Below are positions 1-64,000 of a DNA stretch of 64,000 bases, piece after piece. Every line of letters begins with the position of its first letter. Position 1 is the stretch's first letter. The notes under the pieces are model-generated. The model was not told where the DNA came from. It did not search any database and saw only the letters and a list, made by a program, of their open reading frames with translations. The stretch lies in the NCBI GenBank assembly GCA_902531175.1, contig CACADE010000003.1, positions 1 to 64,000 of the forward strand. The letters are read 5' to 3'. A program made the translations under genes and the position numbers. Origin of the DNA: an uncultured Pelagibacteraceae bacterium (lineage in GTDB: Bacteria; Pseudomonadota; Alphaproteobacteria; Pelagibacterales; Pelagibacteraceae).

Positions 1-172
1 CATGTCCATTCGGACACAAAAAGACTGTATTAGTTAAAAACCTTTTCCAATTTAAAGTTAACATACTTATATCTTTACCATCCCCACCATATCCATGAAG
101 TAAAATTACTGCATTTTTGATGTTGGAATCATTTTCAGGTTTTATAATTGTTGATTCAAGGCAAAATGTCAT
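1..172 (-). CDS. alpha/beta hydrolase (carboxylesterase/phospholipase family), N-terminal fragment
   Basis: This is the first 57 codons of a gene that continues off the left edge of the window. The reading starts MTFCLEST and carries HGYGGDG at about residues 26-32, the oxyanion-hole strand-loop of the PF02230 esterase family, followed by a FLCPNGH stretch typical of the next strand. The catalytic Ser/Asp/His lie outside the window. The enzyme would hydrolyse carboxylic or phospho-ester bonds in the cytoplasm; the substrate cannot be read from this fragment. It is divergent from the HIG1-type gene on the right. Confidence 0.7.
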   Translation of the reverse strand, partial: MTFCLESTIIKPENDSNIKNAVILLHGYGGDGKDISMLTLNWKRFLTNTVFLCPNGH

Positions 173-221
173 AGATAACTAATTATGTTTTTTTATTTTA
201 AAAAGAAACTAAAATCAAAAT

Positions 222-422
222 ATGATTTCTGAAATATTTGTTAAAATTGCTGCAATTGTTTTACTTGCAGCTGTTGCTGTAGTCTTAATTCTTGGAATTA
301 GGACACTTTTTAGAGGAGATGGAGATAAAAAGACCTCAAATAAATTAATGCAGCTGAGGGTATTATTACAATTTGTTGCTATAATTGTGCTTGTAGCTTT
401 AGCCTACTTTTATAAGAATTAA
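222..422 (+). CDS. HIG1-domain twin-transmembrane protein
   Basis: A 66-residue protein with two hydrophobic helices (about residues 6-26 and 45-63) joined by a short charged loop. The second half, SNKLMQLRVLLQF, matches the conserved core of the HIG1_N family (twin transmembrane protein) common in alphaproteobacteria. Mitochondrial relatives are respiratory supercomplex factors. A role near cytochrome oxidase in the inner membrane is inferred only from the family. It meets the TlpA-like gene tail to tail, overlapping by 4 nt. Confidence 0.8.
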   Translation: MISEIFVKIAAIVLLAAVAVVLILGIRTLFRGDGDKKTSNKLMQLRVLLQFVAIIVLVALAYFYKN

Positions 423-949
423 TTTAATCCATTTAACCAATTTAAAAATTCATTACTATTAAAATCAATTGATCCGACAATTCTTGCAAACTCATAACCA
501 TCTTTATCAATAAATAATGTTGTAGGTATTCCCCTTAATTTTAAATTTTTCGCAATTCCAGCACCATCACCAACGAAAATTTGTAATTCTTCTATAAGCA
601 GTTGATCAAAAAACTTCTTGGATGTACTAATATTTTCTCCACCTATATTTATTGGTATAATTTTTATTTTTTTTTCATCATTACTTATTTGGAGTTTGTT
701 TAAAGATGGCATTTCCTCTCTACAAGGAGCGCACCATGTTGCCCAAAAATTCAAAATTATTAATTCAGATTTAAAATCTTTCAAATTAACTTTATTTCCA
801 GCCTCATTTAAAAAGTCAAAAAACTTAATTTTTTGTTTTTCCTCGTAAATTATTAGATTTTTTATATTAGGTGCTTCTATTGAATATGAAGAGCTAAATG
901 ATATTAAGTAAAGAAATATTATTTTAATGGATATAAATATAAATTTCAT
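419..949 (-). CDS. TlpA-like periplasmic thioredoxin-fold protein
   Basis: A 176-residue thiol-disulfide oxidoreductase. The chosen ATG gives a clean signal or anchor sequence (MKFIFISIKIIFLYLISF). A longer reading from 991 would run into argH on the other strand. The active site WCAPC has its cysteines at residues 73 and 76, and RGIPTT supplies the cis-proline loop; both are typical of TlpA/ResA proteins that keep periplasmic thiols reduced, for example during cytochrome c or oxidase assembly. It is divergent from argH with a 19 nt gap. The exact partner is unknown. Confidence 0.85.
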   Translation of the reverse strand: MKFIFISIKIIFLYLISFSSSYSIEAPNIKNLIIYEEKQKIKFFDFLNEAGNKVNLKDFKSELIILNFWATWCAPCREEMPSLNKLQISNDEKKIKIIPINIGGENISTSKKFFDQLLIEELQIFVGDGAGIAKNLKLRGIPTTLFIDKDGYEFARIVGSIDFNSNEFLNWLNGLN

Positions 950-968
950 AGATTTGTAACTGAATAAC

Positions 969-2357
969 ATGAGTAAAAATAAAAACAACAAACCAATTTG
1001 GGGTACAAGAATTAAGAAAAATGCCTCAACTTTATTTAAAAAAGTTGGTGGTTCATTACCAATTGATAAAAGACTATTTAAAGAAGATATTAAAGGATCA
1101 ATTGCTCATGTCGAAATGCTTCATAAGCAGAAAATTATTAATTTTAAGATCAAAAATAAAATAATTTGGGGATTAAACAGAATTAAAAATGAAATTGTAA
1201 AAAAGAAATTCAATTTTAATTATGATTTAGAGGATATTCATATGAATATAGAAAACAGATTATTTGAACTTATCGGAGATGATGCTGGATACGTTCATAC
1301 TGCTAGATCTAGAAATGATCAGGTAATTACTGACCTTAAATTATGGTTAAAAGAAGCAACAAAAAAAATAATAATTATATTAGATAAAACAAATTCAAAT
1401 ATTCTTAATCTCGCACAAAAAAATATCAGAACAATTATGCCAGGATTTACACATTTAAAAAATGCACAACCACTATCTCTAGCACACTATCTACTAGCGT
1501 ATGTTGAGATGTTTAACAGAGATAAGAAAAAATTTAAGAATAATTTAGAGTTTTTAGATGAAAATCCTTTAGGTGTTGGAGCCTTATCTGGTACTTCTTT
1601 TAAAATTGATAGAAACTTCACAACAAAAAAACTTAAATTTAAGAAACCAACAAACAACTCAGTAGATACCGTATCTGATAGAGATTTTGTCTTAGATTTT
1701 TTATATTCTTCACTAGCATGTTCTTTGCATATATCAAGAATTGCTGAAGAACTCATAATTTGGAATTCTGATGCATTTAATATGATAACTTTAAATGATA
1801 AATTAGTAACCGGTTCTTCAATAATGCCTCAAAAAAAAAATCCAGATCCGTTGGAATATTTAAGAGGTAAAACTGGAATTTTTATTGGAAATATCAATTC
1901 TATGATTTCAATATTAAAAGGATTACCTTTATCATATTTTAAAGATTTGCAGGATGACAAGGAAATCGTTTTTAAAACAAATGATCAATTAAAAATATCA
2001 CTATCATTGTTGAATGATGTGGTAAAAAATTTAATAATAAACAAAAAAAGTATGCTATCCCTTGCGGGGAAAGGATTTACTACAGCAACAGATTTATCTG
2101 ATTACATTGTAAGAGAGCTTGGATACCCATTTAGAAAGGCATACACGCAAACAGCAAAAATAATTAATTTAGCAGAAAAAAAAAATAAAAAACTTCATGA
2201 ATTAGAATTAAAAGAAATAAATCAAATTGAACCAAAATTGACATTAAATGTTTATAAAATACTAGATCTAGAAAATTCAATTAAATCAAAAAAATCTTAT
2301 GGTGGAACTTCTTTTGAGAATGTTAAGAAAATGATAAAAAAAGCAAAAAATGAGTAA
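969..2357 (+). CDS. argH: argininosuccinate lyase
   Basis: Last step of arginine synthesis: argininosuccinate is split to arginine and fumarate in the cytoplasm. The protein is 462 aa, the usual length. It has HTARSRND at residues 110-117 and the superfamily signature GSSIMPQKKNP starting at residue 282, with the catalytic serine loop. A run of ten A residues encodes the QKKN of that signature, a potential slippage spot. It opens an argH-lptM-lysA-plsC cluster; the next gene starts 8 nt before argH ends. Confidence 0.97.
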   Translation: MSKNKNNKPIWGTRIKKNASTLFKKVGGSLPIDKRLFKEDIKGSIAHVEMLHKQKIINFKIKNKIIWGLNRIKNEIVKKKFNFNYDLEDIHMNIENRLFELIGDDAGYVHTARSRNDQVITDLKLWLKEATKKIIIILDKTNSNILNLAQKNIRTIMPGFTHLKNAQPLSLAHYLLAYVEMFNRDKKKFKNNLEFLDENPLGVGALSGTSFKIDRNFTTKKLKFKKPTNNSVDTVSDRDFVLDFLYSSLACSLHISRIAEELIIWNSDAFNMITLNDKLVTGSSIMPQKKNPDPLEYLRGKTGIFIGNINSMISILKGLPLSYFKDLQDDKEIVFKTNDQLKISLSLLNDVVKNLIINKKSMLSLAGKGFTTATDLSDYIVRELGYPFRKAYTQTAKIINLAEKKNKKLHELELKEINQIEPKLTLNVYKILDLENSIKSKKSYGGTSFENVKKMIKKAKNE

Positions 2358-2472
2358 AAAAGTTTTAATTATTATATTTTGTTTATACTTTGTAGCTGTA
2401 GCTGCTTGTGGGCGTAAAGGTGATCCAGAATATAAATCTGAATTAAGTAAGAATATTCAAAAAATATTATGA
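2350..2472 (+). CDS. lptM: LptM-type small lipoprotein
   Basis: A 40-residue lipoprotein: a short hydrophobic signal, lipobox AVAAC with the lipidated Cys at position 20, then CGRKGDPEY. CG-x-KG directly after the lipidation site is the hallmark of LptM/YifL, which in E. coli helps LptD mature. The gene overlaps argH by 8 nt and lysA by 4 nt (ATGA), and the argH-lptM-lysA order is widespread in proteobacteria. Identity rests on context plus the lipobox motif; the mature part is only 21 residues. Confidence 0.8.
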   Translation: MSKKVLIIIFCLYFVAVAACGRKGDPEYKSELSKNIQKIL

Positions 2473-3683
2473 GGTATGTAAATAACAAATTTTTCATTGA
2501 AGGAAAATATATAAAAAATTTAACAAACAAATTTAATACACCTCTATACTGCTACTCATATAAAAATTTAAGAGAGAATATAGAGAATTTTAAAAATGCT
2601 TTTATTGGAATTAGACCTTTAATTTGTTTTTCTGTAAAATCTAATTCTAATATTTCACTATTAAAAGAAATAAAAAAACTTGGCCTTGGAGCAGATGTGG
2701 TTTCAAAAGGTGAATTATATGCATCACTTAAAGCTGGTATTAACAAAAACAAAATAGTTTTCTCTGGAGTTGGTAAAACAAAAGATGAAATTGAGTACGC
2801 AATTAAGCAAAAAATATTATTAATAAATTCTGAGTCATTGAGTGAAGTTTTGGCGATTGAAGCGGCTGCAAAAAAACTAAATAAAGTTGTTGATATAGGA
2901 CTAAGATTAAATCCAGATACAGATGCTGAAACATTGAAACAAATTTCAACTGGTAAAAGTGAAAATAAATTTGGTGTAGATAAAAAGACTTTTGTAAAAA
3001 TTATTAATTTGATGAAACAATCAAAATTTATAAATATTAAATGCTTAAGCGTTCATATCGGTAGTCAAATCTTAAACCACAAACCCTACGAAAAAATGCT
3101 AAATGTCCTTGATAAACTTTTAAAAAATTTAGATTATAAATTTGAGTTCATTGATTTAGGTGGAGGAATGGGGATAAACTATGATAATAAAACGAAAAAA
3201 CTTAATTATACAAAATATAAAAAATCAATAATTAAATTTAAAAATAAATACAATTGTAAAATAATTTTTGAACCTGGAAGATCTATAATTGGAAATGTTG
3301 GTATACTTGCATCTAAAGTAATTTATTTAAAACATAACAAAACAAAAACATTTGTAATATTAGATGCGGCAATGAATGATTTGATAAGACCAGCTTTGTA
3401 TAATGCAAAACATAGGATAATTCCATCCCTAAGGAATATGTCACGATCAAAGAAAATATTAGAATTTGTAGGCCCAGTATGTGAAACAACTGATAAATTT
3501 TTAACAGAAAGGAAATTTCAGAATATAAAAGAAAATGATATTATGATTATTTGCGATACAGGTGCCTATGGTTATTCATTATCATCTAATTATAATCTTA
3601 GATTAAGGCCTGCTGAAATTTTGATTAAAGGAAATAAAGTAAAGATTATAAGAAAAAGACAAAAAATAACAGATATAATCTAA
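2469..3683 (+). CDS. lysA: diaminopimelate decarboxylase
   Basis: PLP enzyme that decarboxylates meso-diaminopimelate to L-lysine. The 404-aa alanine-racemase-type barrel has the PLP lysine in CFSVKSNS (K57), HIGSQI, the phosphate-binding GGGMGI, EPGR, and CDTGAYGYS near the C-terminus, which supplies the active-site cysteine of the partner subunit. The start ATG overlaps the lptM stop (ATGA), implying translational coupling. Confidence 0.97.
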   Translation: MRYVNNKFFIEGKYIKNLTNKFNTPLYCYSYKNLRENIENFKNAFIGIRPLICFSVKSNSNISLLKEIKKLGLGADVVSKGELYASLKAGINKNKIVFSGVGKTKDEIEYAIKQKILLINSESLSEVLAIEAAAKKLNKVVDIGLRLNPDTDAETLKQISTGKSENKFGVDKKTFVKIINLMKQSKFINIKCLSVHIGSQILNHKPYEKMLNVLDKLLKNLDYKFEFIDLGGGMGINYDNKTKKLNYTKYKKSIIKFKNKYNCKIIFEPGRSIIGNVGILASKVIYLKHNKTKTFVILDAAMNDLIRPALYNAKHRIIPSLRNMSRSKKILEFVGPVCETTDKFLTERKFQNIKENDIMIICDTGAYGYSLSSNYNLRLRPAEILIKGNKVKIIRKRQKITDII

Positions 3684-3696
3684 CTTAAAACTTATA

Positions 3697-4395
3697 ATGA
3701 GAAATATCCTCTTTAAAAGTATATTTTTTTCTGGATTAATTTTAATTTGTATTATTTTTCTTCCATCTTTATTACTACCAAAGAAAATCACTCTTTTTGG
3801 AGGTAAACTTTTTGGATACTGGTCCTCATTCTGTTTAAAAATTTTTTACTCAACCAGCATAGTAATAAAAGGTCAAGAAAACATAATTAATAACGAAAAT
3901 TTCTTCATCGCATGCTCTCATCAATCGATGTTTGAAACTTTTTTTTTACAAACAATATTTAATTCACCAATTTTTATTCTTAAAAAAGAACTATTAAATA
4001 TTCCGATATTTGGTTGGTATTTAAGAAAGATAGATTCTATTTCTGTGAATAGAAATAAAGTTTCTAAAGAAAACCTTAATTTTACTGAAAAAATTAAAGA
4101 AGTTATGGAAAAAACAAAAAGACCTGTAATAATTTTTCCACAAGCTACTCGAGTTCTACCAGATGAAATTATTCCTTTTAAAAAGGGAGTTGGAAGAATT
4201 TACAGAGAATTAAATGTCAAATGTCAACCCGTCGCTATTGACTCTGGAAGAGTATGGCCAAAATCTGGAAAGATGAAGCCCAATAAAACGATTACTATTT
4301 CTATTTTAAAACCAATTAATACAGGTATCGAAGAAACAGAATTTGTAAAATTATTGCAAAAAGAAATTTATTCCGAGCTTGGTCTTGCTAACTAA
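3697..4395 (+). CDS. plsC: 1-acyl-sn-glycerol-3-phosphate acyltransferase
   Basis: Membrane-bound acyltransferase making phosphatidic acid from lysophosphatidic acid. An N-terminal hydrophobic segment (about residues 5-28) is followed by the acyltransferase motif H75-QSMF-E80, i.e. HX4E in place of the usual HX4D, and FPQATR in place of FPEGTR. Both variants are familiar from alphaproteobacterial relatives. It runs 13 nt after lysA and overlaps the convergent dnaN by 4 nt. The family assignment is solid; which acyl donor it uses cannot be read. Confidence 0.85.
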   Translation: MRNILFKSIFFSGLILICIIFLPSLLLPKKITLFGGKLFGYWSSFCLKIFYSTSIVIKGQENIINNENFFIACSHQSMFETFFLQTIFNSPIFILKKELLNIPIFGWYLRKIDSISVNRNKVSKENLNFTEKIKEVMEKTKRPVIIFPQATRVLPDEIIPFKKGVGRIYRELNVKCQPVAIDSGRVWPKSGKMKPNKTITISILKPINTGIEETEFVKLLQKEIYSELGLAN

Positions 4396-5504
4396 CCTTT
4401 CATAGGCATTACAACGTAAATACTATCAAAGTCTGCAGGATCTTTTATTAAAGCTGGAGATCCTGTGTCTTTTAAATATATTTCGATGTTATCACCATTT
4501 AATTGAGATGCTATATCAAGCAAATATCTAGAGTTAAAACTTATATCTAAATCTGTCTCAAATTTAACAGATAAGCTTTCTTTACCATCACCACTGTTAG
4601 TGTTATTGACAGATAAATCTAAATTATCTTTAGTCAAATTAAATTTTACACCATCTTTTTTATCTAGAGAAACTGATGCTACTCTGTCGACGGAATTTAG
4701 AAAAGATTTTAGATCTATTTCAAGTTTTTTTTGATTATCTCTAGGGATAACTTGAATATAATTAGGGAATTTTCCATCAATTAACTTTGATATTAGAATA
4801 CTATTATTAAGTTCAAATTTAATTTTGGATTTAATATTTGAGACTTTAACCTCACCATCATAATCTTCTAGAAGAGAACATAATTGAAATATAGTTTTTT
4901 TTGGAAGTATTATTGGTTCAAATTCAATTTTGTTTTTGAGTCTTATTTTTGAGATAGACATTCTATGGCTATCTGTTGCGGCTGCAGTTAAAAAATTCTT
5001 ATCATCTGTTTGGGTCTGATGGAAAAAAATACCACTAAGATAATGCCTTGTTTCATCATTTGAAATCGAAAATTTACATTTGTTTAAAAGTTTTAATAAA
5101 TCTTTTGAATTTATAGTAAATTCATTTTCATTGAAATTTTCATCTGTAATTGGAAATTCAGAAGCATTTATAGAATTTAAATTGAATAGAGATTTATTTG
5201 ATTCTAATTGTAATTTACTTTCTCCAGAGTTTTCAAAATTTATCTGACTACCAGAGGGTATTTTTCTCACAATATCAAACATAATTGATGAAGAAGTAGT
5301 TGTTTTGCCTTCATCAAAAATTTTAATATTTGAAATTTCATTTACAAATATTAAATCTAAATCTGTTGCTGTAATTTTTAATTTTGAATTTGCTGCTTCT
5401 ATCAAAATATTTGAGAGAATAGGTAAAGTGCTTCTTTTTTCTATTACACCCTGACAGTAACCTAAAGATTTTTGCAAATCTTGTTGATTAACACTAAATT
5501 TCAT
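4392..5504 (-). CDS. dnaN: DNA polymerase III beta sliding clamp
   Basis: The ring-shaped processivity clamp, 370 aa, with the three-domain clamp layout and the typical C-terminus SIYVVMPMKG. MKFSVNQQDLQKSL matches the usual clamp start. Its ATG lies inside the end of dnaA (11 nt overlap), so dnaA and dnaN are translationally coupled as in many bacteria. recF does not follow; dnaN meets plsC tail to tail. Confidence 0.97.
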   Translation of the reverse strand: MKFSVNQQDLQKSLGYCQGVIEKRSTLPILSNILIEAANSKLKITATDLDLIFVNEISNIKIFDEGKTTTSSSIMFDIVRKIPSGSQINFENSGESKLQLESNKSLFNLNSINASEFPITDENFNENEFTINSKDLLKLLNKCKFSISNDETRHYLSGIFFHQTQTDDKNFLTAAATDSHRMSISKIRLKNKIEFEPIILPKKTIFQLCSLLEDYDGEVKVSNIKSKIKFELNNSILISKLIDGKFPNYIQVIPRDNQKKLEIDLKSFLNSVDRVASVSLDKKDGVKFNLTKDNLDLSVNNTNSGDGKESLSVKFETDLDISFNSRYLLDIASQLNGDNIEIYLKDTGSPALIKDPADFDSIYVVMPMKG

Positions 5505-6903
5505 TTTCTTGTTTGTATAATATTTTATTCTTTAGGCTATCAATGCTTAAATTTAATTCATTATCATCTTTTCTTAATTTTTCTATTGTTTTGACCGAAT
5601 GAATAACAGTTGTGTGATCTCTATTAGCAAATGATCGACCTATCTCTGGCAAAGATTTAGATGTCAGCATTTTTGCCAAATAAATAGCAGTTTGTCTTGG
5701 TCTTACAAGATATCTTGACCTTCTTGGAGAAAGCATTTCGTTTTTACTTATTTTAAAATATTTACAGACTATTGTTTGAATATTATCTATATCGACTTTA
5801 TTTTCAGTTAAATTTAAGAGATCTTTTAATATTACTTTTACCTCTGACATCGAAGGAGTTTTTCCATAAATTCTTGAGAAAGATACTATTCTATTAAATG
5901 CTCCTACAAGTTCTCTTATGCTAGTATTAACTTCTGTACTGATAAATTTTATGATTTCGTCACTAATTTTAATATTATTTGGATCATGAATTTTGAGATC
6001 ATCATTTTTAGATTTTATTATATTGTATCTTAATTCAAAATCTGCATTTTGGATATCAACTACTAGTCCTCCTGAGAATCTGGATTTAATTCTTTCTTGT
6101 ATTCTAGTTAATTTGTTTGGTGGTCTATCTGCTGATACTATAATTTGTGATCCTTTCTCTAACAAAACATTAAATGTGTGGAAAAACTCTTCTTGCATAG
6201 CTTCTTTTCCATTCATAAATTGAATATCATCAATCAAAAATATGTCAGTATTTCTAAAATACTCTTTAAACTTTACCATATCATTAGATTTTATCGATTT
6301 TACAAATTGATACATAAATCTTTCAGCTGAAATAAACATTACTTTATTTTTTTCTTTCAAACTTAAACCAATTGCATTTAACAAATGTGTCTTACCCATT
6401 CCAACTCCACCATAAATATACAGAGGGTTATAGTGGGCTATTTGCTCAGAGACTTTTTTTGCGGCTTCAAAAGCTAGTTTATTACTTTTACCAAGCAAGA
6501 AATTCTCAAAATTTTTATTTGGATCAATTCGATTATATTGAAGATATGAGTCTTTAATAAAAGAAACCTTTTCATTATCAGGTGAATTATCATCTTTTAT
6601 TTCATTATTATTTTTTACCTTAATATTCTCATTAATTACAAACTCTATTCTAGATATGTCTTTTTTATATAATTTAATTATTTGTAATATTTGATCTAAA
6701 TATCTTGAAGTTATCCAATCTCTGATAAATCTTGTCGAAACGGATAATAAAACATAATTTTTAAACTCATCAACCAAATCAATTTTTTTTAACCAACTAT
6801 CATAAATCTCAGAACCAAACTTATTTTTCATTTCATTTTGTAATAATTTCCAATTAATCTTATTAATATTGTCTGATTTAATGTTTGTGAGATTATTTTT
6901 CAT
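5494..6903 (-). CDS. dnaA: chromosomal replication initiator protein DnaA
   Basis: AAA+ initiator that opens the origin. The 469 aa show domain I at residues 15-90, a short linker, Walker A GGVGMGKT at 165-172, Walker B IFLIDDIQF, and the C-terminal DNA-binding helix with RDHTTVIHSV, the signature that reads the DnaA box. A GGAG Shine-Dalgarno lies 14 nt upstream, rather far. The 244 bp upstream hold no obvious consensus DnaA box cluster, so this intergenic region is not clearly oriC. Confidence 0.97.
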   Translation of the reverse strand: MKNNLTNIKSDNINKINWKLLQNEMKNKFGSEIYDSWLKKIDLVDEFKNYVLLSVSTRFIRDWITSRYLDQILQIIKLYKKDISRIEFVINENIKVKNNNEIKDDNSPDNEKVSFIKDSYLQYNRIDPNKNFENFLLGKSNKLAFEAAKKVSEQIAHYNPLYIYGGVGMGKTHLLNAIGLSLKEKNKVMFISAERFMYQFVKSIKSNDMVKFKEYFRNTDIFLIDDIQFMNGKEAMQEEFFHTFNVLLEKGSQIIVSADRPPNKLTRIQERIKSRFSGGLVVDIQNADFELRYNIIKSKNDDLKIHDPNNIKISDEIIKFISTEVNTSIRELVGAFNRIVSFSRIYGKTPSMSEVKVILKDLLNLTENKVDIDNIQTIVCKYFKISKNEMLSPRRSRYLVRPRQTAIYLAKMLTSKSLPEIGRSFANRDHTTVIHSVKTIEKLRKDDNELNLSIDSLKNKILYKQENEI

Positions 6904-7147
6904 GAGAGTCTGTTAAACTCCTATTCATAATTCAATGCAATAAATTTATTTTTATTCTCAAAAAAAAATAAAATTTACAATTGTATAAATTAATAATTGA
7001 ATCTATTTTTTAGGACTTAAAATTAGTAATCTTAAATTTACTTTTTATATTTTTTTTTTATCCTGGGACTAAAAGATTAAAAGATTCTTTTTTTAATTGA
7101 AAAAATAATCTCTAGGGTTGTAATTTCTTTAAGTAAACTAAAAGTTG
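6904..7147. other. dnaA-rpsT intergenic region
   Basis: The longest gene-free stretch of the window (244 bp), very AT-rich, between the 3' end of rpsT and the start of dnaA. It must hold the dnaA promoter. By eye I found no perfect TTATCCACA box, no RNA gene and no open frame of note. Runs of A and T and a short AAAAGA/TCTTTT dyad near 7076-7092 could serve as a weak rpsT terminator. Confidence 0.4.
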
Positions 7148-7408
7148 TTATAAGGAATTTATTTTTTTTGTTATTCTAGAAATATTTCTTGACGCGTTTT
7201 GCTTTTTTATCACCCCTGTTTTTGCTATTTTCATCAATTCAGAGTTTAATTTTGGCAAGAATGCTAATGCTTCTTTTTTGTCCTTTTTATCAAGAATTAA
7301 ATTCATTTTTTTTATTGCAGATCTAAACCTGCTTTTTCTAGACTTATTTACAGTTGTTTGACGTGATATACGTCTTATTCGTTTAATAGCTGATTTAGTG
7401 TTTGCCAT
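7148..7408 (-). CDS. rpsT: 30S ribosomal protein S20
   Basis: An 86-residue basic protein starting MANTKSAIKRIRR, the standard S20 N-terminus that binds 16S rRNA early in assembly. The longer in-frame reading (start 7471) would add an AT-rich upstream stretch and run into mutM, so the internal ATG is preferred. No Shine-Dalgarno is visible, and a promoter -10 lies only about 10 bp upstream, so the message may be almost leaderless. Confidence 0.97.
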   Translation of the reverse strand: MANTKSAIKRIRRISRQTTVNKSRKSRFRSAIKKMNLILDKKDKKEALAFLPKLNSELMKIAKTGVIKKQNASRNISRITKKINSL

Positions 7409-7417
7409 AAGCGCGAT

Positions 7418-7446
7418 TGTATATAACGAGAAATTTATACGGTCAA
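7418..7446 (-). promoter_or_regulatory. putative sigma70 promoter of rpsT
   Basis: Reading leftwards: -35 TTGACC (7441-7446), 17 bp spacer, -10 TATACA (7418-7423). The expected transcription start is near 7411, about 3 nt before the rpsT ATG. Match and spacing are good. The promoter lies between the mutM stop and the rpsT start. Confidence 0.5.
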
Positions 7447-7458
7447 TATAATAATTTT

Positions 7459-8322
7459 TTATTTTTGACAAATATTACAAAAAAATGTTGATCTATTAGT
7501 GATAAATTTTTTTTTTATTGTCCCTTTGCATCCTGGTGAAAGACAACTCTTATTTTCTCTATTGTATACTTTAAAGTTATCTTGAAAAGATCCATTTTTA
7601 CCAACTATATTTTTAAAATCTCTGATACTAGACCCACCTTTTTTTATCGCTAAATTTAAAATTTTTCTTGAATATTTAATAATATTAATACAATCGTTAT
7701 CACTTAAAGATTTTGCTTTTTTTTTTGGATTTATTTTAGAGCTGAATAAAATTTCACTTGCATAGATATTCCCCAAACCTGAAACAAACTTTTGATCTAA
7801 GAGAAAATTTTTTATATTCTTTTTCTTTTTATAAAAATATTTTTTTAAGTAGTTGAGATTAAATTTTGAAGAAAAAGGCTCAGGACCATAGTTATTTATA
7901 AAATTTTTTAAATTATTCTTATTTTCAAATAATTTGAAATAACCAAATCTTCTGGGATCATTATATATAATTTTTATGTTATCAAATTCCAAAAACACAT
8001 GGTTGTGTTTTTTTGGTAAATAAGGACTGTGATAAAAACTTGCATTTGTTTTTTGATTTAAAATATTTTTTCTTAAGAGATGTATAGTGCCGGACATTCC
8101 AAGATGAATTAAGCAAAATTTTTCATCATTTAAAACTAGTATGATATATTTTGAAAACCGCTTAACTTTTTTTATTGATTTTGATTGAAGTCTTGTTTCA
8201 AAACCTTTTTTTATTTTGTACCTTAAATTCCTATTCTTTATACTTACTTTTTTTATTTTTTTTCCTGTTATTGTTCTACTTAGTGACTCTTTAACAACTT
8301 CTACTTCTGGCAATTCTGGCAT
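7459..8322 (-). CDS. mutM: formamidopyrimidine-DNA glycosylase
   Basis: Base-excision repair enzyme that removes 8-oxoguanine and cuts the abasic site. The N-terminus MPELPEVEV provides the catalytic proline (after Met removal) and glutamate. The C-terminal zinc finger is complete, with cysteines at about 260, 265, 282 and 285. At 287 aa the length is normal. It is divergent from ubiE with a 32 bp gap. Confidence 0.97.
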   Translation of the reverse strand: MPELPEVEVVKESLSRTITGKKIKKVSIKNRNLRYKIKKGFETRLQSKSIKKVKRFSKYIILVLNDEKFCLIHLGMSGTIHLLRKNILNQKTNASFYHSPYLPKKHNHVFLEFDNIKIIYNDPRRFGYFKLFENKNNLKNFINNYGPEPFSSKFNLNYLKKYFYKKKKNIKNFLLDQKFVSGLGNIYASEILFSSKINPKKKAKSLSDNDCINIIKYSRKILNLAIKKGGSSIRDFKNIVGKNGSFQDNFKVYNRENKSCLSPGCKGTIKKKFITNRSTFFCNICQK

Positions 8323-8354
8323 TTATTATTATATTAATTAATATTATTTATTTT

Positions 8355-9062
8355 ATGCAACAATATCTTCAAAATAAAAAAGGTCTAGTCCAAGGTGTCT
8401 TTGATAAAGTTTATGATAAATACGACATCATGAATGATTTGATGTCACTCGGAGTTCATAGAATCTGGAAAAGAAATTTAATAAATTGGATGAACCCAGG
8501 TAAAAATAAAATTCTAGCAGATGTTGCATGTGGCACAGGTGATATAGCAAAACTTTTTATCGATAATAGTTCAAATAAAAATATAGAATTATTTTGTATT
8601 GACCCCAATGAAGGAATGATGAAAAAGGGAAAAAATAGACTATCAAATTACAAAAATATCAAGTGGATTAAGGGGTCGGCAGAGAAATTGCCTTTAAAAT
8701 CTAATTCATGTGATTATTACACAATCAGTTTTGGTTTAAGAAATACAAAAAATATTAATAAATCCTTAAGCGAAGCGTACAGAGTTTTAAAGTCAGGAGG
8801 TAGATTTTTTTGTTTAGAATTTTCAAAAATTCAAAATTTAAACTTAGATTTAGTCTATAAAAGATACTCTAAATTAATTCCAGAAATAGGAAAATTTGTG
8901 GTTGGTGAAAAAGAGCCTTATGAATATCTAATAAAAAGTATCCAAGAATTTGTTAATCAAGAGGAATTAAAGGGTTTAATGGAGAAAAATAATTTTATTA
9001 AATGTGAGTATAGAAACTTTTCTGGTGGAATAGTAGCTATTCATTCAGGTTGGAAAATATGA
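8355..9062 (+). CDS. ubiE: ubiquinone/menaquinone C-methyltransferase
   Basis: SAM-dependent C-methylation step in ubiquinone synthesis. The 235-aa protein opens with GVFDKVYDKYDIMNDLMS, the UbiE signature, followed by the SAM-binding DVACGTGD and the second signature around YRVLKSGGRF. The ubiB start overlaps its stop (ATGA), forming the usual ubiE-ubiB pair, here continued by coaBC and dut. Confidence 0.96.
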   Translation: MQQYLQNKKGLVQGVFDKVYDKYDIMNDLMSLGVHRIWKRNLINWMNPGKNKILADVACGTGDIAKLFIDNSSNKNIELFCIDPNEGMMKKGKNRLSNYKNIKWIKGSAEKLPLKSNSCDYYTISFGLRNTKNINKSLSEAYRVLKSGGRFFCLEFSKIQNLNLDLVYKRYSKLIPEIGKFVVGEKEPYEYLIKSIQEFVNQEELKGLMEKNNFIKCEYRNFSGGIVAIHSGWKI

Positions 9063-10627
9063 TTAAAAAATTATACATACTTTTTAAGCTTGGAAGGAAA
9101 TTAGCAAAATCTGACGCTTTAAGTATATTCACAAAGTTTCATAATCCACCGATTGGAATAAAAATTTTATTCTATTTGCTGTCTTTATCATTTTCAAAAA
9201 AAGATAATTCTTTTGTAAGTGAAACCGAAGGTGAAAGATTATCAAACTCCTTGCAATCTATGGGTACAACATTCATTAAATTAGGTCAATTTCTAGCAAC
9301 GAGACCAGATATAATTGGAGAAAAGTTATCAAAGCAACTAGAGAGTTTACAAGATCGTTTGCCTCCCTTTGAATTATCTAAAGCTAAAGAAATAATCAAA
9401 AAAGATCTAGGGGAAGATAATTTTAATTCAATTATAAATCTATCTGAACCAGTGGCAGCAGCATCTATAGCTCAAGTTCATAAAGCGCAAATAAATGATA
9501 ATGGCACAATTAAAGACGTGGCTATAAAAATTTTACGACCAAATATAAAAAAAATATTCAACGAAGAAATTGATGCTTTGATGCTTTTTGCTTTTTTAAC
9601 TGAGTCAATTATCAAAAAGACAAAAAGACTTAAATTAGTTGAGGTTGTTTATTTGCTGAAAGAAATAACCAATTTAGAAATGGATTTAAGATTTGAAGCC
9701 GCTGCAGCTAATGAGTATTCTGAAAACACTAAGAATGACAGTGGATTTCAAGTTCCTAGAATTTATTGGAATTTTACAAGTGAAAATGTAATGACTTTAG
9801 ACTGGGTTGAAGGTGTCTCTATAAGAGAAACAGAAGAGTTAGAAAAAAGAAATATAGACACCAAAAAAATTGCATCAGATGTTATTCAACATTTTCTAAG
9901 ACACGCTGTAAGAGACGGTTTTTTTCATGCAGATATGCATCAAGGTAACATTTTTATAAACAATAGTGGTCAAATAGTTCCTATCGATTTTGGTATAATG
10001 GGAAGGCTCGATGATTTGAGTAAAAAATTTCTTGCTGAGATCTTATATGGATTTATTAAACGAGATTATAAAAAAGTGGCTGAAGTTCATTTAGCTGCAG
10101 GGTTAGTTCCAAAAGAAGTGCCTGTTGATGATCTCGCCCAAGCACTAAGATCAATAGGAGAGCCAATATTTGGTCAGTCAATTAAAGATATATCTGGAGG
10201 TAAACTACTGAAACAACTTTTTGATGTGACAGAAAAATTTAATATGCAAACTCAACCACAGTTACTAATGCTACAGAAAACCATGGTAGTAGTTGAAGGT
10301 GTTGCAAGAAGATTAAATCCAGAGACAAACATTTGGGAAACGTCAAGACCTGTTCTTGAAAAATGGCTTAAAGAAACAAAAGATCCTATAACAACATTAA
10401 ATGAAACTCTAAAAAATTCTGCAGAAGTTATAAAAAGATTACCAGAAATGCCGCAAATAATGGATAAAGCAAACCAAGCATTAACATTTCTTGCAAGTGG
10501 ACAAATTCCACAAAATACTAATACGTATAATGATCTAAATACAAAAAAAAATGAAATGGTAGCTTTCAGAAATCAATCAATCATTGGTTTATTATTACTT
10601 GTAATTTTAGGATTAGTAGTATTTTAA
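9059..10627 (+). CDS. ubiB: ubiquinone biosynthesis atypical kinase/ATPase UbiB
   Basis: ABC1/ADCK-family ATPase required for aerobic ubiquinone synthesis. The 522 aa from the ATG that overlaps the ubiE stop (ATGA) are preferred over a TTG three codons upstream. Visible are the KxGQ motif (FIKLGQFLATRPD), the A-rich loop VAAASIAQVHKA, the invariant lysine in VAIKILRP, and HADMHQGN plus IDFGIMG as catalytic and metal loops. A C-terminal hydrophobic helix (IIGLLLLVILGLVVF) anchors it to the membrane. Confidence 0.95.
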   Translation: MIKKLYILFKLGRKLAKSDALSIFTKFHNPPIGIKILFYLLSLSFSKKDNSFVSETEGERLSNSLQSMGTTFIKLGQFLATRPDIIGEKLSKQLESLQDRLPPFELSKAKEIIKKDLGEDNFNSIINLSEPVAAASIAQVHKAQINDNGTIKDVAIKILRPNIKKIFNEEIDALMLFAFLTESIIKKTKRLKLVEVVYLLKEITNLEMDLRFEAAAANEYSENTKNDSGFQVPRIYWNFTSENVMTLDWVEGVSIRETEELEKRNIDTKKIASDVIQHFLRHAVRDGFFHADMHQGNIFINNSGQIVPIDFGIMGRLDDLSKKFLAEILYGFIKRDYKKVAEVHLAAGLVPKEVPVDDLAQALRSIGEPIFGQSIKDISGGKLLKQLFDVTEKFNMQTQPQLLMLQKTMVVVEGVARRLNPETNIWETSRPVLEKWLKETKDPITTLNETLKNSAEVIKRLPEMPQIMDKANQALTFLASGQIPQNTNTYNDLNTKKNEMVAFRNQSIIGLLLLVILGLVVF

Positions 10628-10635
10628 TCTCGACG

Positions 10636-11835
10636 ATGAATTATTTTGAGAATAAAAAAATACTGTTAATTATATGTGGTGGAATTTCTGCTTACAAAAG
10701 TCTTGAGTTAATAAGATTATTTAAGAAAAATGGTGCTAGTATAAAAACTATATTAACAAAAAATGCTAAAGAATTTGTAACTCCACTATCTGTTTCGTCT
10801 CTTTCTCAAGAAAAAGTTTATGACGATATATTTAATGCAGAGAACGAAGCTGAGATGGACCACATATCTTTATCAAGATGGGCTGATGCAGTATTAGTTG
10901 CACCAATTACAGCTAATACCATATCTAAAGTAGCCTCAGGCAATGCAGAAGATTTGGCGTCTACTGTTTTATTAGCCTCTAACAAACAAATATTTTTAGC
11001 ACCGGCAATGAATGTAAGAATGTGGGAGCATCCTTCTACTAAAGAAAACATATTAAAATTAAAAAGCTATGGATACAAAATTATTGGGCCAGAAATAGGG
11101 GATATGGCATGTGGTGAATACGGTGAAGGAAAAATGACAGAACCAAATGAAATAGTCAATACGCTTAAAAATTATTTTTCTAATTTAGATAAAAATAAAA
11201 AATTAAAAGCTTTAGTTACTGCAGGACCAACTAATGAATATATTGATCCTGTAAGATTTATTACAAATAAATCAAGTGGCAAACAAGGATATGAAATAGC
11301 CAAATGTCTTAGAGACAATGGATTTGATACGACACTTATTTCTGGAAAGACAAGCATTAAACCTTTGGATGGTGTTAATTTTGTAAGTGTTGAAACTGCT
11401 GAAGACATGTTCAAAGAAAGTTTAAATAATCTACCAACAGATGTAGCTATTTTTTCTGCAGCTGTTTCTGATTTTAAAGTGAAAAATTATAAAAGTAAAA
11501 AGATTAAAAAGAATGAAGAATTTAACTTAGAGCTAGAAAAAAATATCGATATTTTAAATCATATATCTAATCATAATTCATTAAGACCAAAAATAACAAT
11601 TGGTTTTGCGGCAGAAACAAACAATGTTTCAATAAATGCAAAGAGAAAGTTGAAAGAAAAAAATTGTGACTGGGTAATTGCAAATGATGTCTCAGATCAA
11701 ACTATAGGATTTGGATCAGATTTTAATAAAATTTCTATATTTTACAAAGATAAACCTGAAGAAAATTTTGAAAAGATGAGTAAATCATTGGTCGCTGAAG
11801 AAATAGTCAAAAGAGTAATTCAACAGATTAATTAA
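10636..11835 (+). CDS. coaBC: bifunctional CoaBC: phosphopantothenoylcysteine synthetase/decarboxylase
   Basis: Two consecutive CoA-synthesis steps. The N-terminal FMN decarboxylase half has the GGISAYK nucleotide loop, the EMDHISLSRWAD histidine region, the substrate clamp APAMNVRMW and the cysteine flap GDMACGEYGEGKM. The C-terminal CTP-dependent ligase half has TAGPTNEYIDPVRFITN and KKNEEFNLEL. At 399 aa it is a full-length fusion. It lies 8 nt after ubiB and 4 nt before dut. Confidence 0.97.
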   Translation: MNYFENKKILLIICGGISAYKSLELIRLFKKNGASIKTILTKNAKEFVTPLSVSSLSQEKVYDDIFNAENEAEMDHISLSRWADAVLVAPITANTISKVASGNAEDLASTVLLASNKQIFLAPAMNVRMWEHPSTKENILKLKSYGYKIIGPEIGDMACGEYGEGKMTEPNEIVNTLKNYFSNLDKNKKLKALVTAGPTNEYIDPVRFITNKSSGKQGYEIAKCLRDNGFDTTLISGKTSIKPLDGVNFVSVETAEDMFKESLNNLPTDVAIFSAAVSDFKVKNYKSKKIKKNEEFNLELEKNIDILNHISNHNSLRPKITIGFAAETNNVSINAKRKLKEKNCDWVIANDVSDQTIGFGSDFNKISIFYKDKPEENFEKMSKSLVAEEIVKRVIQQIN

Positions 11836-11839
11836 CTTA

Positions 11840-12277
11840 ATGGTAAAAGTCTTAATTAAAAAATTAGACGAAAAAGTTAAACTGCCTGAGTATAAAACAA
11901 CAGGTTCATCTGGACTAGATTTGACTGCATTTATTGAAAAGAAAATAGTAATTAAACCAGGCGAAAACGCTTTAGTGCCAACAGGTATATCAATTGCAAT
12001 ACCTGAGGATTCCGAAGTTCAGATCAGGCCTCGATCGGGTTTAGCAGCTAAAAATAATATAAGTGTGTTAAATACTCCTGGAACAATCGATAGTGACTAT
12101 AGAGGAGAAATAAAAGTAATTTTATTTAATCATGGAGATAAAGACTTTACAGTAAATAACAATGATAGGATTGCGCAAATGATATTAATGCCAATTCTAA
12201 AAGTAGATTTTGAAACTGTAGAAACTTTGCCTGAGACAATTAGAGGTTCGGGTGGATTTGGATCAACGGGTAAGTGA
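11840..12277 (+). CDS. dut: dUTP diphosphatase
   Basis: Hydrolyses dUTP to dUMP, keeping uracil out of DNA and supplying dTMP synthesis. All five trimeric dUTPase motifs are present in 145 aa: TGSSGLDL, RPRSGLA, GTIDSDYRGEI (catalytic Asp), RIAQMIL and the P-loop-like RGSGGFGSTG at the end. The coaBC-dut order is common. Its stop overlaps the next gene's GTG start. Confidence 0.97.
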   Translation: MVKVLIKKLDEKVKLPEYKTTGSSGLDLTAFIEKKIVIKPGENALVPTGISIAIPEDSEVQIRPRSGLAAKNNISVLNTPGTIDSDYRGEIKVILFNHGDKDFTVNNNDRIAQMILMPILKVDFETVETLPETIRGSGGFGSTGK

Positions 12278-13026
12278 AAAATTCATTATCTAAACGAAAG
12301 CTTGAGAGATACTCTAGACAAATAATTCTTAAGGATATTGGTATATTAGGACAAAAGAAAATAATTAATTCAAAAGTTTTAATTGTAGGAATTGGTGGAT
12401 TAGGTAGTCCAGTTGCAGATTTGTTGGCTAGATGCGGTGTAGGGTATATAGGTGCTATTGATCACGATAAAGTAGATATTTCAAATCTTCAAAGACAAAT
12501 TTTGTATACTTCAAAAGATGTTGGAAAATTTAAGGTTGATATCTTTAAAAGAAGAATAAAATTAATTAACAGAGATGTAAAAGTCAAAATTTTAAAAGAA
12601 AAAGCATCAGAAAAAAATTTAAATAAAATTGTAAAAGATTTCGATATAATTGTAGATGGAACAGATAATTTTAAAACTAAATTTTTAATAAATAAATTTT
12701 CATTAAAATATAAAAGAAAATTAATAGTTGGTGCTATTAGCAAATTTGATGGACATATTTTTTCATTCGATTTTAATAATAAATCAAGTCCATGTTTAAA
12801 ATGTTTTTACCAGTCAGAACCTTCTGATGAAGTTTTAAATTGTGAAAGTGAAGGAATATTAGGAACTACATCAAATATAATTGGGAGTATGCAAGCAAAT
12901 GAAGTTTTAAAAAACATAATTTCGTCAGATAAAAGTCTTCACTCATCAATTCTGATTGTTAATCTGAAAAAACTTGAATTTAGAAAAATAAAATTTACTA
13001 AAAAAAAAGGTTGTTTATGCAATTAA
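12274..13026 (+). CDS. MoeB/ThiF-family sulfur-carrier adenylyltransferase
   Basis: E1-like enzyme that adenylates the C-terminus of a ubiquitin-like sulfur carrier (MoaD or ThiS) in the cytoplasm. The 250 aa from a GTG start (GTGA overlap with dut) show ERYSRQIILKDIG, the ATP-binding GIGGLGSPVADLLARCGVG, DxDKVDISNLQRQ, a CLKC zinc pair and NCESEGILG with the presumed acceptor Cys. The last residues are GCLCN, i.e. CxC where relatives usually have CxxC, because the frame ends early in the next gene. MoeB versus ThiF cannot be settled here. Confidence 0.85.
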   Translation: MKNSLSKRKLERYSRQIILKDIGILGQKKIINSKVLIVGIGGLGSPVADLLARCGVGYIGAIDHDKVDISNLQRQILYTSKDVGKFKVDIFKRRIKLINRDVKVKILKEKASEKNLNKIVKDFDIIVDGTDNFKTKFLINKFSLKYKRKLIVGAISKFDGHIFSFDFNNKSSPCLKCFYQSEPSDEVLNCESEGILGTTSNIIGSMQANEVLKNIISSDKSLHSSILIVNLKKLEFRKIKFTKKKGCLCN

Positions 13027-13463
13027 TCTTAAAGATTTTAATCATTATATTTTTTACTTCTAATGCCATTTCTGAAAATAATGAAAAATTTTTAATGCTT
13101 AAAAATGATAAGGTAAACGTAAGATATGGCCCAAGTTTTGATTATCCAATAAAGTATATTTACAAGAAAATAAACTTGCCGGTAAAAGTGATTGATAAAA
13201 AAGAAAATTTTAGAAGAATAATTGACAATAAAAAGAATGGTGGGTGGATACACATTTCTCAATTGAAGCAGTCAAAATCCTTTATAACTGTATCAAATAA
13301 AATTCTATTCAAAAAACCAACTAAATTTTCTAAACCCTTGGCTAAAATAGAAACAGGAAGATTATTGATAGTTAAAAAATGCGAGAGAAATTGGTGCTTA
13401 GTAGAAACTAAAAGTTTTAAAGGGTGGGTTGACGAAGAAAATCTTTGGGGAAAAATCAACTAA
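13017..13463 (+). CDS. secreted SH3-domain protein
   Basis: 148 residues with an N-terminal signal peptide (MQLILKILIIIFFTSNA) followed by two bacterial SH3-like segments, the first with VNVRYGPSFDYP, the typical opening of SH3b domains that bind cell-wall peptides. The ATG is preferred to a TTG two codons upstream. It overlaps the MoeB/ThiF gene by 10 nt and is last in the ubiE-to-SH3 run. The likely location is the periplasm; no enzymatic domain is visible. Confidence 0.75.
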   Translation: MQLILKILIIIFFTSNAISENNEKFLMLKNDKVNVRYGPSFDYPIKYIYKKINLPVKVIDKKENFRRIIDNKKNGGWIHISQLKQSKSFITVSNKILFKKPTKFSKPLAKIETGRLLIVKKCERNWCLVETKSFKGWVDEENLWGKIN

Positions 13464-13489
13464 CCCTCTAAGTTATATATATTAACTAA

Positions 13490-13669
13490 TTATTTTTGTT
13501 GGACACAAACGTCTTTGATCACTGGAGCATTTGCACAATCAACACATTTAGTCTTTTGAACTATGCATCCATCATCAAGGACTTCAACATCAACTATTTT
13601 ATCACACTTGGAACAAGTTGAAGAAATTGTTAATCCACATTTTTTACAATTATAATTTTCTATTTGCAT
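13490..13669 (-). CDS. 59-aa Cys-rich zinc-ribbon-like protein
   Basis: Small protein with eight cysteines in 59 residues: CxxC at 8/11, 19/22 and 42/45, plus C35 and C55. Three CxxC pairs suggest one or two zinc-ribbon knuckles or a metal/Fe-S binding mini-domain. The start ATG is clear (MQIENYNC). It lies at the 3' end of the katG-hydroxylase-DUF2061 run, but a 144 bp gap with repeated Fur-like sequences precedes it, so it probably has its own promoter. Not recognised as a named family. Confidence 0.7.
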   Translation of the reverse strand: MQIENYNCKKCGLTISSTCSKCDKIVDVEVLDDGCIVQKTKCVDCANAPVIKDVCVQQK

Positions 13670-13713
13670 ATATTAAAAATTAAATATGAAAAAATTATTT
13701 TCAACAAATATCC

Positions 13714-13731
13714 TTGCGAATAATTATTATT
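13714..13731. repeat. Fur/Mur-like repeat, copy 1
   Basis: The 18-mer TTGCGAATAATTATTATT is repeated exactly 30 bp further right. Copy 1 is bounded by TGCG and CGCA (13715-13737), giving an imperfect dyad like Fur/Mur operators. It lies 45 bp upstream of the Cys-rich mini-gene start. Confidence 0.5.
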
Positions 13732-13743
13732 TACGCATTTTTT

Positions 13744-13761
13744 TTGCGAATAATTATTATT
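13744..13761. repeat. Fur/Mur-like repeat, copy 2
   Basis: Second exact copy of the 18-mer TTGCGAATAATTATTATT, followed by GC, so a weak GC...GC dyad is again formed. The period is 30 bp relative to copy 1. Likely an operator pair for the Cys-rich mini-gene; binding by Fur is inferred. Confidence 0.5.
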
Positions 13762-13802
13762 GCTACTAATTATCCTTATTAAATTTTTCTTAAATACTTA
13801 TT

Positions 13803-13821
13803 GATAATGATTATTATTTAC
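13803..13821. promoter_or_regulatory. Fur-box-like sequence
   Basis: GATAATGATTATTATTTAC matches 15 of 19 positions of the classical Fur box GATAATGATAATCATTATC. It overlaps the last codons of the DUF2061 gene. In such AT-rich DNA chance matches are common, so the call depends on the neighbouring repeats. Confidence 0.35.
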
Positions 13822-14056
13822 TTTTTGATCTACTTGCCCACCACTTATCTAAAATGAAATACCAAATAGAATTGGCAATTGGTTCTACAATTGCATCGGT
13901 CAAAGCTATCATAAAAGATACATCAGCTACTAACATCAAAACAGTTATAGCGATTGCAAAATGACCAACTGTATAAACAATTGTTCTTAAAATAGAGCCT
14001 CTGTTATTGGAATAAATCTGACCGGCAGCTTTAAAAATACCGTTGGTAACTTCCAT
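13814..14056 (-). CDS. DUF2061-like membrane protein
   Basis: 80 residues with two hydrophobic helices (about 28-46 and 48-68) and the pattern RGSILRTIVYTVGHF...DKWW, which resembles the DUF2061 family (RSxLKTxxW...). Its ATG overlaps the stop of the hydroxylase gene by 1 nt (TAATG), so the two are coupled. The function is unknown; in this position it forms part of the katG gene group. Confidence 0.65.
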   Translation of the reverse strand: MEVTNGIFKAAGQIYSNNRGSILRTIVYTVGHFAIAITVLMLVADVSFMIALTDAIVEPIANSIWYFILDKWWASRSKSK

Positions 14057-14652
14057 TATTCTTTAAACGGGCTTTCAAGAACACAAGCAACTAAGTGAAC
14101 TCTAGCCTGTTCTCCTCCATTAAAAAAGTTATGATACTTTGTATTGTTAGTAATCCATACATGTCCATCTGCAGGCAAATGTTTTGCAACATTTTCAATG
14201 ACCATTGAACAACCTGCATTAGTTACTATCGGAATATGCAATCTACACTCTGGATCTTTGTGCCAGCTCAGCGTTGATCTTGGCTCTTTTAATAAAAGCC
14301 TTACTCTTCCTAGTTTAAATTTTTTACTAAGAATTTCATAAACCTCTTTAAAATAAGTTTTCTCGAATTCCGGTATCAACTGAGTATATTTCGATTCATC
14401 AATATCAATATCTCTTGAGACTTCTTTGCCTGTCTCATCTGCAATAGTCCAATATCTACCTCTGATATTGTTCCCTTCTATAGAGTCTTTGTTATTTGGA
14501 ATTTGATTTAGAGGAATTGCACCAAAGTGAGTAACACCTGGCGAATTAAATTTCTTTTTCTCTAAAATTAAATTTAAGTCATTTCGCAATCTATTTATAT
14601 CAAACTTAATTTCAGGAACTTTATAAAAGTCTTCGAACGATAGTGATGTCAT
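14056..14652 (-). CDS. aspartyl/asparaginyl beta-hydroxylase-like 2OG-Fe(II) oxygenase
   Basis: 198 residues matching the Asp/Arg hydroxylase family. HKD at 131-133 gives the HxD iron ligands, H174 (KYHNFFNGG) fits the distal histidine, and CRLHIPI and RVHLVACV are the conserved flanking strands. It would use 2-oxoglutarate, O2 and Fe(II); the substrate is unknown. The gene begins 20 nt after katG ends and overlaps DUF2061, so it is probably co-transcribed with katG. Confidence 0.8.
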   Translation of the reverse strand: MTSLSFEDFYKVPEIKFDINRLRNDLNLILEKKKFNSPGVTHFGAIPLNQIPNNKDSIEGNNIRGRYWTIADETGKEVSRDIDIDESKYTQLIPEFEKTYFKEVYEILSKKFKLGRVRLLLKEPRSTLSWHKDPECRLHIPIVTNAGCSMVIENVAKHLPADGHVWITNNTKYHNFFNGGEQARVHLVACVLESPFKE

Positions 14653-14671
14653 TTTTCCGCTTTCCTTAATA

Positions 14672-16909
14672 CTAGTTTAATCTTAAATCAAATCTATCTG
14701 CATTCATCACTTTGACCCATGCAGATACAAAGTCTTTAACAAATTTGTCAGATGAGTCTTTGCAGGCATAGACTTCAGCTAATGCTCTTAATTGAGAATT
14801 TGAACCAAAAATAAGGTCAACTCTTGAACCTTTCCACTTAGTTTTTTTAGACTTTCTATCTTTACCAAAAAAATATTGTTCAGATTTGTCAGTTTCTTTC
14901 CAAGTGGTACTCATATCAAGAAGATTTACAAAATAATCTGTTGATAGAGTTCCAGGTTTTTTTGTGAAAACTCCATTTTTAGAACTATCATAGTTTGTAT
15001 CTAAAACTCTCATTCCTCCTACAAGAACTGTCATCTCTGGTGCCGTTAATCCCATTAATTGTGCCTTATCAATTAATTTTTCCTCAGCTGAAACATTAGA
15101 TTTACCTTTTTTCATATAGTTTCTAAAACCATCCGCTTGCGGCTCAAGTAATCCAAATGAATTTACATCTGTTTGGTCTTGTCTTGCATCTCCTCTTCCA
15201 GGTGTGAATGGAACCTGAATTTTATGACCAGCTTTTTTTGCTGCCATTTCTATTCCTACATTTCCACCTAATACTATAAGGTCCGCCATTGAGACTGATT
15301 TTTTATTTGTATCAAATTTTTTCTTAATTTTTTGTAAAGCTTTAATAACCTTTGAAAGTTTTTTAGGGTTATTGACTTTCCAACTTCTTTGAGGCTCAAG
15401 CATAATTCTTGCTCCGTTTGCTCCACCTCTTTTGTCAGAACCTCTGTATGTAGAAGCAGAAGCCCAAGCCGTAGAGACTAAATCAGAAACAGAGATTTTT
15501 GATTTTGAAAGCTTTGATTTTAAATCTCTTATATCTTTTGATTTAAGTTTATATTTTGGTTTATCTATAGGATCTTGCCAAATTAATTGTTCTTTTGGTA
15601 CTTCGCTACCCAAATAACATGCTCTTGGTCCCATGTCTCTATGAGTAAGCTTAAACCAAGCTCTTGCAAATGCATCAGCAAATTCATCTGGATTTTGATA
15701 AAAATGTTTTGAAATTGGTCCATAACTTTTATCCATTCTCAAAGATAAATCAGTTGTTTGCATCATTGGAGGATGCATTTTACTTTTATCATGAGCATCA
15801 GGAACCATTTTAATTCTCTGACCATTCTTTTTTGGAGTCCATTGAAATGCTCCAGCAGGTCCTTTTGTCAATTCCCATTCATGGTTAAATAAACAATCAA
15901 AGTAACCCATATCCCATTGTGTTGGTGTTTGTGTCCATGCCCCTTCAATACCACTACTTATTGCGTGTACACCTTTTCCTGATTTGTAATTACTATTCCA
16001 ACCAGTTGCTTGATCTTGAATTCTTGATGCCTCTGGATCAGGTCCTTTATGTGATTCAGGTGCAGCACCATGAGATTTTCCAAAAGTATGACCACCAGCA
16101 ACTAGTGCAACTGTTTCATAATCATTCATTGCCATTCGTCCAAATGTTTCTCTAATATCATGAGCTGCTTTCAATGGGTCTGGATTAAAATCTGGACCTT
16201 GTGGATTTACATAAATTAATCCCATGTGAGAAGCCCCCAAAGGTTGTTCAAGATCTCTTTTTCCGCTGTATCTCTTAACACCTAACATTTCTTTTTCTGA
16301 ACCCCAGTAAATATCATCTTCTGGTTCCCAGATATCAGTTCTTCCTGCTCCAAAACCGAACGTTTTAAAGCCCATAGACTCTAATGCTACATTTCCAACT
16401 AGTATAAATAAATCTGCCCAAGAAATTCTTTTTCCATATTTCTGTTTTATTGGCCACAAAAGTAATCTAGCTTTATCCAGATTAACATTATCAGGCCAAG
16501 CATTTAAGGGTGCAAACCTTTGATTACCTGTTCCAGCTCCCCCTCTACCATCACCTGTTCTGTATGTACCTGCTGCGTGCCATGCTAATCTAATAAATAA
16601 AGGACCATAATGACCGTAATCTGCTGGCCACCAATCTTGTGAGTCTGTCATTAATTTGTTTAAATCTTTTTTGAGTGCTTTGTAATTCAGTTTTTTAAAT
16701 TCTTTAGAATAATTAAATTTTTTCTCCATTGGATTTGATAAATTCGAGTGCTGACTTAAAATTTTCAAATTCAAACTATTTGGCCAAAAATCTCTATTTG
16801 TTTGTCCTCTACCAGCGCTAAATTTTGCTGGTGTACCTGCGCCCGTAAAAGGGCACTTACTTAATTCTGCTGATTTAAATGTTTTACTTTTATGAAATTC
16901 CGCACTCAT
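14672..16909 (-). CDS. katG: catalase-peroxidase KatG
   Basis: Haem enzyme that removes H2O2 by catalase and peroxidase action. At 745 aa it is a full-length duplicated class I peroxidase. The distal triad is R107, W110 and H111 ([18 protein letters not shown]); the proximal histidine lies in [15 protein letters not shown], and [11 protein letters not shown] supplies the tyrosine of the Trp-Tyr-Met adduct. There is no signal peptide. A GGAG ribosome site and two tandem Irr-box-like repeats precede the ATG. Well-known open-ocean SAR11 strains are reported to lack katG, so this is an unusual gene for the presumed lineage. Confidence 0.97.
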
Positions 16910-16929
16910 TATTATATATCTCCTTTAAT

Positions 16930-16946
16930 ATTATAATTATTCTAAT
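16930..16946. promoter_or_regulatory. Irr box (ICE motif)-like operator 1 of katG
   Basis: The core TTATAATTATTCTAA (16931-16945) matches TTAGAANNNTTCTAA at 11 of 12 fixed positions. It lies 21 bp upstream of the katG ATG and is repeated exactly 23 bp further upstream, about two helical turns. PerR boxes (TTATAATNATTATAA) have nearly the same shape, but the neighbouring regulator is Irr-like. Confidence 0.65.
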
Positions 16947-16952
16947 TCGTTG

Positions 16953-16969
16953 TTTATAATTATTCTAAA
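16953..16969. promoter_or_regulatory. Irr box (ICE motif)-like operator 2 of katG
   Basis: TTTATAATTATTCTAAA matches the 17-bp ICE consensus TTTAGAANNNTTCTAAA at 13 of 14 fixed positions. It is in direct repeat with operator 1, in the gap between katG and irr. Tandem sites suggest cooperative binding, either repressing or activating katG in response to haem/iron state. Confidence 0.7.
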
Positions 16970-17014
16970 GAAGATTGTCAATAAGTCAGAATATTTATGA
17001 TTTAATTTTGAAAC

Positions 17015-17425
17015 TTAGTCTTCTAATTTTACTAAAACTTCAACTGATTTAATTTTTTTTCCAGGTATTGATTTTTGTATCTCTATCGGTCCCACATCCT
17101 CATTTTTAAGATCAATAAGCTTTTCTTCTTTAACATCATAGAAATGGTGGTGATCTGTGACATTTGTATCAAAGTAGGTTTGATTAGAATTTATTGGAAT
17201 TTCTTTTAGATATCCTTTTTTATGAAATGCATGAACTGTATTGTAAACAGTTGCTAAAGAAACTTTCTCTCCAGTTTTATCTTTTATCAAATTGAATAAG
17301 TCGTTTATTGTGAAATGGAAAGTTTTATCTCTATTAAATAAAACCTCGCATATATTTATTCTTTGTTTAGTTGGTCTTAAGCTAGAGTTTCTTAGTTTTT
17401 TAATAAATTCTTGTTTACTAGTCAT
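17015..17425 (-). CDS. irr: iron response regulator Irr (Fur superfamily)
   Basis: 136-residue Fur-family transcription factor. The helix SLRPTKQRINICEVLF and recognition segment VSLATVYNTVHAF are followed by TYFDTNVTDHHHF (HHH at 92-94), the haem/metal-sensing motif that distinguishes Irr. The C-terminal CxxC zinc pairs of classical Fur are absent. The ATG is preferred to a TTG two codons upstream. The irr-fabA-fabB-fabI neighbourhood is conserved in alphaproteobacteria. An Irr box overlaps its own promoter region, so it probably regulates itself as well as katG. Confidence 0.9.
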   Translation of the reverse strand: MTSKQEFIKKLRNSSLRPTKQRINICEVLFNRDKTFHFTINDLFNLIKDKTGEKVSLATVYNTVHAFHKKGYLKEIPINSNQTYFDTNVTDHHHFYDVKEEKLIDLKNEDVGPIEIQKSIPGKKIKSVEVLVKLED

Positions 17426-17431
17426 TAGCAA

Positions 17432-17448
17432 TTTAAAACTATTCTAAA
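17432..17448. promoter_or_regulatory. Irr box between irr and fabA
   Basis: TTTAAAACTATTCTAAA matches TTTAGAANNNTTCTAAA at 13 of 14 fixed positions. It begins 7 bp upstream of the irr ATG. A TATAAT (17461-17466, plus strand) follows, so the site could control irr on one side and the fabA promoter on the other. Confidence 0.7.
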
Positions 17449-17498
17449 CTATTTGTATATTATAATGTACCTAAATCAAGTAATAAGATTACAAAATT

Positions 17499-17999
17499 AT
17501 GAAAAAAAGTTCCTTTAATTACAACGAACTAATTGATTGCGCTAATGGTAAGTTATTTGGTCCAGGTAATGCAAAATTACCTTCTCCACCAATGCTAATG
17601 TTTGATAGAATTACAGAAATAACTGAGAGTGAGGGTTTTTATAAAAAAGGATCTATGAAAGCCGAACTTGATATTAAGGATAATTTGTGGTTTTTTGATT
17701 GTCATTTTAGAGAAGATCCAGTTATGCCAGGTTGTCTTGGTTTAGATGCAATGTGGCAGCTGGTTGGCTTTTTTCTTGGTTGGCTTGGAAAACCAGGAAG
17801 AGGTAGAGCATTGGGTGTAAGCACTGTAAAATTTACTGGTGAAGTTCTTAAAAACGTCAAAATGGCAACATACGAAATAGATATGAAAAGAATTCTTGTT
17901 AAAGGAGAAACAACTGTGGGACTTGCAAATGGAATATTGCTCGCTGATGGAAAAAAGATTTATAGTGCAGAAAATCTTAAGGTAGGATTATTTAAATAA
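17499..17999 (+). CDS. fabA: 3-hydroxydecanoyl-ACP dehydratase/isomerase
   Basis: Introduces the cis double bond that leads to unsaturated fatty acids. In 166 aa it carries [19 protein letters not shown], with catalytic H69 and D83 at the same spacing as in E. coli (H70, D84). Its stop overlaps the fabB start (TAATG), the classical fabA-fabB pair. It is divergent from irr. Confidence 0.97.
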
Positions 18000-19210
18000 T
18001 GAAAAGAGTAGTTGTAACAGGGCTTGGTGTAGTTTCATGTTTGGGGAATAACCAAGATGAAGTTTATCAATCGTTAGTTAATACAAAATCAGGAATAACA
18101 TTTTCTGAGGAATACAAAGAGCATAATTTAAAAAGCCATGTTCATGGTAAACCAAATATCAAATTGGAAGATTATATAGATAGAAAAGTTATTAGGTTTA
18201 TGGGTGCTGGATCAGCATATAATTATGTTGCAATGAGTGAAGCAGTTAAAGACTCTGGATTAGAAGAAAATGAGGTTAGTAATATTTCAACAGGTATGGT
18301 CATGGGATCTGGAGGACCATCAATTGAAAATGTGATTTTAGCATCAGATAAGACTAGAGAAAAAAATCCAAAAAAAATGGGTCCATTTATTGTTCCAAGA
18401 ACAATGGCAAGTACTGCTTCTGCCACTCTAGCAGTTCCATTTAAAATAAAAGGAACTAATTACACAATAAGTTCTGCATGCGCAACGAGTGGCCATTGTA
18501 TTGGTAACGCAATGGAACTTATTCAATTAGGAAAACAAAATATTATTTTCGCAGGTGGTAGTGATGAGGTTCACTTTGCTATGACTGCAATGTTTGATGC
18601 AATGACTGCACTATCATCAAAATATAACGACACCCCTGAAAAAGCTTCAAGACCATATGATAAAACAAGAGATGGTTTTGTGATTGCTGGTGGAGGTGGA
18701 GTTCTTGTTTTAGAAGAATACGAACATGCCAAAGCAAGAGGTGCTAAAATATACGCAGAATTAACAGGATATGGAGCAACATCAGATGGATATGATATGG
18801 TTGCACCATCTGGTGAGGGAGCGGTGAGATGTATGAAAATGGCTCTAGCAACTTCAAAAAATAAAATTGACTATATTAATACTCACGGAACATCTACACC
18901 TGTAGGAGATATTACAGAATTAAAAGCAGTTGGTGAAGCTTTTCCAGACTATAAACCTAAGATAAGTTCTACAAAATCTTTGTCAGGTCATTCTTTAGGC
19001 GCAACTTCAGTTCATGAAGCAATTTACAGTTTGATAATGATGAAAAATAATTTTATTTCAGCTTCAGCAAATATTTCCGAAATGGATGATGAAGCAAAAA
19101 ATTATCCAATTGTTACAAAAGTCGAAAAAGATGTAAATTTAAACGCAATTATGTCTAACAGCTTTGGTTTTGGTGGAACCAATGCAACATTAGTGTTTGA
19201 GAAAGTTTAG
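17999..19210 (+). CDS. fabB: 3-oxoacyl-ACP synthase I
   Basis: Condensing enzyme that elongates the unsaturated intermediates made by FabA. The 403-aa thiolase fold has the catalytic cysteine at 161 in [12 protein letters not shown], and the two histidines in [11 protein letters not shown] and [10 protein letters not shown]. It is coupled to fabA upstream and followed 4 nt later by fabI. Confidence 0.97.
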
Positions 19211-19214
19211 ATCT

Positions 19215-20000
19215 ATGAGTTTAATGAAGGGAAAAAAAGGTCTTATCATGGGTGTTGCCAATGAAAGGTCAATTGCATGGGGTATATCGCAAAAATTAGC
19301 AGAAGCTGGAGCAGAGTTAGCTTTTACATATTTGGGTGATGCTTTAAAAAAAAGAGTTGTTCCACTTGCAGAAAAACTAAATTCAAATGTAACATTTAGC
19401 TGTGATGTAGAAAAAAAAGAAGAAGTTGTAAAACTTTTTGAAGATGTAAAAAGTCAATGGGGAGAAATTGATTTTGTTGTGCATGCAATTGCATTTTCAG
19501 ATAAGTCCGAGTTATCAGGAGAATATTTAAATACAACTAGAGAAAACTTTTTAAGAAGTATGTTGATATCTTGTTTTTCATTTACTGAAGTTGCTAGAGA
19601 GGCATCTAAAATAATGAGCCAAGGTGGTAGTATGATTACTTTGAGTTATGAAGCAAATAAAGCCATACCCAATTATAATGTAATGGGAGTGTGTAAAGCT
19701 GCACTAGAATCTAGTGTTAAATATCTTGCTAGGGATCTAGGAGCGAAGAATATTAGAGTTAATGCAATTAGTGCGGGACCAATAAAAACTTTAGCAGCTT
19801 CTGCTATTGGGGATGCTAAATTTCTTTACAAGTGGAATGCCGATCATTCATTTTTGAAAAGAAATGTAGATAATCTTGACGTAGGAAATTCAGCATTATA
19901 TCTTTTAAGTGATATGGCTGGTGGTGTTACTGGTGAAATTCACTATGTAGATGCCGGTTACAATAAAGTCGGAATGCCCGATCCTAAGAACATTACCTGA
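19215..20000 (+). CDS. fabI: enoyl-ACP reductase (NADH)
   Basis: Last reductive step of fatty-acid elongation. The start ATG giving MSLMKGKKGLIMGVANERS is preferred; an upstream TTG inside fabB is possible but not needed. At 261 aa, GVANERSIAWGI is the FabI nucleotide loop, and the active-site Tyr and Lys lie in PNYNVMGVCKAALES. It completes the fabA-fabB-fabI cluster. Confidence 0.97.
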   Translation: MSLMKGKKGLIMGVANERSIAWGISQKLAEAGAELAFTYLGDALKKRVVPLAEKLNSNVTFSCDVEKKEEVVKLFEDVKSQWGEIDFVVHAIAFSDKSELSGEYLNTTRENFLRSMLISCFSFTEVAREASKIMSQGGSMITLSYEANKAIPNYNVMGVCKAALESSVKYLARDLGAKNIRVNAISAGPIKTLAASAIGDAKFLYKWNADHSFLKRNVDNLDVGNSALYLLSDMAGGVTGEIHYVDAGYNKVGMPDPKNIT

Positions 20001-20014
20001 AATTTAGTTAAATT

Positions 20015-20404
20015 ATGATGCAACAAATTAGTCTTTATCTAACAAGTATTATATTGGGAATTATGCTCTTCTTTTCTTTTGTTGTAGCACCCGTTACTTT
20101 CACTGCATTAAATGAGGAAAATGCTAGAAAATTCATAAGAAAAATATTTCCTTATTACTACACTGTTAATTTAGCTATTAGTATTTTAGTTTTAATTTGC
20201 TTTATAATTCTAAAAATTTTTTCCTTAGATTTTTATTTAATTTTAAGTATTGCGGTATTATTTGCTGTATCAAACTTTGTACTTATGCCACTGATAAATA
20301 AGTTTAGAGATGAAAAGCAGGATAAAAAATTTAAACAATCACACTTTGTTTCTGTGGTGATAAATTTTGTTCAAATAATTTTGTTGGTAATTGTTTTAAT
20401 TTAA
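20015..20404 (+). CDS. DUF4149-type four-helix membrane protein
   Basis: 129 residues with four predicted transmembrane helices (about 6-28, 50-70, 73-92, 108-128) and the APVTF motif after helix 1, typical of the TMEM205-like DUF4149 family. The function is unknown. It follows fabI by 14 nt and is probably co-transcribed; its stop overlaps a small convergent gene by 4 nt. Confidence 0.7.
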   Translation: MMQQISLYLTSIILGIMLFFSFVVAPVTFTALNEENARKFIRKIFPYYYTVNLAISILVLICFIILKIFSLDFYLILSIAVLFAVSNFVLMPLINKFRDEKQDKKFKQSHFVSVVINFVQIILLVIVLI

Positions 20405-20553
20405 AAAGAATTAGTAATACCTAAGCCAACGGCAATAAAAATACCTAACCAAATTAAACCTTTAATAAAAAAAAATGCAAAACTACCAAGTAATAAATAT
20501 CTTCCATATTTATTTTTCTGTAGTTCTAACTTAAAGTTTTTTAAAAGCTTCAT
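20401..20553 (-). CDS. 50-aa single-pass membrane protein
   Basis: Small protein starting MKLLKNFKLELQKNKYGRY, with a basic N-terminal stretch followed by one or two short hydrophobic segments (residues 20-48) that include FFFIKGLIWLGIF. Positive-inside topology is likely. It has a good ATG and fills the gap between the convergent DUF4149 gene and the rhodanese gene. Not a family I can name with confidence. Confidence 0.55.
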   Translation of the reverse strand: MKLLKNFKLELQKNKYGRYLLLGSFAFFFIKGLIWLGIFIAVGLGITNSF

Positions 20554-20580
20554 TCTATTATAATTTATTAAAATTATTTT

Positions 20581-20943
20581 TTATTTGATCTTTTCCCACT
20601 CTTTCATACCACCAGTGATATTTTTGACATTTTTAACCCCCATATCCTTCATAGTTTTGGTTGCTAATGTTCCTTGTCCACCAACACCACAAAAAACTAC
20701 AAATTCTTTATCAGGATTATTTTTAAACATATCATTTTCAAGAGGACTGCCTTGTGCTAAATAAAATTCTAGTAAACCTCTATCTAAGTGAATTGCATTA
20801 CCGATCGTGCCTTTTGAAAAGCTCTCTTTATCCCTAACATCGATAAATTGAACATTTGGGTCATTTAGCTTTTCTTTTGCATCACTAGCGCTGATATTTT
20901 CAATTTCATTGCTTACGCTCATCAAATCATCAAATTTTTTCAT
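20581..20943 (-). CDS. rhodanese-domain protein
   Basis: A single rhodanese domain of 120 aa: IDVRDKESFSKGTI, then active-site cysteine C-GVGGQG in a six-residue loop, then TKTMKDMGVKNVKNITGGMKEW. It can carry a persulfide sulfur; partners are unknown. The loop lacks the usual arginine after the cysteine. It follows pnp by 15 nt. Confidence 0.85.
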   Translation of the reverse strand: MKKFDDLMSVSNEIENISASDAKEKLNDPNVQFIDVRDKESFSKGTIGNAIHLDRGLLEFYLAQGSPLENDMFKNNPDKEFVVFCGVGGQGTLATKTMKDMGVKNVKNITGGMKEWEKIK

Positions 20944-20958
20944 ATTTCTCCTATAAAT

Positions 20959-23031
20959 TTATATTGCAGCTTGTTTAATTGATAACTTAACTTTTCCTCT
21001 ATCAAAGCCTATTACTTTAACTTTAACTTCATCACCTTCTTTTACTACATCAGTTACTTTGCCGACTCTTTTATCAGCAAGCTCTGATATGTGAACAAGG
21101 CCATCTTGTTTTCCTAGGAAATTAACAAACGCACCAAACTCCATAATTTTCATTACTTTTCCGTTGTAAATTTTATTGAGTTCAGCTTTAGCAGTTAAGT
21201 CTTTAATCATTTGCATAGCTTTGTTTCTTGATTCCTCATCTGGAGCAGCTACTGTAACTTCACCTTCGTCATTAATGTCAACTTTGGCACCAGATACCTC
21301 AACTATTTCTCTTATAGTCGCTCCACCTTTTCCAATGACAGTGGCAATATCTTTCTTATCTACAGTAATTTTCTCCATCTTAGGAGTATGTTTTCCAACA
21401 TTTTCCCTTGATTTAGATAAAGCTTTATTCATTTCACCTAGAATGTGAATTCTTCCATCTTTTGCTTGTTTTAAGGCTTGTTCCATAATTTCAAATGTTA
21501 TTCCTGTAATTTTAATGTCCATTTGAAGAGATGTTATTCCGTCTTTAGTTCCAGCAACTTTAAAGTCCATATCACCTAGGTGATCTTCATCTCCAAGAAT
21601 ATCTGACAGAACACTGAAGTCATCTCCTTCTTTAATTAATCCCATTGCAATACCAGCAACTGGTTCTTTAATTGGTACACCTGCATCCATCAAAGCTAAG
21701 GATGAACCACAAACAGTCGCCATAGAAGAAGAACCGTTTGACTCAGTTATCTCTGATACAATTCTAAAGGTGTAGGGAAAACTCTCTTTAGATGGCAAAG
21801 AAGAATTTATTGCTCTCCAAGCTAATTTTCCATGACCTATTTCTCTTCTACCAGTACCTATTCTACCAGTTTCTCCTACTGAGAAAGGTGGAAAATTATA
21901 ATGAAGCATAAATCTCTCTTTTTGTAGACCCTCCAAGCTTTCTATTTTTTGTTCATCATCAGATGTTCCAAGTGTAGTTGTAACTATCGCTTGTGTTTCT
22001 CCTCGAGTAAACAAAGCAGAACCATGAACTCTTGGAAGAATTCCAACTTCACACATAATTGGTCTAACATCTGCAAGACCTCTTCCGTCAATTCTATTTT
22101 TATTTTTTAGAATATCTGTTCTGACAATTCTTTTTTCTAAATTTTTAAGCTCAGAATTTACATCAAGATCAGTATAATTCTCATCTTCTTCATAAAGCTT
22201 TTTTGCTTTATCAGTTATTTCTGAAATTAAATTCGATCTTTCTTGTTTATCTTTTATTGAAAATGCTTTTTCAAGTTCTTCGGTAAACTCGCTTTCCAAT
22301 TTATTTTTTACTTCTGAAAGATCTTTTTTCTCAACTACCCAGTCAGGTTTTTTACATTCTTTAGCTAATTCCTCTATCATTTCAATTATAGGAACAAACC
22401 CTTCGTGACCAAACTTAACAGCATTTAACATTTCCTCTTCAGTTAAACCATTTGCCTCAGATTCAACCATTAAGACTGCATCTTTTGTTCCTGCTACTAC
22501 AAGATCAAGCTTTGAATCTTTAAGTTCTGCTTTTGTTGGATTAAGAACGTATTCCCCTTTAATAAAGCCAACTCTAGACGCGCCGACAGGACCCAAAAAT
22601 GGCATTCCTGAAATTGCTAAGGCAGCTGACGAAGCAATTATTGATAAAATATCTGCTTCGTTTTCTTTATCATATGATATCACTGTTGGGAGAACCTGGA
22701 CCTCATTTTTAAATTCATCTGGAAACAATGGTCTGATAGGTCTATCAATTAATCTTGAAATTAATGTTTCGCTATCTGTTGGTCTTGCCTCTCTCTTAAA
22801 ATATCCACCTGGAATTTTACCTGCTGCGTAATATTTTTCTTGATAATTAACTGACAAAGGAAAGTAGTCCATGTCTGGATTAACTTTTTTAGCTCCTACT
22901 GCTGTTGCTAAAACAACTGTTTCTCCGCATTGAGCTATAATTGCTCCATCTGCCTGTCTTGCGATTTTACCTGTTTCTAAACTTATTTTCTTTCCTGCTA
23001 TTTCTATTTCTTTCTTTACAATTTTAAACAT
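20959..23031 (-). CDS. pnp: polyribonucleotide nucleotidyltransferase (PNPase)
   Basis: 3'-5' phosphorolytic exoribonuclease of the RNA degradosome. The 690 aa hold two RNase PH domains (the first with [11 protein letters not shown], the second with [14 protein letters not shown]), then a KH domain with [11 protein letters not shown] and a C-terminal S1 domain ([13 protein letters not shown]). The rpsO stop codon and pnp start codon are directly adjacent, the conserved rpsO-pnp pair. Confidence 0.98.
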
Positions 23032-23280
23032 TTATTTCCTTAAATTTAATTTTGATATTACTTCTTTATAAGACTCAATTTTATTTTTTTTTAAATAGTC
23101 TAATAATTTTTTTCTTTTATTAACCGCTCTTAAAAGTCCAACAGATGAATGTTTATCTTTTTTGAACTGCTTAATATGTTTTGACAAGTTTTCAATTTTA
23201 TCTGTTAATTGAGCAACTTGTATTTCTGAGGAACCTGTGTCCTTATCATGGATTGCCAGTTCTTTTACTTTATTTGCCAT
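23032..23280 (-). CDS. rpsO: 30S ribosomal protein S15
   Basis: 82-residue S15 with the standard core DTGSSEIQVAQLTDKI and HSSVGLLRAVNKRKKLLDYL, binding the central domain of 16S rRNA. It sits between rbfA (9 nt away) and pnp (0 nt). truB, normally found between rbfA and rpsO, is absent here. Confidence 0.97.
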   Translation of the reverse strand: MANKVKELAIHDKDTGSSEIQVAQLTDKIENLSKHIKQFKKDKHSSVGLLRAVNKRKKLLDYLKKNKIESYKEVISKLNLRK

Positions 23281-23289
23281 TTTTTTTCC

Positions 23290-23652
23290 TTATTTATTTG
23301 TTTGTTTTATTAAATTTTCAATTTTTTCTGCGTAATCAAATGAATCATCTTTAACAAAAAATAGTTTTGGTAAAAATTTCATTACTATCTTTTTTGATAA
23401 AACTTTTCTTATTACAAATGAAAATTCTTTCAATTTAGCAACAACCTCGTCAGCATCTTTGCCACCTAAAGGCATCACAAAAATTTTTGCAGTTTTTAAG
23501 TCTGGAGACATTCTAACTTCAGTTACAGTTATTTCTTTTGTTGATAATTGAAGTTTTGCTTCATCTCTTATAAATAACATTCCTAGTGCCTGTTTTATCA
23601 TTTCACCAACTCTAAGTTGTCTTTGTGTCAATGGCTTACCTAAATTAGTCAT
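23290..23652 (-). CDS. rbfA: ribosome-binding factor A
   Basis: KH-like 120-aa factor for late 30S maturation. Typical RQLRVGEMIKQALGMLF start and TEVRMSPDLKTAKIFVMPLG core. Its ATG overlaps the infB stop (TAATG). Confidence 0.95.
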   Translation of the reverse strand: MTNLGKPLTQRQLRVGEMIKQALGMLFIRDEAKLQLSTKEITVTEVRMSPDLKTAKIFVMPLGGKDADEVVAKLKEFSFVIRKVLSKKIVMKFLPKLFFVKDDSFDYAEKIENLIKQTNK

Positions 23653-25871
23653 TATATTGTTCTCTCGGTAATTATAGAATTATATACTTCTATTACGTCA
23701 TTTTTCTGAAAATCGACAAAATCCTTTAATGTTATTCCACATTCTAATCCAGCAGATACTTGTTTAGTTTGATTTTTTTCCCTAAATATGGATCCTATTT
23801 TTCCACTAAAAATAATGGTGCCATCTCTAATAACCCTAGCCTTTGAGTCTTGGGTAATTTCACCATCTGTTACTTTTGAACCTGCTACTCTGCCAACTTT
23901 GGAAACTTTGAATATTTCGAGTATCTCAGCTGTACCAATAATTTTTTCATCTACTTCGGGAGTTAAAAGACCTGACATTTTACTTTTTATAAAATCTAAA
24001 ACTTCGTAGATAATATTAAAATTAGATATAGAAATTTTTTCTTGTTCGGCCCTTTTTTTTGCTTCTTTGCTTGGTTTTACATTGAAGGCAATTATTACTG
24101 CATTAGAGGCTTTGGCTAAAGTAACATCAGTTTCTGTAACCATACCTATGTCTGATAAAAGTATCTTTGGCTTAACTTCATCATGTTTAATCTGTGTTAT
24201 TGCATTTTTTATGGCTTCTGAAGAACCATGCACATCAGATTTTATAATAATATTTAATTCTTCTGATGACGAGTCTTTGAAGGCAGAGTCTTGGGTGACA
24301 AAAGACAATGGATTTTTGTTGTCTTTTGCCTCTTGTATTCTTCCATCACAAAGGGATTTTGCCTCTTTTTCACTCTTTAATACTATAAAATCATCTCCTG
24401 ATTTTGCCGCTCCGTTAATACCTAATATTTCAATTGGTGTTGCTGGTTCAGCTTTGTCAATTTGTTTTCCTTGATCATTTATTATAGCCCTAACCTTACC
24501 CCATTTTAAACCGCTTACAAAATAATCACCTTTCTTTAAAGTTCCTGCAGTTACTATTATATTTGCAATTGGTCCTCTACCAACATCAATTTTAGATTCT
24601 AATACAATACCTTTTGCTTCTGTATCAAAATCAGTTTTTAAGTCTAATATTTCTGCTTGTAATATCACACTCTCAACTAATTTATCTAAATTTTGTTTTG
24701 TTTTTGTTGATATTTCTACCATTAAAGTATCTCCTGATAAGTCCTCTGCTATAAGTTCATATTCTAAAAGCTGATTTTTAATTTTTTGGGGATCGGCTTC
24801 AGGTAAATCACATTTGTTAATTGCTACAACAATAGGGACTTTAGCAGCTTTTGCATGTTTAATTGACTCTATAGTTTGAGGTTTTACACCATCATCTGCT
24901 GCAATAACAAGAATGACTATATCTGTTAATTTTGAACCTCTTGCACGCATTTCAGTAAATGCTGCGTGGCCAGGTGTGTCGATAAAAGTTATTTTATTTT
25001 TTTCGTGAGTAATTTGGTATGCACCAATATGTTGTGTAATACCTCCAAACTCACCAGATACTACATTAGCTTTTCTTAATACATCTAAAACAGATGTCTT
25101 ACCATGATCTACATGGCCCATTACTGTTACAATGGGAGCTCTACTTTTTAGATTTTGTGATTTTATTTCTTTAATTTTTTCTAAAATTTCTTCTGCTTTT
25201 TCACCCTTAACTGGATTGTGTCCAAATTCCTTAACTAAATATTCTGCAGTATCTGAATCAATAGTATGATTAATTGTAACCGTTACTCCCATGCCCATTA
25301 AATGTTTAATTATGCTGCTTGATTGCTCTGCCATTCTATTTGCTAATTCTCTTATCGTGATTACTTCAGGTATATTTATATCTCTTTTGACTGGTTTAAA
25401 ATTATCCTTTAATTCACTTTTATTTGACAGTCTATTTTCTTTTTGTTTTGCTCTTTTTAATGAAGCCAAACTTCTAGATCTATTATCAATGTCATCACCT
25501 CTCAAAGCTTGGGAAATTGTGAGTTTTAATTCTCTTCTTTTGCCATCTGGTTTATTTAATTTATTTTCTTTTTGAACATTTTCACCTTTTAATCTCCTTG
25601 TCGCTCTTTGTTCAGCCAGCTTCCTTTTCTCAAAGTCAGAAGTGAATGTAGGTGCAGGTTTAGAAAAATTTGTTTTTTTTGTTATAAAACTGTTTTGCAC
25701 TTTATTTTCTGTAGATTTAGATCCTCTAGAAAAATTTGGTTTACCGCCGAATCTTGAAGATCTTTTTTCTATTACTACAGTATTCTTTGAATGAGATTTA
25801 GCTTGTTCAATACTATTAATCGTTTTTTTGGAAGCTCCAGAAATTGTCAACTTTAGTTTTTTCTTTTCCAT
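23652..25871 (-). CDS. infB: translation initiation factor IF-2
   Basis: GTPase that brings initiator tRNA to the 30S subunit. The 739 aa have a lysine/serine-rich N-terminal region (1-160), an IF2_N segment ([11 protein letters not shown]), the G domain with GHVDHGKTS at about 251-259, DTPGHAAF and NKCDLP, and then the C-terminal domains. The N-terminal arm is shorter than in most alphaproteobacteria, fitting a streamlined genome. It follows nusA by 10 nt. Confidence 0.98.
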
Positions 25872-25881
25872 TTTTCATCTC

Positions 25882-27435
25882 TCAATCTTGGTAAGCTATA
25901 TCACGTGCAGACATAATTAAGTCATCTGCCTCTTTTTTTGAAAGAGCAAAATCTTCTAAATATCCTTTAATTCTAACTCTTTCACCTTTGACAACATCAT
26001 ATCCACCAGTCAATTCATCAGATGCTAAATCAGCAAAATCATTTAATGTTAATATCTTTTGTTCACCAAGCGTAACCAACATCCCTGGCGTTAAGCCTTT
26101 ATGATTAATTAAATCATTTTCTAAACCTAAATCTTTAATTCTATTTGCTATTTCTTCTTGGTCTCTTTGATAAAATTCTTTTGCTCTCTCAATTAATTCT
26201 TTCGCAGTTTCCTCTTCTATACCCTCAATTTTCATCAATGCTTCTGGATTACTATCTTTAATATCGTCAATAGATGAGAAACCTTCAGCCACAAGTAACT
26301 GTCCTAGGGTTTCATCTAATTCCAAATTTTTAACAAAATTATCTGTTTTTTCTTTAAACTCAATTTGTCTTCTCTCAGAATCTTCCTGGTCAGTCATAAT
26401 ATTAATCTCATAATTCATTAACTTAGTTGCTAATCTCACGTTTTGACCTCTTCTACCAATTGCTTTACTTAAATTTTCCTCTGTTAGTATCACATCGAGT
26501 TTTCTTCCTTCTTCATCCACGTTTACTCTTTGTACTTCTGCGGGAGATAATGCATTTGCAACTATGACTGCAGGGTCTTCGGACCAATTAACAATATCAA
26601 TTTTTTCTCCTTGTAACTCATTCACAACTGCTTGAACTCTACTACCCCTCATTCCTACGCAGGCACCTACTGGATCTAATGATGTATCTATTGCCTTCAC
26701 ACAAATTTTTGCTCTACTTCCGGGATCTCTTGATGAAGATTTTATCTCAATTAAGCCATCATAAATTTCTGGAACTTCTTGAATAAATAATTTTTCCATA
26801 AATTTAGGATGTGCTCTAGAAAGAAATATCTGCTGACCTCTTGGTTCTCTTCTCACATCCAAACAATAAGCTTTAACTCTATCACCCGCTTTAATATTCT
26901 CTCTTGGTATCATTTCATTCTTTTGAATTATTGCTTCAGTTCTTCCTAAATCCACAATTACATTTCCAAATTCTAATCGTTTAACTATGCCGCTAAGAAT
27001 AGTATCAACCTTATCTTTAAAATCGTTATACTGTCTTTCTCTTTCTGCCTCTCTGACATTAAAACTTATAACTTGTTTGGCGGTCTGAGCAGCTATTCTG
27101 CCAAAATCAAAAGAAGGAAGTGGTTGAAGCACTTGATCACCTATCTGCTTTCCTTGATTATTTTTATTAAGCTTGATTGCATCATCAATTGTTATTTCTA
27201 AATTAGAATTTTCTGGATTTTCAACAATTGTTAATTTTCTATAAATGCCAATATCTCCATTATCCCGATTTATTTCAACTTTGATTTCATTCTCATTTCC
27301 AAACTTTGATTTAGCTGCTTTAGCAATACCATTTTCCATAGATCCAATTATTAACTCTTTATCGATCGATTTTTCTAAAGCTACTGCTTCTGCTATTCTT
27401 ATTAATTCTAGTTTATCTGCTCTTCTATTTAACAT
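25882..27435 (-). CDS. nusA: transcription termination/antitermination factor NusA
   Basis: RNA polymerase-associated factor of 517 aa: N-terminal domain (MLNRRADKLELIRIAEAVA), S1 domain, two KH domains (VGACVGMRGSRVQAV and IGRRGQNVRLATKL) and C-terminal acidic repeats. This ATG is preferred to one 36 nt upstream, because that earlier ATG lies within the terminator hairpin and AGGA precedes the chosen start. rimP is missing in front; metK lies upstream instead. Confidence 0.96.
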   Translation of the reverse strand: MLNRRADKLELIRIAEAVALEKSIDKELIIGSMENGIAKAAKSKFGNENEIKVEINRDNGDIGIYRKLTIVENPENSNLEITIDDAIKLNKNNQGKQIGDQVLQPLPSFDFGRIAAQTAKQVISFNVREAERERQYNDFKDKVDTILSGIVKRLEFGNVIVDLGRTEAIIQKNEMIPRENIKAGDRVKAYCLDVRREPRGQQIFLSRAHPKFMEKLFIQEVPEIYDGLIEIKSSSRDPGSRAKICVKAIDTSLDPVGACVGMRGSRVQAVVNELQGEKIDIVNWSEDPAVIVANALSPAEVQRVNVDEEGRKLDVILTEENLSKAIGRRGQNVRLATKLMNYEINIMTDQEDSERRQIEFKEKTDNFVKNLELDETLGQLLVAEGFSSIDDIKDSNPEALMKIEGIEEETAKELIERAKEFYQRDQEEIANRIKDLGLENDLINHKGLTPGMLVTLGEQKILTLNDFADLASDELTGGYDVVKGERVRIKGYLEDFALSKKEADDLIMSARDIAYQD

Positions 27436-27447
27436 GTAATTAATCCT

Positions 27448-27474
27448 AAAAAAAAATGGGCCGAAGCCCATTTT
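27448..27474 (-). terminator. intrinsic terminator between metK and nusA
   Basis: On the minus strand: stem AAAATGGGC, loop TTCG, stem GCCCATTTT, with the T-run extending to nine T. A near-ideal rho-independent terminator with a stable UUCG tetraloop. It ends 12 nt before the nusA ATG, leaving room only for the AGGA ribosome site. It therefore ends metK transcripts and can act as an attenuator for the nusA operon. Confidence 0.9.
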
Positions 27475-27530
27475 GAAATTTCAATAATGTTAATGAAATA
27501 TATTTATTTTTTTTTAATATTCAACTTTAT

Positions 27531-28694
27531 TTACTTACTAAATACGTCTGATTTATCTGTCTTTTCCCATGAAAATGAGCCTTGCTTATCTGGAATTCTT
27601 CCGAAGTGTCCATATGCAGCTGTTTTTTCATATATTGGTTTATTTAAGCCTAACATCTCTCTTATACCTCTGGGGCTTAAATCAAAATTTTCATGAATAA
27701 TTTTTTCTACGTGTTTATTTTTTTCATCATCATTATCAAATAAATCAACATAAATTGATAAAGGTTTCGATACACCTATAGCATACGCAAGTTGAATTAA
27801 ACATTTGTCAGCAATTTTAGATGCTACAACATTTTTTGCCAAATATCTGGATGCGTAAGCAGCCGATCTATCAACCTTTGTAGGATCTTTCCCGGAAAAT
27901 GCTCCTCCACCATGTGGGGCAGCTCCACCATATGTATCAACAATAATTTTTCTACCTGTCAAACCACTATCTCCGTCCGGGCCCCCAATTACAAAATTTC
28001 CTGTAGGATTTACATAAATTTCTTTTTCATCCAATGAATTTAATAAATCTTTAGGTATTGATCTTTCAATATAAGGTTTAACTAGATCTCTTACTTGAGC
28101 TTGATTTACATCTGGTGAGTGTTGAGTTGATATAACTACAGATTTTACTGATGATGGCTTTCCATCTTTATATTCAATTGTTATTTGGCTTTTTGAATCT
28201 GGTTCTATATTTTTTAACTTTCCCGATTTTCTATCCTCCGCCATAAGTCTTAATATTTTATGAGAATAATGTATTGGCGCCGGCATAAGAACATCGGTTT
28301 CATTGCATGCGTAACCAAACATAATACCTTGGTCACCTGCACCTTCATCTTTATTTCCAGAAGAGTCTACACCCATAGCAATATCAGAAGATTGAGCATG
28401 TAAATGACTTTCAACTGAAGTTGCCTCTTTCCAAGTAAATCCCTTTTGATCATAACCTATATCTTTAATGCAATGTCTTACTTTTTCTATTAAATCTTCT
28501 TTTTTAATTTCTGGACCTCTTACTTCACCAGCTAATACAACTTTGTTTGTTGTGGTTAAAGTTTCACAGGCAACTCTTGATTGAGGTTCAGCTGCCAAAT
28601 ATGTATCTACAACCATATCCGAAATTCTATCGCAAACTTTGTCTGGATGACCTTCGGATACTGACTCGCTAGTAAATAAGTAATCTTTTTTCAT
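27531..28694 (-). CDS. metK: S-adenosylmethionine synthetase
   Basis: Makes SAM from methionine and ATP. The 387 aa carry [16 protein letters not shown] at the N-terminus, [12 protein letters not shown] and [16 protein letters not shown], all diagnostic. Its ATG overlaps the lnt stop by 4 nt. No SAM riboswitch can sit in front because lnt coding sequence is directly upstream. Confidence 0.98.
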
Positions 28695-30211
28695 TTATTC
28701 TCCCTAATTTTTAATATCACAATGAAAGTAATATAAATTAGAACAAAATAAAAGAAGATCTTATTACCGTACTTAGCAAAATAAGTTCTATTAACACGTT
28801 TGATTTTTTTAACATCAAAGTATCCTTTTTCTGTAATTTGTTTAATAATTTGACCTTTGGGATTAACAAAAGCAGATATTCCATTATTTGTTGATCTTAT
28901 AACGTTTTTACCTTCTTCAATTGATCTGAATATTGAGTGACTCAAATGTTGTTGGGGTCCAATGGTTTTTCCAAACCAACCATCCTCAGAAATATTTAAT
29001 ATAAAATCATAATAATTTTTATTTGGATTGATTTTTCCTGAATAGATAATTTCATAACAAATAAGTGGGATAAATTTTAATTGATTTATTTCCAAAATTT
29101 CTCTTTTATCATCAGCTGAAAATGATTGATATCCTTGAGTTATTTTTTTTAAACCTATTCTTTTAAGGAAATTTTCAAAGGGTAAAAATTCTCCAAATGG
29201 AACAAGTTTATTCTTATTATACTTATATAATAATTCTGACTCATTATTTAATACTATTAGAGAATTATAAATTTTATTTTGGTTGATACTATTTATACCC
29301 AATATGACCTTATGGTTAGTATTATAATTGTCTTTGAACAAATCTTTGAAAAATTTTAGATCTTTTAAGTATATACTTGTAATAATTCCCTCTGGATAAA
29401 TGAATATTGTTTTTTTTAGATTCTGTGGATCACTTAGACTAATCAATTCATTAATACTTTTTTCAGAATCTTGGTTTGACAAAAATCTTTCAATTGGTAC
29501 GTTTGGAGAGACAACTCGAATAATGGAACTTAAATTATCATATTTTTTTTTTTTAAAATTTTTAATAATCAAGTTTCCATATAAAAAGTTGATCATTACT
29601 AAGATTAAACTAAGACCAAATATTAAAAACTTAGTGAAGCTTTTATATTTAAAAAAGAATATTACTGGTAATAAAAATATAGTTATTGATAATAAATTTA
29701 ATGAATAAGTGCCTATATAAGACAAAATTTGTAAAGAATGTAAATTATTTGAAAGACTAAAAACTACTAAATTCCACGGAAAACCACCAAAAATAAAACT
29801 TCTTAGAAACTCAATTCCACCAAAAAAAATTGAAAAGATTAAAATTGATGAGATTTTATTTTTTAAATTAAAAAAATTGCATAGAAAAGTAACTAAACCA
29901 TAAAATATTCCCAAAAATAAAGGGATTAATATTAATGCAAATGGAATGAAAAATTTGAAATTTACATCAAATGTTAAAGAATTTGCAATCCAATAAAGGT
30001 TTGAAATAAAATATCCAAATCCAAAGATCCAACCAACAAAAAATGAAATAGTTTTTTTATTTACATAATTAACTAATAAATAAAGTAATAGTGGAAGTGT
30101 TAAAAAATTAATAAAATATAAATTGTAAGGGGGTAAACTAAACGAAGTTAGTATACCTAAAAGTAAGCATATTAAAAATAGGCAAGCTTTATTTTCTAGA
30201 ATGGAGTTCAA
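28691..30211 (-). CDS. lnt: apolipoprotein N-acyltransferase
   Basis: Inner-membrane enzyme that adds the third acyl chain to lipoproteins. In 506 aa, several transmembrane helices (residues 8-210) precede a nitrilase-like periplasmic domain with the Glu in IYPEGI, the Lys region [14 protein letters not shown] and the catalytic Cys in [11 protein letters not shown]-terminal helix follows. It overlaps ybeY and metK by 4 nt each. corC, often between ybeY and lnt in relatives, is absent. Confidence 0.95.
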
Positions 30212-30654
30212 TTTATTTTATTTAATTTTTTAAATATTAATTTTTCTTTTTTATTCATTAAAAAATAATCTTTATTTTTTTTGTGATCATGTCCTAAGAG
30301 ATGTAAATAACCGTGTATCCACATTTTATCTAATTCATGATCAAAACTGGATAATTTTGCTCTTCTATTAATAATTTCAAAAGAAATTGCTATATCTCCT
30401 AAATATAATTTATTTTTTAATTTAATTTTTAAAGGAAAAGAAAGCACATCTGTTGAAACATTTTTATTTCTAAACTTTGAATTTAAATCTTTCATTTTTT
30501 TATTATTAGTAAGCATTACAGTAAATTCTTGTTTTTTATTTTTAAAAGAGCTGAATTTAGATAATTTGTTTAATTTATTTTTGAAGTAAATTTCTGGATT
30601 TTTTAATTTTTTTTCCCAAATTTTTTTATCTATAATTATGTTGGCTTTAATCAT
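30208..30654 (-). CDS. ybeY: endoribonuclease YbeY
   Basis: Metal-dependent RNase for 16S rRNA 3' end maturation and ribosome quality control. The 148 aa hold NVSTDVLSFP and the zinc motif HGYLHLLGHDH. It overlaps phoH by 1 nt and lnt by 4 nt, in the conserved phoH-ybeY-lnt order. Confidence 0.95.
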   Translation of the reverse strand: MIKANIIIDKKIWEKKLKNPEIYFKNKLNKLSKFSSFKNKKQEFTVMLTNNKKMKDLNSKFRNKNVSTDVLSFPLKIKLKNKLYLGDIAISFEIINRRAKLSSFDHELDKMWIHGYLHLLGHDHKKNKDYFLMNKKEKLIFKKLNKIN

Positions 30655-31661
30655 TAATCTGAATTTTTATCAGAATAAGCCTTTACTATCTTGGAAACTA
30701 GTGGGTGTCTTACAACATCGGTATGATCGAAATCTACTACAGATATCTCCTTTAAATGACCAAGTAATTTTTTTGATCTATTTAAACCTGACATTGTTTT
30801 ATTAGGTAAGTCTATTTGAGAAGGATCACCGTTAATAACTATTTTGGAATTTTCACCAATTCTTGTTAAGAACATTTTTATTTGAGTATCAGTGGCATTT
30901 TGCGCTTCATCAAGAATTGCAAAAGAATTCTTTAAAGTTCTTCCTCTCATAAAAGCAAGTGGTGCAATTTCAATATCTCCAACCTCTATTTTCTTTTGAA
31001 TTTTTTCAAAATCTAATAAGTCGTACAATGAATCATAAAGAGGTCTTAAATAAGGATCAACTTTTTCTCTCATATCTCCTGGTAAGAAACCTAATCTCTC
31101 TCCTGCTTCTACTGCTGGTCTGGACAAAATGATACGTTCTATTTTTTTTTCAAGTAACATTGTTAAGGCAACCGCGACAGCTAAAAAAGTTTTACCAGTT
31201 CCTGCTGGTCCTGCAGAAATAACGATATCTGATTCTTTTAAAGCTCTTATATAATTTTTTTGCTTCTCTGACCTTGGTATTACAGATTTTTTTGGAGTTT
31301 TTATTATGTATTCTACATTCCCACTTTTATTTGTAACTTTCTCATCAATCATAAATTTATTTACTGATGACTCTATATCCTTTTTTTCTAATGTTCCATT
31401 ATTTAAAAATTGATCTACAAGAAATTTAATTGCATTTTTTATTAATTCATTTTTTTCAGGAGTATTTTTTAATAAAATTGAATTTCCTCTAGAGTAAATG
31501 CTAGTATTCGTAATTTTTTCTAATTCTTTTAAGTTATTATTAAATTCTCCCAAAACACCTAAAAGTAATTCATTGCTTTGAAATACTATACTTAAGGCAT
31601 TGTTTTCTGAATATACGTATTTTAAATCAGGATTAATTTTTGATCTTGCAAAATTTTTCAA
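30654..31661 (-). CDS. ybeZ: PhoH-like ATPase (YbeZ)
   Basis: P-loop ATPase of the PhoH family, thought to work with YbeY in rRNA processing. 335 aa with Walker A GPAGTGKTF, VEAGERLGFLPGD and FAILDEAQN as Walker B. The only plausible start is a TTG 1 nt after the miaB stop; no ATG occurs in the first 100 codons that would keep the N-terminal domain. The TTG suggests low, coupled translation. Confidence 0.93.
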   Translation of the reverse strand: MKNFARSKINPDLKYVYSENNALSIVFQSNELLLGVLGEFNNNLKELEKITNTSIYSRGNSILLKNTPEKNELIKNAIKFLVDQFLNNGTLEKKDIESSVNKFMIDEKVTNKSGNVEYIIKTPKKSVIPRSEKQKNYIRALKESDIVISAGPAGTGKTFLAVAVALTMLLEKKIERIILSRPAVEAGERLGFLPGDMREKVDPYLRPLYDSLYDLLDFEKIQKKIEVGDIEIAPLAFMRGRTLKNSFAILDEAQNATDTQIKMFLTRIGENSKIVINGDPSQIDLPNKTMSGLNRSKKLLGHLKEISVVDFDHTDVVRHPLVSKIVKAYSDKNSD

Positions 31662-31662
31662 A

Positions 31663-32994
31663 TTATGCCGCTTTCATTTCATCTATTACTTTACCAAATA
31701 AAGAATTTTGATTACTTCTTTCGATATTAACTTTAATGAGTTTGCCAATATGACTATCAGTACCATCAAAAATTACTGAATTTAAAAATTTATTTCTTCC
31801 GAAATATTTGTTTTGGTTTTTGAGTTTATTTTCCACAAGTACCTCTAGGGTTTTGCCTTCTAAAGATTTATTCAATTCTATTTGATTACTGAACAATTTT
31901 TCTTGGATAGTTATCAGCCTATTTTTAAGTTTATCTTTATCAGTAATCTCTAATTCGGCAGCCTTTGTTCCTGGCCGTGGACTAAAAATAAAAGAAAATG
32001 AATTTATAAATTTAATTTTGTTAACTAAATTTAAGGTTTCTTTAAAATCGTTATCAGTTTCTCCAGGGTATCCAATAATAAAGTCACTAGAAAATTTTAT
32101 ATCAGGATTAATTTTAATTAATTTTTCATAAATATTTAAATAATAATTTACAGTATGTTTTCTGTTCATCATTTTCAATATTCTGTCAGAACCACTTTGA
32201 ATTGGTAAATGAACAAAAGGCATTAATTTTTTTGAATTTTTGTAACATTCAATAAGATCATCTGTCATATCTCTTGGATGAGATGTGGTATATCTAATTC
32301 TACTTATTTCGTTATATTCGCTGAGTGTGTTAATTAGATCTGATAGTCGGTACTCTCTGGATCCATCTATATAAGAATATGCATTTACGTTTTGGCCAAG
32401 AAAAGTTATTTCTCTAGATCCGTTTTTTATTAATCTCTCAGCTTCATCAATAATACTTTTGAATGGTCTAGAATACTCTGGTCCTCTGGTATAAGGAACA
32501 ACACAAAAGTGACAGAACTTATCACAACCCTCTTGGATAGTTAAAAAAGATGAAACATTAGTATTATTATTTTTAATATTATCGAAGTATATAAACTTAG
32601 AAACTGAGTCAAATTCAGTTTCTTCAACTTTATTTTCTTCTTCAAAATTCTTTATAAGAGTATTTATTTTTTGATAAGATTGTGGACCTATAACCATATC
32701 TATATATTTTTCTCTATTGAGCATCTCTGTATTTTCAGCTTGTGCTACACAACCTGCAACTACTATTATTGGTTTTTTTTTATCTTTGTATAACTTCTTA
32801 ACCCTTCCAATCTCATGATAAACTTTATCTTTAGCTTTATCTCTAATATGACAAGTATTTAAAATATAACAATCAGCATCATCCTGATTTTCAGTCTTAT
32901 TATAACCTATGGCGCTAACAGCATCGTATATCCTATTGGAGTCATACTCATTCATTTGACAACCAAATGTCTTTATAAAAACCTTTTTATGCAT
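31663..32994 (-). CDS. miaB: tRNA-2-methylthio-N6-dimethylallyladenosine synthase
   Basis: Radical-SAM methylthiotransferase acting on A37 of tRNAs. The 443 aa have N-terminal cluster cysteines in KTFGCQMNE, NTCHIRD and VVAGCVAQ, the radical-SAM CDKFCHFC, and a C-terminal TRAM domain. It lies 3 nt after fur and 1 nt before phoH. Confidence 0.97.
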   Translation of the reverse strand: MHKKVFIKTFGCQMNEYDSNRIYDAVSAIGYNKTENQDDADCYILNTCHIRDKAKDKVYHEIGRVKKLYKDKKKPIIVVAGCVAQAENTEMLNREKYIDMVIGPQSYQKINTLIKNFEEENKVEETEFDSVSKFIYFDNIKNNNTNVSSFLTIQEGCDKFCHFCVVPYTRGPEYSRPFKSIIDEAERLIKNGSREITFLGQNVNAYSYIDGSREYRLSDLINTLSEYNEISRIRYTTSHPRDMTDDLIECYKNSKKLMPFVHLPIQSGSDRILKMMNRKHTVNYYLNIYEKLIKINPDIKFSSDFIIGYPGETDNDFKETLNLVNKIKFINSFSFIFSPRPGTKAAELEITDKDKLKNRLITIQEKLFSNQIELNKSLEGKTLEVLVENKLKNQNKYFGRNKFLNSVIFDGTDSHIGKLIKVNIERSNQNSLFGKVIDEMKAA

Positions 32995-32997
32995 GAA

Positions 32998-33417
32998 TTA
33001 CTTTTTTTTGATTCCGTATAGTTCTAATTTATGATCAACAAGCTTATAACCGTATTTATCAGCTATTTTCTTTTGTAATTCCTCGATCTCTTCGTCAACA
33101 AATTCTATTATTTCCCCAGTTTTAATATCAATTAAATGATTATGGTCATCATTTAATTCATACCTTGCCTTTCCAGATTTAAAATCATGTTTTGTTAATA
33201 TACCAGCTTCTTCAAAAAGTTTGACTGTTCTATAAACTGTAGCAATACTAATTTTAGAGTCTATTTGAGAAACTCTATTATATAATTCATCGACATCTGG
33301 GTGGTCAGATTCTCCATATGTTTTTTTCGACTCGGATATTACTCTAGCAATTATCCTTCTCTGATCTGTGAGTTTAACTCCATTTTTTTGACATTTTTCT
33401 TCAATCGTTTCTAACAT
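32998..33417 (-). CDS. fur: Fur-family ferric/manganese uptake regulator
   Basis: Second Fur-superfamily protein of the window, 139 aa. Helix LTDQRRIIARVI, recognition segment ISIATVYRTVKLFEEAG and the metal site DDHNHLIDIKTGEIIEF, where classical Fur has CxxC; here the two cysteines are D and T, as in many alphaproteobacterial Fur/Mur proteins. It may sense Fe or Mn. It lies between tsaB and miaB in the conserved order. Confidence 0.9.
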   Translation of the reverse strand: MLETIEEKCQKNGVKLTDQRRIIARVISESKKTYGESDHPDVDELYNRVSQIDSKISIATVYRTVKLFEEAGILTKHDFKSGKARYELNDDHNHLIDIKTGEIIEFVDEEIEELQKKIADKYGYKLVDHKLELYGIKKK

Positions 33418-33425
33418 AATATATT

Positions 33426-33803
33426 TTAACTCGAGTAAAGGGGTTTAATCAAATTAATATTTGTAAAATTTTTTTTATCAATTTTTACTAACTGATCTAC
33501 ATGTTTATTTGTTAATTGCTCACTCAAAAAACCATATAAATCAATATTTTTAGCAAAAGCAATACCTTTAGCAATTGCAATTGAATTTCTAATACTTGAG
33601 ATTTTGCCAGGACCTTGATTGACAAATATTTCACTTATTTTGTCTAAATTTGAATCATGTTCTTTAAGAAAATTCAAAATTAGTATCATTATTTTGTCAA
33701 AATTTTCTCTACTGTTTATATGAGCGGTGGTATAAGTTTCTACTTTAGTTATGAGAGAAAATAAAATTTTATCATCTGCAGCATTAATAACTAAAGTATT
33801 CAT
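33426..33803 (-). CDS. tsaB: TsaB, t6A tRNA modification partner, half-length
   Basis: Non-catalytic partner of TsaD in making t6A37. Only 125 aa, against about 220-230 in most bacteria. The N-terminal ASKHA half is recognisable: MNTLVINAADDKILFSLI and NQGPGKISSIRNSIAIAKGIAFA, matching the GPGSFTGLRIG region. The C-terminal half is reduced to a short tail ending in IKPLYSS, like the PxYxR end of TsaB. The gene ends cleanly 8 nt before fur, so this looks like shrinkage rather than a frameshift. rimI, the usual neighbour, is missing. Confidence 0.75.
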   Translation of the reverse strand: MNTLVINAADDKILFSLITKVETYTTAHINSRENFDKIMILILNFLKEHDSNLDKISEIFVNQGPGKISSIRNSIAIAKGIAFAKNIDLYGFLSEQLTNKHVDQLVKIDKKNFTNINLIKPLYSS

Positions 33804-34803
33804 TTTTTTTATTATTTTTTTAAACGTTAAAGCTGAAGTAGTAAATAAAAAATATTTTGAAAATGAACAAGGTATTTTGGCAATTATGTACCATAGATTT
33901 GAAGAAAATAAGTATCCGTCAACAAATATAAGGTTAGATATATTTAAAAAACATATTAACTTAATAAAAGAAAAAAATTTAAATTTTTATAATCCTGGTG
34001 ATTTTTCAAAAAGTTTTAAAAAGGTTAAGGAACAAAAAAAAATTTTATTAACTATTGATGATGCATTCTCATCTTTTTATGAAAATGCTTGGCCAATTTT
34101 AAAAGAAAAAAAAATTCCTTTTATTTTATTTGTCTCTACAGAAGCAGTTGGGAACAGAGGATATATGAGTTGGGACCAAATAAAAGATATAGAAAAAGAG
34201 AGCTTTGCATACATCGGTAATCATTCACATTCACACGATTATTTAATTAAATTTACTTTTCAAAAGTTTGTGGAAGATATTGAGGAATCAATTAAAATTT
34301 TCAAAAATAAGTTAGGTTATAATCCAAGTTTTTTTTCTTATCCCTTTGGTGAATATAATTTAGAGCAAAAAAATTATATTTCAAACAATTTTGAGTTTGC
34401 ATTTGGCCAACATTCTGGCGTTATTGATTTAAACAAAGATAGATATGAACTACCAAGATTTCCTATAAACGAAAAATATGGAGAAATAAAGAGATTTAAA
34501 GAGGTAATATCTTATTTGCCACTTCAGTATAGGACTATTAAACCTGAAAACAAATTTATGAATAATGGAGAAAACCCTCCGAAAATGACGATAGAATTTT
34601 TTGAAGATCAAAAAAATTTAGAAAATATCAATTGCTTTTCAAATGAAGGATCAAAATGGAGGAAAACAAAAATTGTCTTAATAAACAATATATTAAATAT
34701 AAATTTTTCAGAAAAATTTATTGAAAGAAGAGGGCGAATTAACTGTTCTTTGAAAGATGAAAAGGGGTGGAGATTTTCAGGTTTCCAATTTGTTCAAAAT
34801 TAA
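33751..34803 (+). CDS. polysaccharide deacetylase family protein (NodB fold)
   Basis: 350 residues with an N-terminal signal or anchor (residues 10-28, ending VKAEV) and a NodB domain: ILAIMYHRF, the metal-binding TIDDAFSSFY, HSHSH and FFSYPFGEYN. It would remove acetyl groups from a periplasmic or surface glycan. The start ATG lies inside tsaB on the other strand, a 53 nt head-to-head overlap. No later in-frame ATG keeps the signal sequence. Confidence 0.82.
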   Translation: MRENKILSSAALITKVFIFFIIFLNVKAEVVNKKYFENEQGILAIMYHRFEENKYPSTNIRLDIFKKHINLIKEKNLNFYNPGDFSKSFKKVKEQKKILLTIDDAFSSFYENAWPILKEKKIPFILFVSTEAVGNRGYMSWDQIKDIEKESFAYIGNHSHSHDYLIKFTFQKFVEDIEESIKIFKNKLGYNPSFFSYPFGEYNLEQKNYISNNFEFAFGQHSGVIDLNKDRYELPRFPINEKYGEIKRFKEVISYLPLQYRTIKPENKFMNNGENPPKMTIEFFEDQKNLENINCFSNEGSKWRKTKIVLINNILNINFSEKFIERRGRINCSLKDEKGWRFSGFQFVQN

Positions 34804-35891
34804 ATTAATTTTTTAGTCTTATTACTAGTAGGCATTACATTTACATCATCAAAATCCGTAAGAGAGTTTTGCTTTATAATTTGTTTTAACACATCAATAT
34901 ATTGTTGCCCTGTCTCTGCGTATTTATCTAAATAATTTACTAGCTTTAAACTGTCTAATTTTTCATCGTTATCTCTTTGAATTGCTCTTTCTTTTCTAAA
35001 TTCGATATAGCTGTTGTGAGTATTTAAATTTCGCTGATATGCTCTTACTGATGCTTTAAGAACTGCAAACTTTGCAACTTTGTGTTTCGCATCTTTATCT
35101 ACACCTGCAGGCCTGATACCATCTCCATTCCAGGTCCACTGTCCAAATAATGCATTACCCTCTTGTGCAAATCTCGATGTCCCCCATCCAGTTTCTTTAG
35201 CAGCTTGAGCGAGTGCTAAAGATACAGGTATTTCGTCCATTCTAATTTTCAGAGAATAAAAATCTCCATCTCTTAATCCATATTGTTTAAATTTTTCTTT
35301 TAACCAATTCTTTTCTTTTTGCGTATTGATATTCTTAGCCAATATTCTAAATAATTCCTTTCTATCAAGTCGAATTTTAGCATTCTCTTCTACGATTAAC
35401 GGTAAAACTATTTGGATAAACAGTCTCTTTCTTTTTTTTGAACTCTCAATACTTTTAATCTCTCTTGGAAGATGATCAATTTTGTTACCTATATTTACTA
35501 ACTTAGTCTCTCTAACTATTTCAAGATTATAATTTGTATCTTTAAACAATTGCTCAATTGTTCTTGCATCAAATCTTATTGAATTTTGTCCCTCATCATC
35601 TGTACTGAAAAAATCAATATCAGCAAAAATATTTTTTAGACTTAATTTATTTGTTTTAGTTTCTGTTTCTCCATTTGCCACTTTTTTTCTTTTTTCTAGT
35701 TCTTGGTCAAAATTTATACCAGCATTTGAAATTATAGATTTTTTGAAGTTTAAATTTTTATCTAAAAAATTATTTAAAGTTGGTAAAATAAAAAACGAGA
35801 TGATCATCAAAAAACTAATTGCTGAAAATACAAATATGTTATTTTTCTTTTTATTTTGTTTAATGCTTTTATTTTTTGTGCGTTTAACCAT
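34800..35891 (-). CDS. Bax-like glucosaminidase-domain protein
   Basis: 363 residues: a basic N-terminus, one transmembrane helix (about 22-42), an extended linker, and a C-terminal glucosaminidase domain with the Bax-type block RMDEIPVSLALAQAAKETGW followed by GTSRFAQEGNALFGQWTW. It probably cleaves peptidoglycan glycan strands from an inner-membrane anchor. The ATG is preferred to a TTG three codons upstream. It is convergent with the deacetylase (4 nt overlap). Confidence 0.85.
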   Translation of the reverse strand: MVKRTKNKSIKQNKKKNNIFVFSAISFLMIISFFILPTLNNFLDKNLNFKKSIISNAGINFDQELEKRKKVANGETETKTNKLSLKNIFADIDFFSTDDEGQNSIRFDARTIEQLFKDTNYNLEIVRETKLVNIGNKIDHLPREIKSIESSKKRKRLFIQIVLPLIVEENAKIRLDRKELFRILAKNINTQKEKNWLKEKFKQYGLRDGDFYSLKIRMDEIPVSLALAQAAKETGWGTSRFAQEGNALFGQWTWNGDGIRPAGVDKDAKHKVAKFAVLKASVRAYQRNLNTHNSYIEFRKERAIQRDNDEKLDSLKLVNYLDKYAETGQQYIDVLKQIIKQNSLTDFDDVNVMPTSNKTKKLI

Positions 35892-35919
35892 TAATATCAA
35901 TATAATTATTATTAATTAA

Positions 35920-36462
35920 TTATACAGCTAAAACTTCTTTAACTTCAGGAATGTAATGACATAGTAAGTTTTCTACCCCTTTTTTTAAAGTGAGAGTTGA
36001 AGATGGGCAGCCTGAACAACTACCTTTTAATAAAACTTTAACTTTTCCATCCTTGAATTCTTGGAATTTTATATCTCCTCCATCTCTTGCAACAGCAGGT
36101 CTTATTTTAGAGTCTAGAATACTTATTATTTTTTTTTCAATGTCTGAATAATTTTTGTTTTGTTCTTCTTCATTTATTTTATCTATAATACAAGTATTAC
36201 CATTTGCATAATGCTCATTCACATAAGATATAACAATATGTTGAATATCTTCCCATTTTTTATTCTCTTCTTTATTTATAGAAAAAAAATCTTCCCCTAA
36301 AAATACTCCAGTGACTCCATTTATTTGTAATAAATTTTTTATCAATAAATTATTTGTATCTTCCTGATTTAAAACTTCTAAAGGACCATTATTGGATACT
36401 TTCCTACCAGGTAAAAACTTTAACGAATTGGGGTTTGGTGTATTTTCAGTTTGTATAAACAT
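35920..36462 (-). CDS. NifU-like Fe-S scaffold protein (Nfu family)
   Basis: 180 residues: N-terminal Nfu_N domain (MFIQTENTPNPNSLKFLPG) and C-terminal NifU domain with the cluster-binding pair in GSCSGCPSSTLTLKKGVE. It carries or delivers 4Fe-4S clusters to apo-enzymes in the cytoplasm; miaB and nth in this window are plausible clients. It lies 38 nt after trpS. Confidence 0.93.
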   Translation of the reverse strand: MFIQTENTPNPNSLKFLPGRKVSNNGPLEVLNQEDTNNLLIKNLLQINGVTGVFLGEDFFSINKEENKKWEDIQHIVISYVNEHYANGNTCIIDKINEEEQNKNYSDIEKKIISILDSKIRPAVARDGGDIKFQEFKDGKVKVLLKGSCSGCPSSTLTLKKGVENLLCHYIPEVKEVLAV

Positions 36463-36500
36463 GTGCTTTTATATAATGTTTATTTCAAAATATTAAATGA

Positions 36501-37502
36501 TTAAAAACCAACTATTTCTTTTATTTTTTTAACCTTTTTAGACGAAATATCCTCCGCTTTTGCTGCACCATCCTCTAAAATTTGATCTATATAATTTTTA
36601 TCAGATAACAGTTTTTGTATTTCTTTTGATATAGGCGACATTTTAGTTACAATTATTTCAGATAGTTTATTTTTTAAATCAGAAAAATTTTTTCCTTCAA
36701 ACTCACTTAATGTATCTGTAATATTTTGATTACTTAAACTAGAGTAAATACCCATCAAATTTTCTGCTTCAGGTCTACCTTTAAGTCCATCTTGATTTCC
36801 TGGTAAAGTATCATTATCTGTTTTTGCTTTTTTTATTTTATTAATAATTTGATCCTCTGTATCAGTTAAATTGATCCTACTTCCTTCAGAAATATCTGAC
36901 TTACTCATTTTTTTTGTGCCATCTTTCAAGCTCATTATTCTTGAGAAATGTTTTTGTATTAGAGGCTCAGGAGGTTTTAGTAGATCAGGACATTTATATT
37001 CGTTATTAAATTTTTGAGCTATATCTCTACAAAGTTCTAGATGCTGTTTTTGATCATCTCCGACTGGCACATGAGTAGCATCATATAAAAGAATATCAGA
37101 AGCCATTAGAACTGGATAAATATATAAACCAACACTAGCTTTTTCCTTGTCTTTTCCAGCTTTCTCTTTGAATTGTGTCATTCTATTGAGCCAACCCATT
37201 CTGGCAATACATCCTAAAATCCAAGAACCCTCGGAATGTGCAGGAACTAAAGATTGATTAAATATTATACTATTTTTGGGATCAATACCGCTAGCGATAA
37301 AAGCCGCTGCTGTCTCTCTAATATTATTTTTCAAGTCTATTGGATCTTGCATTACAGTAATGGCATGAAGATCAACGACACAAAAAATACAGTTGTTATC
37401 TTTATTATTTTGCAAATCAACAAAATTTTTTATTGCACCTATATAATTACCAAGATGTAAATTTCCTGTTGGCTGAACCCCAGAAAAAATTTTTTTAGAC
37501 AT
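36501..37502 (-). CDS. trpS: tryptophanyl-tRNA synthetase
   Basis: Class I aminoacyl-tRNA synthetase, 333 aa. [16 protein letters not shown] contains the HIGH-type motif (HLGN), and KKMSKSD is the KMSKS loop. It follows murJ by 3 nt, and murJ-trpS is a conserved alphaproteobacterial pair. Confidence 0.97.
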
Positions 37503-37505
37503 AGA

Positions 37506-39032
37506 TTAATAGTTTAATTTAATATCAGATATTTTAAAGGCCTTAATGAGTATTGAAATCAACAAATAAAAAGCGAAAGTTAAAATAACTAATGATATAA
37601 TTGCTAAAAATTTATAACTATTTGAAAATACAAAATAATTACTAAAATAATTTATTAATATTTTAAATAATCCCAAGCAAATTAAGTTTGAAATGGATAT
37701 TTTAAAGAGCTGTATAAAAAATGAATTGTTAAAATTAAAATAATTTTTATTTAGTACAAATACCATCAGCAGGAACCCATTCAACCAAGAAGAAATAGTT
37801 GTTGCTATAGGAATTATAATAAAACCCAGTTTGCTAAATAAAGATACACTAATTACAATATTCAAAATTACAGAAATCAATGAAAAATAAAAAGGTGTTT
37901 TAGTATCATCTCTAGCAAATATAAAACTTGAAAATATTTTTATCATCGAGAATGCAGGTAGACCCAATGCAAAATAAAATAATGCAAGAGCTGAATTTTT
38001 AACACTTTCTTCATTAAAAGATCCATACCCAAAAAGAGCAGAAACAATCTCTTCAGAAGCAAAAATTAATGCAAATGTAGCAGGAAGACTTAAAAATAAA
38101 CTCAACTCTAAAGATTTATTTTGTAAATTTTCCAGTTTTAATTTGTTTTTACCTTTAATATATCTACTTAAGTTGGGTAAAATAATTATACCAATTGCAA
38201 TTCCTGCAATTGCTAAATTTATTTGATATATTCTGTCTGCATAATACAAATAAGAAACTGCACTTGCTTGGAAAGAAGCAATTATTGTTCCAACTAATAT
38301 ATTAATTTGCGTGACTCCAGATGAAAATATACTTGGTAAAAGTTTCTTAAAAAAGAATTTTATTTTATTATCTATTTGGAAGTTAAAGTTAAAGCTTGGA
38401 TAAAAATATTTTCTAGTAAGAAAAATTAAAAATATGAATTGTATAATTCCAGCAAATGTTATTCCATAACTTAGATAGTAAACTAAATCTTTATCATTTT
38501 TTAAAATAAGGAAACAAATTATTAATATTATATTTAAAAAGAGTGGGGCAGCTGCAGCAGCGGCAAATTTATTGTGAGAATTTAGAATCGCTGAAAAAAA
38601 AGAAGCTATGCTAATAAAAAATAAAAATGGAAAAGTTATTCTTGTTAAATCAACTGCTTGTTTGAACTTTTCGTCTATACCTGAGAATCCGGGCGCAATC
38701 AATTTTATAAAGCTTGGCATAAAAATCTCGACTAATATTGTTAAACTTAAAAGCGTTAAGACCAATAAGTTAAATACCGAGTTTGCAAACTTTTGAGCTT
38801 TTTTTTTATCGTACAAAAGTTCTGATGTGTAAGAGGGGACGAATGCTGCATTAAAAGTACCTTCTGCAAATAATCTTCTGAAGGTATTTGGTATTCTAAA
38901 CGCTACGAAGAATGCATCAGCAATTGGTCCAGAACCAAGATAAATAGCTATGAAAAAGTCTCTGATGTATCCTAAAATTCTGCTTAGTATAACAAACAGA
39001 CTAAATGTGCCTGTTGACTTAATTAAATTCAT
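37506..39032 (-). CDS. murJ: lipid II flippase MurJ
   Basis: Polytopic inner-membrane protein (508 aa, about 14 helices) that flips the peptidoglycan precursor lipid II. The N-terminus SRILGYIRDFFIAIYLGSGPIADAF and FRRLFAEGTFNAAFVPSY are MurJ/MviN signatures, including the conserved arginines. It is divergent from maeB (44 bp gap). Confidence 0.96.
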   Translation of the reverse strand: MNLIKSTGTFSLFVILSRILGYIRDFFIAIYLGSGPIADAFFVAFRIPNTFRRLFAEGTFNAAFVPSYTSELLYDKKKAQKFANSVFNLLVLTLLSLTILVEIFMPSFIKLIAPGFSGIDEKFKQAVDLTRITFPFLFFISIASFFSAILNSHNKFAAAAAAPLFLNIILIICFLILKNDKDLVYYLSYGITFAGIIQFIFLIFLTRKYFYPSFNFNFQIDNKIKFFFKKLLPSIFSSGVTQINILVGTIIASFQASAVSYLYYADRIYQINLAIAGIAIGIIILPNLSRYIKGKNKLKLENLQNKSLELSLFLSLPATFALIFASEEIVSALFGYGSFNEESVKNSALALFYFALGLPAFSMIKIFSSFIFARDDTKTPFYFSLISVILNIVISVSLFSKLGFIIIPIATTISSWLNGFLLMVFVLNKNYFNFNNSFFIQLFKISISNLICLGLFKILINYFSNYFVFSNSYKFLAIISLVILTFAFYLLISILIKAFKISDIKLNY

Positions 39033-39076
39033 AAATCATATTAGTAACTTATTCCTTTTGTATACCTAAACAAATT

Positions 39077-41365
39077 ATGAAAAAAAACAAAATTGAACAT
39101 TATTCTGATAAGGAGGCTTTAGATTTTCATACAAATGACAAGTCTGGTAAAATAGAGATCGTTTCATCTAAGCCAGTAACAACAAAAAGAGATCTAGCTT
39201 TAGCTTATTCTCCTGGTGTTGCGGCTCCAGTAAAAGCAATAGCCGATAATCCTGAGTTAGCATATGAATATACCACTAAAGGAAACTTAGTTGCAGTTAT
39301 TAGTAATGGATCAGCAATATTAGGACTTGGAAACTTGGGTGCTATGGCATCAAAACCAGTAATGGAAGGAAAAGCTGTTTTATTTAAAAGATTTGCAGAT
39401 ATTGACTCAATAGATTTAGAAATAGACACAGAAGATACAAAAGAAATAATAAATTCTATAAAACATATGGCAAAAAGTTTTGGTGGTATAAACCTTGAGG
39501 ACATCGCAGCTCCGAACTGTTTTATAATTGAGGAAGAATTAAAAAAAATTTTAGATATTCCTGTATTTCATGACGATCAACATGGAACAGCAATTATAAC
39601 AACTGCTGCATTGATCAACGCTGTGGATATTGCAAAGAAAAACTTAAAAAAAATTAAAATAGTAATAAATGGTGCAGGTGCTGCAGCTATGGCATGTGCA
39701 AAATTATTTAGAAGCACCGGTATTCCAAAAAATAATATCAAAATGTTGGATACAAAAGGTGTTATAAATAAAAAGAGAAAAGATATTAACTCTTGGAAAA
39801 AAGAGTTTGCAGTAGAGACAAAAGATATAAGTTTGGATGATGCAATGAAAAATGCAGATGTATTTCTAGGATTATCTGCAGCTGGAGTTGTAAAAAAAAG
39901 TATGGTTAAAAAGATGGCAAAAAATCCAATTATATTTGCCTGCGCAAATCCAGACCCTGAAATTAAACCAGAAGATATAGAAGAAGTGAGAAATGATGCA
40001 ATTATAGCAACAGGGAGATCCGATTATCCAAACCAAGTAAATAATTTAATTGGATTTCCATATATATTTAGGGGAGCATTAGATGTTAGAGCAAAAACAA
40101 TAAATGAGGAAATGAAAGTAGCAGCAGCTAATGCCATTGCTTCTCTTGCAAGAGAATTTGTGCCTGATGAAGTTGCGGCTGCAATGGGTGGAGAAAGACC
40201 AAATTATGGAAAAGAATATATTATTCCATCCACTTTTGATCCAAGGCTAATAAGTGTAATACCAGTAGCTGTAGCAAAAGCTGCTATAAAATCTGGAGTT
40301 GCTAGAAAAAAAATAGAAAATTTTGAACAATATTCCGAGCAGTTAAAACAGAGACTTGACCCGTCAGTAACGATTATGCAAGGAATAAATAATCAAATAA
40401 AAAAAACAAATAAAAAAGTTGTATTTGCAGATGGTGAGGATGAAAATACACTAAAAGCTGCAATAGCTTTTAAAAATAGCGGACTTGGTACGCCTATTTT
40501 GGTTGCTAAAGAAAAAGTGGTTAAAGAAAAGCTTAAAGAGATTGGTTATGGAGAAAGCTTTGATATTGAGATTGTGAATTCTACTTTAAGCGACAAAAGA
40601 AAAAAATATGTGAATTACCTTTTTAAAAAACTTCAAAGAACAGAGGGATTGCTTGAAAGAGATTGTGATAAAATGGTTAGAAATGACAGAGTTATATGGG
40701 GTTCTTGCATGGTTGCTTGTGGTGATGCTGATGCAATGGTTACAGGAAATTCGAGAAGGTACGGACAATCTCTTGATAAAGTTAAAAAGGTTATAGATGC
40801 TAGACCGGGAGAAATTATGTTTGGACTAAACATGATTGTAAATAAAGGAAAAACAGTTTTTATTGCAGATACTAGTGTTCACGAATATCCAACGTCTGAA
40901 CAACTCTCCGAAATAGCTATTTCTGCATCTAGAGTTGCAAAATTATTTGGTTTTGAACCAAGAGTAGCTTTTCTTTCACACTCAACTTTTGGACAACCCA
41001 TAACAGCTCGAACAAAACATATAAGAGATGCTGTAGAAATTTTAAAAAATAAAAATGTTAACTTTGCGTTTGATGGAGACATGCAACCAGATGTAGCCTT
41101 AAGTGATGAATATAAAGACCTTTATCCATTCTCTGAGATTGTTGGTAATGCAAATATATTAATTATGCCTGGACAACATAGTGCTGCTATAACTTATAAA
41201 ATTATGAAAACATTAGGCGGTGCTAAAGTAATTGGACCACTATTAATTGGTTTAGGTCAAGCTATTGAAATAGCACCATTAAGATCCTCAACATCAGATA
41301 TATTAAATTTGGCTTCTGTTGCAGCTTATTCAGCAGGAGTAATTAATTACAAAAAACCAAATTAG
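39077..41365 (+). CDS. maeB: NADP-dependent malic enzyme with phosphotransacetylase-like domain
   Basis: Oxidative decarboxylation of malate to pyruvate. The 762-aa MaeB architecture has a malic enzyme half (residues 1-430; LALAYSPGVAAPV, HDDQHGTAI, INGAGAAAMACAKLF) fused to a phosphate acetyltransferase-like half (about 440-760; FADGEDENTLKAA). The C-terminal half is usually regulatory, binding acetyl-CoA, rather than catalytic. It meets the BON lipoprotein gene tail to tail (4 nt overlap). Confidence 0.96.
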   Translation: MKKNKIEHYSDKEALDFHTNDKSGKIEIVSSKPVTTKRDLALAYSPGVAAPVKAIADNPELAYEYTTKGNLVAVISNGSAILGLGNLGAMASKPVMEGKAVLFKRFADIDSIDLEIDTEDTKEIINSIKHMAKSFGGINLEDIAAPNCFIIEEELKKILDIPVFHDDQHGTAIITTAALINAVDIAKKNLKKIKIVINGAGAAAMACAKLFRSTGIPKNNIKMLDTKGVINKKRKDINSWKKEFAVETKDISLDDAMKNADVFLGLSAAGVVKKSMVKKMAKNPIIFACANPDPEIKPEDIEEVRNDAIIATGRSDYPNQVNNLIGFPYIFRGALDVRAKTINEEMKVAAANAIASLAREFVPDEVAAAMGGERPNYGKEYIIPSTFDPRLISVIPVAVAKAAIKSGVARKKIENFEQYSEQLKQRLDPSVTIMQGINNQIKKTNKKVVFADGEDENTLKAAIAFKNSGLGTPILVAKEKVVKEKLKEIGYGESFDIEIVNSTLSDKRKKYVNYLFKKLQRTEGLLERDCDKMVRNDRVIWGSCMVACGDADAMVTGNSRRYGQSLDKVKKVIDARPGEIMFGLNMIVNKGKTVFIADTSVHEYPTSEQLSEIAISASRVAKLFGFEPRVAFLSHSTFGQPITARTKHIRDAVEILKNKNVNFAFDGDMQPDVALSDEYKDLYPFSEIVGNANILIMPGQHSAAITYKIMKTLGGAKVIGPLLIGLGQAIEIAPLRSSTSDILNLASVAAYSAGVINYKKPN

Positions 41366-41955
41366 TTTTTTATAACTCTCAAGTCTTCAACCAAAAAAAT
41401 ACTTGTAACAACATCTTGCACATCTAGAACTTGCTTAGCTTCATTAATAACTTCAGCTCTCTCTTCTTCATTCTGTGAAATACCATAAACATAAACGATT
41501 TTTTTATAAGTATCGATATCATAATTTGCGGACTTTATTTTTTTATTTGTTATCATTGCAGTTCTTAACTGAGAGGTTATGAGGACATCTTTTGCAGTTT
41601 GTTTAAAGTTAAATTCTTCTTTTATTTTTAAATCATTTTTAACAGATCTAGCTCCTTTAATTTCCCAACCTAATTTTGTAATTTTTAGTTTTTCCTCTAC
41701 TGTATCAACTTTACCAGTTATAAATATTCTCCCATCCAAGACTTTAGTTTTTACTTTTAATAAATAACCACTATCCATTAATATTAATTTCGCCCTTAGA
41801 TTTTTTTGCATCAATGAATCATCTATTTGTGTGCCAATTGTCCTTGGGTCCATTGCAACTGAAACTCCGGTTCCCAAAACCCCAGTAGATGAATAGCCAA
41901 CACATCCTGAAATTAAAATAAAAACCAAAACTAATGTTAATTTGTTAAATTTCAT
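41362..41955 (-). CDS. BON-domain lipoprotein (DolP-like)
   Basis: 197 residues: lipoprotein signal with lipobox LISGC (Cys18) and two BON domains (about 48-115 and 120-190; GRIFITGKVDTVEEK and VYVYGISQNEEERAEV). This resembles DolP/YraP, an outer-membrane integrity lipoprotein. The neighbours rsmI and the LpoA-like gene recreate the rsmI-lpoA-dolP neighbourhood of E. coli, supporting the assignment. It overlaps rsmI by 11 nt. Confidence 0.87.
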   Translation of the reverse strand: MKFNKLTLVLVFILISGCVGYSSTGVLGTGVSVAMDPRTIGTQIDDSLMQKNLRAKLILMDSGYLLKVKTKVLDGRIFITGKVDTVEEKLKITKLGWEIKGARSVKNDLKIKEEFNFKQTAKDVLITSQLRTAMITNKKIKSANYDIDTYKKIVYVYGISQNEEERAEVINEAKQVLDVQDVVTSIFLVEDLRVIKN

Positions 41956-42802
41956 TTTTTCTTTTCAAACAAAAATCATAAACAATTTTTTTTGATATGT
42001 TATTTTCTTTACTTATCGTAGATGTTATATCTTTAATTGACATTTTTTTTAAAAGTTTATCAATTTTTTTTTTAACTGATTCTTCAATTACTTGTAACTT
42101 ATTTTGTAAATTTAAATTTTCTGATATCACAACAGTGATCTCACCTTTTTGAGATATATCAATATTATTAAGGTTTTTTACCTTATTCCTTATGTATTCC
42201 TCATGAAATTTTGTCATTTCCCTTGTGATAATAAAATCTCTACCATCAAAGTATTTTTGAATTTGATTTATAATTTTTTTTATTTTTTTTGGTGAGATAA
42301 AAAATATAATAGAGCAATTTAATTTTGAAACTTTTTTAAACAGTTGTTCAATATGCAACTTTTTTTCAGGTAAAAAACCACAAAAAAAAAAATTATTTGA
42401 AAATCCACTTATAGAAATTGCTGCTGTTGCTGCTGATGGTCCCGGAACTGGAAATACATCAATTTTATTCTTAATACATTCATTTATCAAAACTACACCC
42501 GGGTCAGAAATTGTAGGCGTTCCAGCATCAGAAATGACAGAAATTATCTTATTTTCTTTCAACAGATTCAAAACATTTTTTAGATTTTTTTTCTCGTTAA
42601 ATTTATGATTTGATAACAATTTTGTTTTAATATTGAATTTAGACAATAATTTACTTGAAACTCTAGTATCTTCCGAAAGAATTAGGTCTGATTTATTTAA
42701 AATATATATAGCCCTAAAAGTAATGTCTCCTAAATTTCCAATAGGTGTTGAAACACAATATAGCCCAGGTTTTAATCTATCATTTAATTCAAAATTATAC
42801 AT
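41945..42802 (-). CDS. rsmI: 16S rRNA (cytidine1402-2'-O)-methyltransferase
   Basis: SAM-dependent methylation of C1402 in the 30S decoding centre. 285 aa with LYCVSTPIGNLGDITFRA, LSEDTR, VISDAGTPTISDPG and PGPSAATAA, all signature blocks. Its start is only 9 bp from that of the LpoA-like gene on the opposite strand. Confidence 0.96.
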   Translation of the reverse strand: MYNFELNDRLKPGLYCVSTPIGNLGDITFRAIYILNKSDLILSEDTRVSSKLLSKFNIKTKLLSNHKFNEKKNLKNVLNLLKENKIISVISDAGTPTISDPGVVLINECIKNKIDVFPVPGPSAATAAISISGFSNNFFFCGFLPEKKLHIEQLFKKVSKLNCSIIFFISPKKIKKIINQIQKYFDGRDFIITREMTKFHEEYIRNKVKNLNNIDISQKGEITVVISENLNLQNKLQVIEESVKKKIDKLLKKMSIKDITSTISKENNISKKIVYDFCLKRKNEI

Positions 42803-42811
42803 TTAAGGACA

Positions 42812-43963
42812 ATGAAAAAATTATATATCATATTTTTAAAAATTTTTCTTATATTCGTTTTCACTAATCTAAAAGCACATTCAGATGAGAAAATTAAAAT
42901 TGGTTTAATTGTACCTTTATCGGGTGAATATTCACATATTGGCCAATCGATTATTAAATCGACAAGAATGGCCCTAAACAAAATTAATGATAATAGAATT
43001 ACAATAGTACCAAAAGATACTAAAGCAAATCCAATAGATGCTCTTAGGGTATCAAAAGAGCTTTATACTGATGGAGTAAAAATAATTATTGGACCAGTTT
43101 TCAGTGAAAGCAATAAATACTTAGATGAATTAAATGAAATAACGTTTTTATCTTTTACAAACAAAATAAGAAATAATCCAAAAAATGTGATTTCTGGTGG
43201 AGTAAATGCAATATCACAAATAAATACAATTAAGAAATATTTAAATGAAAGTAATCTTAATAATACAATATTTTTGATCCCCGAAACAGAGTATAAAAGA
43301 GAAATAGAAGATGCTATTGATAAATCTAATTTAATATTAAAAGAAAAATTTATTTATAGTAAAGATCCAACATTACTTACAAAGCAAATAGAAGTTCTAA
43401 CAAGGTATCAACAAAGAAAACAAAATTTAGAAAATGAAATTAAAAGAATAGAAAATTCAAACGTTTTCAATAAAAAAAAAAAAATAAATGAATTAAAAAA
43501 AAAGGATACTTTAGGTTTCATTAATTTTGATTCAGTAATAATTGCTGATTTTAGTGAAAGTCTAAAAAGTGTTGCAACATCATTATTATATACCGATGTA
43601 TCTTCAGAAAGAATAAAATACATTACATTGAATCAATGGTTTGATGAAAGTCTTTTAAAGGAAACTTCATTGCATCCTCTATATTTTCCATCAATAAATA
43701 AGAATAATTTTGAAATATTTCAAAAAGAATACATCCAAAACTTTAATGATATACCAAATCAAATTTCTTTCTTAAGTTACGATCTAATAGGTTTGGTATA
43801 TTACTTGTTAATAAATAATGATTTTAAGACTAATGAAAATTTATTTATTAAGAAAAATAAATTTAAAGGAAAGATAGGCATATTTGAAATAAATAAAAGA
43901 ACAATCACCCATCAATTAAACTTTTATGAAATACAAAATAAAAAATTTAAAGAAATTTTTTAA
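42812..43963 (+). CDS. LpoA-like periplasmic-binding-fold protein (penicillin-binding protein activator family)
   Basis: 383 residues: signal peptide (1-22) and a type I periplasmic-binding fold starting KIKIGLIVPLSGEYSHIGQ, with IIGPVFS and FINFDSVIIADF. The family includes the C-terminal part of LpoA, the outer-membrane activator of PBP1a, and position next to rsmI is the same as for lpoA in E. coli. No lipobox is seen. The coding sequence contains a run of 13 A (43472-43484) and another of nine shortly after, possible slippage sites. Confidence 0.78.
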   Translation: MKKLYIIFLKIFLIFVFTNLKAHSDEKIKIGLIVPLSGEYSHIGQSIIKSTRMALNKINDNRITIVPKDTKANPIDALRVSKELYTDGVKIIIGPVFSESNKYLDELNEITFLSFTNKIRNNPKNVISGGVNAISQINTIKKYLNESNLNNTIFLIPETEYKREIEDAIDKSNLILKEKFIYSKDPTLLTKQIEVLTRYQQRKQNLENEIKRIENSNVFNKKKKINELKKKDTLGFINFDSVIIADFSESLKSVATSLLYTDVSSERIKYITLNQWFDESLLKETSLHPLYFPSINKNNFEIFQKEYIQNFNDIPNQISFLSYDLIGLVYYLLINNDFKTNENLFIKKNKFKGKIGIFEINKRTITHQLNFYEIQNKKFKEIF

Positions 43964-44549
43964 TTTTTTTGAAAGCTTTTGCTCTATGATCATTTTTAAA
44001 TTTTAGATTTTGATTCATTTGACCAAATGTTAATCTTTTATTTTCTGGAATAAAAATTGGATCATAACCAAAACCCTTAGTTCCAATTTTTTTTTTAGAA
44101 ATTCTACCTTTAATTATCCCTAGAGATTGGATCGGATTTTTTTTTAATCCATAAATAGTTAATGCACAAATAAATCTTGCTTTAATATTTTTTGACTTCC
44201 ATTTTTTATCTACTTTCGAAAGCTTTTGAAATACTTTCGATATTGCTAAATTAAAATCACCCTTTTTTCCACCCCATCTTGCTGAATAAATACCTGGTTG
44301 ATTGTTTAGCAAATCAATTTCAATCCCAGAATCATCTGCAATACAAATTTTTTTTGTTTTTTTTGAAAAATACTTCGCTTTGATTAAAGAATTTTTAAGA
44401 AATGTATCTCCATTTTCTTTAGGGCTTTTAAGGCCATACTCCTTTGGGCAAGTAATAGAATAGTATTTAGGTAGTAAATCTTTTATTTCTTTTATTTTTC
44501 CCTCATTATTAGACCCTATTACGATTTCTTTATTTTTTTTTTTTAACAT
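43947..44549 (-). CDS. rdgB: XTP/dITP diphosphatase
   Basis: House-cleaning enzyme that removes non-canonical purine nucleotides. 200 aa with IGSNNEGKIKEI, ADDSGIEIDLLNNQPGIYSARWGG and KGFGYDPIFIPE. Twelve consecutive A lie in codons 2-6. It overlaps the convergent LpoA-like gene by 17 nt and is divergent from grpE. Confidence 0.96.
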   Translation of the reverse strand: MLKKKNKEIVIGSNNEGKIKEIKDLLPKYYSITCPKEYGLKSPKENGDTFLKNSLIKAKYFSKKTKKICIADDSGIEIDLLNNQPGIYSARWGGKKGDFNLAISKVFQKLSKVDKKWKSKNIKARFICALTIYGLKKNPIQSLGIIKGRISKKKIGTKGFGYDPIFIPENKRLTFGQMNQNLKFKNDHRAKAFKKIKKFL

Positions 44550-44577
44550 CTAGAATTTTATGAATTTCTTACCATAT
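44550..44577 (+). promoter_or_regulatory. putative RpoH (sigma32) promoter of grpE
   Basis: -35 CTAGAAT (consensus CTTGAAA, 5 of 7), 13 bp spacer, -10 TACCATAT (consensus CCCCATNT). Spacing is exactly that of heat-shock promoters. It fills the 36 bp gap between rdgB and grpE. The expected start point is about 1-3 nt before the grpE ATG, where no Shine-Dalgarno is visible. Confidence 0.6.
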
Positions 44578-44585
44578 AGATACTT

Positions 44586-45224
44586 ATGGACAAAGAAGAA
44601 TTGCAAGACAAAGAAAATCAAAATTTAAAAGATGAAAATTCAGAGTTAAGTACAGACAAGCAGGCTCCGGATGAGACCGAAAAAAAAGAAGAAGATGAAA
44701 ACCTCTCATCTGAAGATGAAATTGCAAACTTAAAAGACAAAGTTGCGAGAACTTTTGCTGAAATGGAAAATCAGAGAAGAAGATTTGAAAAAGAGAAAGA
44801 TGAAGCTTTTGAATATGGTGGATTTTCGTTTGCAAGAGAAACTCTTAATCTTCTAGATAATTTAGAAAGATCAAAACAAACACTTGAAAGTGATGAAACT
44901 ATAAAAGATAAAGATACACTAAAAAAATTGATAGAGCATATTGATATTATTAATAAAGATATGATTTCAATTTTCAAAAAAAATAATATTGAACCAATTA
45001 AAGCAATTAACGAAAAACTAGATCCAAATTTACATCAGGCTATGTTGGAGGTTGAAGATGATACCAAGGATCAAGGTACAATAGTTCAAGAAATTCAAAA
45101 AGGTTTTATGATGAAGGATAGATTGCTAAGACCTTCTTTAGTAGCTGTATCTAAAAAAAAAGCTGATGAGAAACAGAATAATAAAAAAAACCAAGAAAAT
45201 CAGGAAAAAGAGGCGAAAAATTAA
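44586..45224 (+). CDS. grpE: nucleotide exchange factor GrpE
   Basis: DnaK co-chaperone that releases ADP. 212 aa: an acidic N-terminus (1-50), a long coiled coil with KVARTFAEMENQRRRFEKEK, and the C-terminal beta domain with LDPNLHQAMLEVEDD and GFMMKDRLLRPSLVAVSKK. hrcA is not in front of it. grpE, dnaK and dnaJ follow one another as a heat-shock group. Confidence 0.96.
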   Translation: MDKEELQDKENQNLKDENSELSTDKQAPDETEKKEEDENLSSEDEIANLKDKVARTFAEMENQRRRFEKEKDEAFEYGGFSFARETLNLLDNLERSKQTLESDETIKDKDTLKKLIEHIDIINKDMISIFKKNNIEPIKAINEKLDPNLHQAMLEVEDDTKDQGTIVQEIQKGFMMKDRLLRPSLVAVSKKKADEKQNNKKNQENQEKEAKN

Positions 45225-45285
45225 TTATTTATTATGGTTGTAGTTGTAAAATTAGCACTTATATGAGCATCAAATAGGATAAATT

Positions 45286-47208
45286 ATGAGTAAAGTTATA
45301 GGAATTGATTTAGGAACAACAAATTCTTGTGTGGCAGTTATGGAAGGAACACAAGCAAAGGTTTTAGAAAATGCTGAGGGTGCAAGAACAACACCATCAG
45401 TTGTTGCATTTACAGATGAAGGTGAAAAATTAGTAGGTCAACCTGCAAAAAGACAGGCTGTTACAAATCCTGAAAATACAATATTTGCAGTTAAAAGATT
45501 AATTGGAAGAAATTTTAATGATCCTACGGTTAAAAAAGATGTAGAAACTGCACCTTTTAAAATAGTTAATTCTGATAAAGGCGATGCATGGATTGAAGCG
45601 AAAGGCCAAAAATATTCGCCATCACAAATTTCAGCTTTTACACTTCAAAAAATGAAAGAAACAGCAGAAAAATATTTGGGTTCTGAAGTTAAACAAGCAG
45701 TTATCACCGTGCCGGCATATTTTAATGATGCTCAAAGACAAGCCACAAAAGATGCGGGTAAAATAGCTGGTCTTGAAGTTTTAAGAATTATAAATGAGCC
45801 AACGGCAGCATCTCTAGCTTATGGTCTAGATAAAAAAGCAAATAAAAAAATAGCAGTCTATGACTTGGGTGGTGGAACATTTGATGTTTCAATCCTTGAA
45901 TTAGGAGATGGTGTATTTGAAGTTAAATCGACTAACGGTGATACTTTTTTAGGTGGAGAAGATTTTGACAATGCAATAGTAGATTATCTTTTATCAGAAT
46001 TCAAAAAAGAAAATGGTATAGATTTAAAATCAGACAAATTAGCATTGCAGAGACTTAAGGAAGCCGCTGAAAAAGCTAAAATAGAATTATCATCGGCAAC
46101 TCAAACAGAAATAAATTTACCATTCATAACCGCAGATAAAACTGGCCCGAAACATATAAACCTAAAAATGACAAGAGCGAAGCTTGAGGCTTTAGTTGAA
46201 GATCTAATTTCAAGAACTATTCCACCATGTAAAATTGCCTTAAAAGATGCAGGTTTATCAGCAAGCGAGGTGGATGAAATAGTGCTAGTTGGTGGTATGA
46301 CTAGAATGCCAAAAGTAATAGAAGAAGTTAAAAATTTCTTTGGGAAAGATCCTAACAAATCCGTAAATCCTGATGAAGTTGTTGCTATGGGTGCAGCGAT
46401 TCAAGCAGGAGTGTTACAAGGTGATGTAAAAGATGTATTGCTGCTAGATGTAACTCCTTTATCTTTAGGAATAGAGACTTTGGGAGGTGTATCTACAAAA
46501 TTAATAGATAAAAATACAACAATACCAACCAAAAAAAGCCAAGTATTTTCGACTGCAGAAGATAATCAACCTGCAGTATCAATTAGAGTTCTTCAAGGTG
46601 AAAGAGAGATGGCTTCAGATAATAAAGTATTAGGAAACTTTGAATTAGTTGGAATAGCTCCTGCGCCAAGAGGGGTTCCACAAATTGAAGTGACATTTGA
46701 TATAGATGCAAATGGCATTGTCAATGTCTCAGCCAAAGACAAAGGAACTGGTAAAGAACAAAAAATTCAAATTCAAGCATCTGGTGGATTAAGCGATGAA
46801 GAAATTAATCAAATGGTAAAAGATGCAGAATCTAATAAAGAGGAAGACAAAAAGAAAAGAGAAGCTGTTGATGCAAGAAATCAAGCAGATACATTGATAC
46901 ACTCAACTGAAAAAAATTTAAAAGAGCACGGAAGTAAAGTTTCTGATGCAGATAAAAAAGCTATTGAGGATGCATCGGCAAACCTTAGAAATGCTCTTAA
47001 AGGAACTGATGTTGAAGAAATAAAGAAGAAAACACAAGATTTAGTTCAGGCATCTATGAAGTTAGGTGAAGCAATTTATAAATCTCAACAAGGTGCAAAA
47101 CCTGAAGATGCTCCAAAAGACGCAAAGAAAGAAGATACGAAAGACGATAACGTTGTTGATGCAGATTTTGAAGAAGTAAAAGACGAGAATAAAGAAAAAA
47201 GCGCCTAA
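45286..47208 (+). CDS. dnaK: molecular chaperone DnaK
   Basis: Hsp70, 640 aa. ATPase domain with [32 protein letters not shown] and [10 protein letters not shown]; substrate domain with [18 protein letters not shown]-terminal lid ending in an acidic tail ([13 protein letters not shown]). A clear AGGA ribosome site precedes the ATG. The 61 bp upstream hold no convincing second heat-shock promoter. Confidence 0.99.
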
Positions 47209-47236
47209 CAAAACAACTGTTTGTCTATAACATGTT

Positions 47237-48361
47237 ATGGCAAAAAGAGATTATTACGAAGTTTTAGGTGTAGATAAAAGCGCTTCCGCCGACCAAATAA
47301 AATCAGCTTATAGAAAACTTGCTGTAAAATATCATCCAGATAAAAATAAAGGTGATAAAGGTGCTGAAGAAAAATTTAAAGAAGCATCAGAAGCTTATCA
47401 CGTTCTATCCAATTCTGAGAGAAAGCAAAATTATGATAACTTTGGTCACGCAGCTTTTGAGAATGGAGGCGGTGGAAGGGGAGGATTTGGAAATTTTGAT
47501 TTTTCAAATCATTTTTCTGATATTTTCGAGGACTTTTTTGGTGAAGGATTTGGTGGAGGTCGAAGATCAAGAAGGTCAAATAACAGGGGCTCAGATCTAA
47601 GATATGATTTATCTATATCATTAGAGGAAGCTTTTTCTGGTAAGAAACAAGATATAAAATTTTCTACATCTGAAAAATGCGATAATTGTAGTGGATCAGG
47701 TTCAAAACCTGGACATCAAGCTGGAGCATGCTCAATGTGTGGTGGTCATGGACAAGTAAGATCTAGCCAGGGTTTTTTTACTGTCCAACAAACTTGTCCA
47801 CAATGTGCTGGTGCGGGAGAGGAGATTACTCATCCTTGCTCAAGTTGTAATGGACAAGGTAAGAAACAGGCATCTAAAAGATTATCAGTCACCATTCCAA
47901 AGGGTGTGGATGATGGAACAAGAATAAGACTCTCTGGTAAAGGTGAAGCAGGATCAAGAGGTGGTGGTAGTGGTGATTTATATTTATTCATTAATGTTCA
48001 CTCTCACGATTTATTTAAAAGGTCTGATGAAAACTTATTTTTTGAATGTCCAGTCTCTATTGCAGATGCTGCTTTAGGTACTTCAATTGAAATTCCAACT
48101 ATTGACGGTGGTAAAGCCAAAATAAAAATTCCAGCAGGAACTCAAAGTGGAAAACAATTTAGATTGAGAGGAAAAGGAATGCCTTACATGAGGGGTAATG
48201 ATTTTGGAGACCTTTATGTTCAAGTAAATACAGAAGTACCGATATCTCTTAATAAAGAGCAAAAAGAATTATTAGAAAAATTTAGAGAAATTGAAAATGT
48301 AAAATCTAATCCAAGTATTAAAAAATTCTTTCAAAAAGCTAAAAGTTTCTGGAAAAACTAA
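47237..48361 (+). CDS. dnaJ: chaperone protein DnaJ
   Basis: Hsp40 co-chaperone, 374 aa: J domain with the HPD motif (KYHPDKNKG), a Gly/Phe-rich stretch (about 75-110), four zinc-binding CxxCxGxG repeats (from CDNCSGSG to CSSCNGQG) and the C-terminal substrate domains. It lies 28 nt after dnaK. Confidence 0.98.
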
Positions 48362-48388
48362 TCAATAGTGCTAATCTAAATCATTATA

Positions 48389-49165
48389 ATGGGTAAAATT
48401 AATCTAGCTATAACAGGATGTATGGGGAGAATGGGCCAACAGCTCATTAAATCCACTAAAAAAGATAAGTCTGCTAGGTTAGTTGCTCTAACAGAAAATA
48501 GAGTAATTAATAAAAAGATAAGTGGAATTAAACCGGAATTAAACACTGAAAAAGCATTAGGTAAAGCAAATGTGATAATAGATTTCACTATTCCAAAATG
48601 TACATTCGAGGTTTTAAGAATAGCCACAAAACTTAAAAAAAAAGTGGTTATAGGTACAACAGGTTTTACAAAAAAAGAAGAAGAATTAATAAAGAAATTT
48701 TCTAAAAAAATTCCAATTTTAAAAGCAGGTAATATGAGCCTTGGGATTAATCTTCTTATGTATCTTACGGAGATCACATCAGCATCGCTTGGTGATAACT
48801 ATCTAACTAAAATCTTTGAAGTACATCACAGACATAAAAAAGATCACCCATCTGGAACAGCCTTAATGCTTGGAAAAGGGATAGCTACAGGAAAAAATAA
48901 AGACTTTTATAGAATGATGGGAAAAAAATATTTAAACAAAAAAAATTTCCCTTACGGGAAAAGAATTAACTTCAATTCAATAAGAAAAGGCGAGATTATT
49001 GGTGAACATGAAGTCACTTTTTCAAGTGGAAAAGAAATAATTACTCTAAACCACGAGGCTTTCGATAGAGCTTTGTATTCTGAAGGAGCAATAACCGCTG
49101 CTAAATGGTTAGTTAATAAAAAACCAGGCCTTTATTCGATGAGAAATCTTCTGAATTTTAAATAA
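48389..49165 (+). CDS. dapB: 4-hydroxy-tetrahydrodipicolinate reductase
   Basis: Second committed step of diaminopimelate/lysine synthesis, feeding LysA earlier in the window. 258 aa with the NAD(P) loop GCMGRMGQ, GTTGFT, and the active-site EVHHRHKKDHPSGTA. Its stop overlaps the nth start (TAATG). dnaJ-dapB adjacency is common in alphaproteobacteria. Confidence 0.97.
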   Translation: MGKINLAITGCMGRMGQQLIKSTKKDKSARLVALTENRVINKKISGIKPELNTEKALGKANVIIDFTIPKCTFEVLRIATKLKKKVVIGTTGFTKKEEELIKKFSKKIPILKAGNMSLGINLLMYLTEITSASLGDNYLTKIFEVHHRHKKDHPSGTALMLGKGIATGKNKDFYRMMGKKYLNKKNFPYGKRINFNSIRKGEIIGEHEVTFSSGKEIITLNHEAFDRALYSEGAITAAKWLVNKKPGLYSMRNLLNFK

Positions 49166-49818
49166 TGAACGATGAACAGAGATCCAAAATAGTTTTAAAA
49201 ATTCTTAATAAAACTTACCCAAAAACACCTATACCATTAAAACATAGAAATATTTTTACACTTTTAATATCAGTCTTACTTTCTGCTCAATGTACAGATG
49301 TAAATGTTAATAATGTTACAAAAAATATATATCCAAAATATAATAAGCCAGAGCATTTTGTTAAACTTGGAAGAAAGAAAATAGAAAAATTAATAAGAAG
49401 TATTGGAATTTTTAGAGTTAAAGCAAAGAGCGTTTATAATTTGTCAAAGACTTTAGTTGAAAAATATAATGGTAGAGTTCCAAAAACTTTTGAGGAGTTA
49501 GAGGAGCTACCTGGGGTAGGTCACAAAACAGCAAGTGTAGTTATGTCTCAAGGTTTTGGGTATCCTGCATTTCCAATAGATACTCATATACATAGACTCG
49601 CTCAACGTTGGGGTTTAACTAATGGAAAAAATGTCGTGCAAACAGAAAAAGATTTAAAACGTTTATTCCCAAAAAAATATTGGAATAAACTCCACCTTCA
49701 AATAATTTATTACGGAAGGGAATATTGTAAAGCGAGAGAGTGTTACGGTATTTCTTGTAAAATTTGTACATCTTGTTATCCTAAAAGAAAAAGACCAATT
49801 AAAACAAAGAAAGCTTAA
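49165..49818 (+). CDS. nth: endonuclease III
   Basis: DNA glycosylase/AP lyase for oxidised pyrimidines, 217 aa. The helix-hairpin-helix LPGVGHKTASVV contains the catalytic Lys, and PIDTHIHRLAQRWGL contains the catalytic Asp. The C-terminal Fe-S region reads CKARECYGISCKICTSC: five cysteines whose spacing differs from the usual CX6CX2CX5C. The cluster is probably kept with alternative ligands. Confidence 0.95.
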   Translation: MNDEQRSKIVLKILNKTYPKTPIPLKHRNIFTLLISVLLSAQCTDVNVNNVTKNIYPKYNKPEHFVKLGRKKIEKLIRSIGIFRVKAKSVYNLSKTLVEKYNGRVPKTFEELEELPGVGHKTASVVMSQGFGYPAFPIDTHIHRLAQRWGLTNGKNVVQTEKDLKRLFPKKYWNKLHLQIIYYGREYCKARECYGISCKICTSCYPKRKRPIKTKKA

Positions 49819-49819
49819 A

Positions 49820-50749
49820 ATGAAAATTTTAGGAATAGGCAATGCGATCGTAGATGTAATTTGTAAAGTTGATGAAAATTTTATTAAACAAAATAATCTA
49901 ACTAAAGGTACAATGAAACTAATATTTGATGATAAGGAATTTAAATCAATGTTATCCAATTTAAAAATCGAAAAAACTATTTCTGGTGGATCAGTTGCCA
50001 ATTCCATAGTTGGACTTTCTCAATTAGAAAACAAGGTTGGATTCATAGGTAAAATAAATGACGATGACCTTGGAAATAAATATGAAGAAGGTTTAAAAAC
50101 TGAAAATGTAGATTATTTTTATTCAAAAAAAAAGGAAGAATTGCCAACCGGGACCTGCTTAATATTAGTCACACCAGACTCGGAAAGAACTATGTGTACA
50201 TTTTTAGGTACAGCAGGAAAAATAAATGAAAGTGATATTAACCCTGAAGATATAAAAAAATCAGAAATGATATTTCTAGAAGGTTATCTGTGGGACGAGG
50301 GAGAACCAAAAAAAGCTTTTGAAAAAGCTATACAAAATGCAAACAAAGTTGCCATGTCACTATCTGATCAATTTTGTGTTGAAAGACATAAAAATCATTT
50401 CTTAGATCTAGTTAAAAATAAGTTAGATATAACTTTTGCTAACGAACAAGAAATTACATCTTTAATAAGCGCTAAAAATTTTGACGAGGTTGTAGATTTT
50501 GCTAAAAATTTGGGAAAATGGTTGGTAATAACAAGAGGTGAAAAAGGTGCAATTTCTATTAACGGTAACGAAATAATTGAGAATGGTATTATTAAAAATT
50601 TAAAAATAGTAGATTTAACTGGAGCTGGTGATTTGTTTGCTGCAGGTTTTTTACATGGAATGATAAATAAAATGGATACACTTGAATGTTTAGAAAAAGG
50701 TAAAGAAATGTCATCAAAAGTTATTCAACAAATTGGAGCAAGACTTTAA
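49820..50749 (+). CDS. PfkB-family kinase, adenosine-kinase-like
   Basis: 309-aa ribokinase-fold kinase: MKILGIGNAIVDVICKV, TISGGSVANSIVGLSQL (substrate loop) and the C-terminal DLTGAGDLFAAGFLHG with the catalytic Asp. The alphaproteobacterial subgroup with this layout is usually annotated as adenosine kinase, but ribokinase- or fructokinase-type substrates cannot be ruled out. It starts 1 nt after nth. Confidence 0.88.
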   Translation: MKILGIGNAIVDVICKVDENFIKQNNLTKGTMKLIFDDKEFKSMLSNLKIEKTISGGSVANSIVGLSQLENKVGFIGKINDDDLGNKYEEGLKTENVDYFYSKKKEELPTGTCLILVTPDSERTMCTFLGTAGKINESDINPEDIKKSEMIFLEGYLWDEGEPKKAFEKAIQNANKVAMSLSDQFCVERHKNHFLDLVKNKLDITFANEQEITSLISAKNFDEVVDFAKNLGKWLVITRGEKGAISINGNEIIENGIIKNLKIVDLTGAGDLFAAGFLHGMINKMDTLECLEKGKEMSSKVIQQIGARL

Positions 50750-50750
50750 G

Positions 50751-51359
50751 ATGGGACTTTCCAAAAATATTTTTAAATATTTTCCACAACCTATATTCCA
50801 TTACCAAGTAAACAATTACATAGAACATAACGCCGACTTATTAAATCATATATATGAAATGCATAGGATTGACCCTAAAGGTCTTGCAAGGTCGAATCAA
50901 GGAGGTTGGCATTCAAAACCTTTCAATCTTAAAGACAAAAATAGTGCTCCATTTAAATTTTTTATGGCTATTCAAATGTATGTGGCTGATACTTTTAAAG
51001 AATACGGTTGGCGTTATGAACCAGGGAAAATTAATTTAACTGAAATGTGGGCAATAATTAATAAAAAGAATAATTTTAACGTAGAACACACCCACCCAAA
51101 TAATTACTTAAGTGCAGCATACTATGTTAAAGCACCAGAAAACTGTGGATCGTTTATGGTTACTAATCCGAATGTAATTTCACGAGAAAGAATAACTTCA
51201 AGTGATAAACGTACAGAATTCAATCAGAATGTTGCTCAGATAAAACCACAAGAAGGAGATTTATTGCTTTTCCCAGCTTATTTACCTCATTCTGTAGGAA
51301 TGAATCTTTCAGATGAAGATAGGATAGTTATTAGTTTTAATGTTGACATTCTCAAGTAA
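50751..51359 (+). CDS. putative 2OG-Fe(II) oxygenase (TIGR02466 type)
   Basis: 202 residues. EHTHPNNYLSAAYYVKAP provides the first iron-ligand block and LLLFPAYLPHSV the distal histidine, matching the TIGR02466 family of uncharacterised Fe(II)/2-oxoglutarate oxygenases. The ATG directly after the kinase gene is preferred to a TTG 18 nt upstream. The substrate is unknown. This is the second such oxygenase of the window. Confidence 0.8.
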   Translation: MGLSKNIFKYFPQPIFHYQVNNYIEHNADLLNHIYEMHRIDPKGLARSNQGGWHSKPFNLKDKNSAPFKFFMAIQMYVADTFKEYGWRYEPGKINLTEMWAIINKKNNFNVEHTHPNNYLSAAYYVKAPENCGSFMVTNPNVISRERITSSDKRTEFNQNVAQIKPQEGDLLLFPAYLPHSVGMNLSDEDRIVISFNVDILK

Positions 51360-51360
51360 T

Positions 51361-51465
51361 TTATTTTTTTCTTTTAAAGCTTCCCTTACCTTTTTTAGGT
51401 TTAATAATTTTAGGTTTATATTTTTTTGAAAATAATTCTTTTGCTATAAAATTTTTTTTTTTCAC
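51361..51465 (-). CDS. ArfA-like alternative ribosome-rescue factor (34 aa)
   Basis: Very short, strongly basic protein from a GTG start: an N-terminal lysine run, then IAKELFSKKYKPKIIKPKKG, ending GKGSFKRKK. The KKGKGSxxRK block is the ribosome-binding core of ArfA, the protein that recruits RF2 to ribosomes stalled on messages without a stop codon; the preceding ELF-x6-KPKK resembles the LFRxRVxKPKK segment of ArfA. The GTG overlaps the stop of the upstream regulator (TAGTG), indicating coupling. It contains an 11-A run and ends 1 nt from the convergent oxygenase gene. Confidence 0.7.
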   Translation of the reverse strand: MKKKNFIAKELFSKKYKPKIIKPKKGKGSFKRKK

Positions 51466-52016
51466 TAAATTAAATATCCATCTTTTGAGCTTTTAATAAA
51501 ATTGTTATCATTAAAATATTCTTTTATTTTTTTTCTTAATCTATATACGTGAGTTTCTACAGTATGAGTCTCTAATTTTGACTTATGACCCCAAACTTCA
51601 ATTTGAAGCTCATTAATTGATCTTGGTCTATTTGAGTGATTTAAAAAATTTATAATCGCAACTTCTTTTTCAGTTATGATTAATGATTTATTTTTTTTTT
51701 GTATTTTTCTAGAGGTATAATTAATAATATAATTTCCAATTTTAATATTTTTTTTATTTTCAATTTTTTTTTTTAAAAATTGTATATTGAGTGTATAGAT
51801 CAATTTATCGATTGAAATTGGCAAACTGTCGATGAAAACTTGATTTTTACTTTCTAGATTGTCAGATGAGATCACTAAACTTTGCTTATCATTCAAAACA
51901 TTATCTAAATTTTTATTTTTTGTTTTAATAACTTCAAAACTCAATAGGTGTTTTAACTCAAATAATATATTATATAAAACTGTGTTATTGTGAATTACTA
52001 AATATTGTTTTTCCAT
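51465..52016 (-). CDS. orphan winged-helix (OmpR-type) regulator with degenerate receiver
   Basis: 183 residues. The C-terminal half is an OmpR/PhoB-type DNA-binding domain (ITEKEVAIINFL, SINELQIEVWG, THTVETHVYRLRKKI). The N-terminal half (YLVIHNNTVLYNILFELKHLL, then LPISIDKLIYTL) has receiver-like secondary structure but I see no phospho-acceptor Asp in the expected place. No histidine kinase is nearby. It is divergent from the L,D-transpeptidase-like gene (11 bp) and is coupled to the ArfA-like gene. Confidence 0.8.
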   Translation of the reverse strand: MEKQYLVIHNNTVLYNILFELKHLLSFEVIKTKNKNLDNVLNDKQSLVISSDNLESKNQVFIDSLPISIDKLIYTLNIQFLKKKIENKKNIKIGNYIINYTSRKIQKKNKSLIITEKEVAIINFLNHSNRPRSINELQIEVWGHKSKLETHTVETHVYRLRKKIKEYFNDNNFIKSSKDGYLI

Positions 52017-52027
52017 GTAATAAGATT

Positions 52028-52522
52028 ATGACAATTATTATAAAAAATAAACAGACACTTTCATTCAAAGAATTTACTCTAAAATGTTGTATTGGAAGAA
52101 ACGGATCTACAAGTAAAAAGAAAGAAGGTGATAAAAAAACTCCAAAAGGTACTTTTTCTATAGACAAACTTTATATAAGAAACGACAGAATTAAAGTTCC
52201 TGAAACGAATTTAGAAATTATAAAAATAAGAAAAAATATGGGATGGTGTGATGATGTTAATGCGAAATTAAAATATAATAAAATGGTTAATATTAAAGAA
52301 AATGTTCATTATGAAAAACTTTTTAGGGAAGACAACAAATATGATCTTTTGATTCCAATAAAGTATAATTGGAAAAATCCAAAAGTTCCAAAGGGGAGTG
52401 CAATATTTATTCATTTAACAAAGGATTATAAACCCACATTAGGTTGTGTCGGTTTATCATTTAAAGATTTTTTAATACTTATTAAATTAATTAATAAGGA
52501 AACTAAAATTAAAATTTTGTAG
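52028..52522 (+). CDS. L,D-transpeptidase (YkuD)-domain protein
   Basis: 164 residues. The block GDKKTPKGTFSI near the start and SAIFIHLTKDYKPTLGCVGL near the end (catalytic His and Cys) match the YkuD L,D-transpeptidase family. No signal peptide is seen, so either it is exported another way or it acts in the cytoplasm. Its 3' end overlaps yggS by 14 nt (convergent). Confidence 0.85.
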   Translation: MTIIIKNKQTLSFKEFTLKCCIGRNGSTSKKKEGDKKTPKGTFSIDKLYIRNDRIKVPETNLEIIKIRKNMGWCDDVNAKLKYNKMVNIKENVHYEKLFREDNKYDLLIPIKYNWKNPKVPKGSAIFIHLTKDYKPTLGCVGLSFKDFLILIKLINKETKIKIL

Positions 52523-53177
52523 ATCTCTGCCCAAAAATACCTGAACCAATTCTTAAATAAGTTGCACTATAACTTAAAGCCTCAATATAATCTGAAGACA
52601 TACCCATGCTTAATTCATTTAAGCCCAAATTATTTTTTAAATCGAGCATTTTTTTAAAATATAATTTATTATTTCCATCTATAGGTGGTATGCACATTAA
52701 ACCTATAACATTTAAATTTAGTTTTTTGCAAAAATTGTAAAATTCATCTAATTGGTTTTGAGATATACCTGATTTTTGCTCCTCATTTCCAATGTTTACT
52801 TGTATAAAAAATTTGGCCGAAATATTATTCCGCTCTTGGTAATCAGATATTTTTTTAGCTAACTTTTCACTATCCAAAGAATGGATATAGTCAAAAAGTT
52901 TTAGAGCAAATTTAATTTTATTAGTTTGTAATTTTCCTATTAAGTGAAGATTTAAATCTACATTATTATTTTTTATAGTTGTCCATTTTTCTATTGCCTC
53001 TTGTACCTTATTTTCTCCAAAATCTTTATGACCATAATCAATCAAGTATTTAATATGATCTAATTCAAATGTTTTAGAAACAGCAATTATATTTGGATTT
53101 ATTCTTAATTTATTTTGATTAATATTTTCCTTAACTTTTTCTTGGATATTAAGTAAGTTTTTTACAGTTTGATGCAT
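52509..53177 (-). CDS. yggS: PLP homeostasis protein YggS
   Basis: 222-aa alanine-racemase-fold PLP-binding protein that buffers vitamin B6. PNIIAVSKTF contains the PLP lysine; YGHKDFGENKVQEA, LHLIGKLQTNK, MGMSSDY and RIGSGIFGQR are conserved blocks. Its ATG is the bottom strand of the ATGCAT hexamer whose top strand is the ThiE-like start. Confidence 0.95.
   Translation of the reverse strand: MHQTVKNLLNIQEKVKENINQNKLRINPNIIAVSKTFELDHIKYLIDYGHKDFGENKVQEAIEKWTTIKNNNVDLNLHLIGKLQTNKIKFALKLFDYIHSLDSEKLAKKISDYQERNNISAKFFIQVNIGNEEQKSGISQNQLDEFYNFCKKLNLNVIGLMCIPPIDGNNKLYFKKMLDLKNNLGLNELSMGMSSDYIEALSYSATYLRIGSGIFGQRSTKF
53172..53177. other. shared divergent start codons (ATGCAT)
   Basis: The palindromic hexamer holds the plus-strand ATG of the ThiE-like gene and the minus-strand ATG of yggS, so the two coding regions overlap by 6 nt head to head. 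Each gene's promoter and ribosome site would then lie inside the other gene. Confidence 0.6.
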
Positions 53178-53735
53178 AAATATTTTTTTAAAAATTATTA
53201 TTTTATAAATAAATTTAATAAAAATAATATTGATAAATTAAATAACAATACAACAGTTATTTACAGAAATTATAATAAAAAAGTTGACGAAATTGAGATA
53301 TTAAAAATCAAAAGTTATTGTCATAGAAAAAAAATTAAATTTTTAATATCTAATTACTTTAAATTAGCTTTAAAATTAAAATTAGATGGAGTTTACATAC
53401 CATCATTCAATAAAAGTTTTATACACCTATCTTACTTTTTAAAAAGAAACTTTGTTATAATTGGATCAGCTCATAATGTTAAGGAAATAAGACTAAAAGA
53501 AAAACAAGGTGTTGAAAGTATTTTTATTTCATCACTATTTAAAAAAAATAAAAATTTTCTGGGTGTGAATAAGTTTAAAACTTTATCATCTTTAACTGGT
53601 AGGAAAGTTATAGCTTTAGGTGGAATTTCTGAAGAGAATATTAAAAAATTAAATCTATTGGATATTAAAGGTTTTAGCGGTATCACTTATTTTGATAAAA
53701 AAAAAGGCCCCTTGAAGGGGCCTTTTTCTAAATAA
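53172..53735 (+). CDS. ThiE/TenI-like thiamine phosphate synthase family protein
   Basis: 187 residues. Recognisable are VIGSAHNVKEIRLKEKQGV, IFISSLFKKNK and IALGGISEENIKKLNLLDI, matching the later strands of the ThiE barrel. The N-terminal part is shorter and the pyrophosphate-binding residues are not obvious, so it may be a divergent or non-catalytic TenI-like member. The last dozen codons (KKKGPLKGPFSK) are encoded by an intrinsic terminator hairpin. Confidence 0.75.
   Translation: MHKYFFKNYYFINKFNKNNIDKLNNNTTVIYRNYNKKVDEIEILKIKSYCHRKKIKFLISNYFKLALKLKLDGVYIPSFNKSFIHLSYFLKRNFVIIGSAHNVKEIRLKEKQGVESIFISSLFKKNKNFLGVNKFKTLSSLTGRKVIALGGISEENIKKLNLLDIKGFSGITYFDKKKGPLKGPFSK
53697..53727. terminator. 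bidirectional intrinsic terminator (porin / ThiE-like gene)
   Basis: Perfect dyad AAAAAGGCCCCTT-G-AAGGGGCCTTTTT (53701-53727). On the minus strand it is followed by nine T and lies 22 bp after the porin stop, an excellent porin terminator. On the plus strand it is followed by five T and lies upstream of the ThiE-like stop codon (53733-53735), within the reading frame. Confidence 0.9.
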
Positions 53736-53749
53736 ATTGTCTCTACAAA

Positions 53750-54694
53750 TTAGAATGCAAAACTTAAACCAAATTGGTAAGCTTTTCTATCATTTGTTGA
53801 AGAGTTAGCAACGTTATCTACGTTAAATACTGATGCACTGATGCCTAGAGATCCCATTGTGTAAGATAATGAGAACGCTGAAGCTTCTTGATCTGGATCA
53901 GCATGATTAACTTTTTCCATATCGTTAGAACCATAAGATACAGCTAGATCGTCATTTACTTGGTAAGAAATACCAAATCCTGTTGTCTCATAGTCTTGTC
54001 CACTTTCACTGTCGTTTTCTGACATTTGAACACCAACTGTTACAGCTCCAATTGCGTACTTAGCATACATTGTGCTTTGATCGCTTTTAGAGTTAGTTGT
54101 AGCTTCAACATCACCTTGTGCATAACCAACAGTTAGACCTTCCATTCCAGTGTATTCAATACCGAAGTCACTGTAAGAAACATCATTAACTGCTGCACTC
54201 GCGTTTAGGTAAGCTGCTGTTAAAGTAACACCTGAGTCATGGCTGTAAGAATATGTAAACATATTGTTACCACTGTGACCATCGATTACTTGTGACTCAG
54301 CATTTGTTACGATATCCCACGGCTCTTCATAAGCTGTTGGCATTACATCGTCCTTAGCACTCATTGCACTGCTTCCACCATGACCTGCGAATGTTAATGA
54401 TCCCATGTCACCTAAGTCGAAAGCGATTGATTGGTTGTCTAATTGGTTAGTACCATCTGCACCGTCACCGTCTAACTCTAATGTTAGAGTAACACCGATG
54501 TCATTTACATCTCCTGAAGCAGAAAATGTAACTGAGTCAGCCATTGTCCAACCGTTACCTTGTGTAGCTTTATCATCTCCACCAGTGTACGACATAGTCG
54601 CAGAACCAGTGACTGATAAGTCAGCTGCTGATACTGAACCAGCAACTAGGGAACCAGCTAATGCTGTTAACCCTACTTTTTTTAGTTTGTTCAT
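53750..54694 (-). CDS. outer-membrane porin
   Basis: 314 residues: signal peptide (MNKLKKVGLTALAGSLVAGS...A, cleaved near residue 23) and a Gly/Ser/Asp-rich beta-barrel with alternating strands, ending in GLSFAF with the terminal Phe used by the BAM complex. The protein is acidic and lysine-poor, with more G+C in its codons than its neighbours, as expected for a very highly expressed protein. Strong AAGGAG ribosome site 8 nt before the ATG; own terminator. Confidence 0.93.
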   Translation of the reverse strand: MNKLKKVGLTALAGSLVAGSVSAADLSVTGSATMSYTGGDDKATQGNGWTMADSVTFSASGDVNDIGVTLTLELDGDGADGTNQLDNQSIAFDLGDMGSLTFAGHGGSSAMSAKDDVMPTAYEEPWDIVTNAESQVIDGHSGNNMFTYSYSHDSGVTLTAAYLNASAAVNDVSYSDFGIEYTGMEGLTVGYAQGDVEATTNSKSDQSTMYAKYAIGAVTVGVQMSENDSESGQDYETTGFGISYQVNDDLAVSYGSNDMEKVNHADPDQEASAFSLSYTMGSLGISASVFNVDNVANSSTNDRKAYQFGLSFAF

Positions 54695-54715
54695 ATTAAG
54701 TACTCCTTATTTAAT

Positions 54716-54729
54716 GTTTAATATTAAAC
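54716..54729. promoter_or_regulatory. palindrome in the porin leader
   Basis: Perfect 14-bp palindrome GTTTAATATTAAAC, 21 bp upstream of the porin ATG and just upstream of its Shine-Dalgarno. It may be an operator or a 5' leader hairpin. The 54695-54891 gap otherwise shows only AT-rich DNA with a possible porin -10 (TATAAT on the minus strand near 54767-54772). Confidence 0.4.
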
Positions 54730-54891
54730 AGGGTTTTTTTATCAAAAATTCATTAAATCGCCTTTAATTATACAAAAAATAGATAATAAATTAATATAGT
54801 GTTGCAAAAATACATCAAAAAAAGCCACGATAAATAAGGTTTTTTTTATTTTTAATGTTATTTTCTAATACTTGATTAAAAAACTAATATC

Positions 54892-55464
54892 ATGATTTTA
54901 AATAACCTTAAAAAATCTTTATTAAAATTTTATTTATTTTTATTAGTAGTTGTAATTCTTGCATCATGCAAAAGTATCGAAAATCTTCCTGGAGCTGATG
55001 CACGTAAAATTTCTCCAGACCCGAAAGCTAGAGTGCAAAAAAATATTGAAGAAGGCCGAGGATTTAGATTAATGGATAAAAAAGATAATACTGGGACTTT
55101 TGATTTTGCAAGTTCTAATGAGTTGTGGAGAGCAACTTTAGATACTTTAGATTTTATGCCATTAGCATTGGCAAATTATAGTGGTGGGATAATTGTTACC
55201 GATTGGTACAGTGATGGCTCAAATGATAAAGAGTCTGTTAAAATATCAGTAAGATTTCTTACAAATGAAGTAAGATCAGATGCATTATCAATTAAGGTGT
55301 TTTATAAAAATTGCTCTATGCAAGAAAATTGTAGAGTATCAGATAAATCTCAGGAATTATCTGCTGAGTTAACAAAACAAATTTTGTCTAAAGCTGCTGT
55401 GTACGAAAAAGATACTAAATCCAAAAAAAAAAGAAAATATATAAATAAAGCTTTAGAAAATTAA
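54892..55464 (+). CDS. DUF3576 lipoprotein
   Basis: 190 residues: lipoprotein signal with lipobox VILASC (Cys26), then a domain with FASSNELWRATLDTLDFMPL and GGIIVTDWYS, the DUF3576 core of alphaproteobacteria. The C-terminal tail is basic. Probably attached to the outer membrane. It heads the DUF3576-leuS-lptE-holA run, a conserved order, and lies 18 nt before leuS. Confidence 0.9.
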   Translation: MILNNLKKSLLKFYLFLLVVVILASCKSIENLPGADARKISPDPKARVQKNIEEGRGFRLMDKKDNTGTFDFASSNELWRATLDTLDFMPLALANYSGGIIVTDWYSDGSNDKESVKISVRFLTNEVRSDALSIKVFYKNCSMQENCRVSDKSQELSAELTKQILSKAAVYEKDTKSKKKRKYINKALEN

Positions 55465-55482
55465 TCCAAAAAAATATTAAAA

Positions 55483-58026
55483 GTGGAAAGATATAATTTC
55501 AAAAGAGTTGAAGAAGAATGGCAGAAGAAATGGGAAAGTTCAAAAGAATTTTCTACTAAGGTAGATAGAACAAAAAAAAAATTTTATTGTTTAGAAATGT
55601 TTCCATATCCCTCTGGAAAAATTCATATGGGTCATGTAAGAAATTATACTATTGGGGATGTTTTATCGCGTTATAAATCTCTCAAAGGATTTAATGTTTT
55701 ACATCCTATGGGTTGGGATGCTTTTGGTATGCCTGCAGAAAACGCTGCAAGAGAAAATAATCTTGACCCGAAGGACTGGACAAACTCAAATATTAAAACA
55801 ATGAAAAGTCAGTTAAAAAAATTGGGTTTATCTATTGATTGGAGCCGTGAAATTTCAACGTGTTCTGAGAGTTACTATAAACACCAACAGATTTTCTTTT
55901 TGGAGCTTCTAGAAAAAGGTTTAGTTTATCGAAAAGAAAACTATGTAAACTGGGATCCTGTAGATGAAACTGTTCTTGCAAATGAGCAAGTAATTGACGG
56001 AAAAGGTTGGAGATCAGGAGCAATAGTTGAAAGAAAAAAGTTAAGTCAGTGGTTTTTTAATATTTCTAAATTTTCTGAAGATTTATTAAAAGGTTTAGAA
56101 GAATTAAAAACCTGGCCAAATAAAGTAAAAGTCATGCAAAAAAATTGGATAGGTAAATCATTTGGAAGTGAAATCGATTTTAAAGTTACAGGTGATATTC
56201 CAGTCAAAAGTATAAAATGCTTCACAACTAGACCAGATACTCTTTTTGGACTTTCATTTATTGCAATTTCAATAGATCATGAGATATCGAAATACTATAT
56301 AAATGACAGTGGTTTTCAAAAATTTAAAGAAGAGTGTTCTAAAACTGGAACAACTGAGGAAGCTATAGCAATTGGAGAAAAAATTGGATTTAAAACTAAT
56401 TTAACTGCAACTAATCCTTTAAATTTAGCTCAAAAAGTTCCAGTTTATTTTGCGAACTTTGTGTTAATGGATTATGGTTTTGGGGCTGTATTTGGTTGTC
56501 CAGCACATGATCAAAGAGATTTTGACTTTGCCAAAAAATATAATCTAGAAATTAATACAGTTGTTAAGCCTTATGATGAAAATGATAACTTTAAAGTAAC
56601 GAATGAAGCATATCCAGGACCGGGAACTTTGATTAATTCTGAATTTTTAAATGGTTTAGATGCACCGAATGAGTCGGTTAATGAAACAATTAAAATCCTT
56701 GAGGCACGTAATATTGGAAAAAAACAAACTAATTATAGACTTAAAGATTGGGGGGTATCTAGACAAAGATACTGGGGTTGTCCTATACCTGTAGCATATG
56801 ATACATCAGGAAAAGTCTACCCTATTCCAATTGAAAAATTGCCAGTTAAATTACCAGAGAATATAAATTTAAAAGTTAAAGGAAATCCTTTAGACCATTT
56901 GAACGATTGGAAAGAAATTGAAATAGATGGTAAAAAACTAATTAGGGAAACTGATACATTAGACACATTTGTTTGCTCTTCCTGGTATTACTTAAGATTT
57001 TGTTCACCAAATAACCATGACTATGGATTTAGTAAGGATGAGATAGATTATTGGATGCCTGTTGACCAGTATATCGGTGGTGTTGAGCATGCAATACTCC
57101 ACCTTTTGTATTCTCGATTTTTTATGAGAGCAATTGATTATAAAAATAAAAATTTTAATATTCAGGAACCTTTTCAAAGCTTATTTACACAAGGAATGGT
57201 TTGTCACGAAACCTATAAGGATAAAAATAATAATTGGTTAAGACCGGATGAGGTAGAAAAAGTTAATAATATTGTTGTTAAAAAAAATAATCCAGATCAT
57301 GAAGTTAAAGTAGGGCCTTCAGAGTCAATGTCGAAATCAAAAAAAAACGTAATTGACCCAGAATTTATTATTGAAAATTATGGAGCTGACTCAGTGAGAT
57401 TATTTATTTTGTCTGATAGCCCTCCAGAAAAGGATGTTCAATGGTCTGAACAAGGAATGGTATCTTCATATAAATTTATTCAAAAATTCTGGATTTTGCA
57501 CAATGAAATTTTAAACGTAGTTAAAAAAAATTCTTCAAATGATAAAAGAGATGAGAACTTAGAAAAATTTTTAAACAAAACTATTTTTAAAATTTCAAAT
57601 AATTTAGAGAAATTTCAATATAATGTGATTGTGGCTAATATGTATGAAACATACAATTACTTGGTTAAATATATAAAGGAAGAAGTAAGCGTAATAAGTT
57701 TAAAAGAAAATTATATAAAAATTTTAATATGTTTCTTACCTGTGATTCCACATTTTGCTAACGAATGTCTAAAAACATTAGGAATTAAAAAAATTAACTG
57801 GCCAGATTATGAAAAATATTTGATGGATGATGATGAAGTTAACTATGTAATTCAAGTTAACGGAAAAAAGAAGGGTTTGATAAAATCGGAAAAAAATATT
57901 TCACAAGATAAGCTTATGAATTTAATAAAAAATAACGAAAAATTGACTAGATTTTTTAAAAAAAATGAGATTAAGAAGGTTATTTTTGTTAAAAATCGTC
58001 TAATAAATATTTTAATTAATGAGTAA
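55483..58026 (+). CDS. leuS: leucyl-tRNA synthetase
   Basis: Class I synthetase, 847 aa, from a GTG start ([14 protein letters not shown]). [16 protein letters not shown] holds the HIGH motif; the CP1 editing domain includes TTRPDTLFG, and the KMSKS loop is SMSKSKKN. It overlaps lptE by 8 nt. Confidence 0.98.
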
Positions 58027-58477
58027 AAAAATAATTTTATTTTTAGTTTGTTTCAATTTTATAGTTTTTGGCTGTTCTTACGAGCCAGTTCTCCTTCAAA
58101 AGAAAATTGATTTTACGGTTGGGCAGTTTATTTCATCAGGTGAAAAAAATATAAATTTAAAAATTCAAGATGTAATTAGGAATAAAAGTAAAGGTTCTTA
58201 TTCTTATGACATAAAGATTAATAGTAAAAAAGAGAAAACAATTGTTTCTCATGATAAAAAAGGTGATCCGTTAATTTTTGAATTATTAATAAGTGTAAAA
58301 TATGAGATAATAGATAATAATAAAAGTATTCATAAAAATACCATAGAGAAAAAGATTACATATAATAATATTTCCGATAAATTTGAATTGACAGGATATG
58401 AAAAAGATATTGTTGATGGATTTGCAAAAAATATTGCAGATGAAATGATACTATCCATTTCAAATTTAATTAAATGA
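58019..58477 (+). CDS. lptE: LPS-assembly lipoprotein LptE
   Basis: 152 residues with lipobox IVFGC (Cys19) followed by YEPVL, then an LptE-like alpha-beta domain ([10 protein letters not shown] and a C-terminal amphipathic helix [17 protein letters not shown]). It plugs the LptD barrel that inserts LPS. The assignment relies on the leuS-lptE-holA order plus the lipobox, as sequence conservation is low. The LptM-like gene near the left end would serve the same complex. Confidence 0.85.
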
Positions 58478-59451
58478 TAATAAAATCTTTTGATGTACAA
58501 AGGAGTGAATTTTCTAAAAATAATTACTTTTTATTATACGGGACAAATGATGGGTTCAAAGAGGAATTAATCAACAATATTATACTCAAAGACTTTAAAG
58601 GTGAAATAATCCGAATAGATGAACAAGAGATAAATAATAAATCATCTGACTTGATTGACAGTTTACTTACAAAATCTCTTTTTGAAGAAGATAAATCAAT
58701 AATAATATCGAGAGCTACAGATAAAATTTTGAAATTTATACAAGATATTTTAAAGAGAAAAATTAGTAATATTAAAATAATTATCAATTGTGGTCTACTT
58801 GAAAAAAAGTCTAAACTTAGAAATCTTTTTGAAATAGACAAATCATTAATTGTAATACCTGTTTACGAAGATGATGCAAGATCCCTAACACCAATTATTC
58901 AAAAATTTTTAATTGAAAATAAAATAAAGCTATCACGAGAATCTATAGATTTACTTATTGATAGATCATCAGGTGATAGGAAAAATTTAAATGTTGAATT
59001 AAATAAAATTATGTATCTTTCAAAGACAACAAAAGAAATCAATTTTGAAATAATAAAGAAATTGACTAACTTAGCTGACAATCATAGTGTTTCAGAGTTA
59101 GCAGACAGTTTTTTACTTAAAAATCAAAAAAAAATTTCAAAAATTTTAAATGAGAATAATTACTCAAATGATGACTGTATTCTAATTTTGAGGGCTATTT
59201 CCAGTAAATCTAAGAGATTACTTAAAATATTAAATGAAAAAAAAGACAAAGCTAATATAGACTCAATAATAACTAATTATAAACCACCTATCTTTTGGAA
59301 AGATAAAGAAACTATAAAAAAACAAGCAAATAATTGGGACATTTTAGATCTTAAAAATAAAATTTTTAATCTAAATGACTTAGAATTTTTGATAAAAAGT
59401 CAGCCCTCAAATTCTTTAAAATTAATATCAGATTATATTAAAAATTATTAA
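58474..59451 (+). CDS. holA: DNA polymerase III delta subunit
   Basis: Clamp-loader subunit that opens the DnaN ring. 325 aa with YFLLYGTNDGFKEELI, the SLFEEDKSIIISRA block and the C-terminal helical collar. The start overlaps the lptE stop by 4 nt (ATGA). It is convergent with parB (4 nt overlap). Confidence 0.92.
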   Translation: MIIKSFDVQRSEFSKNNYFLLYGTNDGFKEELINNIILKDFKGEIIRIDEQEINNKSSDLIDSLLTKSLFEEDKSIIISRATDKILKFIQDILKRKISNIKIIINCGLLEKKSKLRNLFEIDKSLIVIPVYEDDARSLTPIIQKFLIENKIKLSRESIDLLIDRSSGDRKNLNVELNKIMYLSKTTKEINFEIIKKLTNLADNHSVSELADSFLLKNQKKISKILNENNYSNDDCILILRAISSKSKRLLKILNEKKDKANIDSIITNYKPPIFWKDKETIKKQANNWDILDLKNKIFNLNDLEFLIKSQPSNSLKLISDYIKNY

Positions 59452-60299
59452 TAATTATCTTTTATAATTTTTATAAATCTGTCTAGTTGGTCAACGCCTT
59501 TATACTCAAAAGATATAGTTCCTTGATTATTCTTTTTATTTATTAAATTTACTCTCATACCAATTTTTTCCATTAACTCTGCTTCAATATTGAGTGTGTT
59601 GGGATCCTTTTTATATTTTTTTAGATATGGCCCATTCTTAATTAATTTAATAAGATTCTCGGTTTGTCTAACTGAAAGACCTTTTTTTATTATTTTTTCA
59701 GCTAAAAAAATTGCATTGTTAACTCCAACTAGAATTTTGGCATGTCCTTGGCTCATTTTACCTTCACTAATGTAATTAAGTATTTTTTCTGGTAAAGAAA
59801 GAATTCTCAAACAATTGGAGACATGTGTTCTGCTTTTACCAATAAATTTAGAAACTTTATCCTGGTCATATCCAAAATTCTCAATTAAATTTTTATAACT
59901 TTTAGCTTCTTCAACTGGATTTAAATCCTTCCTTTGAACATTTTCGATAATTGCCATTTCTAAGGATTTTAAATTATCAGCAGAAATAATTACAACTGGA
60001 ACCTCGTTAAGTCCCGCAGATTGTGCTGCATGCCACCTTCTTTCCCCTGCGATTAATTCAAATTTATCGTCTTGATTATCCGATTTTCTAACTATTAATG
60101 GTTGTATTATTCCTCTTTCTTTTATCGAGTTTGTTAATTCATCTAAAGATTCTTTCTCAAATACTTTTCTTGGTTGATTTTTATTTGGAAGTATAGAGCT
60201 TATTGAAACTTTATTACTAGTTGTTTTTAAATCACTATCTCCAATAAGTGAAGATAAACCTCTGCCTAAACCTTTCTTACTTTTAAAAGGATTTATCAT
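59448..60299 (-). CDS. parB: chromosome-partitioning protein ParB
   Basis: parS-binding CTPase, 283 aa. KGLGRGLSSLIGD at the N-terminus contacts ParA; the CTP domain contains LIAGERRWHAAQ and IENVQRKDLNPVEEA; the helix-turn-helix is KFIGKSRTHVSNCLRIL, followed by a C-terminal dimer domain. It overlaps parA by 4 nt. Two parS sites lie upstream in rsmG and mnmG. Confidence 0.97.
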   Translation of the reverse strand: MINPFKSKKGLGRGLSSLIGDSDLKTTSNKVSISSILPNKNQPRKVFEKESLDELTNSIKERGIIQPLIVRKSDNQDDKFELIAGERRWHAAQSAGLNEVPVVIISADNLKSLEMAIIENVQRKDLNPVEEAKSYKNLIENFGYDQDKVSKFIGKSRTHVSNCLRILSLPEKILNYISEGKMSQGHAKILVGVNNAIFLAEKIIKKGLSVRQTENLIKLIKNGPYLKKYKKDPNTLNIEAELMEKIGMRVNLINKKNNQGTISFEYKGVDQLDRFIKIIKDNY

Positions 60300-61096
60300 G
60301 CTGCACTTTCTACTTGTTTATCTTGTTCTAAAAATTCCTCCGTAAAACTAAAGTAAGCTTTACTGCCTGGACAAATTTTATCGTATAAAAGAACCGGTAT
60401 ACCATGTGACGGTGCTTCGGATAACCTTACATTTCTTGGAACAGCTGTTGTGTAAACTTTTTCTTTAAAGTAATTTCTTGCTTCAAATTCAACTTGCCCT
60501 GAAAGTTTATTTCTTTTATCAAACATTGTAAGAAGAATACCTCTGATTTCCAATGATGGGTTTAAATTAGATTTTATTCTATCTATAGTTTTCATAAGTT
60601 GTGTTAAACCCTCCAAAGCAAAAAATTCTGTTTGAAGAGGAACTATTAAAGCATCAGAGGCGACTAATGCCATAATTGTTAAAAGACTTAAGGATGGAGG
60701 GCAGTCTATGAGTATATAATCATAAGATGGTCCAGAATTATTTAAAATAGCGGTTAATTCGTCTTTTAATTTAAAGGCTCTACGACTATCTCCAGCCGTT
60801 TCAACCTCAAGACCAGATAAATCAACATTTGAAGTTATTAAATTTAAATTTTCAAACTTTGTAGGTTGGATAACCTCTGAAATTTTCTTATTTCCGTTAA
60901 GCACACTGTAAATAGTTTTATCTGAATTTGTATTATTAGATAATCCAAGTCCTGTTGTAGCATTTCCTTGGGGATCTAGGTCAATTACCAATATTTTTTT
61001 TCCTTTCATTGATAATCCGGCGGCTAAATTAATTACTGTAGTTGTCTTTCCCACTCCTCCCTTTTGATTTATTACTGAAATTATTTTTTTAAACAT
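60296..61096 (-). CDS. parA: chromosome-partitioning ATPase ParA
   Basis: Deviant-Walker ATPase that moves ParB-parS. 266 aa with NQKGGVGKTTTVINLAA, DLDPQGNATTGLG and IDCPPSLSLLT. It forms the classical parA-parB pair. The 93 bp between it and rsmG contain only AT-rich DNA; a separate promoter there cannot be excluded. Confidence 0.97.
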   Translation of the reverse strand: MFKKIISVINQKGGVGKTTTVINLAAGLSMKGKKILVIDLDPQGNATTGLGLSNNTNSDKTIYSVLNGNKKISEVIQPTKFENLNLITSNVDLSGLEVETAGDSRRAFKLKDELTAILNNSGPSYDYILIDCPPSLSLLTIMALVASDALIVPLQTEFFALEGLTQLMKTIDRIKSNLNPSLEIRGILLTMFDKRNKLSGQVEFEARNYFKEKVYTTAVPRNVRLSEAPSHGIPVLLYDKICPGSKAYFSFTEEFLEQDKQVESAA

Positions 61097-61189
61097 TTTT
61101 TTTATAAATTTAAGTTAGAATATTTAAAAATTGATTTTTGAAAAGTTAATTCAAATATAAATTTTGATTTTAAAGGTTTGAAATTTATT

Positions 61190-61834
61190 TTAGACATTTT
61201 TTTTTCTTAGATTAGAAACTTTGATTATAATTGAGTTTTCATTTGTTGAGCTTTTTTTTTCCTCGTAGTCAAACTTCCATAACTTATGTGCATCATTTAA
61301 TATTTTTCTGCCACCTTTTCCTAAAAATAAAATTATATACTTAAAATTTTTAAAATTAGTTTGAGCTATTTGGAAGATTATTGGCAAAGGTTTAAATGCT
61401 CTTGAGATTATTACATCTGTAATTAAATTTTTTTCATCAAATATATTTTTTTGGTGAATTTCTGAATTTAAATTAAATTTTTTATCCATTTCTTTTAAGA
61501 AAACGCTTTTATGGTAGCTCTTCTCATAAAAAATTACCTTAAACAGTGGTTTTTTTGATTTCATCAAAATTCCTAGAACTATACCAGGTAAGCCAGCGCC
61601 TGAGCCAAGGTCTGTACACACATTTATGTCTTTTTTATTAATAAATTCAATAGTTTGTGCACTATCTTGTATATGCCTGTTTTTTATAATTTTTTCAGTG
61701 CTTTTGCTTATTAAGTTTAAACTTTTATTTCTAAGAATTATTGAATTTGAATAGTCTTCAAGCTCTTCTAATGTTTCACGTGAAACATTTGGAAGTGATA
61801 ATTTTCTAAAATTTAATTTATTCGAATCAATCAA
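61190..61834 (-). CDS. rsmG: 16S rRNA (guanine527-N7)-methyltransferase
   Basis: SAM-dependent methyltransferase, 214 aa, with [14 protein letters not shown] and ISRAFKPLP. The start is TTG overlapping the mnmG stop by 4 nt (TTGA); there is no ATG near. The conserved peptide NVSRET (residues 16-21) is encoded by a perfect parS site, so coding and segregation functions share the same bases. Confidence 0.95.
61772..61787. promoter_or_regulatory. parS centromere site 1 (in rsmG)
   Basis: TGTTTCACGTGAAACA, identical to the 16-bp parS consensus. It lies in codons 16-21 of rsmG, about 1.5 kb from parB. Confidence 0.95.
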
Positions 61835-63702
61835 GCTATATGCTTAATAGACTTTCTTTTAAGATGAGACAACAAAATATATACTGCTGCAGGAGTAATA
61901 CCATCAATTCTTAAAGCTTGACCCATTGTTTTAGGTTTTATTTTCTTAAATTTTGATTTAACCTCGTTAGATAAGCCTGAAAAACTGTCATAATCCAAAT
62001 TTTCAGGAATAATAAGGCTTTCATCTTTTTTGAATGCCAATATATCTGCATTTTGCTTCTTTAAATAACCTTTATAATGTGAATTTATTTCTAATTGTTC
62101 GTCAATTTCACGTGAAACATACTTAATTTCAGGCCATATTTCTCTTATTTTATTCATATTTACTGATTTTTGGCCTAAAATCTGGCTTGCCGATCTGTTA
62201 ATTCCGTCTTTAGCAATATTTACACCATATTTTTCGACTTTAGATGGTGAAATATTTAAATTGTTCATCTTTATTTCAATCTTTGATAATTGTTTGAACT
62301 TCTCCATAAACACTTTTGCTCTTTCACTAAGTACAACTCCAATGTTTATACCTTTTTGTGTCAACCTGACATCCGCATTGTCTGACCTAAGGGATAATCT
62401 ATATTCAGCTCTAGACGTGAACATTCTATAAGGTTCTGCTACACCTTTAGTAACGAGATCATCGATCATAACTCCAATATAGGCTTCTGATCTGTCTAAA
62501 ATGAAAGGCTCTTTATTCTTAATTGAAAGGGCTGCATTAATCCCCGCCATCAATCCTTGAGCTGCAGCTTCTTCATATCCTGTGGTACCGTTGATTTGAC
62601 CGGCCAGGTAAAGATTTTTTATTTTTTTTGTTTCAAGGGTTAAAAATAGTTCTCTGGGATCCACAAAATCGTACTCTATAGCATAACCAGGCCTTAATAT
62701 TTTTACTTTCTCTAAACCATTGATTTTACTACATATTTCTTGCTGAATATCCTCTGGCAATGAAGTAGATATCCCATTTGGGTAAATTGTATAATCATTG
62801 AGTCCTTCAGGTTCCAAAAAAATTTGGTGTCTCTGCTTATCTGCAAATTTTTTAATTTTATCTTCTATAGATGGACAATATCTTGGACCAACACCATTTA
62901 TACTGCCCGAATACATTGCACTTTGTTTTATATTCTTAGAAATAATTTTGTGAACAGCTTCATTAGTATATGTCATACGACATGAAATTTGTTTATTTAA
63001 ATTTTTTTTAGTTAGAAAAGAAAAAAAATATGGATCATTATCAGCATGTTGTTCCTCTAAATTTTCAAAATTTATTGTCCTAGCATCAAGTCTTGGCGGG
63101 GTACCGGTTTTAAGTCTTCCGATTTTAAAATTATATTTTTCTAATTGTTCACTTAAACCAGTAGATGGCTTTTCATTAAATCTTCCTGCTGGCGTCTTTA
63201 GCTGACCAATATGTATTAAACCATTTAAGAATGTCCCTGTTGTTAAAATGACTTTGGAAGACTTAATTTCTTTCCCTGACTGGGTAGCAAATCCAATTAT
63301 CTTATTATTTTTAAAATTAAATCTAATTACAGGATCTGAAAAAATGCTTAAATTACAATAGTTTGCAAGTTTTTCTTGCATATATTTTTTATATAATGAT
63401 CTATCACTTTGGGTTCTAGGTCCTCTCACAGCCGGTCCCCTACTTCTATTTAATAATCTAAATTGGATACCAGATTTATCTGCTACATCTCCCATAACTC
63501 CATCTAATGCATCAATTTCTCTAACTAAATGACCCTTTCCTAAACCACCAATAGCAGGATTACACGACATCTCTCCAATAGTATTCAGGTTATGAGTGAA
63601 TAATGCAGTATTAACTCCTAATCGTGCCGAAGCAGCCGCCGCCTCGCAACCTGCATGACCACCACCAACTACAACCACATCAAATATTAATTCATTTTTC
63701 AC
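61831..63702 (-). CDS. mnmG: tRNA uridine-5-carboxymethylaminomethyl modification enzyme MnmG
   Basis: FAD enzyme that with MnmE modifies U34 of tRNAs. 623 aa from a GTG start: [21 protein letters not shown] (FAD loop), [30 protein letters not shown] and [20 protein letters not shown]. The C-terminal part contains [11 protein letters not shown], whose first codons form a second parS-like site. It heads the mnmG-rsmG-parA-parB operon behind mnmE. Confidence 0.98.
62104..62119. promoter_or_regulatory. parS centromere site 2 (in mnmG)
   Basis: On the minus strand TGTTTCACGTGAAATT, 14 of 16 matches to parS with the central TTTCACGTGAAA intact. It encodes the VSRE of mnmG (Arg is codon 531) and lies 332 bp from site 1. 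Confidence 0.85.
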
Positions 63703-63727
63703 AATTGTAATTTATTATTGATCTCAA

Positions 63728-63757
63728 ATTTTACAAGAAAACACTTATATTTGTCAA
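63728..63757 (-). promoter_or_regulatory. sigma70 promoter of mnmG operon
   Basis: Reading leftwards: perfect -35 TTGACA (63752-63757), 18 bp spacer, -10 TAAAAT (63728-63733, 5 of 6). It sits in the 76 bp gap between mnmE and mnmG and would start transcription near 63721, about 19 nt before the mnmG GTG. It probably serves mnmG-rsmG and perhaps parA-parB. Confidence 0.7.
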
Positions 63758-63778
63758 AAAAGCTAAGTATTTCAACAA

Positions 63779-64000
63779 TTATTTGCCTATGCAAAAGTCA
63801 CTAAAAATTGATCCTAAAATTTCTTCAACATCAATTTTTCCAACAATTATGCCCAAGTATCTTGTTGCTAATCTTAGATCTTCGGCTGCTTTATCAAAAT
63901 CATCTAAAGATTTTTTATCTTCAAAACTATTTAATTGTTCAACACATTTTTCAAGATTAAATCTATGTCTCTGTCTTGTTATAAATATATCTTCGGACGA
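63779..64000 (-). CDS. mnmE: tRNA modification GTPase MnmE, C-terminal fragment
   Basis: The last 73 codons of mnmE; the gene continues off the right edge. The visible part has RQRHRFNLEKCVEQL, LRLATRYLGIIVGKIDVEEIL and the invariant C-terminal FCIGK, whose cysteine is typical of MnmE. It is the partner of MnmG, in the common mnmE-mnmG-rsmG-parA-parB order. Confidence 0.95.
   Translation of the reverse strand, partial: SSEDIFITRQRHRFNLEKCVEQLNSFEDKKSLDDFDKAAEDLRLATRYLGIIVGKIDVEEILGSIFSDFCIGK

Follow-up and report, generated by a model that had tools for sequence, protein, structure and literature searches.

A short open reading frame at positions 51361..51465 of the window (the whole stretch of DNA analysed, 64,000 nucleotides from an uncultured Pelagibacteraceae bacterium) encodes a conserved protein with homology to the core of ArfA, and it adjoins or overlaps the gene of a winged-helix regulator. 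The product is likely a minimal ArfA that would recruit RF2 to non-stop ribosomes. ArfA was found in 0 of 2,376 alphaproteobacterial genomes in an nhmmer search of representative RefSeq genomes (PMC11633108), is stated to be 'not present in Alphaproteobacteria' in PMC10070815, and according to PMC8012679 occurs only in some of the beta- and gammaproteobacteria. In the open-licence literature searched, no prior report of ArfA in SAR11 chromosomes was found. What appears to be new is an ArfA relative in the chromosomes of SAR11, within a class that published surveys had reported as ArfA-free and in a group described as the most abundant group of marine microorganisms (PMC12753301). The features of the locus are as follows.

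51361..51465, minus strand: arfA-like gene of 34 codons with GTG start and TAA stop (Pfam, PDB profile search, conservation)
51379..51396, minus strand: KKGKGS codons, the equivalent of E. coli ArfA K33-S38 (sequence; SAR11 profile aligned with E. coli ArfA chains; PMC5378476)
51463..51467, minus strand: TAGTG, with one base common to the regulator stop and the arfA start (sequence; regulator overlap in 57 of 74 loci)
51465..52016, minus strand: orphan OmpR-type winged-helix regulator gene with a shortened receiver-like N-terminal domain (PF00486, AlphaFold, Foldseek, 74 of 74 loci)
50733..51359, plus strand: convergent 2OG-Fe(II) oxygenase-like gene (TIGR02466), with the ATG at 50751 as its probable true start
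49820..50749, plus strand: PfkB-family kinase gene, the usual convergent neighbour of arfA in relatives (PF00294, E 9.7e-43)

The C-terminal end of the 34-aa product is KPKKGKGSFKRKK. A basic 34-codon frame with this end, started by GTG and overlapping the upstream stop codon as TAGTG, had been described in an earlier note made from the letters alone, and it is present in the sequence exactly as claimed; its length, put there at about half that of the E. coli protein, compares as 34 aa with 72 aa. The ArfA homology proposed in the same note, together with a profile search as the way to check it, was borne out by two such searches. In Pfam, PF03889 (ArfA) was the sole match of the window protein (E 9.8e-6), with window residues 5-34 aligned gap-free on model positions 12-41 of 44, at a score of 25.4 bits, i.e., 0.1 bit under the gathering cut-off of 25.5. 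A profile of 24 SAR11 sequences searched against 177,635 PDB sequences gave six matches at E <= 10, all six of them ArfA (best E 1.3e-7). The window's own genome, which comprises 25 contigs totalling 1.30 Mb at 96.9% completeness, contained a single ArfA match, at 23.2 bits and below the cut-off. No NCBIfam match was obtained for the window protein or for ten relatives, and in PHROGs the window protein matched only weakly, to families whose function is unknown (E 0.0058 and 0.014). At the match position of L057, an ArfA-like stretch was read, MARVKNPAAKAVRSEQFRPRRVKARKGIKAYRRRSKHPSG.

Aligned with E. coli ArfA, the SAR11 protein is alike over about 30 gap-free residues, including N14, I16, L20, Y/F25, V/I29, K31 and KKGKGS(Y/F)xRK, but it is 34-41 aa long instead of 72, has no KH motif, ends at an ordinary stop codon with no hairpin found, and has other gene neighbours. 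By this alignment, it amounts to the core of ArfA, shortened at either end and with its N-terminal contact remodelled in part.

The ArfA core is under purifying selection. This was observed in a set of 81 ORFs, made up of the window ORF and the best 80 of 414 relatives fetched via the pattern PKKGKGS[FY], a set biased to close relatives of the SAR11 profile. The per-site mean pairwise difference at codon positions 1, 2 and 3 was 0.142, 0.078 and 0.405 (29 core codons, 80 distinct sequences), and the median dN/dS was 0.126 in the 1,151 pairs with 0 < pS < 0.6, every one of which lay below 1. The ORFs (34-41 aa) start with ATG in 62 cases, GTG in 11 and TTG in eight, as assigned by a script that took the nearest possible start codon (ATG, GTG, TTG or CTG) lying 20 or more codons ahead of KKGKGS. 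All 80 of the named loci retained belong to Pelagibacteraceae or Pelagibacter, in agreement with the alphaproteobacterial, SAR11 placement given earlier.

The earlier note had proposed looking for a conserved short ORF in other SAR11 genomes, and had named loss of the frame or of the C-terminal block in relatives as what would speak against the gene. The opposite was found, since KKGKGSF is present in 81 of 81 ORFs; 80 of these were fetched by the pattern, so that the invariance of the block is partly a matter of selection. The pattern-free Pfam search pointed the same way. At E <= 0.01, PF03889 matched 237 of 297 family genomes (103 of the 128 that are of good quality) and was represented in 11 of 14 genera, and 159 of the 297 scored above the curated cut-off. 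The profile of alignment A1, at E <= 0.001, matched 203 of 297 genomes of the order, 116 of 150 good-quality genomes and 9 of 11 genera. Six of these order-level matches, three in genus g5 and three in another family (f174), were weak, with E between 1e-5 and 5e-4. Alignment A1 consists of 24 of 31 sequences, from 24 genomes, and leaves out L003 as well as L010, L018, L019, L020, L025 and L032, which are close to kept rows.

The gene is not found in all members of the group. Among 30 regulator loci from 30 genomes (own genome included), a KKGKGS frame was found within 400 bases downstream of the regulator in 16. Ten of the other 14 loci belong to genus members without any arfA match genome-wide, and the remaining four to genomes with an arfA match elsewhere (G007, G009, G012 and G022). 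The counterpart of the regulator at 51465-52016 is thus also present in 10 genomes without arfA, in which the convergent PfkB 3' end lies within about 50 bases of the regulator stop, as read by eye. The gene arfA is therefore a discrete unit, lost or never gained in some lineages. It is dispensable, being missing in 10 of 10 genus members examined that have the regulator but no match. Two more genomes (G228 and G232) are also arfA-less, and their regulator matches are weak only. Just after the regulator at locus L154 (G017:C1), in a genome without an arfA match, an apparent remnant of an arfA start was observed, reading MVIKLNKK and then stops. In G026, a complete SAR11 genome (one contig, 1,308,759 bases) that we take to be probably 'Ca. 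Pelagibacter ubique' HTCC1062, no arfA was found by PF03889, by the SAR11 profile or by reading of the locus (L157, G026:C1).

The regulator ORF ends in TAG, the G of which is the first base of the arfA GTG. A regulator gene lies upstream on the same strand in all 74 assessable loci, i.e., those with more than 212 bases upstream (in the other seven of the 81, 61-212 bases are available). Overlap with arfA was found in 57 of the 74, a distance of 1-55 bases in 12 and one of 662-2,100 bases in five. Residues 111-178 of the regulator match Trans_reg_C (PF00486, E 2.1e-11), and no receiver domain was recognised by Pfam. The AlphaFold model, built with 27 sequences (mean pLDDT 85, pTM 0.64), shows a short receiver-like part before the winged helix, and its best PDB matches in Foldseek were OmpR-family response regulators (E 6.6e-8), with a full-length TM of only about 0.45. 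No invariant aspartate was present in the N-terminal part in alignment A4, which makes control by phosphorylation unlikely.

On the other side, a convergent PfkB gene is found downstream of arfA in 78 of the 81 loci. The oxygenase-like gene is downstream in 14 of the 81, the window included, where it lies between the PfkB gene and arfA and its stop is 1 nt from the arfA stop. In E. coli, arfA is tail-to-tail with mscL (4-base overlap) and has zntR upstream, and SAR11 arfA likewise has a convergent neighbour and an upstream regulator; since the neighbours are unrelated in the two organisms, the likeness of arrangement is an analogy only.

The residues expected at the contact with RF2 were compared on both partners. 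The E. coli ArfA tail is reported to occupy the empty mRNA channel, with K33-S38 located there; the backbone of residues 25-29 binds RF2 residues 213-217, L19, L24 and F25 contact RF2 W319, V198 and F217, and A18 is packed in the minidomain (PMC5378476). The RF2 of the window's own genome (E 5.7e-104 against E. coli RF2) is identical to the E. coli protein at F217, at W319 and in the 213-217 segment, with position numbers counted from SPF 205-207. Apart from I in place of V198, this putative partner carries the ArfA-contact residues.

On the ArfA side, all 81 ORFs share the equivalents of N14, L20, P at 32, K33-S38, F at 39 and R41 (E. coli numbering; K33-F39 partly through the selection of loci), and the equivalents of I16, L20 and F25 are hydrophobic throughout, the F25 site being Y in 78 and F in three. 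The neighbouring positions differ from E. coli: the A18 site is K in 80 and R in one, the L19 site is D/E/N and the L24 site K/R in all 81, and P23 is kept in only one. In the window protein, these equivalents of A18, L19 and L24 are K, E and K (K9, E10 and K15). The substitution A18T inactivates E. coli ArfA (PMC5378476), but A18C is active in vitro (PMC4245945), indicating that position 18 tolerates some change.

Both ends of the protein are short. Fifty-eight of the 81 ORFs start at E. coli position 10, and 69 end at position 43 or 44, with none going beyond 48 and the window protein ending at 43; the E. coli protein is described as functional when cut at Asn47 and not when shorter (PMC5378476). 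An equivalent of H45 of the KH motif (K44-H45) was found in 0 of the 81 ORFs. This motif is described as common to ArfA and BrfA, its importance being untested (PMC8012679), and we regard it as characteristic of the E. coli protein and do not require it for membership in the ArfA sequences. With the KH motif, the non-stop hairpin and parts of the patch that activates RF2 all missing, details of the mechanism may be different from those in E. coli.

RF2-dependent rescue is the best inference, and a changed choice of release factor would be its main rival. In that case, the protein would be a descendant of ArfA that still binds the ribosome but has given up the E. coli mode of using RF2, acting with RF1 too, like ArfT, or serving as a mere plug of the mRNA channel. 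Such a shift, which we consider rather improbable, would fit the changed A18, L19 and L24 equivalents in 81 of 81 ORFs, and ArfT of Francisella gives it a precedent, being a 40-aa protein with a KGKGS-like stretch, like the SAR11 ORF, that uses RF1 or RF2 (PMC6299226; compared by description). However, ArfT is described there as having no hydrophobic residue at the F25 position, whereas Y or F is found at this site in 81 of 81 SAR11 ORFs; the RF2 contact residues are retained in the own-genome RF2, and the PDB profile matches are ArfA only. BrfA of Bacillus subtilis is also a small RF2-recruiting factor with a basic tail, but it has about 62 aa in mature form, a KH motif and an in-gene terminator, and is described as unrelated to ArfA (PMC8012679).

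The regulation of the SAR11 gene also appears to differ. In E. coli, RNase III cleaves the arfA message at an in-gene hairpin and so leaves a non-stop mRNA, whereby tmRNA represses arfA (PMC3989581). In a folding control, the E. coli arfA ORF gave a long stem and z -2.27 (200 shuffles), passing the threshold of -2 only narrowly. An in-gene hairpin at z < -2 was found in 0 of 81 SAR11 ORFs (60 shuffles each, mean +0.39) and, with 60 downstream bases added, in 1 of 81; the window stretch gave z +1.35. Given how narrowly the control passed, and with SAR11 ORFs of only half its length, the absence of the hairpin is suggestive. Terminator-like sites in 50700-52600 numbered 0 against 0.5 in shuffles, a difference that says little. 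The lack of a detected hairpin or terminator and the early stop codon argue against a switch of the E. coli type, and since the core is followed at once by an ordinary stop codon, with no hairpin found, translation probably yields the short active protein directly. Judging from the GTG start and the regulator overlap, translation may be low and coupled.

The earlier note had also proposed checking for tmRNA and ArfB, and in this genome tmRNA and SmpB were found to be present and ArfB was not detected. Alpha-type tmRNA was found in the own genome. Of 101 genomes of the genus it occurs in 82, with 73 above the cut-off, and of the 17 of good quality in 16; it is also present in 24 of 24 chosen genomes, including the 10 without arfA. 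The own genome encodes two RF-1-domain proteins, one of which is RF2 (SPF and switch-loop Trp) and the other RF1-like; the latter we take to be RF1 from its PxT motif. An RF-1-domain match was found in 143 of 147 family genomes, with three in G028 alone and at most two in 53 of 54 good-quality family genomes. Since the two of the own genome are RF1 and RF2, and 53 of 54 genomes have at most two, ArfB is undetected as far as the RF-1 model sees. The 34-aa product itself was also considered as ArfB and this was rejected, as it contains no GGQ and hence no GGQ-bearing RF-1 domain. At G008:C2:72032-72364, the open frame containing an RF-1 domain match runs to 5,699 residues, which may reflect an assembly gap or masking.

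In the mechanism proposed for SAR11, the basic tail (K22 to K34) would enter the mRNA channel left empty when a ribosome stalls at a truncated mRNA 3' end, and the middle strand (Y16 to I20, corresponding to E. coli F25-V29) would pair with the RF2 beta-sheet, whereupon RF2 would open and hydrolyse the peptidyl-tRNA. The protein would be synthesised at a low level through the weak start and the coupling to the regulator, and the gene would be on irrespective of tmRNA failure, unlike E. coli arfA, which is on only when tmRNA fails. SAR11 ArfA would be a backup to tmRNA-SmpB in a lineage with no ArfB detected.

Relatives of the protein were also found in phages. At least 247 viral contig stretches encode an ArfA relative, of which the best 80 were kept and 41 of the 80 translated. 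ArfA relatives are thus common on marine viral contigs (L064:5001-5102, L068:5001-5096, L071, L086 and others among the viral loci L058-L137); some lie beside T4-like genes, some have an N-terminal MPGKWDGRSR extension and some a longer C-terminal part. Ten neighbour proteins chosen from five viral neighbourhoods all matched phage families: major head protein, helicase, late sigma factor and SbcD-like nuclease at L064; clamp loader and polymerase processivity factor at L068; endolysin at L059; exonuclease and DNA-binding protein at L071; and virion structural protein at L086. ArfA has been reported in pelagiphage HTVC027P, grown on 'Ca. Pelagibacter ubique' HTCC1062 (PMC12753301), which is also the host in the HTVC027P record, and g10 of Citromicrobium phage RXM is annotated as ArfA (PMC8953757). 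HTVC027P gp30 contains the core with KKGRGS (PF03889 20.2 bits, below the cut-off). Like SAR11 ArfA, it and many of its viral relatives have the core NP.AKE/D..(S/T)PKYK...(I/V)(I/V)KPKKG(K/R)GSFKR, but gp30 differs in its 58 aa and N-terminal extension, and some phage copies in a longer C-terminal part (L086, 142 aa). A tblastn search of the phage collection with a single 35-aa query returned nothing, which is not evidence of absence because HTVC027P gp30 is in the collection; the miss may be due to the low-complexity filter on lysine-rich queries or to divergence.

These viral relatives, on at least 247 stretches and including one in HTVC027P, would be in keeping with a phage-borne gene that was recently left in the chromosome and is useless to the cell. 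This origin was rejected as highly unlikely, since the gene occupies the same site beside the same regulator and PfkB gene in many genomes, is under purifying selection and is present in 11 of 14 genera. A chance or non-coding open frame, to which the very short, AT-rich and lysine-rich ORF and its borderline single-sequence score could point, is refuted with near certainty by the codon-position pattern, the dN/dS, the narrow length range and the distribution across genomes. Another small basic ribosome-associated protein that is not ArfA would fit the basic composition alone, but with ArfA as the only result of Pfam and of the PDB profile search it has practically no probability and was rejected.

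In a class-wide sample, the SAR11 profile matched 18 of 385 genomes, 15 outside Pelagibacteraceae and three within, one of the loci (L055) having internal stops. Nine non-SAR11 alphaproteobacterial proteins were examined in Pfam; five have no KGKG-like part, and three of those five fit DUF7230 (PF23876) better than ArfA. DUF7230, of unknown function, was found in 7 of 385 alphaproteobacterial genomes, five over the cut-off, and was not found in the window's genome; no mention of its name was found in the open-licence literature searched. A profile-profile comparison between SAR11 ArfA and seven DUF7230 sequences, two of them below the DUF7230 cut-off and with no unrelated basic family as control, gave a probability of 96%, with a three-residue gap in the PKKGKG block of DUF7230. 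At L169-L175, and also at L044 and L050, DUF7230 resembles ArfA with this three-residue gap, and it may be another rescue factor.

Taken jointly, these results allow a tentative reading, which we hold to be possible though rather less than even in probability: an ArfA superfamily of rescue factors of 34-60 residues would span SAR11, a scattering of further Alphaproteobacteria (with DUF7230 perhaps included) and a large marine phage pool. The SAR11 form would be stop-bearing, not controlled by tmRNA, and would activate RF2 via a rebuilt N-terminal contact, and phages would bring their own copy, also into hosts without arfA such as, probably, HTCC1062. If G026 is HTCC1062, then the model strain has no arfA of its own and receives one from its phage, which would account in part for the gene having been overlooked. 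The viral relatives suggest that marine phages often carry ribosome rescue. As a natural minimal protein, SAR11 ArfA is suited to testing which RF2 contacts matter. If the gene works as predicted, ArfA would prove common in a group believed to lack it, a shorter protein than the E. coli truncations suggest would suffice for function, and the tmRNA-linked switch of ArfA would not be universal.
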